Below, piece after piece: positions 1 to 64,000 of a stretch of 64,000 nt of DNA (the stretch's first letter is position 1; the number at the start of each line of letters is the position of its first letter). Origin of the DNA: Cantharellus purpuraceus (taxonomy: Eukaryota; Basidiomycota; Agaricomycetes; Cantharellales; Hydnaceae); NCBI GenBank assembly GCA_025174535.1, contig JALBUN010000015.1, forward strand, positions 184,501 to 248,500, given 5' to 3'. Below the pieces are notes generated by a model. The model was given only the letters and a program-made list of their open reading frames with translations. It had not been told where the DNA came from and did no database searches. The position numbers were made by a program, and so were the translations under genes.

Positions 1-888
1 GAAGGAAATTGATAAATGCATGGGACGTGCGATTGAGAGGAGAATACGGACCATACACCGATGAACTCGACATCAACGTCCATACAGAAGGCTTTTTTGA
101 ACGCTGTGCTTTGCTTCCACCCCTTTTCATCTGTGCGAGTAAACATCTTGTACGCAAACGGGACCTGTTGGAAATTGCATGCAGGGAGAAGGCCAACCTA
201 TTGCCAGACGTAGTGAAGCTGGGCAGAGACATGCAAGAGGTGCTCCCCACCTTGTGGACCAGGCCGGCAAGGGCGCGTGCCGTGTAAGCACCACGAGAAA
301 ATCCAAAGATGCATATCTTGTCACCGGCGGTGTCTAGGTGCCAAGGTCAGTATACACAGGCCACACTGCACACTTCATACTTGCAGTTTTGCATCAAAAA
401 CTCATATCCGTCTGTACAAGAAGCAGAATGAATCATAAGAAGTAAATAGATGGATGACTTGACTATACCCATGACGTGTGCATCCAAGTTCCAAGCAATC
501 ATCATATCGAGAGTTTTGGAGATCTTGGCCATCATTGGCGTGGCAACCTGTGGTGAGGTATACGTCCCTATGCCGGCCTAGTGGCAACTATCAACAAAAG
601 TTGATGTACGCTTGTAGGAACGTGTATCTATACCTGATAGTAAACCATTTGCTGACTTCTGTCGTCTTTCTTGAGCATTGAGAAGAACTGGACAACATTT
701 GAATTCTATGCATTTGTGAGAAAAGTGTGTTCGTGCAGCGGGGTATACGTTCTTACGTCGGCATCGAAAGAGTCGCCCGTCCCATCAAAACACATGACGA
801 GAGTGCGCGCATGTGAGGGATGAGGAGGCGGGATCACATCAGTCTCCTCGCTTTTGGAACTGCTGCTGGCGGCGGTCGTGTCGTCCAT
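1..888 (-). CDS. DUF2235 (Tle1-like alpha/beta hydrolase) protein, 5' part
   Basis: The gene reads leftwards from ATG at 886-888 and runs off the window. Spliced exons give the DUF2235 hallmarks in order: RTLVMCFDGTGDSFDAD, then NSNVVQFFSMLKKDD, AGIGTYT, the nucleophile-elbow stretch ICIFGFSRGAYTARALAG, VGLLPACNFQQVPFAYKM and DVDVEFIGVW. The GFSRG serine is the expected catalytic nucleophile. Intron borders restore the frame each time, so the visible part looks intact. One intron, just before the ICIFGFSRG exon, appears to start with GCAAGT rather than GT. DUF2235 proteins resemble bacterial type VI lipase effectors of the Tle1 group. In fungi they form large families of unknown substrate, so a phospholipase role here is inference. 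The N-terminus is Ser/Asp-rich with no signal peptide, suggesting a cytosolic protein. Confidence 0.88.
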
Positions 889-1704
889 GAGGGGGGCAAG
901 AGTAGAAGGGTGCGAATTCTAAACGCGGGGCCCATCGTGCTTTTTCTGAAGAGTTAAAGGGCAGGCAAGGATGCAGGCGAACTCCGCCGCTTCAAAGTCA
1001 ACTCAAAGAAAGTGGCGTGAGAATATCGGTTAGGTAATTGAAAATCGGGGACAGGCGCCAGCACTGGATCGGGGGAAACGACCTGTCGCGATGAATATGG
1101 CAAGTGACACGACAAGTATACAGTTGACAGGCGGAAGAAGCCTGCAGGCGTCGGCTATTATACAGAGTAGGCTAGAGCTGGCGGTTGCCGATCCAGCAGC
1201 ACATATTTGACTGAATAGAATCGGCCACAGGTTACTGCACATCGCCGTTCCTTCCGACCTGAAAACTTCTAGCCGCAAAATCGTCTGTTCCTCTTGTCCC
1301 GTAAAAACACGGTAGCCATCGTCACATGATGAGAATTACACGATTCTAAGACACTTCTGTGACAGGAACTCCAGCCAACTTCTTAATAATATATAGGGAC
1401 GCCTGCTTCCGAGAAGAGTGCGGATCAAGGAACCTCCTTTTTGGCAATGTCGCTTGCCAAAAAGCCGTACTGGTATGAGGGCGTTGCGTATACCCGTGAC
1501 CGATTATGCGCAAATTCCTTATCGAAAAGAAGCCACCTTGGAAGGTCCGCGAGATGCCGGTTTGACACACATCATAGGCTTCATGGTGTCGTGTGCGCCG
1601 ATGAAGGTGGGCTGCAAATACTCAATTCTAAGGGCTCATTGCGCTTAATCTGTTGTTTATTTATGTTGCCAGTTCTCTTCCCTGCATAGCCAGGCATACC
1701 CCCC
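889..1704. other. intergenic, divergent promoter region
   Basis: This spacer separates the start of the leftward DUF2235 gene from the rightward oxygenase gene, so both promoters lie here. The short reading frames in it have no recognisable domain and no spliced continuation. No repeat or RNA gene was seen. Confidence 0.5.
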
Positions 1705-1710
1705 TATAAA
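1705..1710 (+). promoter_or_regulatory. TATA box of the psi-producing oxygenase gene
   Basis: A TATAAA hexamer lies 39 bp before the ATG at 1749, after a C-rich run and before an A/C-rich leader. The spacing suits a short fungal 5' leader. It is a motif match only. Confidence 0.5.
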
Positions 1711-1748
1711 GAACACCCACACACAACGACTTCACATACGCCATTACA

Positions 1749-4700
1749 ATGGCTAGCATCTCACCTATCCAAGCCTTCTCCCTCGGCGCTGACGCTGTTT
1801 ATCTCGCTAAACGCTCCCCTCCCACTGCTCCGGACGGTCAGTATGACTGGCAGGTCAGCGAAGATGCCAACGCAGGTGCTTCTGGCCACTCGGCCGTGAC
1901 GAACCTCATTGGACGACTCGAGGAGGCCAATAGCAAAGGCGTCATCAAGCCCGACCCTAAAGTCGTCGCAGGATTCGCCGATTTGGCTGTAAATTCCGGT
2001 GCAGAGAATGACCGTCTGGGGGCTGTGAGTATTCGCCATCCGATTGACCTTGCCTTACGCTGAGGATGTCTGTCCAGTTCGAGGCCGGGCTGACGTTAAT
2101 GTCCCGACTCCCCCCTGGGTCTGCCGTCGGGACTGATCTCTCCAACACTGCCGTGGGTATGCTGTACAACAGCATCCCGCACCCTGTTGCCGACTATGTT
2201 GGCCCCGAGTACGCATTCCGCCATGCCGACGGATCGCACAACAACATTCACGAACCAGACATCGGCAAGGCAGGCACGCGTTATGCAAGGAGCGTACAGC
2301 CAAAGAGATGCGTTCCTGCCACTAGCTTACCGGACCCTGCCCTGGTCTTTGAGACGCTGCTGAGAGCCAGAGACGTACGTGTGCTCCACCATACCCAACC
2401 GTCTCCTGTCTAACGATGCGAGTAGCGCGTCGATCACAAAGGCGGCAACTCCAGCCTGACCTTCGCCTTTGCCTCCCTCGTCACACATTCCCTCTTTCGC
2501 AGCAACCCCAGAGATTGGACAATCAATGAAACCTCTTCCTACCTCGACCTCTCTCCACTCTATGGGCATAATCAGGCCGCCCAAGATTCTGTGCGCCAGA
2601 AGTCCCTCGGACGCGGTCTCCTCTACCCCGATACCTTCGCCGAAGAACGCCTCCTGTTCCTCCCCCCCGCAGCATCAGCGTTGCTGGTGGTGTTTTCCCG
2701 CAATCATAATTACATTGCGGATACATTGTTGAAGATTAATGAAAAGAAGTCGTGGAGTGACCCACCACCGGAGGATCCGACATTGAGGGCAAAGCAGGAC
2801 GAGGAGATTTTCCAGACAGCTAGGCTGGTCAACGGTGGCCATTTCATGGCTATGATCAGTGCGAATCAGGCTCAGTTTTTTGCTAACGTATACTGACTTG
2901 GCCTTCTTTGTCAGTGGGAGACTACGTTGCGGGTTTCTTGGGTATGGCAGAGGGGAACGCGTGGAACATGAACGCGTTTGATGTACGACCTCTCCCATCT
3001 GCCTCGTTCTCACACATCTGACTGACTTGTTGTATTAGCCCATCAAGTTACAGGATAAAACCGTCATCCACCGTGGCGAAGGTAACCATGTCAGCGTCGA
3101 ATTCAACCTTCTCTACCGCGTATGCACCGTGTTTCCTTTCCATGTGATTATTGCATACTCACCGACAAAAATTTCTCCATAGTGGCACACCACCACCTCC
3201 GCAGCGGACGAGAAATGGACCGAAGAGGCGTTCAACCAGATCTTCGGAGGAAAACCTTTTGACCAGATCACGCTGCAGGACTTTGGAAGTATATTTTTGA
3301 AGCTGTTGGCGGAGGTTAATCCTGATCCTTCGAAGCGCGAGTTTGGAGGGTGGGTTTTTCATCATACTTTATTTCTGACTGGTTATTTCGCACTGACATA
3401 CAATTTCTTATTTCTTTTTCCCGACTGCCTTTTTCTTGGTCGTAATTGTGACTTGAAGCATCAAACGGGGCGCCGATGGCAAATTCACCGACGACGATCT
3501 CGCTAATATCCTCCACAATGCCACAGAGAGTCCAGCGGGTCAGTATCGCGCCCGTGGTACCCCAGGTGTGTTGAGGGTCATCGAGATCATGGGTATTATG
3601 CAGGGAAGGCGGTGGGGTGTCTGTACCGTACGTATAGATAATTATCACACCGTTCTTGTTGCTTCTATGGTGAGATGCAAAAGCTGAATGGTTTGCTTTC
3701 TAGATGAACGAGTTTAGGCATTTCTTGGGTCTTAAACGTGCGTTATTTACCTATTATGTTAATATAGCCACGCTAGATATTGATATTCCTCTTATAGAAT
3801 TCGAGAGCTTCCAGGAATGGAACCCTGACCCTCAAATTGCCGTATGCCGAATGTGCCTTTAATCAATCGTCTGATCAGTGACCATTTGTCTTCGATCTTT
3901 AGGAAGCAGCACAGCAATTGTATGGGCACATTGACAACCTTGAGCTCTACGTGTGTATATCCTAAAATTGAGCATACCCAACACATACTAACAATTGATT
4001 CTGATGCAGACTGGTCTGCAATGCGAGGCAACCATGCCACTCAGTGGTGGGCTGCGCTTTTCCTGCGGTTTCACCGTAAGTAGCCTTAGAAAGGATCCCA
4101 TACTGAATGACGATCTCATCAATGCATTATTCGCGCAGATGACGAGAGCCGTCCTTGGTGACGCTATTGCCCTCGTTCGTGGCGATCGATATTATACCAC
4201 CAGTTACACCCCCGTAAGAACACCTACCTCTCAGACCTTTGTAGTTATCGCTATGCTAACGTGTCTGATGTAGGCTGCAATGACCACCTGGGGATTCCAA
4301 GACTGCAAGCGCGACTCGAATAATGGAGGTTTGGGCGGCAACCTCCCCAAGCTCCTCGCTCGCACTCTCAGTCGGCACTATCCCTACGTACGTTCCCGGC
4401 CCTAGTCAGATAAACCTGTTTACTCATTAGGCGCACGTTTATTTGAACAGAATAGTACATACACTACATTCCCTTTCTTCACCCCCACAACAATGAAAGC
4501 CTCTCTTACTCGGCAAAAAATTGCCAGTCGCTACACATTCACACGGCCCGTCACGACCCCCGTGCCGAAGGTGCTCAACACATTTACGGCAATCAAGACG
4601 GTGTTCAATGATCCGACAAAGTTTAAGGCGCCGTACGATATGTCAGGGCTGGGTAACGGGTATGGATTTATTTTAGTGTTTGATGAGAAAACGAAGTGAG

Positions 4701-6452
4701 TAGTTGGCCTTCGTTTTAATCGGAAGTGGTTGATGATGTTCATTTGCTTGTAGACATGACGCAGATAGGGCCCTGGTATGCCCCACCTGCGTTCAATGGC
4801 GTAGGGAAATGCTGATTCATATGGTTTAGGCTCTGCATGCACTCTTCCCTACTAAAGACTCTCTCGCTGAGTATTCGACGTGGTATCGTGAGCAGACGAT
4901 TCAGAAGATACAGGAGAGGTCGTGGAAGTGTGTTGTCTTTGATACCAATCGTTTTCATGATACTCACGAGAGGGCAGGTATGATGGTGTCCCAGGAGTAT
5001 ATGTTGACATCGTCAAGGATGTCATCAACATTGTTTCCGTCCATTGGGCTGCTGACAGACTGGTCAGTATCGTCATCTTTCGAATGCAAACGATTGCTCA
5101 TTGCTATCGTCATTAGTGTGGCATTCCCTTGAAGACCAAGGAGAACCCGAGAGGCTTGTACACTGAGCAAGAGATATATGAGATGTTCACTACCCTGTTC
5201 CAGTATGTCGACGTCATACGTCCAACGTTGGACACTTGCTCATGGCGTCACCTTTTCAGGCTCACTTTCCTTGCCCTTGACGATAACGAGCACGGGTTCT
5301 CCCTTCGCACAACTGCTATCCAGGCTGGAGGTGTGATCCAAGCCTTGATTGCCAAATCTGTTGTCGAAGTGGCACCAGCAAACGCCTCTGTACGGGCCTC
5401 GTCTTCTCGTGCGTTGTATATGACTTCTGACTATCATGGCTGTGTCCAGAACTTGCTCGTTAAGCTCGTTAGCCACGTCAACAGTGCTGTCTGGCCTCCG
5501 ACTAAAAAGCCATACTATCCCTTCTTGAGTAAGCTCGCTGACACCGGACGACCCGTCAACGAGCTCGTCGCCACCGTCGTTGGCCTCGCTATCGGTTCTT
5601 CAGTTAATTACTGCCAAGGTTTGTCATCGCTCGCCCGGAAGAACGCCTATTTAGTTATTTTACTTCCGTAGCTGCGGTTCACGTGGTCAACTTTTACTTC
5701 GACGACGAGCGGGAGAAGGAACGGGCTCATATTCTGCAGCTTGTGCAGAAGAAGGACTCCTCAAGTGACTTATTACTCCAGGGATACGTTCGTGAAGCTA
5801 TGCGTCAGTATTCCTCTTATACTTGTCAGGCAATTTATTAACTAATATATGCTTTAGGCCTTGAGCCACAAGTATGTCAAAGTGTCTCATACGACCAGAC
5901 TACTCACCTTGTGTTCTTTATAGTACACTGGCCTTTGGAGAAACGCCGTTGCTGACGCGGAGATTTCACAAGGTAATGGTCTCCCATCTGTCAAGATCCA
6001 AGCAGGAGACCGCATCTGGGCCAGCTTTAGGAATGCCCACCTGAACGTTCGTAATTTTCCCTCCGCTTGCATTTATATCATCATCAATCCCTATTCATAT
6101 TAGCCCGTCGACTTTCCCAACCCCACGGCCGTCGACCCAACTCGTCCTAGGTCGTCGTACAATCTCAACGGTACTGGATTCCACGGATGTCCCGGCGTCA
6201 CATACGCAGAGCAGACCATTACTGAGATTGTCAAGGTTGTATTCAGTCTCAAGAACGTACGGCGCGCACCAGGAGACGCTGGAAAACTCGTTGGGTTCAA
6301 GACGGTGATCAATGAGACCCAGACCAATGTCTACGTCCAGGCAAATGGAACCACCAGCCCATGGCCTGGTTCAATGCATCTTGTGGTAGGTTTTCATAGA
6401 GTTCTCACGTGTGGCTTTCACCAACAGCTGTTGCAAACAGTATGACGCATGA
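1749..6452 (+). CDS. ppo: psi-producing oxygenase (fatty-acid dioxygenase / P450 fusion)
   Basis: Complete multi-exon gene for a fused heme-peroxidase/cytochrome P450 oxylipin enzyme of the Ppo / linoleate diol synthase family. The N-terminal half carries HADGSHNN, then FAFASLVTHSLFR with the distal histidine, then SSYLDLSPLYGHNQ. The key YRWH motif is split by an intron: Tyr codon 3114-3116 (radical tyrosine) and His codon 3186-3188 (proximal heme ligand). The C-terminal half is P450-like (VGLAIGSSVNYCQ) and ends with the heme-thiolate loop GFHGCPG, Cys codon 6188-6190. In the family the dioxygenase makes an 8- or 10-hydroperoxide of linoleate or oleate, and the P450 domain isomerises it to a diol that controls sporulation. 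Keeping the P450 cysteine favours a PpoA-like enzyme over the PpoC type that lost it. The last exon is tiny: after a final intron it encodes YDA and the stop. Length is about the usual 1,050-1,100 residues. Confidence 0.92.
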
Positions 6453-7414
6453 GGAGTGTGAAAAGATGGTAATATCGTCGTCGGAGATGCGGAGCGTCTG
6501 CGTGGCTTCTGTGGCATCTGGGCCTGTTGCACGGCCGGAAATCTTATTGAGTTCTGTTGAGATGTGTTCAGATTGGACTGGATGGAGCTTTGAACACGCA
6601 GACGAATTGACTTGGACTTGACAGCTGCGGGTTTGGTCTGACAAAAGTGGGGAAGTATCTTGGCAGTTACTCAGAACAAACAATTAGTATTAGGCACAGC
6701 AAAATAGGGACTCGAACTGAGTGCTTGCCTGTAATTTATGTGTGATTTTTGAACATCAGTGACCACTTGACAAGAGGCCGAAATAGAGTTGGACAACCGC
6801 TTGTAAATCACATGTGACTGGAGACTTGTGTGCATCACCACATCAGCTAGTCTATCTGGCACAGCTTGGCAGACGATGCGGAGCGAGCTTCGCTTCTATC
6901 AGCGCTGCACTGGTTGTGGCTGTAACTGAGGAAGCGCATGCTATTGGTACTAGGCTAGTCCTTGTAAGACAGCCTGTCATTTTGTCAATATTAAAGTGTA
7001 GTGATCCAATATGGGCCCAAGAATCCTGTGCTATGTGGACGACCCCACTCCACCATTACGGCATCCGTCTGGCTGCTAAAGAGGACTCTGAACCAGCTCT
7101 ATCATAGTCGCACGGCTAGTGGTTGTAGTGGAAAATGATGATATTCCAGGCGGCGCCCTCTTGGAAGCGGCTCCTAATTAGACAGCTGAGTTGCCTTCCT
7201 ACCTCAAGCGGAATACCATTGTGATGGCGAGAATCCTGAGTACATTATGAGGCTGGAGCGCCGCACACTGATTGGTCTATCATGGACGTCGACACTAGTA
7301 AGCAGCGGCGGAAACTCACGAATCATAATCAGCACTAACAAGACGGGCGACTAGCGGAGGTTGTACAGTGATATAAGGGCGCTGGTTGCTACTGAATTTC
7401 ATCTCATCCACGAT
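6453..7414. other. intergenic, no gene seen
   Basis: Sequence between the oxygenase stop and the calpain relic. Short frames on both strands show no domain. The ATG at 7281 begins a frame that could be a first exon of the calpain relic, but no convincing join was found. Confidence 0.4.
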
Positions 7415-7956
7415 ATGTCTCTCATCACTGGTTTCGCCACCAGACTAGGCGTTTTGCCGGCTGCCGATTCCACCAAGGTCTCCCACAATGGAGCACATGT
7501 ATTCAAGCAGGAATCATTCAGGGCGGGCCTCTTCGTCACGAAGGAGCTCGACAAGGCCATCTCTAGGTGCAAGGAAAAAGTCGGTAGCATCGCTGAGGAA
7601 TGCCGCAGCACCAATTCGAGATTCGTATTAGTGTCCTTATACTCTCTCAATTTTGCATGGACAGAAGAAACTAACACGAGGCCGACCTTGAGAACGATAG
7701 GAACCTTTGTCTACACTCCTTGTCGCGGTGAGTGAACCTAGTATTTATCACCACCATGAATCCCCCCCTGTGATGGCCGGCTCAAAACTCAACTCTGGAT
7801 GTACTCCGGGTGACAGAAATATTCGAAACAATTTATGATTGACGGTGCGCAATCAGATGACATCACACAAGAGAACCTGGGCGATTGTTGTTTCCTGAGC
7901 ACTCTTGCCATTTTGGCTTCAAAGCCAGGATTGGTCGACAAAATCTGTGTAGCAGT
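7415..7956 (+). pseudogene. calpain-like cysteine protease, N-terminal remnant
   Basis: Three exon-like blocks joined by introns of normal size match the start of a fungal calpain. The first has KELDKAISRCKEKVGSIA followed by EECRSTNSRF. The second has EADLENDRNLCLHSLSR. The third, opening after an AG at about 7817, reads KQFMIDGAQSDDI and then QENLGDCCFLSTLA. The Q-x-x-L-G-D-C core, with the oxyanion Gln and nucleophile Cys, is kept, although the usual Trp after the Cys is replaced by Cys. Nothing downstream encodes the His and Asn parts of the catalytic triad: about 120 bp later the convergent SDH4 gene ends. The gene is therefore a truncated remnant, or at most a short protein without protease activity. 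The start is uncertain. Confidence 0.62.
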
Positions 7957-8079
7957 ACGTTCTACCAACCCATATTGCTGCCCGAATTCCCTGTCCACGA
8001 ATACATAATTTTTGCTGTTTATTCCAACCACACGTACATGACTCTGAATCTATGAATGAAATATTGCAGTAGTGTTGGT

Positions 8080-8875
8080 TCATGCGTGCCAGAGTCGCCT
8101 AATTAGCTCCGTCAAACCTACATGACAAAGAGAGGTCAGCGCACAATGAAGGGCTGATTATGTTGACACAACCACTTTTAAAGAGGCAAATCAAGGAAAG
8201 ACAGAAAGGCATATAGACAACTGTGCTTCAGTGCATCCATTGTAAAGTTGGTGCTCACCAATGTCGTTTGTATTGAACTGATACACGCCAACCAAGACGC
8301 CAGCGCTAGCCGCTCTTAAACCCCACTTGGCGATACGACCTAAGACTGGGAACTTGCGGGGATGAATGTAGTCAATCACGATTTGATCAAACTGTACATT
8401 GTGGTGCATTGTGAGTCAAGGGGTAGATGGTATGACTAAACAACCCACCCCAAAATGTGAATGCACTACAATCCCAACCCCCAGCAGACCATCAAGAACG
8501 GGATAAGCCGTTCCGCCAGTGGCGAATGCTGCGCCGGTGAGAGGGATAAGCGATGCACTGAGGAGACGTTCGTATGACCAGTGGTAGGAGCCGTGCAATT
8601 TAGAGGAAGGTGGGAAAGAAGTCGGATCGTTCACAGTCCCCGGAAGAACCGCTGAGAAGACATTATATATGCCTCTGGAGATGAGCTACAAAACAGGATT
8701 GTACGTACGTCCACCTGGAACATAGTTGGTAGATGTGGATGTTTGTCGAGCTGCAATGTTACAACAGTCACTCCCTAACGCGATTGCGGGTTGCAATAGA
8801 CCTACGATGAAGACCAACCCAAACGGAGCGAGCTAACGGACGCTGCAAAATGGAAGAACGGAGGACAGCAGTCAT
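8080..8875 (-). CDS. SDH4: succinate dehydrogenase membrane anchor subunit (CybS)
   Basis: Complete five-exon gene, ATG at 8873-8875 and stop at 8080-8082. Spliced, it gives about 160 residues. A basic, Ser/Arg-rich mitochondrial presequence starts MTAVLRSSILQRPLAR. It is followed by YVPGGPVLPGTVNDP, HGSYHWSYERLLSASLIPL, AYPVLDGLLGVGIVVHSHFG, FDQIVIDYIHPRKFPVLG and the C-terminal helix ending NDIGLTELIRRLWHA. The product is the small inner-membrane subunit that, with SDH3, holds heme b and the ubiquinone site of complex II. The conserved His of HSH and the Asp-Tyr of IDY are present. Each junction has GT/AG borders and restores the frame, including a 55-nt intron between YVPGG and PVLPG. It is convergent with the calpain relic. 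Confidence 0.93.
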
Positions 8876-9437
8876 AGCCGGTGAGTTGTTCGGCGGAAAG
8901 AGACGCTGTCACGGTGACACTGTGACAGTAGCTGAAGTCGGCTCTCCAAGCTGCAAAGTGTTACAACAGCAAAGAGAAATTGAAAGTTGGACATGAACTA
9001 GCAATTTGATATGTGACGCTATTTGATAATTTCAGCTTCCTAACTTGGATCTAATGTCGTGTATAACATTGGTTGGAGCACCATATACACTGGAGGCATA
9101 GAAGAATTTCTGACTCACGAAGTTTTTTTGGCTTGTGGAAATTTACCATGAAGACTGTCATTTTCAGGAACCAATCTAAGGAAATCCTCTTGATTCACCC
9201 AATATGAAACACATGGTGAAAGTGTGAAATACTTGACGGAGGTGCAACATTTCTGTCCATAAAATGGCAGTCTTTATAAATGCCTTGTCAAATCCCAAGA
9301 TCCCTCAAGCCACAATAACACAAATGTCCATCATTTCATGACAAAGCAACGTCTACTGCATAATATGCTTGAAAGAATGGACCAGCGAGTGCGCCCTGCC
9401 GTTCCTTACATCATGAAAGTGGCCCGGTGTTCTCCTT
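8876..9437. other. SDH4 upstream region and RTA1 3' flank
   Basis: Spacer between the SDH4 start and the stop of the RTA1-like gene on the same strand. It presumably holds the SDH4 promoter. No reading frame with recognisable content and no repeat was seen. Confidence 0.4.
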
Positions 9438-10705
9438 CTAAAGGAGAAGAAAAGCCGGGGAAAGAAAGTTCAGTGTGAAAAGGGCAAGGAAAATAGGAGT
9501 GGCATCAAGGACGTTGAAGAAAACCTGAGTCCGGATGATATGTCCATCCCAACCTCCGAGAAGTTCAATGGTACGGTAAATGGTCCTGGGAACTACCATC
9601 AATTGGAGTACAGAGATCACGACACAGGCAACGAACCTAATAAATACAAAAACGGTAGCAAGGGCCAGCCCAAGCACCATCAAGCTGATACGCGGCGGTA
9701 AATATACTCCGCCAGTCCAAGATTTATCACCAGGTGTACCCGGTGGAGACGCCTGGACATCTCGTCTTAAAGGGTTCTGGTAGGAAGCACGAAGAAGGAA
9801 TTCGGCCGCGAGAAGCGTGTAGCACAGCATGGTAGCTGTTCCAGAGAATTAGAAAATATGCATGACAGACATGGGCGGGGGGTGAGGAAATTGGAAGAGG
9901 GAGGGAGGGGAAGGATTCTCACCCATTTGGACGAAAATCCCGACGAGCATTATGTGCGCTCCATTATTCGAGCCCGCGTCTGTGTTAGCGCCCGAGGCTA
10001 TAGCGCCCCCAGCTGCCTGAATCACCAGTGCAAGGACATCAGCCGTTACGAATAATTTCAGGTCTACGAAGGGAGCCTTTTATTAAGCAGCGAATTTTTT
10101 TCAGATAGCAACATCAACGAACAGGTTTTTGGCCTGAGTCGACTATACTGGGTGCCAACGATCTCGATGACGAGTCCGAGGATCGTGTACAATGCAGCAG
10201 TAAGGAATACCGGTGATATGATGGTCGTGGTGATCCTGTGGGAGCACGGAAACACTTCAATTCTACCGTAGCTTAGGATGTTTAAGGCCAGAGAAAATTT
10301 AACATACTGCATCAAATAGGCATTCTGGTTGAGAGGGTTCTTGTTACTCCACAACCGTGCACTCCAGCCGATTATTTCTCCAACACCACACATGGCCGTG
10401 GTGGGGAGGAGCCAGTAGCGGCGAGGTTTGAATAGAAACGCTTCGACGATATGAACGACTAGCGAGCACCAGGTAGATTAATCGCGTGTAATAACGGGAG
10501 ATTAGTGAAATCATGGAGCAGCAAGTTCACTTACCAGTCGTTATGCTGAACAAGATGACGAATGTAAGGCAGATCCATAGGGTAGGTACATAACCATACA
10601 GTGCGGTTGGAGTGAGGATTTGGTCAGTCGAGTTCGAATCTATGTGGATTCGGTGAATTGCATTATAAAACCCCTGGTAGAATTGGATCACACACTGTTC
10701 GACAT
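9438..10705 (-). CDS. RTA1-like lipid-translocating exporter, copy 1
   Basis: Complete spliced gene with ATG at 10703-10705 and TAG at 9438-9440. The start was chosen because a first intron joins MSNN to SNSTDQILTPT, the same place where copy 2 (39179-40444) is spliced. Family signatures are GYVPTLWICLTFVILFS, CGVGEIIGWSARLWS, ISPVFLTAALYTILGLVIE, MLCYTLLAAEFLLRA and TIYRTIELLGGWDGHIIR. About seven hydrophobic helices are expected. RTA1/RSB1-family proteins are fungal plasma-membrane proteins linked to lipid (sphingoid base) export and tolerance of toxic compounds; the substrate here is unknown. The protein is closely similar to copy 2 along its length, so the two are paralogues in opposite orientation. 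A run of about 12 C on the coding strand lies just upstream of the start. Confidence 0.9.
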
Positions 10706-13700
10706 TGTTGTATTAAATAATGAGGTTGTAAGGGTGTGCCGAAGGGGGGGGGGGGAGGTATGATTATATGTAACTCAACGGTTGTACTCGTAAGGTGGCC
10801 GAATTGGAGAGTCTAATTGTGGGCGGCTTTTAAACATCTTCCGCGAGTGACAGCAGGATTTGCGAGTTGGCTGCGCTCTCTGAGCGTCGCTTAGAAGCCA
10901 TCGGCCGGATATCCTGCTGCTCAGCCCTCGTTTCTGCGCCGTGATACCGCATGCATGGCTTGAAGACTGCGCTCAATATGGCGTTGCGTGCACTGCAATC
11001 GCGAACGTTGGCGTGGGACGCAATTTCGTCAATGAGCTGTGTAACGCCAGCAGTTCGGAACGAACGGCCCCCACTGCTCTTTGATCACAGTGAGAAACAA
11101 AAGAGGTAGTTTTGATGACCGCCTCTTTTGATTCACATCAAGAGAAATGTTCCTTGACGATATCGTAACTCCCGGTTCGACTGTGATGACGTTATTTGTC
11201 AATTCCTATTTTGGCACGTGACCATTGATCACGATGAGTCACGGCGTTCAGGTTGTTCAGCACCCTCTGGAAAAACCCCAACTATTTCCAGTTCAAAAAT
11301 ATGTAGTAAATATGTGAAACTTGATTATCTTTTTAGTAAAGACAATATTCTCAGCATTTTCAGCACCAGAATATTTCACAGTCAGTACTCTGGAGCGTGT
11401 CAGGTGACAATAGTGAGTCATAATATTCTGGTGCAGACATTACTAAGGAAATACTTTGAATACTTTAAATATTATTGCCCGCATATTCCTGAATTACATA
11501 TGGTTGGCTATTGCCAATGACATACCTATGACATACCGAGGCTGGCAGATCGACAGCTGACAATGGGTTATACAGCCATTCCTCTAAAACATGTTCCAGG
11601 AGATCGTCTGTCATTTATAAAGCACCACAAGTACATCGCGTTTGAGCACAGTGTTAGTGGATGGGGGTGGCGACGATGAGGCTGAAGTGGTGTCTCGTGA
11701 TTGACGGAATCTTTCTACAAGCAATCAAGTAGAATTAGAAAGCTCTGCTACGACGAACTCGTTGTGAGGTTGGTTGATTTCCTTGTGCCATGTCAGTTGT
11801 CTGACATGGTAGTGGGTTCTAGCAGTGGCATCGGAATCACAAACCGAGTCGAAAAAGTTCTTGGGAGTGTGGGCAGTATGATATCGAGGATGGGGATGTA
11901 TGGGTGATCATTGTCCGTCAGCCTTTCCGGCTTGAAGAATCATAAATGTACGTCCTGATACATAATAAAACCATACCTATCTTCAGGCTCGTGCTTGTTG
12001 ACCGGAGAATAGTGAAGGTGATCTAACACATGTGGTCTCCGACTAGTACAAAGGCACTGGTAGTCGTTTCGAATCGAGTAGTAAGAAATTATTAGATGAA
12101 TAGTTCATCTGAGATTCCAAATATCGCCCAAAGGATTGTTGATTCGCAATTCCCATAGTGATCACACTCTGCAACGCCCTTTGGGCGCCGTGACCTCCTA
12201 AAAATTCAACACCCTTTCTATCGGGAACACTAATCCAGAATTTTTTTAGCGCATCTTTATTACGACCAAGCTTCCCTGATGAGCTAATGGTCAGTTGCAG
12301 TACAACACCAAAGAACGGGTTTGGGCTTTACCACGTTATTTTCACCTGGATTATGTGATTTATATCGCTTTTAAAAGCCCTGCTGATTGATATAAGAAGC
12401 ACTTTTAAGGCGACGCTCTATGCAGAACTATCATCTAAATGGATTGGCAGAGACAGCGTCTACATCTTCTATCTGAAATGAAACCCTGAGTTCCCAAAAG
12501 AGATCTAGAGATTTTCGGTTGGAATTATTCCCAACAAGACAGGTCCTTGTTCTTGAATAACCTTATGCTCTCATTTGCCACATGTTTGCTAATGGCTCAG
12601 CACGCTGCGCTCTGAGTCCATATGCAGCCTGTTATGTGCCCTGTCTGCGGATATGAGACACCCTCGTTTCTTCTACAAACCAAACCCAAGGTAATGATCG
12701 CAGTGCATTTCATCAGAGTCGCCCAGCTTGTCGGCGGCGCCTGTGTTTTGTGCCTGTGGCCGCCATCGAACAGGATCTAGGGGCAGCAGACTACCGAGGG
12801 TCCTGAGCCCCGAATTAAACAAAAATGTCATTTCTCACAATTGCTGCAGATACGTTATACACTGGGACCGATTGTTGTGCATCTTTGAGCGCTTCAAGTT
12901 TTCTGGAGTAAGTATGCCTGGGAAGGTTGACTCCATGCATCTGACGATTATGTAACAAAATGCCAGAAGACCGTGGAACGGTAATATTGTTAGTAGTAAC
13001 AACGCTATTAATGAGTTTTGAGATCACACTACGACTGTTGTGTGCAAGGCACGCACGCTTCTACTTTCCAAAGCATTTACTCAGAATACGGGTACCTCTA
13101 CAGAAGTTATGGTAACAAGTTGGCAGACCACGGAATGACTCGGCGAGACTTGAATCGACTTTCTCTCGCGCTCGCTAAAAGTCATGAATCCATTAACATG
13201 GGAACTGCGATCAGCGGTGGCCAACCTATGCATGCAATTCACCCTTCAACGTCCTTTTCCTCAGGCACCCATTTCGATACCACCCTTTCCAGAAACTTGA
13301 CATTGTACAGACAGAAGTGGAATCCAGGAACAATACATTTTAAGTCTGACTCCCGAGCCAGGAAGACTGTTCTGCGTGGCCTCTATGTTGACATATTATT
13401 GCTTCCACTGATGTTACATCGACGGGTTCCAGATCCCCACTTACGGGTCGCAGCCTGCTGCTATCTTCCTCAAAAGGAAAGTATAGCAGGACATCTGCTA
13501 GTTGGTAACTCACTGTGGCGATGCAACTTACACGACTACGTGACACACGGAAGAAGGTTCCCTTAAACAGTGCGTGCGCAGCTTGAAAGGTCCCGCAGTA
13601 GAGGATCCAATCAGTGAGAGGTTCATAAATCGAAGACATACAAACAACAGTATCACTTGAGTCTGTACTCGAACCAGTGGTTGCGACTCAGACGGATATA

Positions 13701-14779
13701 CTGAAGCGGCGATGCTGAGAAACCGGGAGCTAAGGGAAACCCTCCGCATGTCCCTATTGTCGCTCATAGACCCTTGAAGTCGACGCGGTCACACTGCTGT
13801 CAGATCGATGAAAGACTGTACGCCAAATAGTGTGTTAAACGCGTGACCTATAGATCTGGACAAATGGCAATCGACGGCAGGTCGAGGTGCTTGCACCTAA
13901 GAAATTCCCACATCTTAGACATGCTTTCGATTTCTGTCCGTCAGGGCTTACGGGAGTTCTAAACACCTCTCGCCTGTTGGCTTCATCTCTCACAACCATT
14001 CAGAAATCATAGACGAAAGCTTACACATACATCGCCCCTATCAACTCTCCAGACTGATTGTTGGTTATTGCCGCCCGTGCCTGTTCCAAACATGGTGTTT
14101 GCGAGGCATCACTGCGGACACCTGGGGTGTTGTAGGAATCGCGGGATGCGTTGCCGGATACACGATGGTCCACAATGGTCCATGTTTGTTGTGCTGCGTC
14201 GTTACTGGATTGAATAGGATGCGAGGTATACTACTTATTGGAGTGCGAGATGAGAAGTGTTTCCATATCCACATCACGCAACGCATCAACAATAGTGACG
14301 TGTCACCATGAGATCCGTACGGTCTCCACTGGCCATGCTTATTGATATATATAAGATGGACTTGGTGGTTTGTATCTCCCTCAGTCATATTAACTATACG
14401 CACTGAGGTGAGAGATAAACAAGGTTATTCTTCATTCATTCCACTCATACATTATGTGGTATAGACAGAGTCATCTAGGTTACAATAGGTTATGGGCACC
14501 CTGTCCATGCTTTAAGAACAAAAAAAAAGTTCTCTTGTGCACAACTCAAGAATTTATAATATCTATTTCCATGATGGACACTGAATCTATGGTTGGTGTG
14601 CTCACTGTAAGCACCTGGCCACAATGGTCCAGAAAATGCTGTGCCATCCTCTGATCCAATAGCATGTGGTAGGAGATGAGAAAGAACCCCCTTCAGATGC
14701 CACTAAAAAGGTTGAATGGTTTAAAATGAATGATTGACTCATTGGGGCTCTCTGCCAAGTTGTTGAAGACTCTCTTGCC
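10706..14779. other. long intergenic stretch, no supported gene
   Basis: About 4 kb with no recognisable protein. The longest frame (13018-13566, plus, 182 codons) has irregular composition and no familiar motif. Near 11340-11450 an imperfect inverted pair around CAGAATATT looks like decayed mobile DNA. The right end, from about 14440, becomes simple and leads into the first LTR-like repeat. I see no tRNA or structural RNA. Confidence 0.4.
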
Positions 14780-15356
14780 TGTTACACACTGGGTCTGTCA
14801 GAGGTCAGATCTTGGAGATGGAGTTGGAGTCATGGTGGTCAGAATAGACTTGGCTTCAGCTTATGTGCTGTGCCCTCATGTTATGCACTAGGTCCAATGG
14901 GGGGTCAGAACCTGGATTGGAGTTTGGGGTCAGAGTTGGAGTGGGTGTTAGGGTGTGTCATGGGGGTCAGAACAGACTTGGCTTCAGTGTTATGCACTAG
15001 ATCTGATGGGGGGTCAGAACCTGGGTCAGAGTTTGGGGTCAGAGTGTTACACACTAGGTCTGATTGGGGGTCAGAGATTGGGTCAGAGGTTGGGTTGGAG
15101 TTGGAGAGGGACTTGGGATACGTCATGGGGGTTGGAATGGACTTGGCTTCAGCTTATGTGCTGCACCCTCACTAATACCAGTGTCTGAGATTTTGGAGAT
15201 GGAGTACGACTTAGATAGTTAGGATTGGACTTAGGAACTAGGTGTGATTTGATATTCGAACTGGGGATGAAGTCCCCAGTTGGACAGCTTAAATACATAT
15301 TTGAAATTTAATAATAATTACTCCGGTGATGGGTCTCTGAGGCCGACGGCCTTACA
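14780..15356 (+). repeat. repeat A (LTR-like), longest copy
   Basis: The block starts TGTTACACACT and ends GGCCTTACA, so it has TG...CA ends. Copies recur at 25196-25363 plus 33347-33490, 35754-35932, 42451-42773 and 51230-51378. This copy is long because its first part is tandemly repeated: the TGTTA(C/T)(A/G)CACTAG start recurs at about 14879, 14989 and 15047. The shared 3' part includes a stretch near CCGGTGATGGGTCTC. The sequence TGAGTATGTC follows directly here and at 42774, so it is internal element sequence rather than a target duplication. The copy at 25196 abuts the gypsy gag start, which would make A the LTR of that element read in minus sense, but no clear primer-binding site or polypurine tract supports this. 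Confidence 0.65.
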
Positions 15357-15672
15357 TGAGTATGTCCAAGTCCGATGGGGATGGATGTCCAGGTTCCTAT
15401 GGTGATGCTGATACATCAATTGGAACCGGACATGGATGGGTGAGATTTGGCAGTGACAATCAGACAGATAAATGGAGATATGACAGTTTCCAAATGGAGT
15501 ATAGATTTCATATGCGTGGGGATCTGAGTGGATTGGATGGGGATCTGGGTGTTAATGAATATAGTCATAACAGTATCTCTCCATTTAAGGCCAAGCCCCT
15601 GAGGCCTCATGTCCATGGGTAATAGGTGAGACGGTTGGGTGCAGTCAGAGTTATACTGGGGGTCTGGAGACA

Positions 15673-15680
15673 TATAAAAG
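15673..15680 (+). promoter_or_regulatory. TATA box before the Glu/Arg-rich transposon ORF
   Basis: TATAAAAG lies 32 bp before the ATG at 15712, within element sequence. Motif match only. Confidence 0.4.
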
Positions 15681-15711
15681 GAGGGGCATGATTGAGGTCT
15701 TATCCTCAACG

Positions 15712-16430
15712 ATGTCAAACCCTTTGGCAAACATGAGTGTGGCCGAGCTTGAGCAGTTGCTCCTGGCCCGACAGAAGGAAGAGGAAGAGGAGCAGAGACG
15801 GAGGGAGGAGGAGGAGGCGGAATGGAGACGGAAGGAGGAGGAGGCAGAATAGAGATGGAAGGAGGAGGAGGAGGTGGAATGGAGACGGAAGGAGGAGGAG
15901 GAGTGGAGACGGAAGGAGGAGGAGGCAGAGCGGAGACGGAAGGAGGAGGAGGAGGAGTGGAGATGAAAGGAGGAGGAGGAGGAGTGGAGATGAAAGGAGG
16001 AGGAGGAGGAGTGGAGATGAAAGGAGGAGGAGGAGGAGTGGAGATGGAAGGAGGAGGAGGAGCGGAGACAGAAGGAGGAGGTGGAGATGGAATGGAGAAG
16101 GAAGGAGGAAGAAGCGAAAGCCAAGCGAGCCCACAGGGTCAAGGAACTTGCGGCCGCGATGGAGGCTGTGAGACTGAAGGAAGTGGAAGAGCAGGCGCAC
16201 GAGCTAGAAGCCACCATGGAGGTAGAGGAGGAGGTGACTGGGGCAGGGGCGACTAGTCACTCAGGGAGTCTGAGTGCGCCAATATGGATGGGGACCCCCA
16301 AGGTTGCCATTATCTTGATTATGTGGACAGAGTCAACCCGTCCGACAACTGTCCCTACGGTAGACTCGCCGTTACATCTGCGGTCACGGCTGTTATTTGC
16401 GGTGGGTGCGGCTGAGGAAGATGATGCAGC
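15712..16430 (+). pseudogene. transposon-associated Glu/Arg coiled-coil protein, decayed
   Basis: An ATG at 15712 opens a frame beginning MSNPLANMSVAELEQLLL, followed by tandem units of the type WRRKEEEE built from purine repeats. It then continues in frame through RAHRVKELAAAMEAVRLK to a Glu-rich end near 16250. In-frame stops (TAG near 15850, several TGA near 15965-16020) fall where sister repeats have CGG, so they look like C-to-T and G-to-A decay of one long coiled coil. The frame is cut by repeat C at 16431. Similar N-terminal coiled-coil proteins occur in agaricomycete repetitive elements, often with a Cys-rich module like the one at 62947-63288; that link is inference. The long serine-rich frame on the opposite strand is a by-product of the purine bias. 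Confidence 0.5.
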
Positions 16431-16856
16431 TGTATGGGAACCACCTTTTCCCTATCAAATTCCATTTATGCAGCACCAATGTGCTATTCTTTGCTTTTCC
16501 ATTCCTAAATATCAGCATATATTTTATGCTTGTACCTGGAATGGACTTATTCAAATATTCTCTATTTTTCCATATTTTTCCGGGAATATTCCATGCAGAA
16601 CTCGGCTCAGAATCATTTATTTCTGCTGTGCTACAGTTGTGGACCCATAGGCACCCACAAACCTTCACGCAGCTGGCTCTCCCCTTTTGGACCAGGCATT
16701 TGGCCTGAATTCAAGCTCAGATGTCTCTGATCAATAAATATTCTGTAACTTAACAACCACAGCCTCTCAGGGCACTATTTTCCATGGAGATCATCACCTG
16801 AGATCTGGCTATCCATGGCTGTGCAAACCAGTGCAGAAAACAGGGTGGACACCCTT
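16431..16856 (+). repeat. LTR C, 5' fragment
   Basis: The fragment begins TGTATGGGAACC and matches the first part of the complete solo LTR at 19975-21406. It stops after GGTGGACACCCTT, where the next repeat starts. It interrupts the coiled-coil frame to its left. Confidence 0.75.
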
Positions 16857-18310
16857 TGTTTTGGAACCCGCAAAATTATGGTGTTAGGGCAAACTCTAAA
16901 TCACCACAATTCCGTGAATGAACAGCTGAGAAGAATATCAAATCCTACTGCAGCACAACTCCAGAAATGATTTAACGTTTATACTTTGGTTACAATCCGT
17001 TGTAATGGTCAATGCAGACAATACGCAGGAAGGTAATACATTTCTTAGCAGTAGGGAATGAATAAGACTTCCAGAGTCTAGAGTTCACGGACGCTTAGGG
17101 GTCCAGATATTCCAAAAAGAGGGGAATGCACTTAGAGGCTAGAGGAAGTAGGTGGATGAATCCGACCGTCCAACCAGTGACACTCTGAAGCGGGTAACAG
17201 CGATGTGTGAAGTAGTCTAGCAACTGCTTCACATGAGTTCAAGATTCTAATGCTCTGCAAAGGCAGTACACACTAGTAACTTAAACAAGAGCACTAATGG
17301 CAGGACTATCGACAGACAATCTCACCCTGTAGATTTGTAGTCACGCAAGGTAGATACTACACTCACGCCCAAAGCAGGACAATCACTACTTCAAGTGCAA
17401 TCAAATACAGTTACACAACTGTAAGTGACCCTTGAACTGGACAATCAACAGTTACTGAGATATAGAGGATGACACTGTATGTCACTCTAGTCACACTGAT
17501 GTGCAAATGATGGGGTAGAAATGGTTATTTATTTCAGAGGCGGAATAGGCTCCTTTTATATTGTATTTACAGGAGCTGACTAATACTACTGGAAAATTCT
17601 ACCTATTAATAGATGGAAACTACTGGAAGCTAGTGGAATATGTGAGAAGGGGGTGGAAGTTTCCTAGCCAATGAGCTGCTTGGATTTGCTCTGACTCAGG
17701 GCATGAGTCATGGATGGAGTCATAGTGTGACTCAGAGCAGGAGTCATAGTATGAGTAATCACAGGAGTCATGGTATGAGTCATGGAAGGAGTCATAGCAT
17801 GAGTCATGGCAGGAGTCATTGCATGAGTCACCATTACTCAAATAACTCGGTCAATACTTCGTTTCCCAGGCTGATTAGCACAGCTATGGGTAGGCATGGC
17901 TTCTATTGAACTCTCCACTGAAAATGGAGTCAGGAGGTGCAGAGGTTGCGAAGATATTGAGGATTTACTGGCAGTGGTGACCAGATTGAGTTGGAGATTG
18001 AAATGAGTCATGTGATTGAAAATGAGTCAGTTGTCCGGGTGACTCTGGCTGACTTTGAGGCTCCTGACATCTGCGAAGGTTTGTGGGTCCATGTGGGTCC
18101 CAAAACTTCGCCCAGCAGAACAATAAGTTTGTAGACTCATTTCTGCATGGAAAATTCCCAAAAAAATATGAAAAAATAGAGAATATTTGAATGGCCCTGA
18201 ATCAAGAGAAAGCAGCAGATATATGCTGATATTTTAAGGCCATCAAGCGGAATTGTACAGTTTCGGGACTTTAAACAAGATCTTTTTAAGGGAAAACCAG
18301 TTCCCATACA
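16857..18310 (-). repeat. LTR C, variant subfamily, complete, minus orientation
   Basis: On the plus strand this copy reads TGTTTTGGAACCCGC through to ACCAGTTCCCATACA, so both family termini are present. Its right third differs strongly from the 19975 copy and resembles the variant at 43000. It contains a GAGTCAT-type tandem repeat. It was inserted at the end of the gypsy RNase H region, or joined to it by recombination. The flanking bases (CCCTT left, CCCAG right) do not form a duplication. Confidence 0.72.
17700..17832. repeat. GAGTCAT tandem repeat inside LTR C
   Basis: Degenerate direct repeats of the type (ATGAGTCATGG / AGGAGTCATAG) run through this stretch. A shorter version is at about 43805-43835 in the other variant copy. 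TGAGTCA is also the core of AP-1/Gcn4-type sites, which may be coincidence. Confidence 0.6.
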
Positions 18311-19794
18311 CCCAGCATCTAGTTAACACATTGGGCTTTGCTCTGAGTTGACCAGGATGGAAATGGATAATGAGATTGAACTGAGATAGGTATTTGGACC
18401 ATCGGACTTGTCTTCAGGTGAGTAGTTTTGTTGTGGAGAAGTATTCCAAGTTTTTGTGGTCAGTTATGACGTCCACCGGATTGGAGGGGCCTTCCAGGTA
18501 GTGTCTCCATATCCGGAAGGCTTCATATATGGCAAGGAGCCCTTTGTCATGGACATCAGTTCGGGGGGCGTAAATGTACGCAAGTGAAAAGTGATCGGGT
18601 GGACTTGTCCATCGTCTGGAGAGATGATGGACAGGGCAAGTGCATAGTCAGAGGCATCGGTCTCTAATAGTATAGGAACGTCTGGAACCCAATGAGTCAG
18701 TATCGGAGCAGAAGTAAAGGCCTTTTTCAAGGTCTCAAAACTCTGTCTACATTCATCAGTAAAATTCCATTGGATACCCTTCCTAGTAAGTCGGGTGAGC
18801 GGAACGGTGATATCAGAGTAGCCGTGAATGAAGTGGCGGTAGAAGTTGGCAAACCCCAGGAAGGACTGTACGTTTTTGACTTTCCGGGGTTCTGGCCATT
18901 CCTGTATGGCTTTGATTTTGTCATCGGACATTGTCAGTCCTGCCAGGGAGAGGATATAGCCTAGATACTCGACCGAGTTGGAGTGGAATTCACATTTGTC
19001 AGCGCAGGCGAAAAGGCCATGTTTTCAGAGACGTCGGAGTACCTCTTGGACATGTGTCTGATGTTCTTCTTCGTTGTCCAAATATACCAAAATGTCATCT
19101 AAGTAAACGAGGACAGTCACATCGAGGAGGTTGGCAAAGGTATCATTCATGAACCTCTGGAAGGCAGCCGGAGCATTGGTTAGTCTGAAGGGCATGATGC
19201 ACCACTTGAAAGATCCATATTGTGTGCGGAAAGTTGTTTTCCATTCGTCGCCTTCTCGGATGTGGACTAGATGGTAGGCATGTCGGAGATCTATTTTGGA
19301 ATATATCTTAGCCTTTCGAGGACTCTTGAGTAGGTCCACGGTGTGGGGAATTGAGTATCGGTCTTTCTTGGTGATCTTGTTGAGTCCACGGAAGTTGATG
19401 CATAGACGGAGTGATCCGTCCTTTTTGCAGACAAATAGGACCGGAGCACCATGGGGCGATAGGGATGGGCGGATGAAGCCCGTGGCCAAGTTCTCGTCTA
19501 TGAATGTTTGGAGAGCCAGTAGCTCTTTTTGGGATAGCGAGTAGATAGGGCCAAGCGGAGGGGTGGAGTTGTCATCCAGTTCAATCTTGAGATTGTATGG
19601 TCGGTGTTCTGCTAGGGAGTTGGCTTTAGACTTGCTGAATACGTTGGTGAACTCATGATACTCCTTAGGAACCATAGATAGGTCTGGTGGAGTTGATCAG
19701 GTGGAATGAGTGGTGAGGAATATCAGATCGGAGAGGTGGACCTGGAATGTGTGAGAACCATCCAGTTTGCTTAGTCTGGTGAAGACCATAGCGT
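18311..19794 (-). pseudogene. Ty3/gypsy reverse transcriptase - RNase H, broken
   Basis: The minus strand encodes the core of a gypsy pol: [52 protein letters not shown] and the catalytic [11 protein letters not shown]. After an in-frame TAG behind EVLRRL (near 19025) it continues with LGFANFYRHFI and then the RNase H start [14 protein letters not shown]. It ends with [16 protein letters not shown] and a second stop. It is cut at 18310 by an LTR C copy, and the region 5' of the RT is cut at 19794 by repeat B. Integrase is not visible. The element cannot be active; its gag and protease lie at 23442-25163. Confidence 0.9.
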
Positions 19795-21804
19795 TGTCGG
19801 TTCGCTTAAGGAATAGATCCTATAAGCCTGCACGCAACAGTCCTAGCAAAACAGACGGTGTGTAACGCAGCTGTTCAGCACTCCAAAGATCAATCAGGGC
19901 GAGGGGTAAGTAACAGGGAAGTGGGATAGTGCTCTGTAGTTGGATGAGGATGGGAGCAAATGGTCGGTCCCGATTGTATGGGAACCACCTTTTCCCTATC
20001 AAATCCTATTTATGCAGCACCAATGTGCTATTCTTTGCTTTTCCATTCCTAAATATCAGCATATATTTGATGCTTGTACCTGGAATGGACTTATTCAAAT
20101 ATTCTCTATTTTTCCATATTTTTTCGGGAATATTCCATGCAGAACTCGGCTCAGAATCATTTATTTCTGCTGTGCTACAGTTGTGGACCCATAGGCGCCC
20201 ACAAACCTTCGCGCAGCCGGCTCTCCCCTTTTGGACCAGGCATTTGGCCTCAATTCAAGCTCAGATGTCTCTGATCAATAAATATTCTCTAACTTAACAA
20301 CCACAGCCTCTCAGGGCACTATTTTCCATGCAGATCATCACATGACATGTGGCTATCCATGGCTGTGCAAACCAGTGCAGAAAACAGGGTGGACACCCTT
20401 CTTTTTGCCTGATCAGTGCCTAGCTCAGGGATCAGATCAGCTGATGGGTGATCAAATCAGGTGATTGCCTTGGAATATTCTACCCCTTTCCATAACATTC
20501 TAGCTGTTTCCTTCTATTATTAGATAGAACTTTCCAGAACCATTATTCAGCTCCTGATCAGTGTTAGTCCAGTGATCAGAACCTGTGATTGGCTTGGAAT
20601 ATTCTACCCCTTTCTTCCACCTTCCACAACCTTCCAGTAGCTTCCATATATTAATAGGTAGAATATTCCAGAAGCATTACTCAGCCCCTGTAAATACAAT
20701 ATATAAGGAGGCCATTCTGCCTCTGAAAGAAGAACATATCATCATATTCTACCCATCTTCTGCACACCAGTGTGACTAGAGTGACATACAGTGTCATCCT
20801 CTATCTCAGTAACTGTTGATTACCAGTTCAAGGATCTTTTACAGTTGTGTAACTGTACTTGATTGCACTCAAAGTAGTGATATTCCTGCTTTGGGCGTGA
20901 GTGTAGTATCTGCCTCACGTGACTACAAATCTACAGGGTGAGATTGTCTGTCGATAGTCCTGCCATTAGTGCTCTTGTTTAAGTTACTAGTGTGTACTGC
21001 CTTTGCAGAGCATTAGAATCTTGAACTCGTGTGAAGCAGTTGCTAGACTACTTCACACATCACTGTTACCCGCTTCTGAGTGCCACTGGTTGGACGGTTG
21101 GATTCATCCACCTACTTCCTTTAGCCTCTAAGTGCATTCCCATCTTTTTGGAATATCTGGACCCCTAAGCGTCTGTGAACTCTAGACTCTGGAAGTCTTA
21201 TTCATTTCTTGCTGCTAAGAAATGTATTACCTTTCTGTGTATAGTCTGCATTGACCAATACAAAGGATTGTAACCAAAGTATAAACGTTAAATCGTTTCT
21301 GGAGTTGTGCTGCAGCAGGGTTTGATATTCTTCTCAGCTGTTCATTCACGGAATTGTGGTGATTTAGAGTTTGCCCTAACACCATAATTTTGCGGGTTCC
21401 AAAACACCGATGGCTGATCGTGCTCTGTGACTGGATGACAATGCAGAGCCCGGTTGGGAGGTATGCAAAAGCTGGTTTCAGGAGAAGCAACCTCTTGGTG
21501 GCGGAGGGAAATCTGATCATTGAACCAAGGTGTTTTACCTCAGTGTAGAGATGATGGATTGTGATGTAGAGCGTAGAGCATAGACTTAGAGCGTGGACTT
21601 TGACTTTAGAGCGTTGGCTGAAAACTTGTTGATTGATTCCAAAGGCGAAAACTAGCGCCCTTTTATATACAAATCCCCAGGGCACAACGACACAATATGA
21701 GGAGCAAATGATGCGATATGATGCAAGAAATGCTGATCAAGCCAGCTGATGAAGCATGTGAAGTTGAACTACTAATGGGGAAATCATGGAGAAATGAAAT
21801 GACA
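19795..21804 (+). repeat. repeat B, split by a solo LTR C
   Basis: This dispersed repeat begins TGTCGGTTCGCTT and ends near GAAATGACA. It matches an uninterrupted copy at 30278-30812. LTR C (19975-21406) sits inside it. The ends TGTCG...CGACA (in the other copy) are LTR-like, but neither copy has a flanking duplication, so its class is open. Confidence 0.65.
19975..21406 (+). repeat. LTR C, complete solo LTR with TSD CCGAT
   Basis: The 1,432-bp block runs from TGTATGGGAACC to GGTTCCAAAACA. It is flanked by CCGAT at 19970-19974 and 21407-21411. The uninterrupted repeat B at about 30450 reads GGTCCCGATGGCTGATCG, which is exactly the empty target. TG...CA ends, 5-bp duplication and absence of coding sequence mark it as a solo LTR of an LTR retrotransposon whose internal part is not in the window. 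Confidence 0.88.
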
Positions 21805-21869
21805 GATAGGGGTAATCTTTGTAAGAATAGGGGGTGATGAGTAATAAAAGAACCAAAAATAGAACAAGG

Positions 21870-22692
21870 TGTCAAGAATTTATTCAAGGAATATTACAAT
21901 CTATTGGAGCAAGAAGGGGGAGTTTTATGATAAGAAAAGGTTGTGAAAAGTTTGGGAATTTTTTGATTAAGGGATGAGGAGAAGGTGTTTTTTGATTTTA
22001 TTTTGTGAGCCATCCTTTCGTTCTACGGGGGTGGTTACTACTCAAAAAGGGAGGTATTATGATGATTTTCATTCGTCATAAACCTCAAGTCAAACGGGTA
22101 AAAACTCCTTTCTCTGTAAAAAGTTTTTCCCCATGACATCACATATTATCAGTATCCACATCATTTCTTTTATCATATGTTTCAATCTTACTAAAAGGCT
22201 TTTTTATCATGTGATTGTCAAATTGTATATTAACTACAACTGTGTACGAGTATCAATAAGGAGATTCACTATTCTTAATCCCTTCCAAGCTGCAAACAAA
22301 CAGCTTGTGTCAACTTTCTGTCGTTCCTGGAATAACTCCTAAACGACCTATTCGATTTGAAATCTTTTGCATATCCCATTAGGATATTGCATCAACTATT
22401 GCTATCTCAAATTACGAACGATTTGGATTATTACATCCATTTCTATTAAGCAAACACTTTTTCGAAGTGTTGCTATTCCCATTTCTGCTCAAATATTTCG
22501 CAGAAGTCCCAGTTCTTAACCAAATATTCTGATATTTGGTAACATTACTCTACTAAACAATATCTTTCCATAGACCCCGCATATATCTGCATCCTTGCAG
22601 TAATTGCTCCCCTATTCAAAATCTACTTCGCCACCATCCCTCACCATCATTTTACACTCACCCACAACACCCCTCCATATCTTTTCTTAACA
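21870..22692 (+). repeat. LTR D, solo LTR with TSD CAAGG
   Basis: The 823-bp block reads from TGTCAAGAATTT to TTTTCTTAACA. It is flanked on both sides by CAAGG (21865-21869 and 22693-22697). Two more copies are at 34113-34938 and 61927-62749. Confidence 0.9.
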
Positions 22693-22834
22693 CAAGGATG
22701 AGTAAGTTGTGTATGAATGAATTAAAAGATGAAACAGGGGTGAGTCATATAAAAGAACAATAGAAACGTCCACCAATACCATCTTCCATACGGCTCCAAA
22801 GGTAAATTGACCCTGAGTCACATGAGGACTTCAG

Positions 22835-23269
22835 TCAGCTTCCACAACAAATACTCCTTATTGTCTTAGTGATCCGTCTCCATATGGTATCCCGTTCCAA
22901 GAGTATTCGGTCCCTTTGCCTGACACGATGTAACCTGAGTCGGATTGAAGTGGGAGGATAGGTCGGCAATGGCGACTGAAATTCTACCTCACGTTCGACT
23001 TGTCTATCCGTGTTACGATATAGAGGCAAAATGTTGAGGAATGTATATGGTTCAACGGAATTGTGAAAGAATATGGGATTGCCAATGGCATAAGAGAGAC
23101 ATGGTGGGGATCTTGGACGTTGAAAGAGTTTTGGAAGTATTTTGACACGTGGAGGTGGCTTAACATGTCCATGGAGCTCGGCGTATTTTTGATAGTCCTC
23201 TGTGTCCAGAGACCAGTGTGACGTATTATTAGAAGAGATGTTGGAGAGGGGAATAGAATTGGAAGCCAT
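22835..23269 (-). CDS. hypothetical ORF between gypsy protease and RT
   Basis: A 144-codon frame starts MASNSIPLSNISSNN and is rich in Pro, Arg and Ser (RVKILPKLFQRPRSPPC). I do not recognise it. It lies in minus orientation between the protease end at 23442 and the reverse transcriptase block, so it is probably an extra element-encoded frame or captured sequence rather than a host gene. Nothing shows that it is expressed. Confidence 0.3.
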   Translation of the reverse strand: MASNSIPLSNISSNNTSHWSLDTEDYQKYAELHGHVKPPPRVKILPKLFQRPRSPPCLSYAIGNPIFFHNSVEPYTFLNILPLYRNTDRQVEREVEFQSPLPTYPPTSIRLRLHRVRQRDRILLERDTIWRRITKTIRSICCGS

Positions 23270-23441
23270 GTGAATGATGATGAAAGGATCGGTGTGAATT
23301 GAAGGCTGATAATGATCGATGGTGATGAAACACGGGTGACGATCAATGGCTAGAATTAGAGACTGAGGTGGAGAGGGAGTTGCGGCACTATTTAAAAGTT
23401 GATACGAAAAGACGCTGGCGGAGTTGGACTGTCAGAGTGGT

Positions 23442-25163
23442 TCAATATGCGTCCTCGATGCGTCCTGGCTCATCAGCATCCACCAACGATATAAACGGAG
23501 GGGTAGACAGAGTATCTATTGGAGTGGAGTCAGCGGAGGCAGAAGATAGTTTCACACCTAAAGTTGCTGGTGATGTTGGGAATGACACAGCCTGTACTGG
23601 GGAACAGAATGTGATATGGCCCAATGCCCAGTCAATCAACGGATTGTAGCGGGTGAGCCAATTATGTCTGAGAACCACAGAACAGCTGGAGTCAAGTGGA
23701 GTAACATAGAATGTAAGGTTCTGGATTTCTCCGACAGAAAAACGGATAGACAGATCTATAGCTCGTGAAATAACAGCATTAGTAGTGCCATCAAATAATT
23801 GGAGTGGTATTGGAGTTATGGTGTATGTATGGAGTTTATGTAAATTGGAAAAAGAGAAATCGAGGAAACAATGAGTAGAACCGGAGTCAATTAATGCTTG
23901 GATAGCGGTATCGGGAATGGAGTCAGAGTAGATAAGGAGGGTAAGGGAGTCGGGGTGGGAAAGAGTGGATGCGTTCAGGCAGACCTTGTTTGTCGTATGG
24001 GGAGTACCAACACAGCCCTCAGCCCGTACGGAGGCTATAGGACTGCTTACTATTTTTTTGGGTCCATCGTGGCATTGGTGGCATGGCCCTTTGCTTTTGC
24101 TGCGGACGAGGTTGCCTTGTTGCAATCCTTGGCTTGGTGGCCAGGTTTTCTGCAGAACAGACAGAGGTTGTTGTCCATGTGGTGCTGGCGTTCCTGCTGG
24201 GTAAGTTTTCCATCCTTCCCCAGCTTGGTGGAGAGGTCCAGAGTACTCTTGCGAGCTCCAGAGTTATTGCTGGTGCCAGAGTTGTTCTGACTGGAACCAG
24301 AAGCGGCAGCATTACCAGTGTTTGACTTCTGGCCTGAGTTGGTGGTGGTCCTCTTATCGGACCCCTTGTTGGACTTTGGGGTCTTGTCCGATGCTTTGTC
24401 TGATTTGTTGTTGGCCGAATTTTCGTGGGAGACCTTGGATTGACGTTCCCAATAACAGGCATCGATGGATTGGGTGAGCTTGCGAATTAACCAAAGTATC
24501 TGGCTTACCAATGCGTGATATCTTGTCCTTGATGCAGGATGGGAGTCCAATGTAAAATTGGCATCGGAGTGCAACGTCACCCCATTGGACTTTTGGGGCT
24601 AGCTGCTGGAAACTCACAATGTATTTTGCAATTTTGCAATTTTCCTTCATCCGAAGTTGATTGAGTTCATTCTCGGCATCGGCCTTGGGGTTGTAAGGAC
24701 CGAAATTGGTCCAAAGTTTGGAGATGAAGTCGGAGTGGTCATCTGACCATATCAGCTCATCGGAATCATCCATCGCTGGCTTGAAGTAGTCCAGTGCAGT
24801 GCCCTTGAGACAGGACATGGCGAAGGTGACCTTTGCCCGATTGGATGTGAATGCGTCGGGGCGGTTGTGGAAATTCAACCGGCATTGCACCAAGAATGGC
24901 TGGAGCTTTCGCGGATCGGAGCCATCGAATGGGTCAGGTTCTTGGACCTTGGTCTGGGACTTAGGGGCTTGTGGGTTATGGATGCTGCTGGCGAGCAGGG
25001 AGATGGCTTGCACCAGATTTGGAGAGGGTGGGGTGTCATCTTCTTCATTGACGGCCTCTATGTGGTCCGTCGGTTCTTTGATGACCTCAGGGATGGTGTC
25101 AATGCTGGGAGCAGGCACCTCAACAGTTTGTGCGCGTTCGGAATTGGCAGTGGATCGTGGCAT
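23442..25163 (-). pseudogene. Ty3/gypsy gag and retropepsin
   Basis: Gag starts at ATG 25161-25163 (MPRSTANSERAQTVEV). It contains a capsid-like region (DPFDGSDPRKLQPFLVQCR, SDFISKLWTNFGPYNPKAD) and, after a one-base frame change near 24490, a Ser/Asn-rich linker and a zinc knuckle CLFCRKPGHQAKDC (C-X2-C-X4-H-X4-C). Gag ends at TAG 24050-24052. The protease follows in the -1 frame with the retropepsin active site ALIDSGSTHCFLD. In gypsy elements this unit builds the particle and cuts the polyprotein. The frame break in gag and the split pol show a dead copy. The gag start is about 30 bp from repeat A, the presumed 5' LTR. Confidence 0.85.
24050..24059 (-). promoter_or_regulatory. possible -1 frameshift site, A AAA AAA then UAG
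   Basis: On the coding strand gag ends CCA AAA AAA TAG. The heptamer A AAA AAA is a classical -1 slippery sequence, and a -1 slip there leads directly into the protease frame (CCC AAA AAA ATA GTA). Position and direction fit gag-pro recoding, but no experiment or conserved structure is at hand. Confidence 0.55.
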
Positions 25164-25195
25164 TGGTAGGAGTGAGTATGGCAGTTCGAATATAC

Positions 25196-25363
25196 TGTTA
25201 CGCACTAGGTCCGATTGAGGGTCAGGGGTTTGGTTGGAGTCTTGGTTGGAGTCAGAGAAGGAGTTGGGTACGTCATGGGGGTCAGAACAGACTTGGCTTC
25301 AGCTTATGTGCTGCACCCTCACTAATACCGGTGTCCAAGATTTCGGAGACAGAGTATGACTTA
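25196..25363 (+). repeat. repeat A, left half (split by the AT-rich element)
   Basis: The sequence starts TGTTACGCACTAGG and continues to GTATGACTTA, where the AT-rich element begins. Its right half resumes at 33347. Intact copies at 15200, 35770 and 42610 show the uninterrupted sequence GACTTAGA(G/T)AG. Confidence 0.8.
25361..25363 (+). repeat. target-site duplication TTA, left
   Basis: TTA directly precedes the element start GACGCTT and is repeated after its end at 33344-33346. Empty repeat A copies have a single TTA here. Confidence 0.8.
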
Positions 25364-25929
25364 GACGCTTATTCAGAAATACAACAAATACGTATGTACA
25401 ACCTATTTTCCTCAAATTTTATACAATACACTTCAATTCAAACTTATTTTCATATTTCAACATGATTCTCAAATTTTACACAATATACTAGATTAAAACA
25501 TATTTTGATATTTTGGCATAATTCTCAAAAATAATTCTTTTTTTCCTGATTTAGTGGTGGCAACTCTCTTGAAGGAACATCCAAATATCATTGATTCTTT
25601 CTTATACAATACTTATAACATAATTTGAACTATCTTTAATCCCCACCTGGTATTTGTATATCTAAATACCCTATATAATACCAATTATATTAATACATAC
25701 ATTCCTATTATATCCATGTAAATAATTATGTTCATCTCAACCAAATGTCTTATCTTTAAAAGTTTATTAAAATATAGAATATATGTTTATATTTATGAAA
25801 ATTTCACACATCCGAAATCTTTTAAGATATCCAAATTGTAACTCCCTGGCTTTATGTATCATTGAAATTCTGATGTATATCTCATATACATCAGAATATT
25901 GTATACTGACATGATTCCGAACAAGCGTC
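25364..25929 (+). repeat. 566-bp terminal direct repeat, left copy
   Basis: It appears identical to 32778-33343 over its whole length, with a constant offset of 7,414 bp and no gap. It starts GACGCTTATTCAG and ends CCGAACAAGCGTC, so it carries both inverted ends of the whole element. The inner flank (TAGGGAGG) does not duplicate the outer TTA, so the copy is not an independent insertion. Confidence 0.88.
25867..25897. repeat. perfect 14-bp hairpin in the left terminal repeat
   Basis: ATTCTGATGTATAT, then CTC, then its exact complement. It lies 32 bp from the repeat end. The right copy has it at 33281-33311. It could be a protein-binding or replication-related structure. Confidence 0.75.
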
Positions 25930-26008
25930 TAGGGAGGTCATTTTAAAAACAAAAATCATCACCTTATATCATCAACAAGCTTCTTTCTCCATAGATTTAG
26001 ACATGCCA

Positions 26009-26506
26009 TTATGAATTCTTATCTTCATTGGTATGTCTGGACACTGTCCAACACAGCAAAGCCAATAGTATACCAATACTAGTTATGTAGATCATGTGCA
26101 CTGTACGGCCAAGATATAGTTTCTGCCTATTTATATCTGGGCCTGGCTGTCTAACAAACGCCTGATTCACATGTGTGGTTATAATGTGTGCATATCCAGA
26201 GGTTGGATCAGAACCACTTACAAATCTGTTGGTTTTATTCAGAAAACCTGCAAATTCTGCTACAAAAATAGGATCACTTTCATTATAGCCTATTTTATCA
26301 GGTTGTAGACCAAGAAATACATATTTGATATGAGGATACTTTGAAAGCTGGAACACTTCACCTTCAGCATATGAACGGTCCAGATACTGCCCAAAGGGGT
26401 ACCAGTCACACGTTGCACAATTAGCTAGCCGGTGTGGATTGCTGTGAAAAGGCTTTTGGTAAAACTGTTGATTGAGACGCTGTTTCAGTAATGGATCAGT
26501 CTCCAT
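26009..26506 (-). CDS. hypothetical tail-anchored protein (cargo of AT-rich element)
   Basis: A 165-codon frame starts METDPLLKQRLNQQFYQ. It has a CATCDWYPFGQYLD segment, then FQLSKYPHIKYVFLGLQPD and FVAEFAGFLNKTNRFV. One hydrophobic C-terminal helix (MIYITSIGILLALLCWTV) is followed by a short charged tail. This layout suggests a cytosolic domain anchored by its C-terminus. I do not recognise the family. It lies next to and on the same strand as the transposase. The intact length of the frame in AT-rich DNA argues for selection. Confidence 0.55.
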   Translation of the reverse strand: METDPLLKQRLNQQFYQKPFHSNPHRLANCATCDWYPFGQYLDRSYAEGEVFQLSKYPHIKYVFLGLQPDKIGYNESDPIFVAEFAGFLNKTNRFVSGSDPTSGYAHIITTHVNQAFVRQPGPDINRQKLYLGRTVHMIYITSIGILLALLCWTVSRHTNEDKNS

Positions 26507-26561
26507 AGATACCTATAAGTATAAAACATACAAATATTCAATTTTATTCTGGGAAAAAAAT

Positions 26562-27759
26562 TTACAGTTGAATGTAGCATAGGTATACAATAATACTATT
26601 ACTATTGTCTTTCCAATACTCTTTAATACATTCTGTAGATTTAAAGCTTGATGTTGCTTCCCAAGTTTTCTCTGCATAACATTTCCATTTAACTAAATAT
26701 TCTACGTACTTTCCTTTTTCTTTGCCTTATTATTTGTTCTACTTCATTTTCAGTCTCATAATGCATCTCCACATCATACTCACATCTTTCTAATAGTCGT
26801 TGTTGAGATAGAGTCATCTTGTCAACATCTTCTGCTCTTTCCAGTAATGATCTGGGTGGCTCAATATCTGGGTCCTCTTCCTCAGGGTAATCAAAATATT
26901 GTTCACACCATTTTTCATGATAAGGGGATGGTTTGATCTTACGTAGTTCTACAAATTTCTTAATATTCCATAATAGACATGCTACCTTTAATTCCAGATT
27001 AAAGACAGCAGGATTTGTAGTTCTAATAGATCTCTTATTATCAAATTTTTCAAACAATATTGCAAACCCTCCAAAGAATGCTTCTACTGTTGAACTAAAG
27101 GCACCAAACTTCTTATTAAAAATCTTTTCTTCAGGTTTAAGTTCAACATTTTTTGGCTTCCGAAAAGGATAAAAGAAGTTCTTAGGCTTTAATATACTTG
27201 CCTTTACTACTTCTGGAATAGCAGATGGATAAGCTCCATCAAAGCCTATCTGATCATTCTTATCTATTTTATTCCATACAGCCATCTCTACAAACATTTT
27301 TGCATCAGGATTTAGTTTACATGCCAATGAAGGTGAGGTGAATAGAACCATTTGATTAATGTCAATGCATACTTGAGTACGAAATCCTGCCTTTTTAAAT
27401 TTATGTGAGTACCCCTCTTCAGATGTCGATCCAATCAAAATTCCTCTTGTATCATGACCATCAAGAAGTAATGTCACTGATTCCATTTTTGGAGGATTCT
27501 TTATAAGAGCTGATAATATCCTTATTATTATATTTGAGAACATTGTACGCAGTGAATCAGTAACTTGTTTATCTAGATCAAAGTTAAGATAATGCAGACG
27601 ACCATAAAATTCCTTATGAACATCATAAAAGCTACTTGATGGCATGAAATTTCCTATTTCTTCATAAGTAGGACCTTTGAGTAGATGATATAGTACTAAC
27701 AAGCCTTTTTCTATCTCTCTATAAGGTGTAGAATGTTCTTCAACTGAAAACAATACCAC
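26562..27759 (-). CDS. PIF/Harbinger-like DDE transposase with C-terminal chromodomain (frameshifted)
   Basis: The main frame runs to 26689 and carries the DDE nuclease of the DDE_Tnp_4 type: first Asp in VTLLLDGHDTRG, second in QIGFDGAYPSAIPEV, Glu in AFSSTVEAFFGGFAILFEKF. After ENEVEQIIRQRKRK the frame ends, but a shift of one base near 26700 continues as VEYLVKWKCYAEKTWEA and then CIKEYW up to TAA 26562-26564. EVEQII...EYLVKWKCY...TWE is a chromodomain, which normally binds methylated histone H3 tails. No ATG precedes the frame; a TTTTCAG just before SVEEHS suggests a missing 5' exon. The enzyme would cut and integrate element ends, with the chromodomain steering insertion to heterochromatin (inference). 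The frameshift may be inactivating, a recoding site or a sequence error. Confidence 0.72.
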
Positions 27760-27835
27760 AAGAAAGAAAAATACTGGTATTGGTCCAAGCTTGTTATATA
27801 CTACTTTTTTACATCATCCATGTCATTCATATCTT

Positions 27836-28036
27836 TTAGTTTTGTTCTATGATATTTTTGTGTTCTAAGACAGGCCACTTTGTGTATAGAAAATTCCAAT
27901 GATTGTCCATCAACTTATTATATGCTCTGTCCCTTTGATCATTCCACATTTTAAGTTGCTGAAGCTCTTTTTCTTCTTTCTCTTTTTGCTCTTTCTCTTT
28001 TTGCTCCTTTGTGCGTTTTTGCTGGTCTGAGGGCAT
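27836..28036 (-). CDS. hypothetical Lys/Glu-rich small protein (cargo)
   Basis: A 66-codon frame with ATG at 28034-28036: MPSDQQKRTKEQKEKEQKEK, then KMWNDQRDRAYNKLMDNHWN and a Trp/Lys-rich end. The N-terminus is a charged helix. It sits directly upstream of the transposase on the same strand and could be a separate gene or part of a 5' exon; no good splice pair was found. No known family. Confidence 0.4.
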   Translation of the reverse strand: MPSDQQKRTKEQKEKEQKEKEEKELQQLKMWNDQRDRAYNKLMDNHWNFLYTKWPVLEHKNIIEQN

Positions 28037-28132
28037 TTTGACTAAGATACTCTTATATTACAGTAAAACAAAAATATGTTCATTTTTTTGATAATTGAAT
28101 TTTAAATTAAATAATATTTATTCTATGAAGCT

Positions 28133-28783
28133 ATGTTGTCTGTCTCTAAGCAAGTTGTTAGTAAAATATCTACTGTCTTTGTTAAAAAAGAACCAGAGGA
28201 TGATGAAAATCCTTTGTATATAGACTCTGACACCATCTACATAAAATTCAGATTAAGAAATCCCCCAAAGGACTTCTTTCCAGCTGGATCGGTTTCTCAG
28301 GAAAGAGATAAAACACCAGAAGCACTGTACAATAAGATGATTGAAAAGGGCAATGAAATAAGTAATTCAACCTGGATTCAACAAAATCATTGTATGTCAA
28401 GTCTGCAAACCATGCAACAGGATAATCTGCCTAGTTGTAATATTTCTATTGCTAGAGAAACTGGCAAGAAGTGTGATATTTCTATTGCTGGGGAAACTTG
28501 TAAGAACTGTGATGTGTATAACAATTTGGTTACATCAATGGTTGTTGCATTGAAACAACAGCAGAGAGTTTTCAAGAAAAGTAAAATCACAATCTATGGT
28601 ATGATCATAACTAAGGATGGTAGGTTAAAATTATATGAAACCACCAATAACAATCAGGGTGTTTCAATTGTTGTATATCCTTCCTCTGGATACAGCATAG
28701 AAGCTCAGTTTGAAGAGTGTTCTAATGCTATTGACATTATATTCCAAAGTATAAGAAATCAGATGTTCAAAGAATCCTCATAA
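28133..28783 (+). CDS. hypothetical protein (cargo, divergent from transposase)
   Basis: An uninterrupted 216-codon frame, ATG at 28133, opposite in direction to its left neighbours and about 100 bp from them, so the spacer is a divergent promoter. It contains an acidic stretch VKKEPEDDENPLYIDSD, an internal duplication (CNISIARETGKKCD / CDISIAGETCKNCD) with paired cysteines, and a C-terminal part rich in beta-type residues (KITIYGMIITKDGRLKLYE). No family recognised. An intact 650-bp frame at this AT content is unlikely by chance. Confidence 0.55.
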   Translation: MLSVSKQVVSKISTVFVKKEPEDDENPLYIDSDTIYIKFRLRNPPKDFFPAGSVSQERDKTPEALYNKMIEKGNEISNSTWIQQNHCMSSLQTMQQDNLPSCNISIARETGKKCDISIAGETCKNCDVYNNLVTSMVVALKQQQRVFKKSKITIYGMIITKDGRLKLYETTNNNQGVSIVVYPSSGYSIEAQFEECSNAIDIIFQSIRNQMFKESS

Positions 28784-28869
28784 GGAGTTGATTTAAAAGT
28801 CCTAGTTTCTACACTCACAACATTTTTCATCTATTTTCACTTGGATAATTTCAAGATTTGAACTTTTGT

Positions 28870-29025
28870 TCACACAACAATAAGTACCATTAGTATCATG
28901 ATGAGTATTTTTGAATGTTCAGAGCTCTTAGGACATTTAATATCCTTACAATCTGTAACTACAGATGTAGTAGTTATATGATTGCACTTCCAAGTAATTT
29001 GAATTTTTTCACTATCACCACACAT
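28870..29025 (-). CDS. possible 51-aa Cys-rich peptide with C-terminal membrane helix (cargo)
   Basis: The frame runs from ATG 29023-29025 to TGA 28870-28872: MCGDSEKIQITWKCNH, then CKDIKCPKSS, then a hydrophobic end ILIMILMVLIVV. Five cysteines and a tail anchor are suggestive, but the frame is very short and has an in-frame stop just upstream. Confidence 0.25.
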   Translation of the reverse strand: MCGDSEKIQITWKCNHITTTSVVTDCKDIKCPKSSEHSKILIMILMVLIVV

Positions 29026-29076
29026 GCCTTCATTTGAGTGAATAAAAATATTGCATATTCACTTATCTGATTTATC

Positions 29077-29256
29077 TTATACTTGTTGTAGTGCACGTAG
29101 TGGTAGCTGAATCTCATTGTCATCATAAGTAACAGTTATTAGCAAAGTGTCATCTGACAAAGTGCCAGTTACTAATGTAACAATACCTGTCACTGTCATT
29201 TGTGTTCTTGCATTGATAAATGATACCTTATCACCAATCTCGGGTATATTCAACAT
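29077..29256 (-). CDS. 59-aa small beta-rich protein (cargo)
   Basis: The frame runs from ATG 29254-29256 to TAA 29077-29079. It reads MLNIPEIGDKVSFINARTQM, VTGIVTLVTGTLSDDTLLIT and ends LPLRALQQV. The pattern of alternating hydrophobic residues with GDKV and TGIV turns is like a small SH3-type or OB-type barrel. It is coherent protein sequence, not random, but I cannot name the family. Confidence 0.42.
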   Translation of the reverse strand: MLNIPEIGDKVSFINARTQMTVTGIVTLVTGTLSDDTLLITVTYDDNEIQLPLRALQQV

Positions 29257-29294
29257 GGTGTCTCTGGTTATTATATATTAATTTTCAAAACTCA

Positions 29295-29540
29295 TTATTT
29301 CTCATCTAATTTCCTATCAAGTATATCTACAAACTTCTTAAATGCTTCAAAACACTGTAGAACATTCTTTCTACTATTAATATGTTTCATACCTGTTACT
29401 GTTACAGGAAAACAACACCTTACATTTGTTATCACTTCTGAAAACAACCCTTCTGTGATAGCATGATCAAGCTCTCTTGTAACAGTTACTAGGTAAAACT
29501 GGGGGACTTTTCTCGATGTTTGAATGCAAGGTATTGTCAT
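29295..29540 (-). CDS. 81-aa hypothetical protein (cargo)
   Basis: ATG at 29538-29540. The frame includes PQFYLVTVTRELDHAI and ends CFEAFKKFVDILDRKLDEK, an amphipathic helix. No domain was recognised. It lies in a minus-strand row with 29077-29256 and 29618-29785. Confidence 0.38.
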   Translation of the reverse strand: MTIPCIQTSRKVPQFYLVTVTRELDHAITEGLFSEVITNVRCCFPVTVTGMKHINSRKNVLQCFEAFKKFVDILDRKLDEK

Positions 29541-29617
29541 TTCCTCTAAAGCACTTTTTCCCTTATTCTTCCTTATCTAAGTATGTAAAAATTTTCTTGA
29601 AGACTCCTTTAAACATT

Positions 29618-29785
29618 TCACATCATCTTTTTGTAATCAAAACTGAGGATCTCATCATCAGTATCTAAAGTAATATCTCTAAAATCTGTCTCAAAAAACT
29701 GTTTAGTCCATTGTGTGTCAACCATTATACCATAATCCCAAAGATCATGAGAACTCCAATCATTGCACTTCTTATCTTTACCCAT
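29618..29785 (-). CDS. 55-aa acidic/aromatic hypothetical protein (cargo)
   Basis: The frame runs from ATG 29783-29785 to TGA 29618-29620: MGKDKKCNDWSSHDLWDYG, then TQWTKQFFETDFRD and DTDDEILSFDYKKMM. It is rich in Asp, Trp and Phe with a sensible protein composition. Family unknown. Confidence 0.35.
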   Translation of the reverse strand: MGKDKKCNDWSSHDLWDYGIMVDTQWTKQFFETDFRDITLDTDDEILSFDYKKMM

Positions 29786-30277
29786 GATGTCAATAAAGAA
29801 GGATATATAAAATTTATTTACTAGATATGTGCATAGTTCTGAAGAGCAGAATGTCCATATTTTTATCTAATATTTATAAATTGAATTATATATATTTTCT
29901 AAAGTTGTCAATAGCCAGATGCATGCACTCGTTCTGAATACTACAACAAAGTCCCATACAGAATTCCCTGTCCTTTCATCTATCATTCTTCTACCAGTTC
30001 CTTGTTTCCTATCTTGCCAGTCTTTCATTCCAAATTCTTTGCTGCATAGCTAAATAGGTGTACCAGCCGATTGGATATTATCATATCATGGTAATGACGT
30101 CGGATGGAAGGTCACCTTGTCAGGAGCAGTTTGATCACATTATCAAAGGACAGCCTTTTGGCTGTGAGGGTTGATAATGATGCACTTACTGAGCAGACAG
30201 TAGGTGAGACTTTGCAGCGGCATGGTGTACCAGATAATTGAATCGTTGTCCTTGAGCAGCCCGATGATGTCACTCGG

Positions 30278-30812
30278 TGTCGGTTCGCTTATGGAATAGA
30301 TCCTATAAGCCTGCGTGCAATGGTCCTAGCAAGCAGACGGTGTGTAACGCAGTTGTTCAGCACTCCAAAGATCAATCAGGTCGAGGGGTACGTAACAGGG
30401 AAGTGGGATAGTGCTCTGTGGTTGGATGAGGATGGGAGCAAAAGGTCGGTCCCGATGGCTGATCGTGCTCTGTGACTGGATGACAATGCGGAGCCCGGTT
30501 GGGAGGTACGCGAAAGCTGGTTTCAGGAGAAGCAACCTCTCGGTGGCGGAGGGAAATCTGATCGTTGAACCAAGGTGTTTTACCTCAGTGTAGAGATGAT
30601 GGATTGTGATGTAGAGTGTAGACTTAGAGCGTTGGCTGAAAACTTGTTTTTTGATTCCAAAGGCAAAAACTAGCGCCCTTTTATATACAAATTCCCAGGG
30701 CACAACGACACAATATGAGGAGCAAATGATGCAAGAAATGCTGATCAAGCCAGCTGACGAAGCATGTGAAGTTGAGCTACTAAAGGGGAAATCATGGAGA
30801 AATGAAACGACA
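30278..30812 (+). repeat. repeat B, uninterrupted copy
   Basis: It starts TGTCGGTTCGCTT and ends GAAACGACA. It matches 19795-21804 without the inserted LTR C and so provides the empty site for that insertion. It lies in a higher-GC block (about 30060-30890) whose edges carry weak inverted similarity (AAGGTCACCTTG at both sides), suggesting it entered the AT-rich element as part of a second insertion. Confidence 0.7.
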
Positions 30813-30892
30813 GATAGGGACATCATTAGACTGCTCATGGACAGCCATTCACTCCAAGGTGACCTTGTATCCTACGTCTTCGGAGGCTTACA

Positions 30893-32238
30893 TTACTGGG
30901 TTCTACCTCTACATCTTTTTCTTGAACTAGGAATTTGAGATTGATCAGAGTCTGAATCAGATTGATCAGAGTCTGAATCAGATTGATCAGAGTCTGAATC
31001 AGATTGATCAGAGTCTGAATCAGATTGATCAGAGTCTGAATCAGATTGATCAGAGTCTGAATCAGATTGATCAGAGTCTGAATCAGATTGATCAGAGTCT
31101 GAATCAGATTGATCAGAGTCTGAATCAGATTGATCAGAGTCTGAATCAGATTGATCAGAGTCTGAATCAGATTGATCAGAGTCTGAATCAGATCGTTCCT
31201 TAGACCTTTTTTCTTGATGCCTTGAACTAGGAGTTTGAGATCGTTCCTTAGACCTTTTTTCTTGATGCCTTGAACTAGGAGTTTGAGATCGTTCCTTAGA
31301 CCTTTTTTCTTGATGCCTTGAACTAGGAGTCATTCCTTGCTTCCATGTTTGAAAATTAATCCTATTACCATCTACGTCATATGATGACATTTCATTCTTT
31401 CTAGTATATATTGTAGATAGTTTTCTAGGCTCACCATTTATGAATAATTCCATTCTATTTAGTCTACAAGACTGATCTGAGTCTATAAGTATATAGTCTA
31501 CACCTCTTTTCACTATCTTAAATGTCACCTTTCTGGTACCATTTTCCTGTAACCTTGTTACCTCCTGTTCTTGTTTTCCAGCCCAGTGATTCATATCAAA
31601 TTTCCAGTCAACAATCTCAGATATTATTGCTTTATATTTATCACCCTGTTTCTGAAGTTTATTAATGTCTGTTCCAAGTTCCACTACAGTATCATCTGTT
31701 TCTACAATCCACTCATGCACTTCAGATTTCCATTCCACAATGTCTGATATTGTTGCAATACATCTATTAACCTGTTTCTGAAGTTTATGAATATCTGTTC
31801 TATAGTCCAATATAAGATTCTCTGCATTATGTGTATTGACCTGTTGATGAATATCTGTTCCATGGTCTGATATTGTGGCAACACACCTATTAACCTGTCT
31901 CTGAAGTTTATGAATATCTGTTCCAAATCCTGATACAATATCATTCATTTCACTCATCCATTCATCTAAATTCTCTTTCCTGTCTGTCAAAGTAGTTATA
32001 ATTGTATTTTTTCCTCAACCTGTTTCTTAAGCACCTGAATTTCCTGACTCTGGGAATTAACCTGTTGTTCAAGCATAGTGATCTGCCTATCCTTTTCACT
32101 CATCCAAGACTTGACATTTATAAGATCAGATATTAATTCATCTTTTACTTCCATTTGACTTGCCATAGCTTTTATCAGTGCATCATTGTCACTTATCCAG
32201 CCTTTGATTGCTTTTATATCTTCAAAGATTTGTGGCAT
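30893..32238 (-). CDS. coiled-coil protein with 12 x DSDSDQS tail (cargo, frameshifted)
   Basis: ATG at 32236-32238 opens MPQIFEDIKAIKGWISDND, followed by coiled coil (ITMLEQQVNSQSQEIQVLKK). The frame ends at an A6 run (32007-32012 on the plus strand). One extra A would join it smoothly to the next 360 codons, so I treat both as one gene of about 440 residues. The second part repeats a module of the type GTDIHKLQ(R/K)QVNRC(V/I)ATIS several times. A compact region (VDYILIDSDQSCRLNRMELF) follows, then three copies of TPSSRHQEKRSKERS and twelve DSDSDQS units. A long coiled coil followed by a disordered acidic/serine tail suggests a structural or nucleoprotein-binding role, but no family is recognised. 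The 3' end abuts the later insertion. Confidence 0.55.
30937..31192. repeat. 21-bp tandem repeat, 12 units
   Basis: The unit ATTGATCAGAGTCTGAATCAG is repeated without apparent variation and encodes DSDSDQS on the minus strand. Perfect units imply recent expansion. Three 48-bp units encoding SSRHQEKRSKERSQTP follow at 31193-31335. Confidence 0.9.
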
Positions 32239-32384
32239 TTTCAAATCCCTCTCTGCTTATAAAACAGAAATGAAAAAACATAATAATCATTTTTTCTGAA
32301 CATTTGATATTTTGTATAGGCAGTAGATATATACATCTTGCTTTCTTAATAAAATGATTATTATGTTTTTATGTTATAAGCATT

Positions 32385-32711
32385 ATGAAGATGCTCTCTT
32401 TTATGCTTCAATGCAAGATAGAGTTTGATAGAAGAGTTAATGATTGGTATATATCTCGGATAGGATCCCTCCATGATTTGTTTCTGAGGTAAGTTCCTTT
32501 ATAAATATCAAGGTTCCAATCACTGACTTTATACAGATGTACTGATGGCACACTTCTGGAACAGAAATTAACAGAGTTATATACTAGTATGGAGCAGGAT
32601 CATTATTTTCCACCACTTTGGATGGAAAATCTGATGGTATTGCACCCTAAAGTACGAGGGATAGTCATACAGTCTCATGTTAGAACAAGATTATCTACCA
32701 CTATGCCCTAA
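32385..32711 (+). CDS. spliced 92-aa hypothetical protein (cargo)
   Basis: Exon 1 (32385-32488) reads MKMLSFMLQCKIEFDRRVND and ISRIGSLHDLFLR. A 48-nt intron with GTAAGT and TACAG borders (32489-32536) follows, then exon 2: CTDGTLLEQKLTELYTSMEQ, YFPPLWMENLMVLHPKVRG and the stop at 32709-32711. The intron restores the frame exactly and has consensus borders, which supports a real, eukaryotically expressed gene inside the element. Function unknown. It is transcribed away from the coiled-coil gene. Confidence 0.5.
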
Positions 32712-32777
32712 CTAAGTTACTTTGTTTTAAAAATAGCTTCACTGCATTAAAGGTGTTTGTTTCCAAGACTTTCCTAA

Positions 32778-33343
32778 GACGCTTATTCAGAAATACAACA
32801 AATACGTATGTACAACCTATTTTCCTCAAATTTTATACAATACACTTCAATTCAAACTTATTTTCATATTTCAACATGATTCTCAAATTTTACACAATAT
32901 ACTAGATTAAAACATATTTTGATATTTTGGCATAATTCTCAAAAATAATTCTTTTTTTCCTGATTTAGTGGTGGCAACTCTCTTGAAGGAACATCCAAAT
33001 ATCATTGATTCTTTCTTATACAATACTTATAACATAATTTGAACTATCTTTAATCCCCACCTGGTATTTGTATATCTAAATACCCTATATAATACCAATT
33101 ATATTAATACATACATTCCTATTATATCCATGTAAATAATTATGTTCATCTCAACCAAATGTCTTATCTTTAAAAGTTTATTAAAATATAGAATATATGT
33201 TTATATTTATGAAAATTTCACACATCCGAAATCTTTTAAGATATCCAAATTGTAACTCCCTGGCTTTATGTATCATTGAAATTCTGATGTATATCTCATA
33301 TACATCAGAATATTGTATACTGACATGATTCCGAACAAGCGTC
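32778..33343 (+). repeat. 566-bp terminal direct repeat, right copy
   Basis: Apparently identical to 25364-25929, same orientation, with the hairpin at 33281-33311. Its outer end GCGTC is followed by TTA (33344-33346), the right target duplication. Confidence 0.88.
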
Positions 33344-33490
33344 TTAGAGAATTAGAATCGGACTTAGGAACTAGGCATGATTTGATATTCAAACTGGGGA
33401 ATGAAGTCCCTAGTTGGACAACTTAAATACATATTTGAAATCTAATAATAATTACTCCGGTGATGGGTCTCCAAGGCCGACGGCCTTACA
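33344..33490 (+). repeat. TTA duplication and repeat A, right half
   Basis: Resumes repeat A after the AT-rich element and ends GGCCTTACA. The next base starts LTR C (TGTTTTGG), so two TG...CA-type repeats meet end to end. Confidence 0.8.
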
Positions 33491-35753
33491 TGTTTTGGAA
33501 CCCGCAAAATTATGGTGTTAGGGCAAACTCTAAATCACCACAATTCCGTGAATGAACAGCTGAGAAGAATATCAAACCCTGCTGCAGCACAACTCCAGAA
33601 ACAATTTAACTTTTGTACTTTGGTTACAATCCTTTGTATTGGTCAATGCAGACTATACGCAGAAAGGTAATACATTTCTTAGCAGCAAGAAATGAATAAG
33701 ACTTCCAGAGTCTAGAGTTCATGGACGCTTAGGGGTCCAGATATTCCAAAAAGAGGGGAATGCACTTAGAGGCTAAAGGAAGTAGTGGATGAATCCAACC
33801 GTCCAACCAGTGGCACTCAGAAGCGGGTAACAGTGATGTGTGAAGTAGTCTAGCAACTGCTTCACACGAGTTCAAGATTCTAATGCTCTGCAAAGGCAGT
33901 ACACACTAGTAACTTAAACAAGAGCACTAATGGCAGGACTATCGACAGACAATCTCACCCTGTAGATTTGTAGTCATGTGAGGCAGATACTACACTCATG
34001 CCCAAAGCAGGAATATCACTACTTTGAGTGCAATCAAGTACAGTTACACAACTGTAAAAGATCCTTGAACTGGTAATCAACAGTTACTGAGATAGAGGAT
34101 GACACTGTATGTTGTCAAGAATTTATTCAAGTAATATTACAATCTATTGGAGCAAGAAGGGGGAGTTTTATGATAAGGAAAAGTTGTGAAAAGTTTGGGA
34201 ATTTTTTGATTAAGGGATGAGGAGGAGGTGTTTTTCGATTTTATTTTGTGAGCCATCCTTTCGTTCTACGGGGGTGGCTACTACTCAAAAAGGGAGGTAT
34301 TATGATGATTTTCATTTGTCATAAACCTCAAGTCAAACGGGTAAAAATTCCTTTCTCTATAAAAAGTTTTTCCCCATGACATCACATATTATCAGTATCC
34401 ACATCATTTCTTTTATCATATGTTTCAATCTTACTAAAAGGCTTTTTTTTATCATGTGATTGTCAAATTGTATATTAACTACAACTGTGTATGAGTATCA
34501 AGAAGGAGATTCACTACTTTTAATCCCTTCCAAGCTGCAAACAAACAGCTTGTGTCAACTTTCTGTCGTTCCTGGAATAACTCCTAAACGACCTATTCGA
34601 TTTGAAATCTTTTGCATATCCCATTAGGATATTGCATCAACTATTTCTATCTCAAATTACGAACGATTTGGATTATTACATCCATTTCTATTAAGCAAAC
34701 ACTTTTTCGAAGTGTTGCTATTCCCATTTCTGCTCAAACATTTTGCAGAAGTCCCAGTTCTTAACCAAATATTCTGATATTTGGTAACATTACTCTACTA
34801 AACAACACCTTTCCATCGACCCCGCATATATCTGCATCCTTGCAGTAATTGCTCCCCTATTCAAAAATCTACTTCGCCACCATCCCTCACCTTCATCTTA
34901 CACTCACCCACAACACCCCTCCATATCTTTTCTTAACATATGTCACTCTAGTCACACTGGTGTGCAGAAGATGGGTAGAATATGATGGATATGTTTCTAT
35001 TTCAGAGGCAGAATGGCCTCCTTATATATTGTATTTACAGGGGCTGACTAATGCTTCTGGAATATTCTACCTATTAATATATGGAAGCTACTGGAAGGTT
35101 GTGGAAGGTGGAAGAAAGGGGTAGAATATTCCAAGCCAATCACAGGTTCTGATCACTGGACTAACACTGATCAGGAGCTGAATAATGGTTCTGGAAAGTT
35201 CTATCTAATAATAGAAGGAAACAGCTAGAATGTTATGGAAAGGGGTAGAATATTCCAAGGCAATCACCTGATTTGATCACCCATCAGCTGATCTGATCCC
35301 TGAGCTAGGCACTGATCAGGCAAAAAGAAGGGTGTCCACCCTGTTTTCTGCACTGGTTTGGACAGCCATGGATAGCCACATGTCATGTGATGATCTCCAC
35401 GGAAAATAGTGCCCTGAGAGGCTGTGGTTGTTAAGTTAGAGAATATTTATTGATCAGAGACATCTGAGCTTGAATTCAGGCTGAATGCCTGGTCCAAAGG
35501 TGGATAGCCAGCTGTGGGAAGGTTTGTGGGTGCCTATGGGTCCACAACTGTAGCACAGCAGAAATAAATGATTCTGGGCTGAGTTCTGCATGGAATATTC
35601 CCGGAAAAATATGGAAAAATAGAGAATATTTGAATAAGTCCATTCCAGGTACAAGCATCAAATATATGCTGATATTTAGGAATGGAAAAGCAAAGAATAG
35701 CACATTGGTGCTGCATAAATGGAATTTGATAGGGAAAAGGAGGTTCCCATACA
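33491..35753 (-). repeat. LTR C, minus orientation, split by LTR D
   Basis: The copy runs from TGTTTTGGAACCC to GGTTCCCATACA with LTR D (34113-34938) inside. Its left neighbour is the end of repeat A; its right neighbour is a repeat A fragment in the opposite orientation. The flanks (TTACA, CCGAT) do not form a duplication. Confidence 0.82.
34113..34938 (+). repeat. LTR D, solo LTR with TSD TATGT
   Basis: TGTCAAGAATTT to TCTTAACA, flanked by TATGT on both sides (34108-34112 and 34939-34943). The empty site CTGTATGTCACTCTAG is present in the other LTR C copies. Confidence 0.92.
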
Positions 35754-35932
35754 CCGATCCTGACTCTCTAAGTCGTACTCCGTCTCCGAAATCTCGGACA
35801 CCGGTATTAGTGAGGGCGCAGCACATAAGCTGAAGCCAAGTCCGTTCTGACCCCCACGATGTACTCTGACTCCGACCCAACCTCCGACCCAACCTCCGAT
35901 CCAATCTCCGACCCCAAATCGGACCTAGTGCA
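35754..35932 (-). repeat. repeat A fragment, minus orientation
   Basis: It matches the repeat A family read on the minus strand, ending CCTAGTGCATAACA. It interrupts the copia gag frame that continues to its right. Confidence 0.75.
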
Positions 35933-36219
35933 TAACAAGGTTCTAAAACAATCAGGGTTGAGCCAGGGATTTGATGGGTAAGGAGCACCTTGGCAGAGTG
36001 GTCTTCTTTAATCCACTGGGTGAGCACAGACTTCTGTTTGGGAGTGGGAGTTGCAGGGAGGATGGGGCAAACAGCAGTGCCATTAGAATATCCCCACAAG
36101 CCTTTTGCCTCAATGGCATCCTGGAAATGCATGGCAAATGCAGTCCAGTTCAAGCCAGTTGGCATAAGCCTAGGAACTGAGGAGGGGAGGTGATCAGTGG
36201 TGGTGAATGCTGTGGACAT
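35933..36219 (-). pseudogene. Ty1/copia gag (UBN2/retrotran_gag type), N-terminal fragment
   Basis: The minus-strand frame starts MSTAFTTTDHLPSSVPRLM and shows the copia gag pattern: GLNWTAFAMHFQDAIEAKG, then LWGYSNGT, PTPKQKSVLTQWIKEDHS and LLTHQIPGSTL. It is cut by a repeat A fragment after about 90 codons. Such proteins form the retrotransposon particle. A second, different copia gag start is at 61699. Confidence 0.75.
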
Positions 36220-39088
36220 CAGAGCAAGAGATGTTTATTGGGGTAGGGAGCAGGGAGCCCAATAACCTGTAAGATTTTGTGCACTGTATGAATAAACTCA
36301 GCATTTGTACAAACAATGTCAAATGACTGAGGAAGAGGGGATGACAAGCTAGCTGCTATATAGACTTTAGAGAACAATAAGACTTTAAGGTGAACAAAAA
36401 AGAATGTTTTTGCGACTTGCGCAAAAGCCATCTATATCAAACAACAAGACTTGCCGAATATTCTTGTGACATGGGGTGACACGGTTTGTCACTCTGCCAC
36501 ATCCACATTTCTACACCTGGGCGGTAGCTATGCTCGTCCATAGAAACTAAGGATAAGCCCTGTATCAGTTTCTGTCAGGGACATTGCCTATGGTTTTTCT
36601 TTGAAATGATGCCTTTCCAAAAGGTGTCTTGTCAGTGATGCCCATAGCCAAAACTGCTGTCTAATCTCGAGTCGCCTGCCAGATCTTTGCCAACCATTTG
36701 AGGACTTATGTAAGTCCCGCACTGGGTACGAGAGCCTGTCATGACAAGTTCCATCCATGAGGAAATGCAACACGACACACCTTAGGTCATGAGCGCAATA
36801 ATTTCCTCCTTTTCGGCAATGTTTCCTTCTGTGCCGCCATTGCAAAATGATCGCCGGGACTGGAATGTTGTGGCCTGTGACCTTGAGAAAATTGTGACAT
36901 GGGTAAAGAAAGGTGCACTCTTTGACCATTGTCGTGAACATTGCAACTATTATGACATCTGTTTAAGAACCCCTTCCACCACAACTTCTATTCAATATAA
37001 TGCAAGTACATCTACATAAATGATCTGTTCACGAAATGACGCAAGCGCCGGCAAAAATGTGAGTTATTGAAGTCGCCTCTTTCGAAGATGTCTACAACTA
37101 TTAGGCTATACTTCAATTAGTCAGACTCTGCGAGACACACTGTACCACCGGCAACCTGATCCTGAATTTGAAAGCCATTCGGGCCTATCGCACTCAAGTA
37201 GTGTCTCCTCACCTAGCGCATCAATATTCGGAACAAGCTCCTCTCGCTGATTCAAGGGTCGGTTCTCTGAGACAGATGCCAAATAACCGGTCCCTGCTTC
37301 ACTCCATGATGTGTTGACTTCGATCTAAATTCTAATAGGAAGGCGGACAGATCAGCAAGTGGAATACAGAGAGGTCCTTATCTTATAATGTCGGAAGGAG
37401 AATCGTGTTGTCCATTTAATGATAACAGCTTAGGACGTGAATGCATGCAATACTTTAACACGGATGGCTCCCCATGATGGCTTCAAGCCACGACCATCAT
37501 GATCTGCCTCTTCCTACAAAGCACAACAATGCTTCATGAGGATGTCCTGACCTCCTTGGAATGATCATCCCTCAGCTATCAGCCCCTGCTTTGACGGTAC
37601 CGAGACGCTCCCAGTCTCAATTGTCTTTGGAAAGTCACTTGCAAAAGACAAAAGGGGTAGCATCTCTTGGTTTCAGGAGGACTAGACGGTCACGCCAACC
37701 CTAATTTCCCCCGGGTGATAGCGTGTGATAACACTGAGAACTCCAGATTTCCAGGGGAATGAATACAGCCATGCTGGACAAGATGCAGCTTACCTCGACC
37801 ACTCAATCATTTCACTTCCTGCCCTGTGGACAGGACAACCCTGCAGTGTCATTGAGTACTGACCTTCTTCTATGGTGTATTATTACGTTTTATTTACAGT
37901 GTTCTGTTTTTTTTTTTTGTTTTCTTTTCATAAGAAAAAAAAAAGGAAGAAAAAACGTCTCGCATGTGTATGAGAGTCCTATGATCGTGAAACCTACTAC
38001 AAGTTCTTGGTACTGCCATCCCTTCTCCAATGTACAATAGGTTTAGACCATACACGTGGGGCTGTATACAAACGCCCGTCGAAGGAGCCTGATGACCGCA
38101 ACACTGGGAATCAGTATTTGTCAATGTTTGGTCCATGAGCCGATCCGCGACGCCACGGAATCTGCTGTACCGCAGACATGCCTGCCTAACGCCTGTGTGG
38201 CGCTCCCCGAGTGTCGTGTACGCCCCCGGAAATTGTATTACATTCCGTTTCAAAGCAAAGTACTTATATCCAATCAGCCAGTTACACCATGGCGTTGAAA
38301 ATAACAAAAGAACAAAAGCCCAGACGAACAGAAAAATCAAGTCAGAAACACTCTCGATCCGGGTGTCGGGGATCTATAGATCTCGTCACCGTCTGACCGA
38401 GAGTTACAGTCGTAGAGGCGCAGATGAGGATGCTCGTGATAACAAAATGCCTGAGGCCGGCTTAGGCCGCCCGGTCTGAGCTACATTGAAGCCTATCTCA
38501 CGCTAGCACTCGCGCACTGTGCTGCAAACCTCATGCTGGGCGCAGTCGTGACCCCTAATACCCCTTGCTAAGATTTGAGGTTCCTGTTTCCTCCCAAGGC
38601 GGAGCCCATTCCACGGCCTTGTCCGTGCATATATCTATTGTATCGAGAGGATGGATTGGATTGATTGTTGATAGAAAGTAAAATGATGAGGTGCTTACAT
38701 ACTGCGTACACCTACGGAGTTAGGTTGAAAGGTTCGTCCGAAAATTACTAGGCTATGGGCACTGAGCAGTCCGTCAACCAGCGGAATTAGGCCTGAAGTG
38801 AATCGGGGTCAGTTTTCGTCCTATCCAGGGTCAGGAATTAGTAGGGATTATCAGGTGCTGCGCAGCCCCCAAATCGTGCGTGTGGTACCGTCTGTATGGC
38901 GCAAATTCCAGCCAAGAGGGCTGATGCAGGATACAGAGCCGATTGATATGAAGCGATATCCAGAGAGCGCAGCCTTCGCGCAAATTTTGCTGTCACTCCC
39001 TACAGATCTTTAAAAAGCCGTTAAACTTCCCACATTTTAGATTCTTAAATTCGACTGCCCCTACAAGTACATCCCCGCTTGGGTCCCA
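36220..39088. other. intergenic, no supported gene
   Basis: Nearly 2.9 kb between the copia remnant and the RTA1 copy 2 promoter. Short frames on both strands show no domain. A T-run of about 13 bp and a nearby A-run at about 37908-37945 could pair into a weak hairpin. Nothing else was recognised. Confidence 0.4.
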
Positions 39089-39096
39089 TATAATAA
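39089..39096 (+). promoter_or_regulatory. TATA-like element of RTA1 copy 2
   Basis: TATAATAA followed by a C/T-rich leader, 82 bp before the ATG at 39179. Motif match only. Confidence 0.4.
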
Positions 39097-39178
39097 CACC
39101 TCCTCCCCTCCCCTTTCTTCGTTTCTGCTTTTCACTTCAGGATCCTCCGCTCCCTTGGCAGATCCTCAGAATCTAACA

Positions 39179-40444
39179 ATGTCCAGCAATAGCAGCAGTA
39201 CGTGGTTTCAAGTTTGAATCGCTTTGACTGCGATTCAACAAGTACACAGATACGAAATCAGGTGACATAGTCACTTCTACCTCATATTATGGATATGTGC
39301 CTACCTTGTGGGTCTGTGTAACGTTTGTCGTTCTCTTCAGCGTATCGACTGGTCAGTGTACTTTTTTATTCGTATTTTTATCATCCACAGTTATTGATCC
39401 ATTTGGTCCACCATAGTCGTTCATCTGGGACAAGTGCTTTTTGTCAAGCCGCGCCTGTACTGGCTCCTTCCTACTACGGTTATGTGTGGGGTTGGTGAAA
39501 TAATTGGTTGGAGTGCACGATACTGGAGCAACAGGAATCCTTTCAACCACAACGCCTTTTTGATGCAGTACGTCGAGTTTTGATTTCATATATTTGGTAG
39601 TGTAAACCCACCTTGTCGTCCTTTAATAGGATCACCACGACCATCATTGCACCGGTGTTCCTCACAGCTGCATTGTACACGATCCTCGGATTTGTCATCG
39701 AGATCATTGGTGCTCAGTTCAGTCGGTTGAGGCCAAAAACGTGTTAGTTTATTCAGTTTCTTTCAGAAAAGTGCAGCTGAAGAGTTGCCTTCATAGACCT
39801 GAAGATCTTCGTGACAGCCGATGTCCTTTCCCTGGTCATTCAAGCAGCTGGCGGTGCTATAGCCTCGGGTGCTACAACTAACTCCGGTTCGAATAATGGA
39901 GCACACATAATGCTCGCTGGAATCTTCGTTCAAATGGGTAAGTCATGAGTTCGTTGCCTCCGCTCCGTGCTGCAATAGGGTCTGACTGTTGTGATAGTCT
40001 CAATGCTGTGCTACACGTTATTGGCCGCCGAATTCCTTCTCCGGGTTTACTATCGTAAACCTGTCCAAGCAGGAGCTCATGCGTCGCCACCTGGTACACC
40101 CAATGACAAATCTTGGAAAGCAGGGACAGATGGAGGTTACTTACCGTTCCGTATAAGCTTGATGATGCTTGGACTGGCTCTGGCTACAATGTTTGTATTT
40201 ATCAGGTGCGTTGACATTACGACGATGTCTGTCGTTTCACTGACGTGAACATACATTCAGAACAATCTACCGCACCATAGAGCTTCTCGGCGGTTGGCAC
40301 GGACATATCATCAGGACTCAAATCTTCTTCGCGCTCCTCGATGCCACTCCGATTACCCTTGCTCTTCTCACTCTCAACGTCCTTTCCCCGGTTTATCTGC
40401 TACGGGTTGAGGAACGGGTTGAGGAACAGGGGTCGCTTGCATAA
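39179..40444 (+). CDS. RTA1-like lipid-translocating exporter, copy 2
   Basis: Complete spliced gene. ATG at 39179 starts MSSNSSN, then an intron, then SGDIVTSTSYYGYVPTLW. Further family signatures are CGVGEIIGWSARYWSN, APVFLTAALYTILGFVIEI, YLKIFVTADVLSLV, MLCYTLLAAEFLLRVYY and TIYRTIELLGGWHGHIIR. Intron positions match copy 1, and every join restores the frame. The C-terminus ends VEERVEEQGSLA; it is longer than in copy 1 because of a small duplication (GTTGAGGAACGG twice). Multi-pass plasma-membrane protein of the RTA1/RSB1 family; substrate unknown. It faces away from copy 1, with about 28 kb of mostly mobile DNA between them. Confidence 0.9.
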
Positions 40445-41669
40445 TTCCAGGATGCATTCGATAAATCATGCACCGATCCATTCTGTGAAGTATGTCAGTG
40501 CCGTAGATGTTGATAGTGATGACGGACTATTTAATGTTATTTTTACGACCTCATGCCAATAGGGTCATAAAACCACTCTGTTTACCATGTTCTAGGAAGT
40601 ATGAAGAGTTGGTGAAGTTGAAGAGTAGAGTATAGCACTCGCTTTCGAGTAGACGAGGTTCTGAGCACAGCCTCCTAGGCTTTCGCAGAATCGTGTCCTA
40701 TGAATGAATATTCGCACATCCAAGTAGTGCAGTCTCTGAAGCATGCCAAGATATATTCAAACGAAAAATCAAGGAAAGAGTACAATGTCGCATACAATGA
40801 ATACTTTTTCAGGAAGGCATCATCAGTGTAATTACCAAAGCTTCAACCCCTGTGAAAACCCACTCGGATTACTCAAGATTCCACCGGATGTCATCGGACC
40901 CTTAAGCTACGTCCGATGACATCCGCGCAAGTCCCAAAACCTGGACTATATCATATGGGTTTTGGATTAACTTGGTGTATTTTGTCGTCTGGCTAGATCG
41001 CCTATAGAGAACGGAGGGGACGAGGTGTGCTTGTTCATCACCGCGAAGTTGTTGCACAGCCTCCATTGAATGGGTGCGGGCTCAGGAGATGGTGGTACTA
41101 ACGTCCGATCTGCTGGGAGGTCAGGGTGAGGAATGTCGACCGACTGCATCCACACACGCTGCATTCATCAGGAAAAAGGGTCCCGGCATCATAACTACCT
41201 CGGCCGTGTATGTGTTGGATAAGCACCAATTCGGCGCTGCGTCAAAGGGATAATGGGACCAGTTTGAGACAAAGGGAATAAAGGGGCTTGGGGCTTGACA
41301 ATAAAATTGTATTTTTCTCTAAAAACTTGTATATAAGACAGCGACTTCAGGCATTGTAGAAGGGTGAATTAGTATGTAAGGCTGAAAATGCAAGTTTATT
41401 TACATGGCTATGGAGTTACTCAGTGTCTAGTAAGAACACTGAAAAAAATGGCATTGAGCAGTACCTATGGAGTTACTGTGCTACTGTAAGTAAAGGCAAG
41501 AAGAATCTGGAACAGATGCTCACCTCAGTGTCTAGTAGAGAGTATATGCTACTAATAATTATTAGCCCCAGCATATTCCAGGCTGTATAATAATTAGTAG
41601 TAGGCCATGAGAACATAATAACATAGAACATGTCCACCCTCACCTACAACACACTGCATCTCACCTCAC
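40445..41669. other. intergenic with hairpin, no gene seen
   Basis: Apart from the perfect inverted repeat at 40885-40925, I see only short unrecognised frames. From about 41280 the sequence becomes transposon-like and leads into the Myb/SANT relic. Confidence 0.4.
40885..40925. repeat. perfect 14-bp inverted repeat (hairpin)
   Basis: CGGATGTCATCGGA, a 13-nt loop, then TCCGATGACATCCG. It lies about 440 bp after the RTA1 stop and is not followed by a T-run, so it is not an obvious terminator. The inner part of each arm (GATGTCATC) is itself palindromic. Confidence 0.8.
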
Positions 41670-42240
41670 ATGGCTGCCATCCCACCTGAGCTGTTCTATG
41701 GCTCCTCTACCTCTTCTACTGAACACCCCCTTCCATTGTTACTGGCTGACCCAAACTCAGTACATCTTCCCCCAGCTCACACCTCAGTTATGATAGGCTT
41801 CCCTTCCATGCAACAACCTTCATGCAAGCCACATGAAGAGTTTTTGGCACATGACCTTGATCAACTGCTCAGCACAGTGATTGAGATTCATGGCACCACA
41901 GTCCATGGTTGGTGAGAAGTGGAAGACAGTAGCTAGCACCATTCAGGACCAAGGTAACTATCTCAATAGGGAGCCAGAAACACTGAAAAATAAGGTGAAT
42001 GCACTGCTATCATGGGTAGAGGTATGCACACACTCTATTAATTTTATTTCTTATACAACTTTTCTATTATACAGGGGGAAAAGAAGCACATAGCACATAG
42101 CATGCTCCCATCTTGGAAGAAAGGGGGAGCACAATCCAGCAATGTTTGCCTTGCTTTCAGGGAAGCTGGATGCAATCCAGCACATGAAGATTGAAGCTAA
42201 GGACACAAGGGAAGAGAAAAAAGAGCAGGTCAAGGAGGTA
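41670..42240 (+). pseudogene. Myb/SANT-like transposon protein, decayed
   Basis: An ATG frame starts MAAIPPELFYGSSTSSTEH and reaches FLAHDLDQLLSTVIEIHG. The next part, in another frame, reads EKWKTVASTIQDQG and REPETLKNKVNALLSWVE. After an intron-like gap comes NPAMFALLSGKLDAIQHM followed by a charged coiled coil. This order (helix-turn-helix SANT-like domain, then 'NPA...GKLDAI', then Lys/Glu helix) is a pattern I associate with basidiomycete DNA-transposon accessory proteins. Frame changes show that it is a relic. The assignment is by pattern only. Confidence 0.45.
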
Positions 42241-42304
42241 AGCATAACATATATTCTGTGATCAGTAATTAACCTATCTCAGGCCCAGAACACATCCTGT
42301 GTGT

Positions 42305-42449
42305 TATGACTATATTCATTAATGCCCAGATCCCCACACATATGAAATCTATACTCCACTTGGAAACCATCACATCTCCATCAGTCCATCTGATCATCAC
42401 CATCAACCTTGCTCATCCATCTCCAGTTCCGATTGATGCATCAGCATCA
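42305..42449. repeat. inverted repeat, left arm around a repeat A copy
   Basis: It begins TATGACTATATTCATTAA and is the approximate reverse complement of 42812-42986, which ends TTAATGAATATAGTCATA. Related sequence also follows repeat A at 15357-15640. Confidence 0.7.
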
Positions 42450-42450
42450 C

Positions 42451-42773
42451 TGTTACGCACTAGGTCTGATTGGGGGTCTGATTGGGTCAGAGATTGGGTC
42501 AGAGATTGGGTCGGAGTCGGAGAGGGAATCAGGGTGCGTCATGAAGGTCAGAATGGACTTGGCTTCAGCTTATGTGCTGCACCCTCACTAATACCGGTGT
42601 CCAAGATTTCGAAGACAAGTATGACTTAGATAGTTAGGATTGGACTTTAGGAGCTAGGCATGATTCGATATTCAAACTGGGGAATGAGGTACCCAGTCAG
42701 GCAACTTAAATACATATTTGAAATCTAATAATAATTACTCCAGTGATGGGTCTCCAGGGCCGACAGCCTTACA
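42451..42773 (+). repeat. repeat A, short form
   Basis: TGTTACGCACTAGG to GCCTTACA, 323 bp, without the tandem expansion seen at 14780. It is followed by the internal sequence TGAGTATGTC, as at 15357. Confidence 0.75.
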
Positions 42774-42811
42774 TGAGTATGTCTGAGTCCGATGGGGATG
42801 GATGTCCAGGT

Positions 42812-42986
42812 TCCTATGGTGATGCTGATGCATCAATTGGAACCGGAGACGGATGGGCAAGATCAGTGGTGACAATCGGACAGATAATTGGAGACGTGAT
42901 GGTTTCCAAATGGAGTATATCTTTCATATGCACGGGGATCTGAGTGGATCAGATGGGGATCTGGGCGTTAATGAATATAGTCATAA
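42812..42986. repeat. inverted repeat, right arm
   Basis: Reverse complement partner of 42305-42449. It contains GATCTGAGTGGAT and ends with TTAATGAATATAGTCATA. Confidence 0.7.
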
Positions 42987-42999
42987 CAATCACCATAGG

Positions 43000-43920
43000 T
43001 GTATGGGAACTGGTTTTCCCTGAAAGGATCTTGTTTATGGTCCCAAAATGATATATTTCACTTTATGGCCTTAAAATATCAGCATATACATGCTGCTTTC
43101 TCTTGATTTAGGGTCATTCAAATATTCTTTATTTTTTCATATTTTTTCAGGAATTTTCCATGCAGAAATGGGTTCACAAATTTGTTGTCCTGCTGGGTGA
43201 AGTTTTGGACCCACATGGACCCAGAAAACTTCACAGATGTGCAGCTTCAAAGTCAGCAGAGTCACCTGGCTCATTTCAATCTCTGAACCAATCTGATCAC
43301 CACTGCCAGTAAATGCTTGATATCTTGGCAACCACAGCTCCTCCTGACTCCATTTTTGGTAGAGCTTTCAATCAACCCTTGACACTCTGAAGCAGGTAAC
43401 AGCAATGTGTGAAGTAGTCTAGCAACTGCTTCACACAAGTTCAAGATCCTAATGCTCTGCAAAGGCAGTACACACTAGTAACTTAAACAAAAAGCACTAA
43501 TGGCAGGACTATTGACAGACAATCTCACCCTGTAGATTGTAGTCATGTGAGGTAGATACTACACTCACACCCAAAGCAGGACAATCACTACTTTGAGTGC
43601 AATTGAATACAGTTACACAACTGTAAGCGACCCTTGAACTGGACAATCAACAGTTACTGAGATATAGAGGATGACACTGTATGTCACTCTAGTCACACTG
43701 ATGTGCAAATGATGGGGCAGAAAATGGTTATTTATTCAGAGGCAAAATGGCCTCCTTATATACTGTATCTACAGGAACTGACTAATCCTTCTACCTATTA
43801 ATAGTTATGAGTCATGGCAGGAGTCATAACATGAGTCACTATTACTCAAATAACTCAGGAAACACCCTTTTTCCTGGGCTGATCAGCAGCTATGGGTAGG
43901 CACAGTGGTTGGATTCATCC
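43000..43920 (+). repeat. LTR C variant with internal inversion, truncated
   Basis: The first about 380 bp run from TGTATGGGAACTGG in plus orientation. From GACACTCTGAAGCAGG at about 43380 the sequence follows the family's middle part in minus orientation, up to GGGTAGGCACA. A short piece of the plus-orientation end (GGTTGGATTCATCC) follows and then the similarity stops. The middle segment is therefore inverted relative to the complete copies at 16857 and 19975. Confidence 0.65.
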
Positions 43921-45540
43921 AACTATATCTCTCCACTGCTTTGGTGGAGAGGGCATTGAGAATTGTGTGGCCACAATTAATCCATGACATTGAAGACAAT
44001 GTTGCAAGTGCTCATTGTAAAGATTATGATAAGCTATTCAAGGATAACTTGAACCTGTTCATACAGGTCCAAGAACTTGAAGAACTTCTCCAACAAGAGA
44101 AGTCCAAGGTAACTCATCTCAAGGGCAAGTTAGAATTGCTCAAGGGGGCTGCAGCCAAAGCACCTCCTATGTCTAAAACCAAGCTCACAATGGTGCACTT
44201 GGCCCCAGTAGCATCATCATCACACACTATGGCAGGCAAATCATTGCCTGCCATTAATTCATCATGGCATCATCATCACAGGAAATGATTGACTTCACCA
44301 AGGAGGACAATCATCTGAGCAAACTACCTTGGATTGACCCTCAAACCCTCAAGGGTCAAGATTGGAATGATATGGACCCAATCTGGAGAGGACTATGACC
44401 ACAAACATGGCCTCCTCCTGTCTAGCATCCCTAAGGGTGCTAAACAACCAGGCAAATTCAATAAGTTTGCCCTATCAGAAATTGAAGCTGAGATTGATCA
44501 GCTTCATAAGGAGTACATGGCTGGCTTTGCCAGCCATATGCTAAAAGATCCAGCATTGAAAACACTAGAGGAAGCCTGGTGTGCAAACTATTGCAAATGC
44601 TAGGATAAATTTGGACATGCTCTCAAGCATGCCAATATAGGGAAATCATGTCCCAAATGGGCACCATGGTTCTTGATCATGGCTGATCCTCCCAGGATGG
44701 TCACAGGCTATTTGCCTTGACCCCTGGGCAAGTCCATCCCTATTAGAGTGGACTGGTTCAACATGTGCAATATGGACTCTCCTGAGTTCATATTGATGCA
44801 CAAACATGAGTCTTATTGTTACTCTACTGACTATGCCAGTAGATACACTTGCCCTCATACAGGGGTGGCAAGTAAATCCACATGGGGTGCCCCCAGCCAT
44901 CTGACAGGAGTCAGATGGTACCATGAATTTACCTGATGTGGATATATGGATGTAGCTGCAAAAAGCCACTCCCAAAAAGGGTTTATTTGTATTAAAGAAG
45001 AACCTCTGGGCTCTGTTCCAGACTCCTGGCCACTGGGAATCATTAACCAGTGGTTATAAGTTTTCACCAACAATTGGTGATTCATTCCACACTTCCATCA
45101 TGGGAGCATATGATTGGGGGGATCACTCCCCCAAGGAACATACTGAGCTGGAGCTAGTGCTCTGGCTCAGATGAATGGGAGGCATCATCCCCATTCACAT
45201 GCCCTTCTAGAGGTGTTTGCAAGTCACATTGCCTCTGGAGAAGCATTCATTCAACCTGCCAGGTTTGGCAAACAAAAACAAGAGGGCTCTAGGGGCCTCT
45301 TGAGCAGCCCAGAAGGCTGCGAAGTGCTCCCTCACTGAGCGTTTAGGTCATGATAAGCTCAACCATGACCTTGATCAAGACACCATGTTAGCAGTTGCCT
45401 CCTCCTCATCCATTCAGGTGGATGAGGATGTAATGATGACATTGGGGACCACTGAGAGTCATCCTCCAGAGCCATATAATCAAGATGATCATATTGACAC
45501 TGACTCATCCAAACAGCTCTATAAGGAGCTGTATGACTAA
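43905..45540 (+). pseudogene. internal coding region of an unknown retroelement, decayed
   Basis: A row of plus-strand frames with breaks: VERALRIVWPQLIHDIEDN, then a coiled coil (VQELEELLQQEKSKVTHL), then LSEIEAEIDQLHKEYMAGFA, then a Cys/His/Trp-rich part (KSCPKWAPWFLIMADPPR, DSPEFILMHKHESYCYS). It ends with an acidic segment and a stop near 45540. A purine tract and LTR-like block follow directly, so it is likely the 3' coding part of a retroelement. I cannot name the protein. Stops between the frames show that it is inactive. Confidence 0.45.
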
Positions 45541-45566
45541 TTAGTGAATGAGGTCATGCCTCATTC

Positions 45567-45579
45567 AAAATGGGGAGGG
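45567..45579 (+). promoter_or_regulatory. polypurine tract before LTR E
   Basis: AAAATGGGGAGGG lies immediately before TGTAAGTACCC. This is the expected position of the plus-strand primer of an LTR retrotransposon. Confidence 0.5.
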
Positions 45580-45878
45580 TGTAAGTACCCTAGGTACTTA
45601 ATTATGGTAAAATATTATATATATACATGTATTTGTATCTACAGCATTCCCTTAAGGAATGCTGCTTCTTGGTAGCTATATGCACCCATGGGGTGCACAG
45701 TTATTATATAATCAGTGGACCCAAGTATACATGTGGGTCCACTTGTAGTTAGAAAAAACATTAGATTTTACCACACCACTGTTGCACATAGCACAACCAA
45801 TATATCTTGGTTGAGTTCTGTGTCAGTGTAAACTAAGTCTAACCTTACAATCTACTACAAGCAACAGGTGCAGACACA
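45580..45878 (+). repeat. LTR E, putative 3' LTR
   Basis: It starts TGTAAGTACCCTAGG after a polypurine tract and ends CAGACACA. One base later, TGGTGCCAGGA could be a primer-binding site, which would mean an LTR shared by two adjoining units; this is weak. A CA at 45866 is an alternative end. There is only one copy in the window, so the limits are tentative. Confidence 0.45.
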
Positions 45879-45946
45879 ATGGTGCCAGGAATGGGCACTA
45901 TCCCCACAAGCTCCACCCCTTTGACCCATCACCCCCTGGAGCATGA

Positions 45947-46387
45947 GTGCTCAAATTATACAGGTTGCTCCTATGGTGCTCTTGCAGCATCCTCATGCAG
46001 CCCCACACCAGTCACATCAGCTTGAATCCCTTCCTGGCATGCATCTGCATAACAGACACACAGCTCTGCAGATGTCAAGTACCCAAAATGATGGGACACT
46101 ATCTATTACAATGCAAAAGATACCTGGTAGAAAGAGACCTCATGCACATATGGCTTCAACAACCCCTCACCCTGAACCACATCCTCAACAACCCCTCCAA
46201 CCTTGGGCCAGTGTTAGCCTACATCCACAGTACTCAATTCCCCAACTACCAAAACAACCCCTACACCTCCCAGAGGCATGCACACAAGTGGAGAGCCCTC
46301 AGAACCAGTGCGGCCAAAGCACCAACCAACCAGACATCGTCAAAACCCAATGACAATGGGGCCATACATGACCCCATTACCCCCTAG
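45947..46387 (+). pseudogene. non-LTR (LINE) retrotransposon ORF2, C-terminal remnant
   Basis: The frame contains LCRCQVPKMMGHYLLQCKRY, then ERDLMHIWLQQPLTLNHIL and GPVLAYIHSTQFPNYQN. It matches the Cys/His finger and helical tail at the end of LINE ORF2 proteins (zf-RVT region: C..C...GHYLL.C..Y...R, then the closing Y(I/L)..T..F motif). The reverse transcriptase itself is absent. A proline/histidine-rich alternative frame over the same bases is a shadow. Confidence 0.55.
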
Positions 46388-47200
46388 GGGGCACGCACAC
46401 TTCCCCATCCCCTCCATGCCCATACACGTCAGAAAAATATAAATACTTAACCACATGTACATATACACGGGTAGTCCGACATCGGCCATACATAAATGAC
46501 CTAAAGTGATTATAATGGAACTTATCTATCTATCTATCACTGACCCTAACTATGTCGGCTGTCATAAGCTCTGGCTCTATGATTGCTCTTCTTTTCTGCA
46601 TTACGGGCATTAGGGTTGCTGTGTCTAGGGTCTCCCAGCGGTCGGGTCTTTCTGGGTCCCGGGAAAGCCGTTCTTAATGATTCCGGCCGGCGTCGATCAG
46701 GGGGTGGTTAGGGTGTGACTCCCGAATTCGTCGTGTTTGCTGATTCAAAACTGTGGTAGGCTCCGTCATATGCTGTGCATCGGGCTCCAGCTACATGGCC
46801 AAGAAGGCCGTCCCTAATGTACATCACTACACCTATGAACGACGGTGCACCTCCGCTCGAGTCTGTCTCCGCGATCATTTGGCTCTCCACAACACCCTAA
46901 ATGACCTTGGTCGCCTGCGACTAGCAATGCTTGGCATGCAGCTTGTTATTGGATACGAGGACCAGTCTGGAATGACACACTCGCATGGGAAATGACGTGG
47001 TGTAGTACAGATCTTATACATAACCCCTGTCTGAACAGGGACCCACCAAGAAGGTGAGCAAATTGCACGGTGAGCGGGCCCAAATTCACAATTAGTTTCG
47101 GGTACGGTCTGATCACTGACCCTGACTACTGTCGGCCTTCATAAGCTCTGGCTCTACGATCTCCCTTCTTTTCTATCCACACTACGTTACATCTATCTGC
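46388..47200. other. upstream region of the dehydrogenase gene with a 65-bp duplication
   Basis: The stretch ATCACTGACCCT...CTTCTTTTCT occurs twice, at about 46536-46600 and 47112-47175, with several mismatches. A TATC microsatellite sits at about 46522-46537. The second copy lies just before the ATG at 47201, so the promoter may have been duplicated. No gene was found. Confidence 0.5.
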
Positions 47201-49395
47201 ATGTCTACCAATAACGCGGTCAGCAGTACTACCCAAACTGTCAGGGAATCCGATAACTCAAGTATCATTTTGCTTCTAGTTCTCCATTCTCAGAGATCCC
47301 AGTCTTTTCAAGACCAAAGGGCTTATTGACGGCAAATGGACTGATGCCATAGATGGGAAAACCTTCAGAGTGTCCAGTAAACGTCTCGAATAAAAGCTGT
47401 ACAGCTGCATCTCACAATTGTTGTGACAGATCCCGCCAACGATGAAGTATTGGGAACCGTCCCTGATATGGGTGTCGCTGACACGAAACTTGCTATTGAA
47501 GCAGCGGGCGCAGCGTTCAAGACATGGAGCAAAGGCACAGCCAAAGTATGTGTCTTGGGCTATTACAATTCATTCACTATGTTGAAAAATGACACGAAAA
47601 GGTCCGTCACGATATTCTGAAGAAGTTGTTTGATCTTATGAATGAAAATGCGGATGACTTGGCTCGAATAATTGTAATCCTTTCCTCTCCACAATCTGTC
47701 ACTTGATTTCGACACCTTACATTATAGACGCTGGAGCATGGCAAAATCTTTTCCGAAGCTAAGGCAAGTTTTTCAGGTTCATCTCCAGGACACCTCCTTA
47801 TGCAGGGCTTGTAGTGGGAGGTTGAGTATGCAGGTTCTTTCATTGAGGTTAGTGTTCTTCCATAATCTCTTGCCAATCAATTGACGCTCCTTCAGTGGTT
47901 TGGTATGCCCCCTATTCTGCAGTGAGTTAGAAGCTGCTCAATCGATCTTGATAGCCGAGGAGGCGGTGCGGACATATGGAGGTGACAAGATTGCAATAAT
48001 CGAATTTAGATACATGTCTGAGCTTTGCAATCCAGAGACTATCCCGGCACCACTCCCGAACACTCGCTTTGTTGTCATCAAGCAACCAATTGGTAAAATC
48101 TCTCTTCACATGTGCCTCAGGTCGTGGTGAATCTCACCTATGTTGTCACAGGTGTGGTGTTAGTACCCAATTTTCTTTCTCGCGTATAGTTGTACTATCC
48201 CGCTCACACCTTGTTATGAAAGTGGAGCGATAACTCCCTGGAACTTCCCGTTGGCTATGATAACGCGTACACTTGGCCCTGCATTGGCGGCTGGTTGTAC
48301 CGTGGTGCTTAAGCCTTCCCCGGAGACCCCATACTCAGCCCTCGCGCTCACAGAGTTGGCCCGACGCGCCGGTGTCCCTGACGGCGTGCTTAACCTTGTT
48401 ACTACCTTCGAACATGTGAAAGATGTTGGTACAGAGCTGTGCGAAAACAAGACCGTCAAGAAAATTACATTCACTGGCTCCACGCCTGTTGCCAAGCTCT
48501 TGTATAAGCAGGCGGCAGGAACAATGAAAAAGTAAGTAAAGTTGATTACATGAGAGCGTTCTCACTTGTTGGATCAGGGTTTCCTTCGAAGCAGGCGGCA
48601 ATGCTCCCGTCATAGTCTTCGACGATGCAGACATTGACGCAGCTGTCACAGGTCGGTGCCTTCCAATAGATCATGAATTGCGTCGCCCACGCAAAGCCTC
48701 ATTATCCATCTATCCACAGGTATTACTTGGGGCAAGTTCCTCGGTAGTGGTCAAGCGTGCGTCAGCCCTAACCGGATTTTCGTACACTCGTCTATATACG
48801 ATGACTTTGCTGCTCGGCTGACTGCACACGTGCGCTCATTCAAGATGGGAGACGGCCTGCAGGAAGGAATGTAAGAGAAGCGTGTGAGTTGATCACTTGA
48901 CGGCTCACTGTAACCTATTGCAGCACACATGGACCCCTCATTCATTCGGGCGCTGTGAATAAGGTAGAGCGACATGTGAATGATGCCATCCAGCGAGGCG
49001 CGAAGGTACTCATAGGTGGTTCCCGTCTCAACCGACCTGGCTCCTTCTTCGAGCCGACCGTACTCGCCGACGTTCCTAGCACCGCACAGCTTACTAGGGA
49101 AGAGACTTTCGGCCCTCTGGCCGCGCTAATCAAGTTCGAAAAGGAGGAAGAAGTGATCAAAGTAGCAAACAACTCGGACGCGGGTCTTGCAGGTTATTTT
49201 TTCTCGAAGGATGTGAGTCGCGTGTGGAGAGTTGCTGAGGCACTGGAAGTCGGTGTGGTTGGCGTTAACGGAATGGCGGTCGCACTGGTTAACAGTCCGT
49301 TTGGAGGGACCAAGGACAGTGGAATAGGATCGGAAGGATCGCACGGTATTGAAGAGTATATGAATACGAAGACAATTTCACTGGGTAACCTGTAA
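47201..49395 (+). CDS. succinate-semialdehyde dehydrogenase-like aldehyde dehydrogenase
   Basis: Complete gene, ATG 47201 (MSTNNAVSSTTQT), stop 49395. Spliced signatures are LFKTKGLIDGKWTDAIDGK, NPANDEVLGTVPDMG, TLEHGKIFSEAK, GAITPWNFPLAMITR, CTVVLKPSPETP, ITFTGSTPVAKLLY, then SFEAGGNAP with the general-base Glu (48588-48590) and GSGQACVSPNR with the catalytic Cys (48758-48760). It ends PFGGTKDSGIGSEGSHGIEE. The family oxidises succinate semialdehyde to succinate with NAD(P)+, the last step of the GABA shunt; length (about 500 residues) and motifs fit. Odd points: EAGGNAP replaces the usual ELGGNAP; one intron starts GCAAGT; and a 7-nt exon (47896-47902, TGGTTTG) is needed to read FIEWFAEEAV. 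The frame is open throughout when spliced this way. Confidence 0.88.
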
Positions 49396-49862
49396 TTAGT
49401 TTATCTTCATTGCTCCACATATAGTAGAGCAAAAGTATAAGATTCTGTTGAAAGAGAGGAAGGGTCGAGGTTAACTATTCTTGAATCCAATATTGCTTTT
49501 TCTAAAGAACGAAGATGCGGAATGGGCGCAGCAGTGCGAGGAAGAGCGCTAGCACACTTTGAAATTACAAGATCGGGCAGGTAGCATGCGCACCGCCATG
49601 TTGATAGTTTAGGATTATTCATGTAGAACATGATAGGAGGGAAAGAATGTGAGCAGAGTTGGTGAGCTAATGGAGGACAGGGGATATGATAGCCAAATGA
49701 GTCCTCAGGGAGCACATATGGAGGAAGGGGAGTGGTTGAAGAGGGAGGAAAGCAAGAAGCTGAAGTGGAGGGGAGTGGGGCAAGATAAGGAGGAATAAAT
49801 TCAGATGCAGGTATTTGAGAGGCAACATATGGAGGTAGTACATCAGTTCCCCCCTCCATCAG
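49396..49862. other. 3' flank with a doubtful proline-rich frame
   Basis: A 150-codon minus-strand frame (49407-49859) starts MEGGTDVLPPYVASQ and is Pro/Ser-rich without a known domain. It may be part of a transposon cut by the adjoining LTR C. I do not call it a gene. Confidence 0.3.
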
Positions 49863-51205
49863 TGTTTTGGAACCCGCAAAATTATGGTGTTAGGGCAAAC
49901 TCTAAATCACCACAATTCCATGAATGAACAGCTGAGAAGAATATCAAACCCTGCTGCAGTACAACTCCAGAAACAATTTAATGTTTGTACTTTGGTTACA
50001 ATCCTTTGTATTGGTCAATGCAGACTATATGCAGAAAAGTAATACATTTCTTAGCAGCAAGAAATGAATAAGACTTCCAGAGTCTAGAGTTCACGGACAC
50101 TTAGGGGTCCAGATATTCCAAAAAGAGGGGAATGCACTTAGAGGCTAAAGGAAGTAGGTGGATGAATCCAACCATCCAACCAGTGGCACTCTGAAGCAGG
50201 TAACTAGTCTAGCAACTGCTTCACACGAGTTCAAGCTTCTAATGCTCTGCAAAGGCAGTACACACTAGTAACTTAAACAAGAGCACTAATGGCAGGACTA
50301 TCAACAGGCGATCTCACTCTGTAGATTTGTAGTCATGTGAGGCAGATACTGCACTCAAGCCCAAAGCAGGAATATCACTACTTTGAGTGCAATCAAGTAC
50401 AGTTACACAACTGTAAAAGATCCTTGAACTGGTAATCAACAGTTACTGAGATATAGAGGATGACACTGTATGTCACTCTAGTCACACTGGTGTGCAGAAG
50501 ATGGGTAGGATATGATGAATATGTTACTATTTACAGGGGCTGAGTAATGGTTCTGGAATATTCTATCTATTAATAGATGCAAACTACTGGAAGGTTGTGG
50601 AAGGTGGAAGAAAGGGGTAGAATATTCCAAGCCAATCACAGGTTCTGATCACTGGACTAACACTGATCAGGAGCTGAATAATGGTTCTGGAAAGTTCTAT
50701 CTAATAATAGAAGGAAACAGCTAGAATGTTATGGAAAGGGGTAGAATATTCCAAGGCAATCACCTGATCTGATCACCCATCAGCTGATTTGATCCCTGAA
50801 CTAGGCACTGATCAGGCAAAAAGAAGGGTGTCCACCCTGTTTTCTGCACTGGTTTGGACAGCCATGGATAGCCAGATCTCAGGTGATGATCTCCATGGAA
50901 AATAGTGCCCTGAGAGGCTGTGGTTGTCAAGTTAGAAAATATTTATTGATCAGAGACATCTGAGCTTGAATTCAGGCTGAATGCCTGGTCCAAAGGTGGA
51001 GAGCTGGCTGTGGGAAGGTTTGTGGGCGCCTATGGGTCCACAACTGTAGCACAGCAGAAATAAATGATTCTGGGCCAAGTTCTGCATGGAATATTCCTGA
51101 AAAAATATGGAAAAATAGAGAATATTTGAATAAGTCCATTCCAGGTACAAGCATCAAATATATGCTGATATTTAGGAATGGAAAAGCAAAGTATAGCACA
51201 TTGGT
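49863..51205 (-). repeat. LTR C, minus orientation, truncated at its 5' end
   Basis: It starts TGTTTTGGAACCC on the plus strand and follows the family to about GCACATTGGT, losing the last about 40 bp. It has several internal deletions relative to 33491-35753. Confidence 0.78.
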
Positions 51206-51229
51206 TTATGCTAAGGTCTGTCTACCCAC

Positions 51230-51378
51230 ACATGGACCCACATACTTGGGAAGATCTCAGATACAGGTATTAGTGAGGGTGCAGCACATAAGCTGAAGCC
51301 AAGTCCATTCTGACCATCTCCAACCCCAACTCCAACTCTGACCACAAAGCTCCAATCCAACAGACTTAGTGCATAACA
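51230..51378 (-). repeat. repeat A fragment, minus orientation
   Basis: Contains the family stretch GCAGCACATAAGCTGAAGCC and ends TAGTGCATAACA. As at 35754, it follows an LTR C copy of the same orientation. Confidence 0.65.
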
Positions 51379-52191
51379 GCAACAAAGCAGATCAATCCAG
51401 CAAACCTTCCCATCAGACCACACAAACTAAGTATTTGAACATATTGACCATCTCCTATCATTCTAATGACATGCCCTGAGTTGGAAGTGAGACTTTCAAT
51501 TTGAAGAATATTGCTGGTTTGTCAACAATCAAAAGAGCTTCCTGAGGGGACTACAGTCCTTGTCACTTTTATAATACATATGGAGTTATGAGAGACAGTG
51601 GCACAATGTCTGCTGACAAAAAAAAGAGTAGAAGTAATCCTAGCTCACCTTCAATAACAAGGGAGGGGTTACATGAAAGCAATCTCATTCAACCTACAAG
51701 AAGTTGTCATCCTTGACAAACTACTGCCTAAAAATGACATTGACAATAAAATTTTGCAGAATGACTTGGATGAAGATGTATTCATGTAACTGGCATTTGT
51801 GTAATCATGTCAAAGCATATAATTATGTGAATGCAATACAATGCTTGAAGCTTTGGCAATTGCCGTGGCAGTCGGCCATCCCTCCTTCATAGAAACAATT
51901 GCTAACAAAGCCGATCAGAAACCTCAAGCCGGCTCCAAGAAATGGTTTGTCTCTTGGCATAGCCGAACTGAACCAAGCCAGTGGCAATACTAGCGGCCAA
52001 CTTGAACCCCAGTCCGCAGTCATGAAGTCGCGTGTAAAGGTAATATTGAACTTCCTTATATCGTACATAAAATGCTTCCCATGATAGACAGATATGAGTA
52101 AGACTCGTACGAATACAGCCGAACACCCAATCCGAAGAGTGCATCATGAGGAGTTGACTTACACCTGTCTTATTCCCTAGACCACTGGGAT
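51379..52191. other. intergenic, no gene seen
   Basis: Spacer between repeat debris and the 3' end of the GH16 gene. The short frames lack recognisable content. Confidence 0.4.
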
Positions 52192-53366
52192 TTATTGATA
52201 GTACTTGAGGGAGTTGATCTCGAAGTACGCGGTCTTGAAGGCGCTCGGATTCTGCTGGACGAAGCTTAAACAAGCCTGCGGGCCGCCATTGAAAACGTTA
52301 CCCTCCCAGGTTCCGCATAGCTCAACTACGACAGACTGAATGTGCGGCCTCCACATATGATATAAGATTATGCTTACTGTTGAAGATGATCGATTGCGGA
52401 CCAAAGTGAGCATTGATGTCGCAGTCCGTTGAAGCAAGATTTGTCACGGGTGTGCCCCAGCCTCCCGGGTTCGGGTTACCGCTGGTAATGTCACCAGGAA
52501 TGTGATTGCGATCGAAATGCCACATCTAGAAATACAAGTGTTAAGTGAGTAAGAGTGTGAATAGAAATCAGGCTCACCTTGATGAAGTTGGATGTCCACT
52601 CTAGAGCGTAAACACCCCCCCCTTCGTTACTGGCACCGCTTCCAAAGGACGTATTGCTGGGGTCAATGTTGCCGCAAGCTTCGTCGTTGTGCGCCAAAGC
52701 ATTGCAGTCAGTTCCTTCTGCTGAGTTGAACTGGCCTGTTTGAGGCTGGCTTGTGTCATAGATACATCCTGCCGAGGTATGATAAGACAAGGTGTTCTGG
52801 ACATTATTTCCGACTCCCTCGTAGATGTCAATTTCGCCCGAGTTGGGCCAGTTGCCGTCCGCTCCGCTGAGCCAGAAGGCAGGCCACGTTCCCTCGCCGT
52901 ATGGCAAATGAACAGCGTCGAGGATCAACAGACCAAACTGAATAGGCTGCTGGGACGAGATACGAGCAGATGGACGGAGGTTGGTGCCACTGTATGTGAA
53001 GGTGGAGTCGACAGAGAGACCTGCAATCAATTCAGTTTTCAGGCCTGCATCAAGAGCAGAGACTGAGTACCGAAATGTCCCTGAGAATTCACCCAGACAA
53101 GCCCCTGCTGTTGAGCAGCAGTTCGAGGCATGTAATATGCGGCCGACGGCGCACTTGAACTGCCGGTAGGGTCCGACATTGTGCCATCGTCCCAGAAATT
53201 GAATTCGTTGATGAAATCTGATGATGGAATCAATTCTCTGCAAGAATGAAATGTATGACGTTGTCTACGAACCACTTCCTGTGTAAGTCCGAGAGAGTGT
53301 GTACCCTCGCACTGAGGACAACGCAGCGAAGAGAGCTAGAAGTGCAAAGGATAGACACATTTGCAT
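52192..53366 (-). CDS. secreted glycoside hydrolase family 16 protein (beta-glucanase-like)
   Basis: ATG at 53364-53366, TAA at 52192-52194. The N-terminus MQMCLSFALLALFAALSS is a signal peptide. Then follow SSDFINEFNFWDDGTMS, AQQQGLVWVNSQGHFG, LDAVHLPYGEGTWPAFWLSG and the catalytic GEIDIYEGV, which fits the GH16 ExDxxE motif (nucleophile, helper Asp, acid/base). Later parts are GCIYDTSQPQTGQFNS, ALEWTSNFIKMWHFDRN and CGTWEGNVFNGG. This subfamily acts on beta-1,3 and mixed beta-1,3/1,4 glucans outside the cell, in wall remodelling or substrate use. The exact substrate cannot be read from sequence. Introns are short and restore the frame. A TATA-like element lies 59 bp upstream of the ATG. Confidence 0.92.
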
Positions 53367-53424
53367 TGCAAGTCTGGATGCTTGGAAGCAATCCTGGAGA
53401 GTCCTGCCTAACTCGCGCATCCTT

Positions 53425-53430
53425 CTTATA
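53425..53430 (-). promoter_or_regulatory. TATA-like element of the GH16 gene
   Basis: TATAAG on the minus strand, 58 bp before the start codon. Motif match only. Confidence 0.4.
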
Positions 53431-55954
53431 TTTCTGTCCAGGGCGTGCACTGACTTTGCAGACAATTCCTGATCACATGGGTTCCGGCGGCCACTCACGG
53501 ATTTCCGAGTCAAGAATAGGTTAAAATTCTCTGGGATGAGGGTCCAAATGAGGAGTGACCTGTAGACACAGAGGTTCGTGTCATCTAAGGAGGGTCTAGT
53601 GTCGGTTGATGGCCATGTGAAGTGTAGAAAGCGGGAAAATGACGATATTTCACCGCACACGATAGGGACATGTGGGGGTGAAGTGCAACCTGAAGACCAA
53701 CCGCGCGGAATTCATCAGGAAGGTGAAGCAGCCACACGCGCAACCATACACGTCTGGATGAATAGATTGTGGACAAGCCTCATGTCAACGCAGAACATAG
53801 AAATAGGCCATACCGGCACCAATCTGTGTACCATTTTCTGCGCGATGCTGCAGGGTCCAAGTATTGACTCAGCATTCTGGCCATAAGTAAGCTCTTCGCT
53901 AGAATATCTATTGTAAGGGTGCGTTCAAATACAGCCGAACTGCGGCCGATATCATGTCGGAGATATATCTCAAGCCTGTGATGTGTTCGCCAGCTCAGAG
54001 CAAGGTCAGAATTTGCGCCAAAGGAGAGTGGTCAGCGGGCTCTTTTCATGCTCACAATTGCGTTACACACGTGGAACAGTCTCTACTTGGACCAGGTCCC
54101 CAAATATCCTTTCCTTCTCTAGATATGTCAGGGTGTGTTCGTTGATCTTGTGGCTCTCTGTATCTAGGTCTCCATGACGCGTCGGAATGCGCTGAAGCAG
54201 TAACTTGGAGAGGATTTGGGAACCTATACGTAGCATCCCTAGAACACATCCTCTGCAACCGATGTCAATAGAATTGGACACTGCCCATTTTCCCGTAGAT
54301 AATTTGAGACGCCTTGTTAGAGGCATCGATCACAGAGTGCGGACTTCGGAAGTAAGAGACGCGCTCAGCGTGCAGCTGTGCTAAAAAAAAAAACTCCATG
54401 AGTTTCACGCAATAATGAGTATAAGTACTCCTAACTGGCAGATACTTCTTCCCATCTTATTAATGGTATTTCCCTGATACGGTCGGTCTCGGTGAGATTT
54501 CCATTGTGACAGACTGTGGTAAAGGTTGATGACTCCCCATGTAACGCTGCTATTTTGATCTCACTTTGTGAATAGCTAATGTCTGAGATGCCACGGATCC
54601 GCTGGTTGATTTAATCTAGGAGGTGAGGATCCTGAAACGTAAGCCGAAGGAGGAAGAAGCCTCCGTGACTTGCCCGTGACGTCGCAACGCAAGGTGCCTC
54701 CTGGAGAACTTTCACTGCATTCACCGGACCAATTGTCCGCGAAGCCATCGTATGGCTAACATCCAGAGTCGTTCGCATGGATATTTCTTCAACAATGCTA
54801 ATAAGCAGATAACCACGGCTTTCCCTAGTGGCACCTCTAAACATAGGCTGGCATTTCTAACCATACGCCTTGCTTTGCAACTTATTGATAACGCGAAGAT
54901 GGCCTAGGAAACTATGGTACGTTCGTAGACCTGGAAATCGGAATATGTAAGGTTGGGTGGGCGTACTGATCAGCCTCGGATCTGCACATATGACCATCCG
55001 GTCAGCCTGACGACAGAACACCATGCGCATCATCTTTAATAAATTTCGCTGTCCTCTTGATCTTTCGCACCCAGGTCGTCTCCAAATCCACAGGGGGGCA
55101 CAAAATAAAGACTTTCAAGGTCCTCGTGCTCAGAGTGGCCCGGCAACAGAAACCGCGTGCGCCATGCTATGCAGTGCCTGATCATAAGACCGCCTATTCT
55201 GCTACAGGTGTGTGCTGTACGCGCATTGTGTTGACGTGCCATCTATCAGTCAGCTTGGTATTACATGGTAAAGTTGTTCCCACATTTGGACGCGACGTCT
55301 CAGTGAGCCACGAGTGCTGCAATTAACCATCTAGGCGGATTATCGGTACCTTACAGCACCCCTAGGAAGAATAGGGGCAGTGCGCGCTAGCGGGACCATA
55401 GACAGAGCTAGTGAGGCATTGAGGACGTAGGCTACAAGTGTGTGACCAATGATGCCTCGAAGCGCGTTACCTTGGTTCCGGAGGTTGTAAGTGTTTGTAC
55501 ATGTCAAGCGAGGGTTAGGGCTAGCGTTGCCTTACTGTTCCCCGTGCCGCAATGCTGCTCAACGCCACAGTGAACTTCGTATGCTGTCAAGTATAGCTTA
55601 GAGTCTCCCGGCTTCAACCATAAATAGACATGTAGGATCGGGGTCTTGAGCTGTCGAGATAACCGATCTGACTGCCACTATGTGATGCACCTGTTCGCCC
55701 AACGGCAAAAAAAATTAGGAATCGACCAAGTCCAGCATGCTCAATATCTAGATACAGGCCCATTTGTCTAGCGGAGGAAGATGAAATGCGAAGGTCCGAA
55801 CCATTATGGTGGCAACGGACATCGCTCGTGTGTCTGTAAAGCTCTGTATGGCGTAAAGCTATTATATACATCACAGGGCCCTGGAGCGATGAAAATCCAA
55901 TACAGTATCGTGGAGACAAAACTAGAAACCAAGATAAGTGCATATCCACAGCTA
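53431..55954. other. intergenic, no supported gene
   Basis: About 2.5 kb upstream of the GH16 gene and downstream of the small membrane protein. Many short overlapping frames, none with a domain or plausible splicing. An A-run of 11 lies at about 54383-54393. No repeat family of the window occurs here. Confidence 0.4.
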
Positions 55955-56568
55955 TCATTCCTTGTGCGCTACTGGAGGCCCAGGTGGTGGCGCGTAAGAA
56001 GGGTACTGCGGGGGAATACCGGGCTAGACAAGCATAACGATAAGTCAATCAACAATTTATATGAATGATCTGGGATATACGGACTTGAGAGTATGGTTCT
56101 GATTGATACGCAGGTGCACCGTTATATTGCTCGTAGGATGCATGAACCGGAGGAGGATACTGCGGCCCGTGACCCACTACGTTGGTTGGGTTGTAAGTGC
56201 TTTGATTGTTGTTTTGGTTGTAGTTATATCCAGGAGCAGGATAGGTCTGTGTTGCGTTTGCGTTATTAATGTAAGCCTGGTTGGCACGATGGGCACTGCG
56301 CCGTCTTGATGCGCCCAACACGACGAAAAAGAGCATAATCAGGAAGAAGACACCGAATGCAATGCCAACTCTGGCGCCGACGGATAATCCTTCGCAAACT
56401 TCTCGACCGCGACTAAAAGCCAAACTCAGTCTCGACATAGTGTTCGTGAAGTAGCATCATGAAGACACACCTGTCGATGAAGCAATCGGCACTCACAGCC
56501 GGCAAAGCTGAGAGCAATAGCAGACTTGCTGCTGTGCGTTCGAGAGTGGGTCGTATAGTCAATGTCAT
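55955..56568 (-). CDS. small single-pass membrane protein with Pro/Tyr-rich tail (RCR-like)
   Basis: Spliced gene of about 160 residues, ATG 56566-56568, stop 55955-55957. Exon 1 encodes a signal peptide (SLLLLSALPAVSA) and DCFID. Exon 2 gives SRGREVCEGLSVGARVG, one membrane helix (IAFGVFFLIMLFFVVLG), a basic stop-transfer ASRRRSAHR and a Tyr/Asn/Pro-rich cytosolic tail with PQYPPPVHASY. The last exon ends YPSYAPPPGPPVAHKE. The layout (short lumenal part, one helix, Arg cluster, PPxY-like tail) resembles the RCR (Congo red resistance) family, whose tails bind Rsp5-type ubiquitin ligases; that assignment is tentative. The start in exon 1 was preferred because it supplies the signal peptide and a clean GT/AG join. 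Confidence 0.7.
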
Positions 56569-57421
56569 GAATGGAGGAGTCAGGCTGGGAATGGCGTTGC
56601 GGCTCTTATGGGTCCCAGTGGCAGTGTAAAGCGCTGCGGCTCTTATGGGTCCTAGTGGCAGTGTAAAGTGATTACCTCATCACTACGACGTTAGCTGTGT
56701 CCCTGGACTGCCCGCATCCTCCACAAGGACAGCGACCTTCTTTATGTAATGCATTGACGTCAATCAATCTTGATGACGAGATGTGTTGTTCAGGCCGTGA
56801 TATTGGAGATGCAGGGTAGACAAACGACGAAGGAGACCAAAAGACGAGGCGAGAGTGGATCGATCGGCAGACAATCCCTTTTATATGACTCGCCGAATTG
56901 AGAGTTCACCCTGAATCCACCCAGTCTATTATTAGAACAGTTTACTTGTATAGCAAGCAGACATCTCTGTAGTTCCCTTCGACTGATAGAAAGTACCTCC
57001 GATCCCCTCATAGAGCATCCTTTCAAACAGGCAGACAAGACGCAACTCTAAATTTGTTTCGACCACATTCAAATAAATCCACATACCCAGCCACAGATGT
57101 AGTCAGGTGAATTGCGCTAGCAAATTTGTGAGACTTTCTTTGTATGCTCCAGATTCAGGCGGTATCAGCTGAGTATTAGATGGGAGTATATATATACCTA
57201 ATCAGATGCTGGAGAAGGTAACTACAGAATTACAACGGAAATGTGATCTCGTCTGCGCTGGTCTGAACTCATCTGATACCCACTAACACTCCTAATGCCA
57301 GCCACCACCTAACACTGACAACATGCAGCCACTGCATACAGTGAGTAGGTGAAAACGACATTGTCGATTTTCCCATAATAGCTAAAATCCAACTTTCAAC
57401 ATAGCCGTGTTTGTAGCGTCG
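56569..57421. other. intergenic with a 37-bp tandem duplication
   Basis: GCGGCTCTTATGGGTC(C)... is repeated with a 37-bp period at 56598-56669, just upstream of the small membrane protein gene, so it could be part of its promoter. No reading frame of interest. Confidence 0.5.
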
Positions 57422-59938
57422 TCATTGCAATACACGTTGCCAATCCAAGGTGCCTAGGCCGTCCCATGTGAATGTAGCCGCTGTGTCCGAAAACAGCTCA
57501 GTCCCCAAGAGATTAATATCCAAATCCAACTGCATCTGCTCCTGCGCCTGCTGCGAAAGGCCCACGTCCGACTCGTCTGCATTCCTCTGATGCTCATGAT
57601 GTCCCTGTCCATCATGCAGCGGAAGCTGCTGTGGCTGCTGTGAACGCTCCGGGGTCGTGTGCCCGTCCGGATCAGTATCCGACGCCATCAGCTTCGCGTG
57701 TTTCTCTGTCCAGATACGGAACAGGGCTTCAAGGACAACCACATACCGCGAAGCGGCATGGTCATACAAAGGCACTGGGTTCCCTTCCATTGCCTTCATG
57801 TGCCCAATATTTCCCATGCGCTCGATTGCCTTGCAGATCGCTATCTCTGCATGCTTCGTGAACCCTGCCGGGGAGGGTTCCGCTACTCCGCGTTGACGAC
57901 CATACTCGTACGACGCGATTCGATGTCTCAGCACAAACATGACCGCGAGGACGACCATGGCGAAGATCCGATCGGGTGCCAGTGCCAGCAGGGGCAGAGT
58001 GGCTGCGCCGTGCTGAGTGTCGTCAGTACGCCCTGCGTCAGAGCGCACCTCAGAGAAGGTGTTGAAGAGCCGAATGATCGCATGAGCGTATTTATTCCCC
58101 ATGACGCTCCATGACCAAAGCGTACCCTTGACCTCATCTGAAGCGGACACCACCGGACAGGCGTAGCAGACAGTGAGGGCGCAATGCGTGGTTAATACTA
58201 AACATACATAATGATACTCGAGTTCGAGGACTGCGTAATACACTGCCTTGGATACATCGGACTCGCCTATAAGTTGGCTTCACTGAGCCAGAGCCCGAGT
58301 ACGTCGTTGAACATGGACTCACTAGATATAGTGCCAAATTCAATTTCCCATTCACCGAGCTTGGTTAAACACATTTGCACAACGTTGATATAATTGAGTA
58401 GTGCGTCACGATCCTTGGGTATGGCTCGCGTATTTTTGTCGGAAAAGAGTCCGCGTTCGGAAAGACCAGCAGTCACGATTCTATGCAAGGTCGTTTGAAG
58501 GAGGACGAGAATATCGGCAGTACTGCCGTTCGCTAGGGAAAGTCCAGAAGCTGTGCCAAATGCTTGAATGAGGTCTTCCATTGCTGGAGATGGCGTTACA
58601 TTGCCAGCTCCCAGGGTCAATCTGTGTGTTTGGTCAGGATCGGGAAGAAACGTATGGATTTCATTCACATTGTCTCATTTGCACAAATTGCATACCACTA
58701 GGTGATGGGCTGATGAGTCGTGGGAAGCGTCAAGTTGTAGAAAACTTATGCATACCAATCTGATGTGATCTACATTCGTGTTTCTATGCTGGGAATTATC
58801 GGTGTCAGAACGGTCATGTGGAACTGTGAACAATTCCTGGTTGACTGAGCTGGCCAGACGCTTTGCACCGTGAACGAGCAGAGCCACGTCGTCCGCGGCG
58901 TCGAGGGGCCATAGGATTAGGGTGAGAAGAGCATATAAAGACTCCACAAGCGGGTAGGCGGCGGGATTGGCGAATACTTTACCAACGTGGTGTAATGAGT
59001 GTGCTCGCAAATGTTCCATGGATCTCGGGGATATTGCGCCAAGTGACCGAGCGGCAGTTGCATGAATGACGGTGGAGAGAAAAGGGGATACATCGTCCAG
59101 CGTGCCATTCTTTCCCAACTTTACAAATGGAAGCCAAGGGGAATAATGAATTCGAAAACTGACTTTTGTTGGCGAAAATTCAGACAAAGAACGAAGGCAA
59201 CTCACTGATCCTTTAATATCTTTTCCTCAGTGAGGGTCAATATTTTTGTTTCTGGGGAAACGTTTTCTTGCAATGGTGAGCTGTTGCCCTGGCTTCGCCG
59301 CACAAGTGTCTGGAGAAGGGTGAGAGGGGCCGCCCAACGTTGCCAGGCGGCGCGAAAGCGCGCTAGGTCGCTATCAAAGGAAAGATCTCGGAGCATGGGA
59401 AGGAGAGTCGATTCCACGGTGGAGAGGGCTTCTGGGGAGAGTGACAGCTTGGGAGCTGCCGCTTTCCTGATATCCGCTGGATTGACCTGTGAGGAAAAAG
59501 TGGGCCTGCTGCTAGCCCCCGAAGGGCCGGCGGATGCAGGTGCTCGGATATCCCGAGAAACCATCTCTGTAGAGTTCTCCAGAACATGCAGAGCGGCGTC
59601 ACCTAGAGATCTGAAACCAGAGTGTTAACAGTTACAGAGCGAAATGACTGCTCCATTATTCACCCGCGGTGTATCCGACGTTCATTGCGTGGGAGGATGG
59701 GGCGCGGTCTTCTATACTTGGAGCTTTCCACAAGTAACCCACCGGTTTCGACTATGCAAGGTATGCCAATGACGCCACAGCGATGGCACCCATTTGTTTC
59801 CCCTGCTAGTCTTTCACAACGACTCTTCTGCTTTCGACAGGCATTGCATGCTTTGGATGCCTTGGATCTCCGACGATTAATTATTGAGGGAGGTTCGGGA
59901 TTGTCGTGCGGACGTCTAATAGGGTTACTCAAGTCCAT
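57422..59938 (-). CDS. Zn2Cys6 fungal transcription factor
   Basis: ATG at 59936-59938 (MDLSNPIRRPHDNPEP), stop 57422-57424. The N-terminus holds a binuclear zinc cluster C-X2-C-X6-C-X9-C-X2-C-X6-C at residues 31-61, preceded by the basic NRRRSKASKA. The rest is a long helical middle region (PLTLLQTLVRRSQGN, FLSTVIHATAARSLGAISP, ALLTLILWPLDAADDVALL) of the kind found in fungal-specific regulators, and an acidic/Gln-rich C-terminus (QQPQQLPLHDGQGHHEHQ, then LDLDINLLGTELF) that may activate transcription. Such proteins bind CGG-type sites as dimers in the nucleus. Targets are unknown; no neighbouring pathway cluster indicates one. Several short introns interrupt the gene. Confidence 0.88.
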
Positions 59939-61271
59939 GGTCGGGATAGGTCTCGATGCCAGCGGATGAACTTTTGGTCACGGGCGCCTAAACGGAGGGG
60001 ACTCCTATTGGACACCTTCTCCCGATACCGATGGAACATGGTCAGAATACCATACTGTACCTTCACTTCATTATCACAAGACTTCTGTGAGCTCCCACAC
60101 ACCATTTTGAACTTGCACCTACATGTGTCTTTTACTAGTTGGCATATCAAGGACTACACCGTTGCTTCCATTCTCGACATCCATGAAGTACATGGAGTGG
60201 TCCCACTGAAAACCTGCGATGTGTGACTATGTATGGGAAACAGACCGGAGCATAGAAGGTTTGGTATATACGGCCTCAATGTATATAAAAAAATTGTCCC
60301 CAATTGCCACAGAATGTGAAGACACTCGCACTTGCCCTGAAATTTGAAGCAACCCTACTGTACCTTGAGATGCCTTAAAAGAGGACACGGACGAGAAATA
60401 ACAGCCTAGAGTGGCCTGGGGAGAAGGCACAGACGAAAAGCGGGGAAAATTACTCTCTCGAGGCCTGTTCCGATCTCCAGAGAGCTATGACCTAGGCCAG
60501 GGCCAAAAACGGACGAAAAGTGGCAAAAGCTTGAAATTTTGGAACAGGCCTTGGTAGCGATTGTCAGGGGTCCTGCTGACACAAGTTGAGGTGAACTACA
60601 ATGAATCCAAGCCTATTCGAAAGCTGGCCTACCTGCCAACCGTGCGCGTGAATAGCGGCCACTAGCCACGGTGGCAGCAGGCACTGTTGGAAGAACTCCG
60701 TATCATCGAGGAAGTAGAATAGAAGTTGCTGTACTATACGGTTCTTTAGATTCTACCCTTATATACAATTCTCTAGTTCTATATTTAATATTATACCGCA
60801 TGATACTTGTGAATTCTCGCATTGCCGGATCCCTCGATGGTATAGATACTCGCCCCTTCGTTAGAGTACGCAACAGGTGCGTCAATTGATCCCTTGATTC
60901 TGATGCTGATTGACAGCACTCCGACTTATAACCAGTCCCTAAGGCGCCAGCACTGCAGACAAGTGACCAATGTCACCGCCGAGAAGTGCTCGCCTTCTAG
61001 TACTGGTTACAGCGGAGCGGGCACTGAAAATCGTCGTCAGACAACACTTCAGTAAGGAGCCATGTATACATTATTTTCATGCGTATTAGAACACTGGTAC
61101 TCAATAATGTCTGAGCACATTGCGCTGACTGAAGAAAAAAAGTAAATTTATTGCTGTAGATCTTCATCAACCTGAGGATCCACAAAGATGGACCTCACAA
61201 ATACTTCACTCCTATCCACAATTTCCAGCTGGTTGCCCCTCTTCACATGGCCAATTATGGAGCCTATTTCT
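59939..61271. other. intergenic, mini inverted repeat, no gene
   Basis: Upstream region of the transcription factor gene, then sequence leading to a copia LTR. The only structure noted is AGGCCTGTTCC at 60461-60471 and its complement at 60541-60551. Confidence 0.4.
60461..60551. repeat. 91-bp block with 11-bp inverted ends
   Basis: AGGCCTGTTCC and GGAACAGGCCT bound a short block that may be a miniature transposon remnant. No target duplication is seen, so this is weak. Confidence 0.35.
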
Positions 61272-61654
61272 TGTTGAACATAGATGCATCAACATGTTTG
61301 TTTGGATTCACAGCAGTCCACAGTCTGACAGCCAGCTGCTGCAGCACTAACTGTTTATGGCTGCTGCCAGAGAGGTATACAAGAAAATTTTCATTTGTTT
61401 TGATTTTCCCTCAGTCTTCATACAATTGAAACTGAGGCTCATGTTGGAAGGAACACGCTTGCATGTTCTGTTGGGTCCATGGCAGTCCACAAACTTACAC
61501 AGTCAGTTGCAGTTGTACTAACTGTTTATGGATATGGCACCAAACAGGTATATAATGATAGACAATTTTCTTAGTAGAGTTTTCCCTCAGTCTTCATACT
61601 ATCAAGACTGAGTCTCTCATTTCATAGCTCCCACTGCGCTTTACTATTTCAACA
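61272..61654 (+). repeat. LTR F, copia 5' LTR
   Basis: The block starts TGTTGAACATAG and ends TTTCAACA, with perfect 7-bp inverted ends TGTTGAA/TTCAACA. It contains an internal tandem duplication of about 190 bp (ACTAACTGTTTATGG and TTTTCCCTCAGTCTTCATAC each occur twice). A primer-binding site and a copia gag follow immediately, which fixes it as a 5' LTR. Confidence 0.75.
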
Positions 61655-61668
61655 GGTTATGGGCCCTG
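61655..61668 (+). promoter_or_regulatory. primer-binding site of the copia element
   Basis: GGTTATGGGCCCTG directly follows the LTR. TTATGRGCCC-like sites that pair with an internal part of initiator tRNA-Met are typical of fungal copia elements. The tRNA pairing is inferred from family knowledge. Confidence 0.5.
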
Positions 61669-61698
61669 TTGCCTAAACCATAGATCACTATTGAAGTC

Positions 61699-61926
61699 AT
61701 GTCTAATTCAACAACTACTCCACCCTTTGACAAGCTATCAGACTGCCTCTATGACATTCCTTATCTGGATGGTGATGGTTCTAATTACCAAGCATTGAAA
61801 TACCATGTACAAACCATTCTTGAACTACAAGGTTTGTGGAAGGCTATTGAAGGAACTGAAGCAGACAATGACCAGATCCAAGATGCACATGTGCAAATCA
61901 TCCTGACTCTGAAGGATGAGCCATTG
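61699..61926 (+). pseudogene. copia gag (UBN2 type), interrupted
   Basis: ATG at 61699 opens MSNSTTTPPFDKLSDCLYD, then IPYLDGDGSNYQALKYHV and LELQGLWKAIEGTE, the usual start of a copia gag. After LTLKDEPL the frame is broken by LTR D (61927-62749). Beyond it only about 17 codons remain before a stop. The LTR, primer site and gag show the 5' end of a copia retrotransposon, now inactive. Confidence 0.78.
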
Positions 61927-62749
61927 TGTTAAGAAAAGATATGGAGGGGTGTTGTGGGTGAGTGTAAAATGATGGTGAGGGATGGTGGCGAAGTAGATTT
62001 TGAATAGGGGAGCAATTACTGCAAGGATGCAGATATATGCGGGGTCGATGGAAAGATATTGTTTAGTAGAGTAATGTTACCAAATATCAGAATATTTGGT
62101 TAAGAACTGGGACTTCTGCGAAATATTTGAGCAGAAATGGGAATAGCAACACTTCGAAAAAGTGTTTGCTTAATAGAAATGGATGTAATGATCCAAATCG
62201 TTCGTAATTTGAGATAGCAATAGTTGATGCAATATCATAATGGGATATGCAAAAGATTTCCAATCGAATAGGTCGTTTAGGAGTTATTCCAGGAACGACA
62301 GAAAGTTGACACAAGCTGTTTGTTTGCAGCTTGGAAGGGATTAAGAGTAGTGAATCTCCTTATTGATACTCGTACACAGTTGTAGTTAATATACAATTTG
62401 ACAATCACATGATAAAAAAGCCTTTTAGTAAGATTGAAACATATGATAAAAGAAATGATGTGGATACTGATAATATGTGATGTCATGGGGAAAAACTTTT
62501 TACAGAGAAAGGAGTTTTTACCCGTTTGACTTGAGGTTTATGACGAATGAAAATCATCATAATACCTCCCTTTTTGAGTAGTAGCCACCCCCGTAGAACG
62601 AAAGGATGGCTCACAAAATAAAATCGAAAAACACCTTCTCCTCATCCCTTAATCAAAAAATTCCCAAACTTTTCACAACTTTTTCTTATCATAAAACTCC
62701 CCCTTCTTGCTCCAATAGATTGTAATATTCCTTGAATAAATTCTTGACA
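61927..62749 (-). repeat. LTR D, solo LTR with TSD CATTG
   Basis: On the plus strand TGTTAAGAAAAG to AATTCTTGACA, flanked by CATTG (61922-61926 and 62750-62754). Same length (823 bp) as the copy at 21870-22692 and opposite orientation. It disrupts the copia gag. Confidence 0.93.
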
Positions 62750-62946
62750 CATTGAACAGCATCATTGGAGTCACCTCAACTTGTCAAGAGGTTACCTTGT
62801 CAAGGAGCTAGCAACCAAGAAGTTGATGGGGTAAATCTTAGTCGATATACAAACTACTGTAACATACAGAGAGTAGCCCATATGTTACAATAGAGAAGTG
62901 GGAAGCAGATTGGAGGATCATATGGTGCAAGGTAGAGAATTACATA

Positions 62947-63288
62947 TTGGCAACTTGTAAGAAGGAGCTGCATGTTGCTAGGTCAGTGATCCAGCTTTGC
63001 AAGTGTGAGATGGAGAAGGCAGTGGCAGAACAGCAGGACAAGGAGGAGGAGAGGGAGCACTTGGAGGCCACATCAAAAAGGAGTAGACCACCCAAGGCTC
63101 TGGCTCCAACAGAGCCATTTGGTGGGCCCAGTGTAATTTGCAACTTGTGTCATGATGCAGGTGTGGAGTGTGTATGGCCCACTGGTCCAACCCATCACCT
63201 TTGGTCCTGCAATTGTTGTCAGGGTTGGAAAGGAGGGTGTAGGGTCAATGGGAAGTTTGATCCCCAAAGTTGGAGTGTCAAGCTCTGA
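62947..63288 (+). pseudogene. transposon protein with Zn-cluster-like Cys motifs, fragment
   Basis: The open frame has a helical charged start (CEMEKAVAEQQDKEEEREH), a basic linker SKRSRPPKALAP and two cysteine modules CNLCHDAGVECVWP and CNCCQGWKGGCRVNG. These resemble the C-X2-C-X6-C modules of fungal zinc clusters. No ATG precedes it, and in-frame stops follow within the related downstream frame (to about 63626). Similar proteins are common in agaricomycete repeats; function is unknown. It is cut by LTR C at 63627. Confidence 0.45.
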
Positions 63289-63626
63289 CTAGTGGTACAA
63301 GGAGGTGTGGAGAAAGAACCAGAAGGTCATCCGACCAAAAAGTAGCAGACAGAGATGGGTGCTGTGGCAGCTGGAGGTAGCAGTGTCGGATTGGAAGGAG
63401 CAATGACTGGCACAGGTACAGGGTGCGTCTCTGCACCCAACAGTACTGTGGGCCAGCTTATCTGGCTGGTTAACCTGCAGTCAGAGCACCTCCAGTGAAT
63501 GGAGGGGTTGTTAGTGGAGTTAGTGAAGACAATGAAACAGAAGAAGGTTCTAGAGAGTTGGTGGACTGCTGAGTTGTGTCAGCTGCAGAAGTTCATGGCT
63601 CCCTTGGATGAGGATTCGGACATGGG

Positions 63627-64000
63627 TGTTTTGGAACCCACAAAATTATAGTGTTAGAGCAAACTCTAAATCACCACAATTCCATGAATGAACAGCTGAG
63701 AAGAATATCAAACCCTGCTGCAGCACAACTCCAGAAACAATTTAATGTTTGTACTTTGGTTACAATCCTTTGTATTGGTCAATGCAGACTATACACAGAA
63801 AAGTAATACATTTCTTAGCAGCAAGAAATGAATAAGACTTCCAGAGTCTAGAGTTCATGGACGCTTAGGGGTCCAGATATTCCAAAAAGAGAGGAATGCA
63901 CTTAGAGGCTAAAGGAAGTAGGTGGATGAATCCAACCGTCCAACCAGTGGCACTCAGAAGCGGGTAACAGCAATGTGTGAAGTAGTCTAGCAACTGCTTC
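63627..64000 (-). repeat. LTR C, minus orientation, runs off the window
   Basis: It begins TGTTTTGGAACCCAC and matches the other minus-orientation copies to the window edge. Several CpG positions of other copies are TG or CA here. Confidence 0.82.

What the first reader, a model, noticed from the sequence alone, without database searches (positions are those of the whole stretch)
25364..33343. Undescribed-looking AT-rich element: long terminal direct repeats plus Harbinger-type transposase and cargo
Read directly: 566-bp terminal direct repeats that look identical, TIR-like ends GACGCTTRTTCRGAA, a TTA duplication, and empty-site copies of the target (repeat A at 15200, 35770, 42610). Family knowledge: TTA duplications and this DDE type belong to PIF/Harbinger elements, which normally have short inverted repeats, no long direct repeats and two genes. 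Here about nine frames are present, in a base composition unlike anything around. Inference: a large transposon with captured genes, or a circular element that recombined into a resident 566-bp copy.
Basis: partly seen in the sequence, partly recalled or inferred. Interest (0 to 1): 0.9.

Follow-up and report, generated by a model that had tools for sequence, protein, structure and literature searches.

The report
LTR-flanked Harbinger-type fungal DNA transposon
A young family of jumping DNA in a fungus-like genome carries a cut-and-paste type transposase but is built like a retrovirus, with a long identical repeat at each end, and its two end repeats look freshly copied from one original at most insertions examined, which suggests an unusual copying route for this kind of element.

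Summary
Window 25364-33343 is one copy of a recent multicopy family: 59 left-repeat/interior and 61 interior/right-repeat junctions genome-wide, and 419 matches to the repeat's 3' end, so solo repeats appear to be the majority. Each 566-bp terminal direct repeat (LTDR) has its own 15-bp inverted ends. Of 36 monomers checked, 31 have a matching 3-bp duplication outside both repeats; 24 of 43 duplications are TTA/TAA, in a palindromic C-TWA-G target. The interior encodes a DDE_Tnp_4 (Harbinger-type) transposase plus about six orphan genes.
Key evidence: LTDRs differ between elements (median 9) and are mosaics, but the two LTDRs of one TSD-matched element are usually identical outside a T-run (median 0; 19 of 31). 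Both ends thus mostly derive from a single LTDR around insertion. I favour a one-LTDR circle inserted as a replicative cointegrate (IS26-like); the route is inferred.
The architecture is known from KolobokP of animals (Kojima & Bao 2022), another transposase superfamily: a new variant of a known kind. Against: LTDRs are about five times more diverse than most of the core, linkage is weak, T-run differences recur, no circle seen.

The parts
25361..25363 (.). left target-site duplication TTA
   Evidence: joined flanks match empty sites with a single TTA
25364..25929 (+). left long terminal direct repeat (LTDR), 566 bp, with its own 15-bp inverted ends (25364-25378 / 25915-25929)
   Evidence: identical to the right copy
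25930..32777 (.). interior (INT). Edges TAG (25930-25932) and TAA (32775-32777) resemble an old 3-bp target duplication in the family's C-TWA-G target
   Evidence: edge reading is inference
26009..26506 (-). gene A, 165 aa, orphan, predicted C-terminal helix of membrane-span type
   Evidence: no relative found; only residues 122-165 above pLDDT 50; 87-92% aa in two older copies, dN/dS 0.22-0.47
26689..28036 (-). DDE_Tnp_4 (Harbinger-type) transposase gene; frame interrupted in this copy; D, D, E conserved (D100, D174, E226 of the 356-aa ORF 26689-27759)
   Evidence: uninterrupted 449 aa in copy L050
28133..28783 (+). gene F, 216 aa, orphan, with a 36-nt internal repeat
29077..29256 (-). gene D, 59 aa, orphan small ORF
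29295..29785 (-). gene C, 146 aa, predicted intron 29572-29621, orphan
   Evidence: exon 2 98.8% aa in L109
30096..30878 (.). nested GC-richer segment bounded by 24-nt inverted arms; matches other sequence of the window; aligned in most of the 22 scored interior copies
30893..32238 (-). gene E, coiled-coil-like protein with 21-bp and 48-bp in-frame tandem repeats; two abutting frames in this copy
32385..32711 (+). gene G, 92 aa, predicted intron 32489-32536 (GTAAGT..CAG), orphan
   Evidence: 48-bp intron present in all 8 elements examined
32778..33343 (+). right LTDR, 566 bp, with inverted ends 32778-32792 / 33329-33343
33344..33346 (.). right target-site duplication TTA
15063..15358 (+). empty-site copy of the target repeat
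42484..42775 (+). empty-site copy of the target repeat

Best explanation
This is one copy of a recently active DNA transposon family with the composition LTDR-INT-LTDR. Its INT codes for a Harbinger-type DDE transposase and about six accessory genes. SHOWN: the inserted unit ends at the inverted repeats of the outer LTDR edges and makes a 3-bp duplication, mostly in C-TWA-G targets; solo LTDRs and tandem (LTDR-INT)n arrays exist; and in most elements examined the two LTDRs carry the same mosaic of variants, so they descend from one LTDR copied around the time of insertion. INFERRED: recombination between the LTDRs of an element releases a circle with one LTDR plus INT and leaves a solo LTDR. 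The transposase then recognises the two inverted ends of that single LTDR in the circle and inserts it by replicative strand transfer, as in a Shapiro/IS26-type cointegrate. The LTDR is copied, the circle's backbone (INT) ends up between the two copies, the new duplication lies outside, and the old donor duplication (TAG/TAA) stays at the INT edges.
For: Family and ends. TSDs: matched in 31 of 36 monomers and in 8 of 10 solo LTDRs among the loci cut, and in 5 of 5 further solos sampled. Target: 43 sites, TTA 15, TAA 9, C at -1 in 67%, G at +1 in 72%. Single-LTDR origin: 41 LTDR pairs have mean 2.4 / median 1 substitutions against a median of 11 between elements; the summed pair difference is 98 against a minimum of 368 in 300 shuffles of partners. 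With a T-run masked, TSD-matched pairs have median 0 (19 of 31 zero) against 9 between elements, while the 5 TSD-mismatched elements have median 5. Both LTDRs of an element mostly share the same mosaic. Tandem arrays on C38, C44 and C45; the C45 array is flanked by TTA/TTA. Some LTDR and core haplotypes travel together to different sites (mean LTDR distance to the core-nearest neighbour 7.6 against 9.5 permuted, p 0.014, 30 elements). INT edges look like an old target site, which is what a cointegrate predicts (PMC7986276 passages). Predicted genes on both strands keep short introns.
Against: No circle or circle junction was observed. LTDR diversity (about 2.0%) is about five times that of the first 2.85 kb of core (about 0.4%), overall LTDR-core correlation is weak (Mantel r 0.16-0.20, p 0.06-0.11), and some near-identical cores have different LTDRs (L059/L060: core 2, LTDR 12), so LTDRs also exchange with a larger pool. 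A T-run, masked in the main count, differs in length between the two LTDRs in 13 of 39 readable pairs: left longer in 10, right longer in 3. Independent insertions share such a difference (C1g/C1i, T7/T6; C10/C45c, T6/T5). If this is not recurrent homopolymer slippage, whole units moved there without a single-LTDR stage. Four TSD-matched elements have 4-5 LTDR differences. The INT-edge 'duplication' is imperfect (TAG/TAA).
Confidence: 0.5

Rival explanations
1. Gap-repair capture: a linear or broken LTDR-INT circle integrates by host homologous recombination into resident solo LTDRs, copying the resident LTDR to both sides. The TSDs are those of the old solo insertion.
For: Solo LTDRs appear abundant (419 repeat 3' ends against about 120 accounted for by element junctions). 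LTDR haplotypes are more diverse than, and only weakly linked to, cores. It gives identical pairs. Kojima & Bao propose circle integration into solo LTDRs for KolobokP.
Against: Simple crossover would leave chimeric, different LTDRs, so conversion to the resident allele over the whole 566 bp would be needed in most cases. Some core and LTDR haplotypes co-occur at different sites (C10/C36/C45c and C1b/C47).
Confidence: 0.2
2. Ordinary cut-and-paste of the whole LTDR-INT-LTDR unit, with frequent gene conversion keeping the two LTDRs of one copy alike.
For: Matching TSDs around whole units and an empty site with a single TTA. The T-run differences shared by independent insertions (C1g/C1i, C10/C45c) would be inherited.
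Against: Conversion would have to be almost complete in elements whose interiors are mostly 98-100% alike, yet not have acted in the 5 TSD-mismatched elements (LTDR differences 1, 3, 5, 6, 8).
Confidence: 0.21
3. A non-autonomous LTR retrotransposon (LARD-like) that picked up a transposase gene and moves with help from other retroelements.
For: Long terminal direct repeats with pair identity and mosaicism, solo repeats, Ty3-type elements in the same window.
Against: Repeats end GACGC..GCGTC, not TG..CA; 3-bp C-TWA-G target duplications of Harbinger type; INT starts TAGGGAGGTC, with no TGG primer-site start (direct reading); no reverse transcriptase among the ORFs and gene models scanned (not every ORF was scanned); predicted introns in genes of both strands.
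Confidence: 0.04
4. Assembly or polishing artefact that made the repeats identical.
For: Only one assembly was seen.
Against: Dozens of loci with different flanks and TSDs, and LTDR haplotypes that differ between loci but mostly agree within a locus.
Confidence: 0.02

Closest known systems
KolobokP DNA transposons (Kojima & Bao 2022, PMC9587614)
   Same: LTDR-INT-LTDR with short inverted ends in each LTDR (up to 18 bp), LTDR about 450 or 660 bp, solo LTDRs and (LTDR-INT)n arrays, transposase in INT, RR..YY termini
   Different: [quoted passage not shown] Here a DDE_Tnp_4/Harbinger-type transposase without that motif, no recognised nuclease, 3-bp C-TWA-G targets, larger orphan cargo, fungus-like host
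PIF/Harbinger DNA transposons
   Same: DDE_Tnp_4 catalytic domain, 3-bp TWA-rich target duplication, short inverted ends (family features recalled)
   Different: Long terminal direct repeats, multi-gene cargo; no recognised Myb/SANT-type second gene; many relatives of this transposase carry a chromodomain
IS26/IS6-family translocatable units and pseudo-compound transposons (PMC7986276)
   Same: Direct terminal repeats around passenger DNA, new duplication outside and old donor repeats inside, circle with one repeat as mobile unit, arrays (passages); circle here inferred
   Different: Bacterial; the transposase lies inside the repeated IS, whereas here the repeat has no recognised gene and the transposase is in the passenger part
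LTR retrotransposons / LARDs
   Same: Near-identical terminal repeats per copy, solo repeats, mosaicism
   Different: No RT found, no TG..CA, no primer-site start, Harbinger-type target duplication

Membership tests
PIF/Harbinger | DDE_Tnp_4-type transposase with D, D, E | tested here: met
   Window and L050 proteins hit PF13359 below its cut-off (E 0.0021 and 0.001); 6 of 6 relatives scanned score above it; D100, D174, E226 aligned
PIF/Harbinger | 3-bp TWA target duplication | tested here: met
   3 bp in 31 of 36 monomers; 24 of 43 TTA/TAA, the others mostly A/T-rich; looser than strict TWA
PIF/Harbinger | short terminal inverted repeats and no long direct repeats (recalled) | tested here: not met
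   15-bp inverted ends are present, but inside 566-bp direct repeats
PIF/Harbinger | second, Myb/SANT-like DNA-binding gene (recalled) | tested here: inconclusive
   No such Pfam match among genes A, F, D, C, E, G; very diverged forms could be missed
KolobokP | LTDR-INT-LTDR with inverted ends in each LTDR, solos and multimers | tested here: met
KolobokP | Kolobok transposase with C/DxxH between second D and E | tested here: not met
   No H between D174 and E226 of the window protein; PF13359 relatives
KolobokP | His-Me finger homing endonuclease | tested here: inconclusive
   No nuclease domain found by Pfam; orphan proteins A and F gave mostly or wholly low-confidence folds
LTR retrotransposon | reverse transcriptase, TG..CA ends, primer-binding site | tested here: not met
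IS26-like translocatable unit (mechanism) | circular one-repeat intermediate inserted by transposase | not testable with these tools
   Only possible footprints (pair identity, inner/outer duplications, arrays) are visible

The most novel reading that the evidence does not exclude
A eukaryotic Harbinger-type transposase that works by replicative cointegration. The true transposon is the 566-bp repeat, which sits in a multi-gene circle; each insertion fuses the whole circle into the chromosome between two fresh copies of the repeat. It would be an independently evolved eukaryotic counterpart of IS26 translocatable units, possibly explaining KolobokP as well.
Probability: 0.37. Interest if true: 0.88.

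Novelty: new variant of a known kind. Interest (0 to 1): 0.72.

Why it matters
KolobokP was presented as unlike any other DNA transposon, with an unknown molecular pathway. The same architecture in another transposase superfamily and another kind of host suggests a repeated evolutionary solution. The within-element identity of mosaic LTDRs is a footprint that bears on copying models versus plain cut-and-paste; in PMC9587614 a search for 'identical', 'gene conversion', 'divergence' and 'homogen' showed no passage making that test, though I did not read the whole paper. A young family with about 59 copies, some with uninterrupted transposase frames, makes the open question of replicative DDE transposition in eukaryotes testable. 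Practical point (inference): tools that call 'LTR retrotransposon' from paired repeats would misclassify it, and repeat-divergence dating would rest on a different copying process.

Tried and rejected
Considered and rejected. (a) A one-off cointegrate or assembly oddity: the family has dozens of loci. (b) Simple crossover of a circle into resident repeats as the general route. (c) LTR retrotransposon. (d) A virus or prokaryotic element: 18 pattern matches in viral contigs and 23 in prokaryote genomes, none confirmed as a relative.

Led nowhere. Relatives of genes A and F among 5.8 billion proteins: none at E 0.01 (word-based sensitivity). Structure of F: pLDDT 34, unusable; of A: confident only for its C-terminal helix; no fold search was run. 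PDB by sequence: 6 hits, best E 1.7, taken as chance. Rfam on the window: 0 matches. INT-INT junctions without an LTDR: 0 exact matches. A literal search for a recalled PIF 9-bp target consensus found no paper, so I do not rely on it.

I lowered the best explanation from 0.55 to 0.5 and the novel case from 0.4 to 0.37, and raised cut-and-paste from 0.17 to 0.21.

Literature searches that ran. The only paper of this architecture found was PMC9587614. Of it I read its outline, parts 1-3 of 6 of the full text, part 1 of 2 of the Discussion, and found passages. Of PMC7986276 and PMC12810828 I saw found passages only. 'Not found in print' means these searches of open PMC papers only; Repbase was not searched.
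Full report
WHAT IS THERE. The window lies at C15:184501-248500 of a 40.15-Mb, 50-contig assembly. Two direct repeats, identical over 568 bp, bound 25364-33343, and identity stops at the element edge. Each repeat carries its own 15-bp inverted ends (13 of 15 positions complementary). TTA lies on both outer sides, and the joined flanks match two uninterrupted copies of the target with a single TTA at 87%, and a third in part at 81%. GC is 25.7% (repeat) and 35.2% (interior) against 46.5% around.

A FAMILY, NOT A SINGLE EVENT. The repeat gave 43 hits with only the best 40 of 690 candidates scored. The transposase gave 95 hit segments; the interior gave 42 segments from 22 scored candidates. Whole-genome pattern counts: 419 repeat 3' ends (17-mer, up to 1 mismatch), 59 left-repeat/interior junctions and 61 interior/right-repeat junctions (22-mers, up to 2 mismatches), with 0 in the reversed-pattern controls. 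About 120 repeat ends are therefore explained by element junctions, fewer where arrays share a repeat, and roughly 300 remain, most likely solo repeats. I sampled 5 of these: all 5 are full-length, 96-98% identical, with matching 3-bp duplications. No interior-interior junction without a repeat was found (exact pattern). Three places are tandem arrays sharing a repeat (C38, C44, C45); the C45 array is bounded by TTA/TTA.

THE UNIT THAT INSERTS. I obtained both ends for 37 monomers (of about 59 left junctions); one (C15c) has a truncated left repeat and was dropped from the duplication count. Of the other 36, 31 have the same 3 bp outside both repeats, as do 8 of the 10 solo repeats among the loci cut. 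Across 43 matched sites (30 monomers after dropping C8, a duplicated locus, plus 8 and 5 solos) the duplications are TTA 15, TAA 9, TAT 4, ATA 3, TGA 2, CTA 2, TTT 2, CAA 2, and one each of TTG, TCG, AAA and TCA, with C before (67%) and G after (72%): a palindromic C-TWA-G preference. A few of these targets are copies of the same genomic repeat (C1e and C36; the window element and L030), so not all 43 are independent sequences. The whole repeat-interior-repeat unit is thus what the target sees, and the target looks Harbinger-like.

THE KEY TEST. If whole units were simply cut and pasted, the left and right repeats of each copy should drift apart about as much as repeats of different copies do. 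In 41 repeat pairs (37 monomers and 4 pairs within arrays) the mean number of substitutions is 2.4 and the median 1, against a median of 11 between elements. The summed pair difference of 98 is far below the minimum of 368 in 300 shuffles of partners. Repeats of different elements are mosaics of shared variant blocks, yet left and right of one element mostly show the same mosaic. With a T-run masked, the 31 duplication-matched elements have median 0 (19 with none; largest 5), while the 5 elements with mismatched duplications, probably products of exchange between elements, have 1, 3, 5, 6 and 8. So in most insertions examined both repeats descend from one repeat copied around the time of insertion.

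RESULTS AGAINST. Repeat diversity is about 2.0% and interior diversity about 0.4% over the first 2.85 kb, rising to 1.2-3.4% beyond window position 28784 (30 elements). Repeat and interior distances correlate weakly (Mantel r 0.16 for 2.9 kb, p 0.11; r 0.20 for the adjacent 1 kb, p 0.06). Core-nearest neighbours do have closer repeats than expected (7.6 against 9.5, p 0.014), but there are clear exceptions such as L059/L060 (core 2, repeat 12). Repeats therefore also exchange with a larger pool, presumably the solos. The masked T-run differs in length between left and right in 13 of 39 readable pairs, left longer in 10 and right longer in 3, and independent insertions share a difference (C1g/C1i; C10/C45c); this may be slippage, or a sign that some units moved whole. 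No circle has been seen.

GENES. The transposase matches PF13359 weakly (E 0.0021, below the curated cut-off). The protein search gave 44 relatives, three with organism names (Apophysomyces, Thamnidium, Linnemannia); 6 of 6 scanned carry PF13359 above its cut-off, and 3 of those 6 a C-terminal chromodomain; the window protein ends where that domain begins. D100, D174 and E226 are conserved. The frame is interrupted upstream in this copy; other copies have open frames up to 461 aa, one of 449 aa from its ATG. Genes A, F, C, D, E and G have no Pfam match above cut-off; A and F have no relative in the protein search. Two older copies (L108, L109) keep A and F, and L109 keeps C exon 2, at 84-99% aa. 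dN/dS is 0.22-0.47 for A and 0.26 for C exon 2 (few changes), but 0.54-0.61 for F and 0.87-0.91 for the transposase, which in L109 contains a stop. Constraint on the cargo is thus suggested for A and weak or unclear for the rest. Introns are predicted in C (minus strand; checked only in the window) and G (plus strand); the 48-bp intron of G is present in all 8 elements examined, which speaks against an RNA intermediate.

MECHANISM. In a replicative cointegrate the new duplication lies outside the fused unit and the old donor repeats lie just inside the two copies (PMC7986276 passages). Here the new duplication is outside, and the interior edges read CCTAA[repeat]TAGGG, close to the family's own target with TAA/TAG in place of a perfect duplication. 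I therefore favour: repeat-repeat recombination releases a circle with one repeat and leaves a solo; the transposase acts on the two inverted ends of that repeat; replicative strand transfer fuses the circle into the target. Shown: unit, duplications, one-repeat origin in most elements examined, solos, arrays. Inferred: circle, replication, use of this transposase. The main rivals are recombinational gap repair into resident solos, which also gives identical pairs and better explains the extra repeat diversity, and plain cut-and-paste with strong gene conversion, which better explains shared T-run differences.

COMPARISON. KolobokP of animals has the same anatomy, including solos and multimers, and the interior of KolobokP-1_MeMe starts and ends with TATA, comparable to the TAG/TAA edges here. 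[quoted passage not shown] It has Harbinger-type catalysis and target but fails the usual no-direct-repeat anatomy. I file it as a Harbinger-type transposon with a KolobokP-like architecture: a new variant of a known kind.

Noticed in passing
window 18464-25205 (minus strand): Decayed Ty3-type retroelement (gag, protease, RT, RNase H fragments); the transposon lies in repeat sequence just upstream of its gag.
   Followed up: partly
window 30096-30878: GC-richer segment with 24-nt inverted arms inside the interior, matching 19792-19974 (93%) and 21407-21811 (87%); most of the scored interior copies align across it, so it was probably captured before the recent burst.
   Followed up: partly
window 30896-31333: In-frame 21-bp and 48-bp tandem repeats in the coiled-coil gene E; alignment breaks of the interior fall in this region in many copies.
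   Followed up: no
LTDR positions about 175-186 (window 25537-25548 and 32951-32962): T-run length differs between left and right repeat in 13 of 39 readable pairs, left longer in 10 and right longer in 3; unexplained.
   Followed up: partly
L108, L109 (C23:1084500-1094490, C35:11500-21450): Older copies in which the transposase is only 63% identical (aa) while neighbouring cargo genes are 84-99%; suggests module exchange between subfamilies.
   Followed up: partly
C1e (L013/L021), C36 (L056/L075), L027: Insertions at what looks like the same site of a repeated target, one in the opposite orientation: perhaps a preferred target.
   Followed up: no
L078 (C23:3508034-3509200): A right LTDR directly followed by a second LTDR in inverted orientation.
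   Followed up: no
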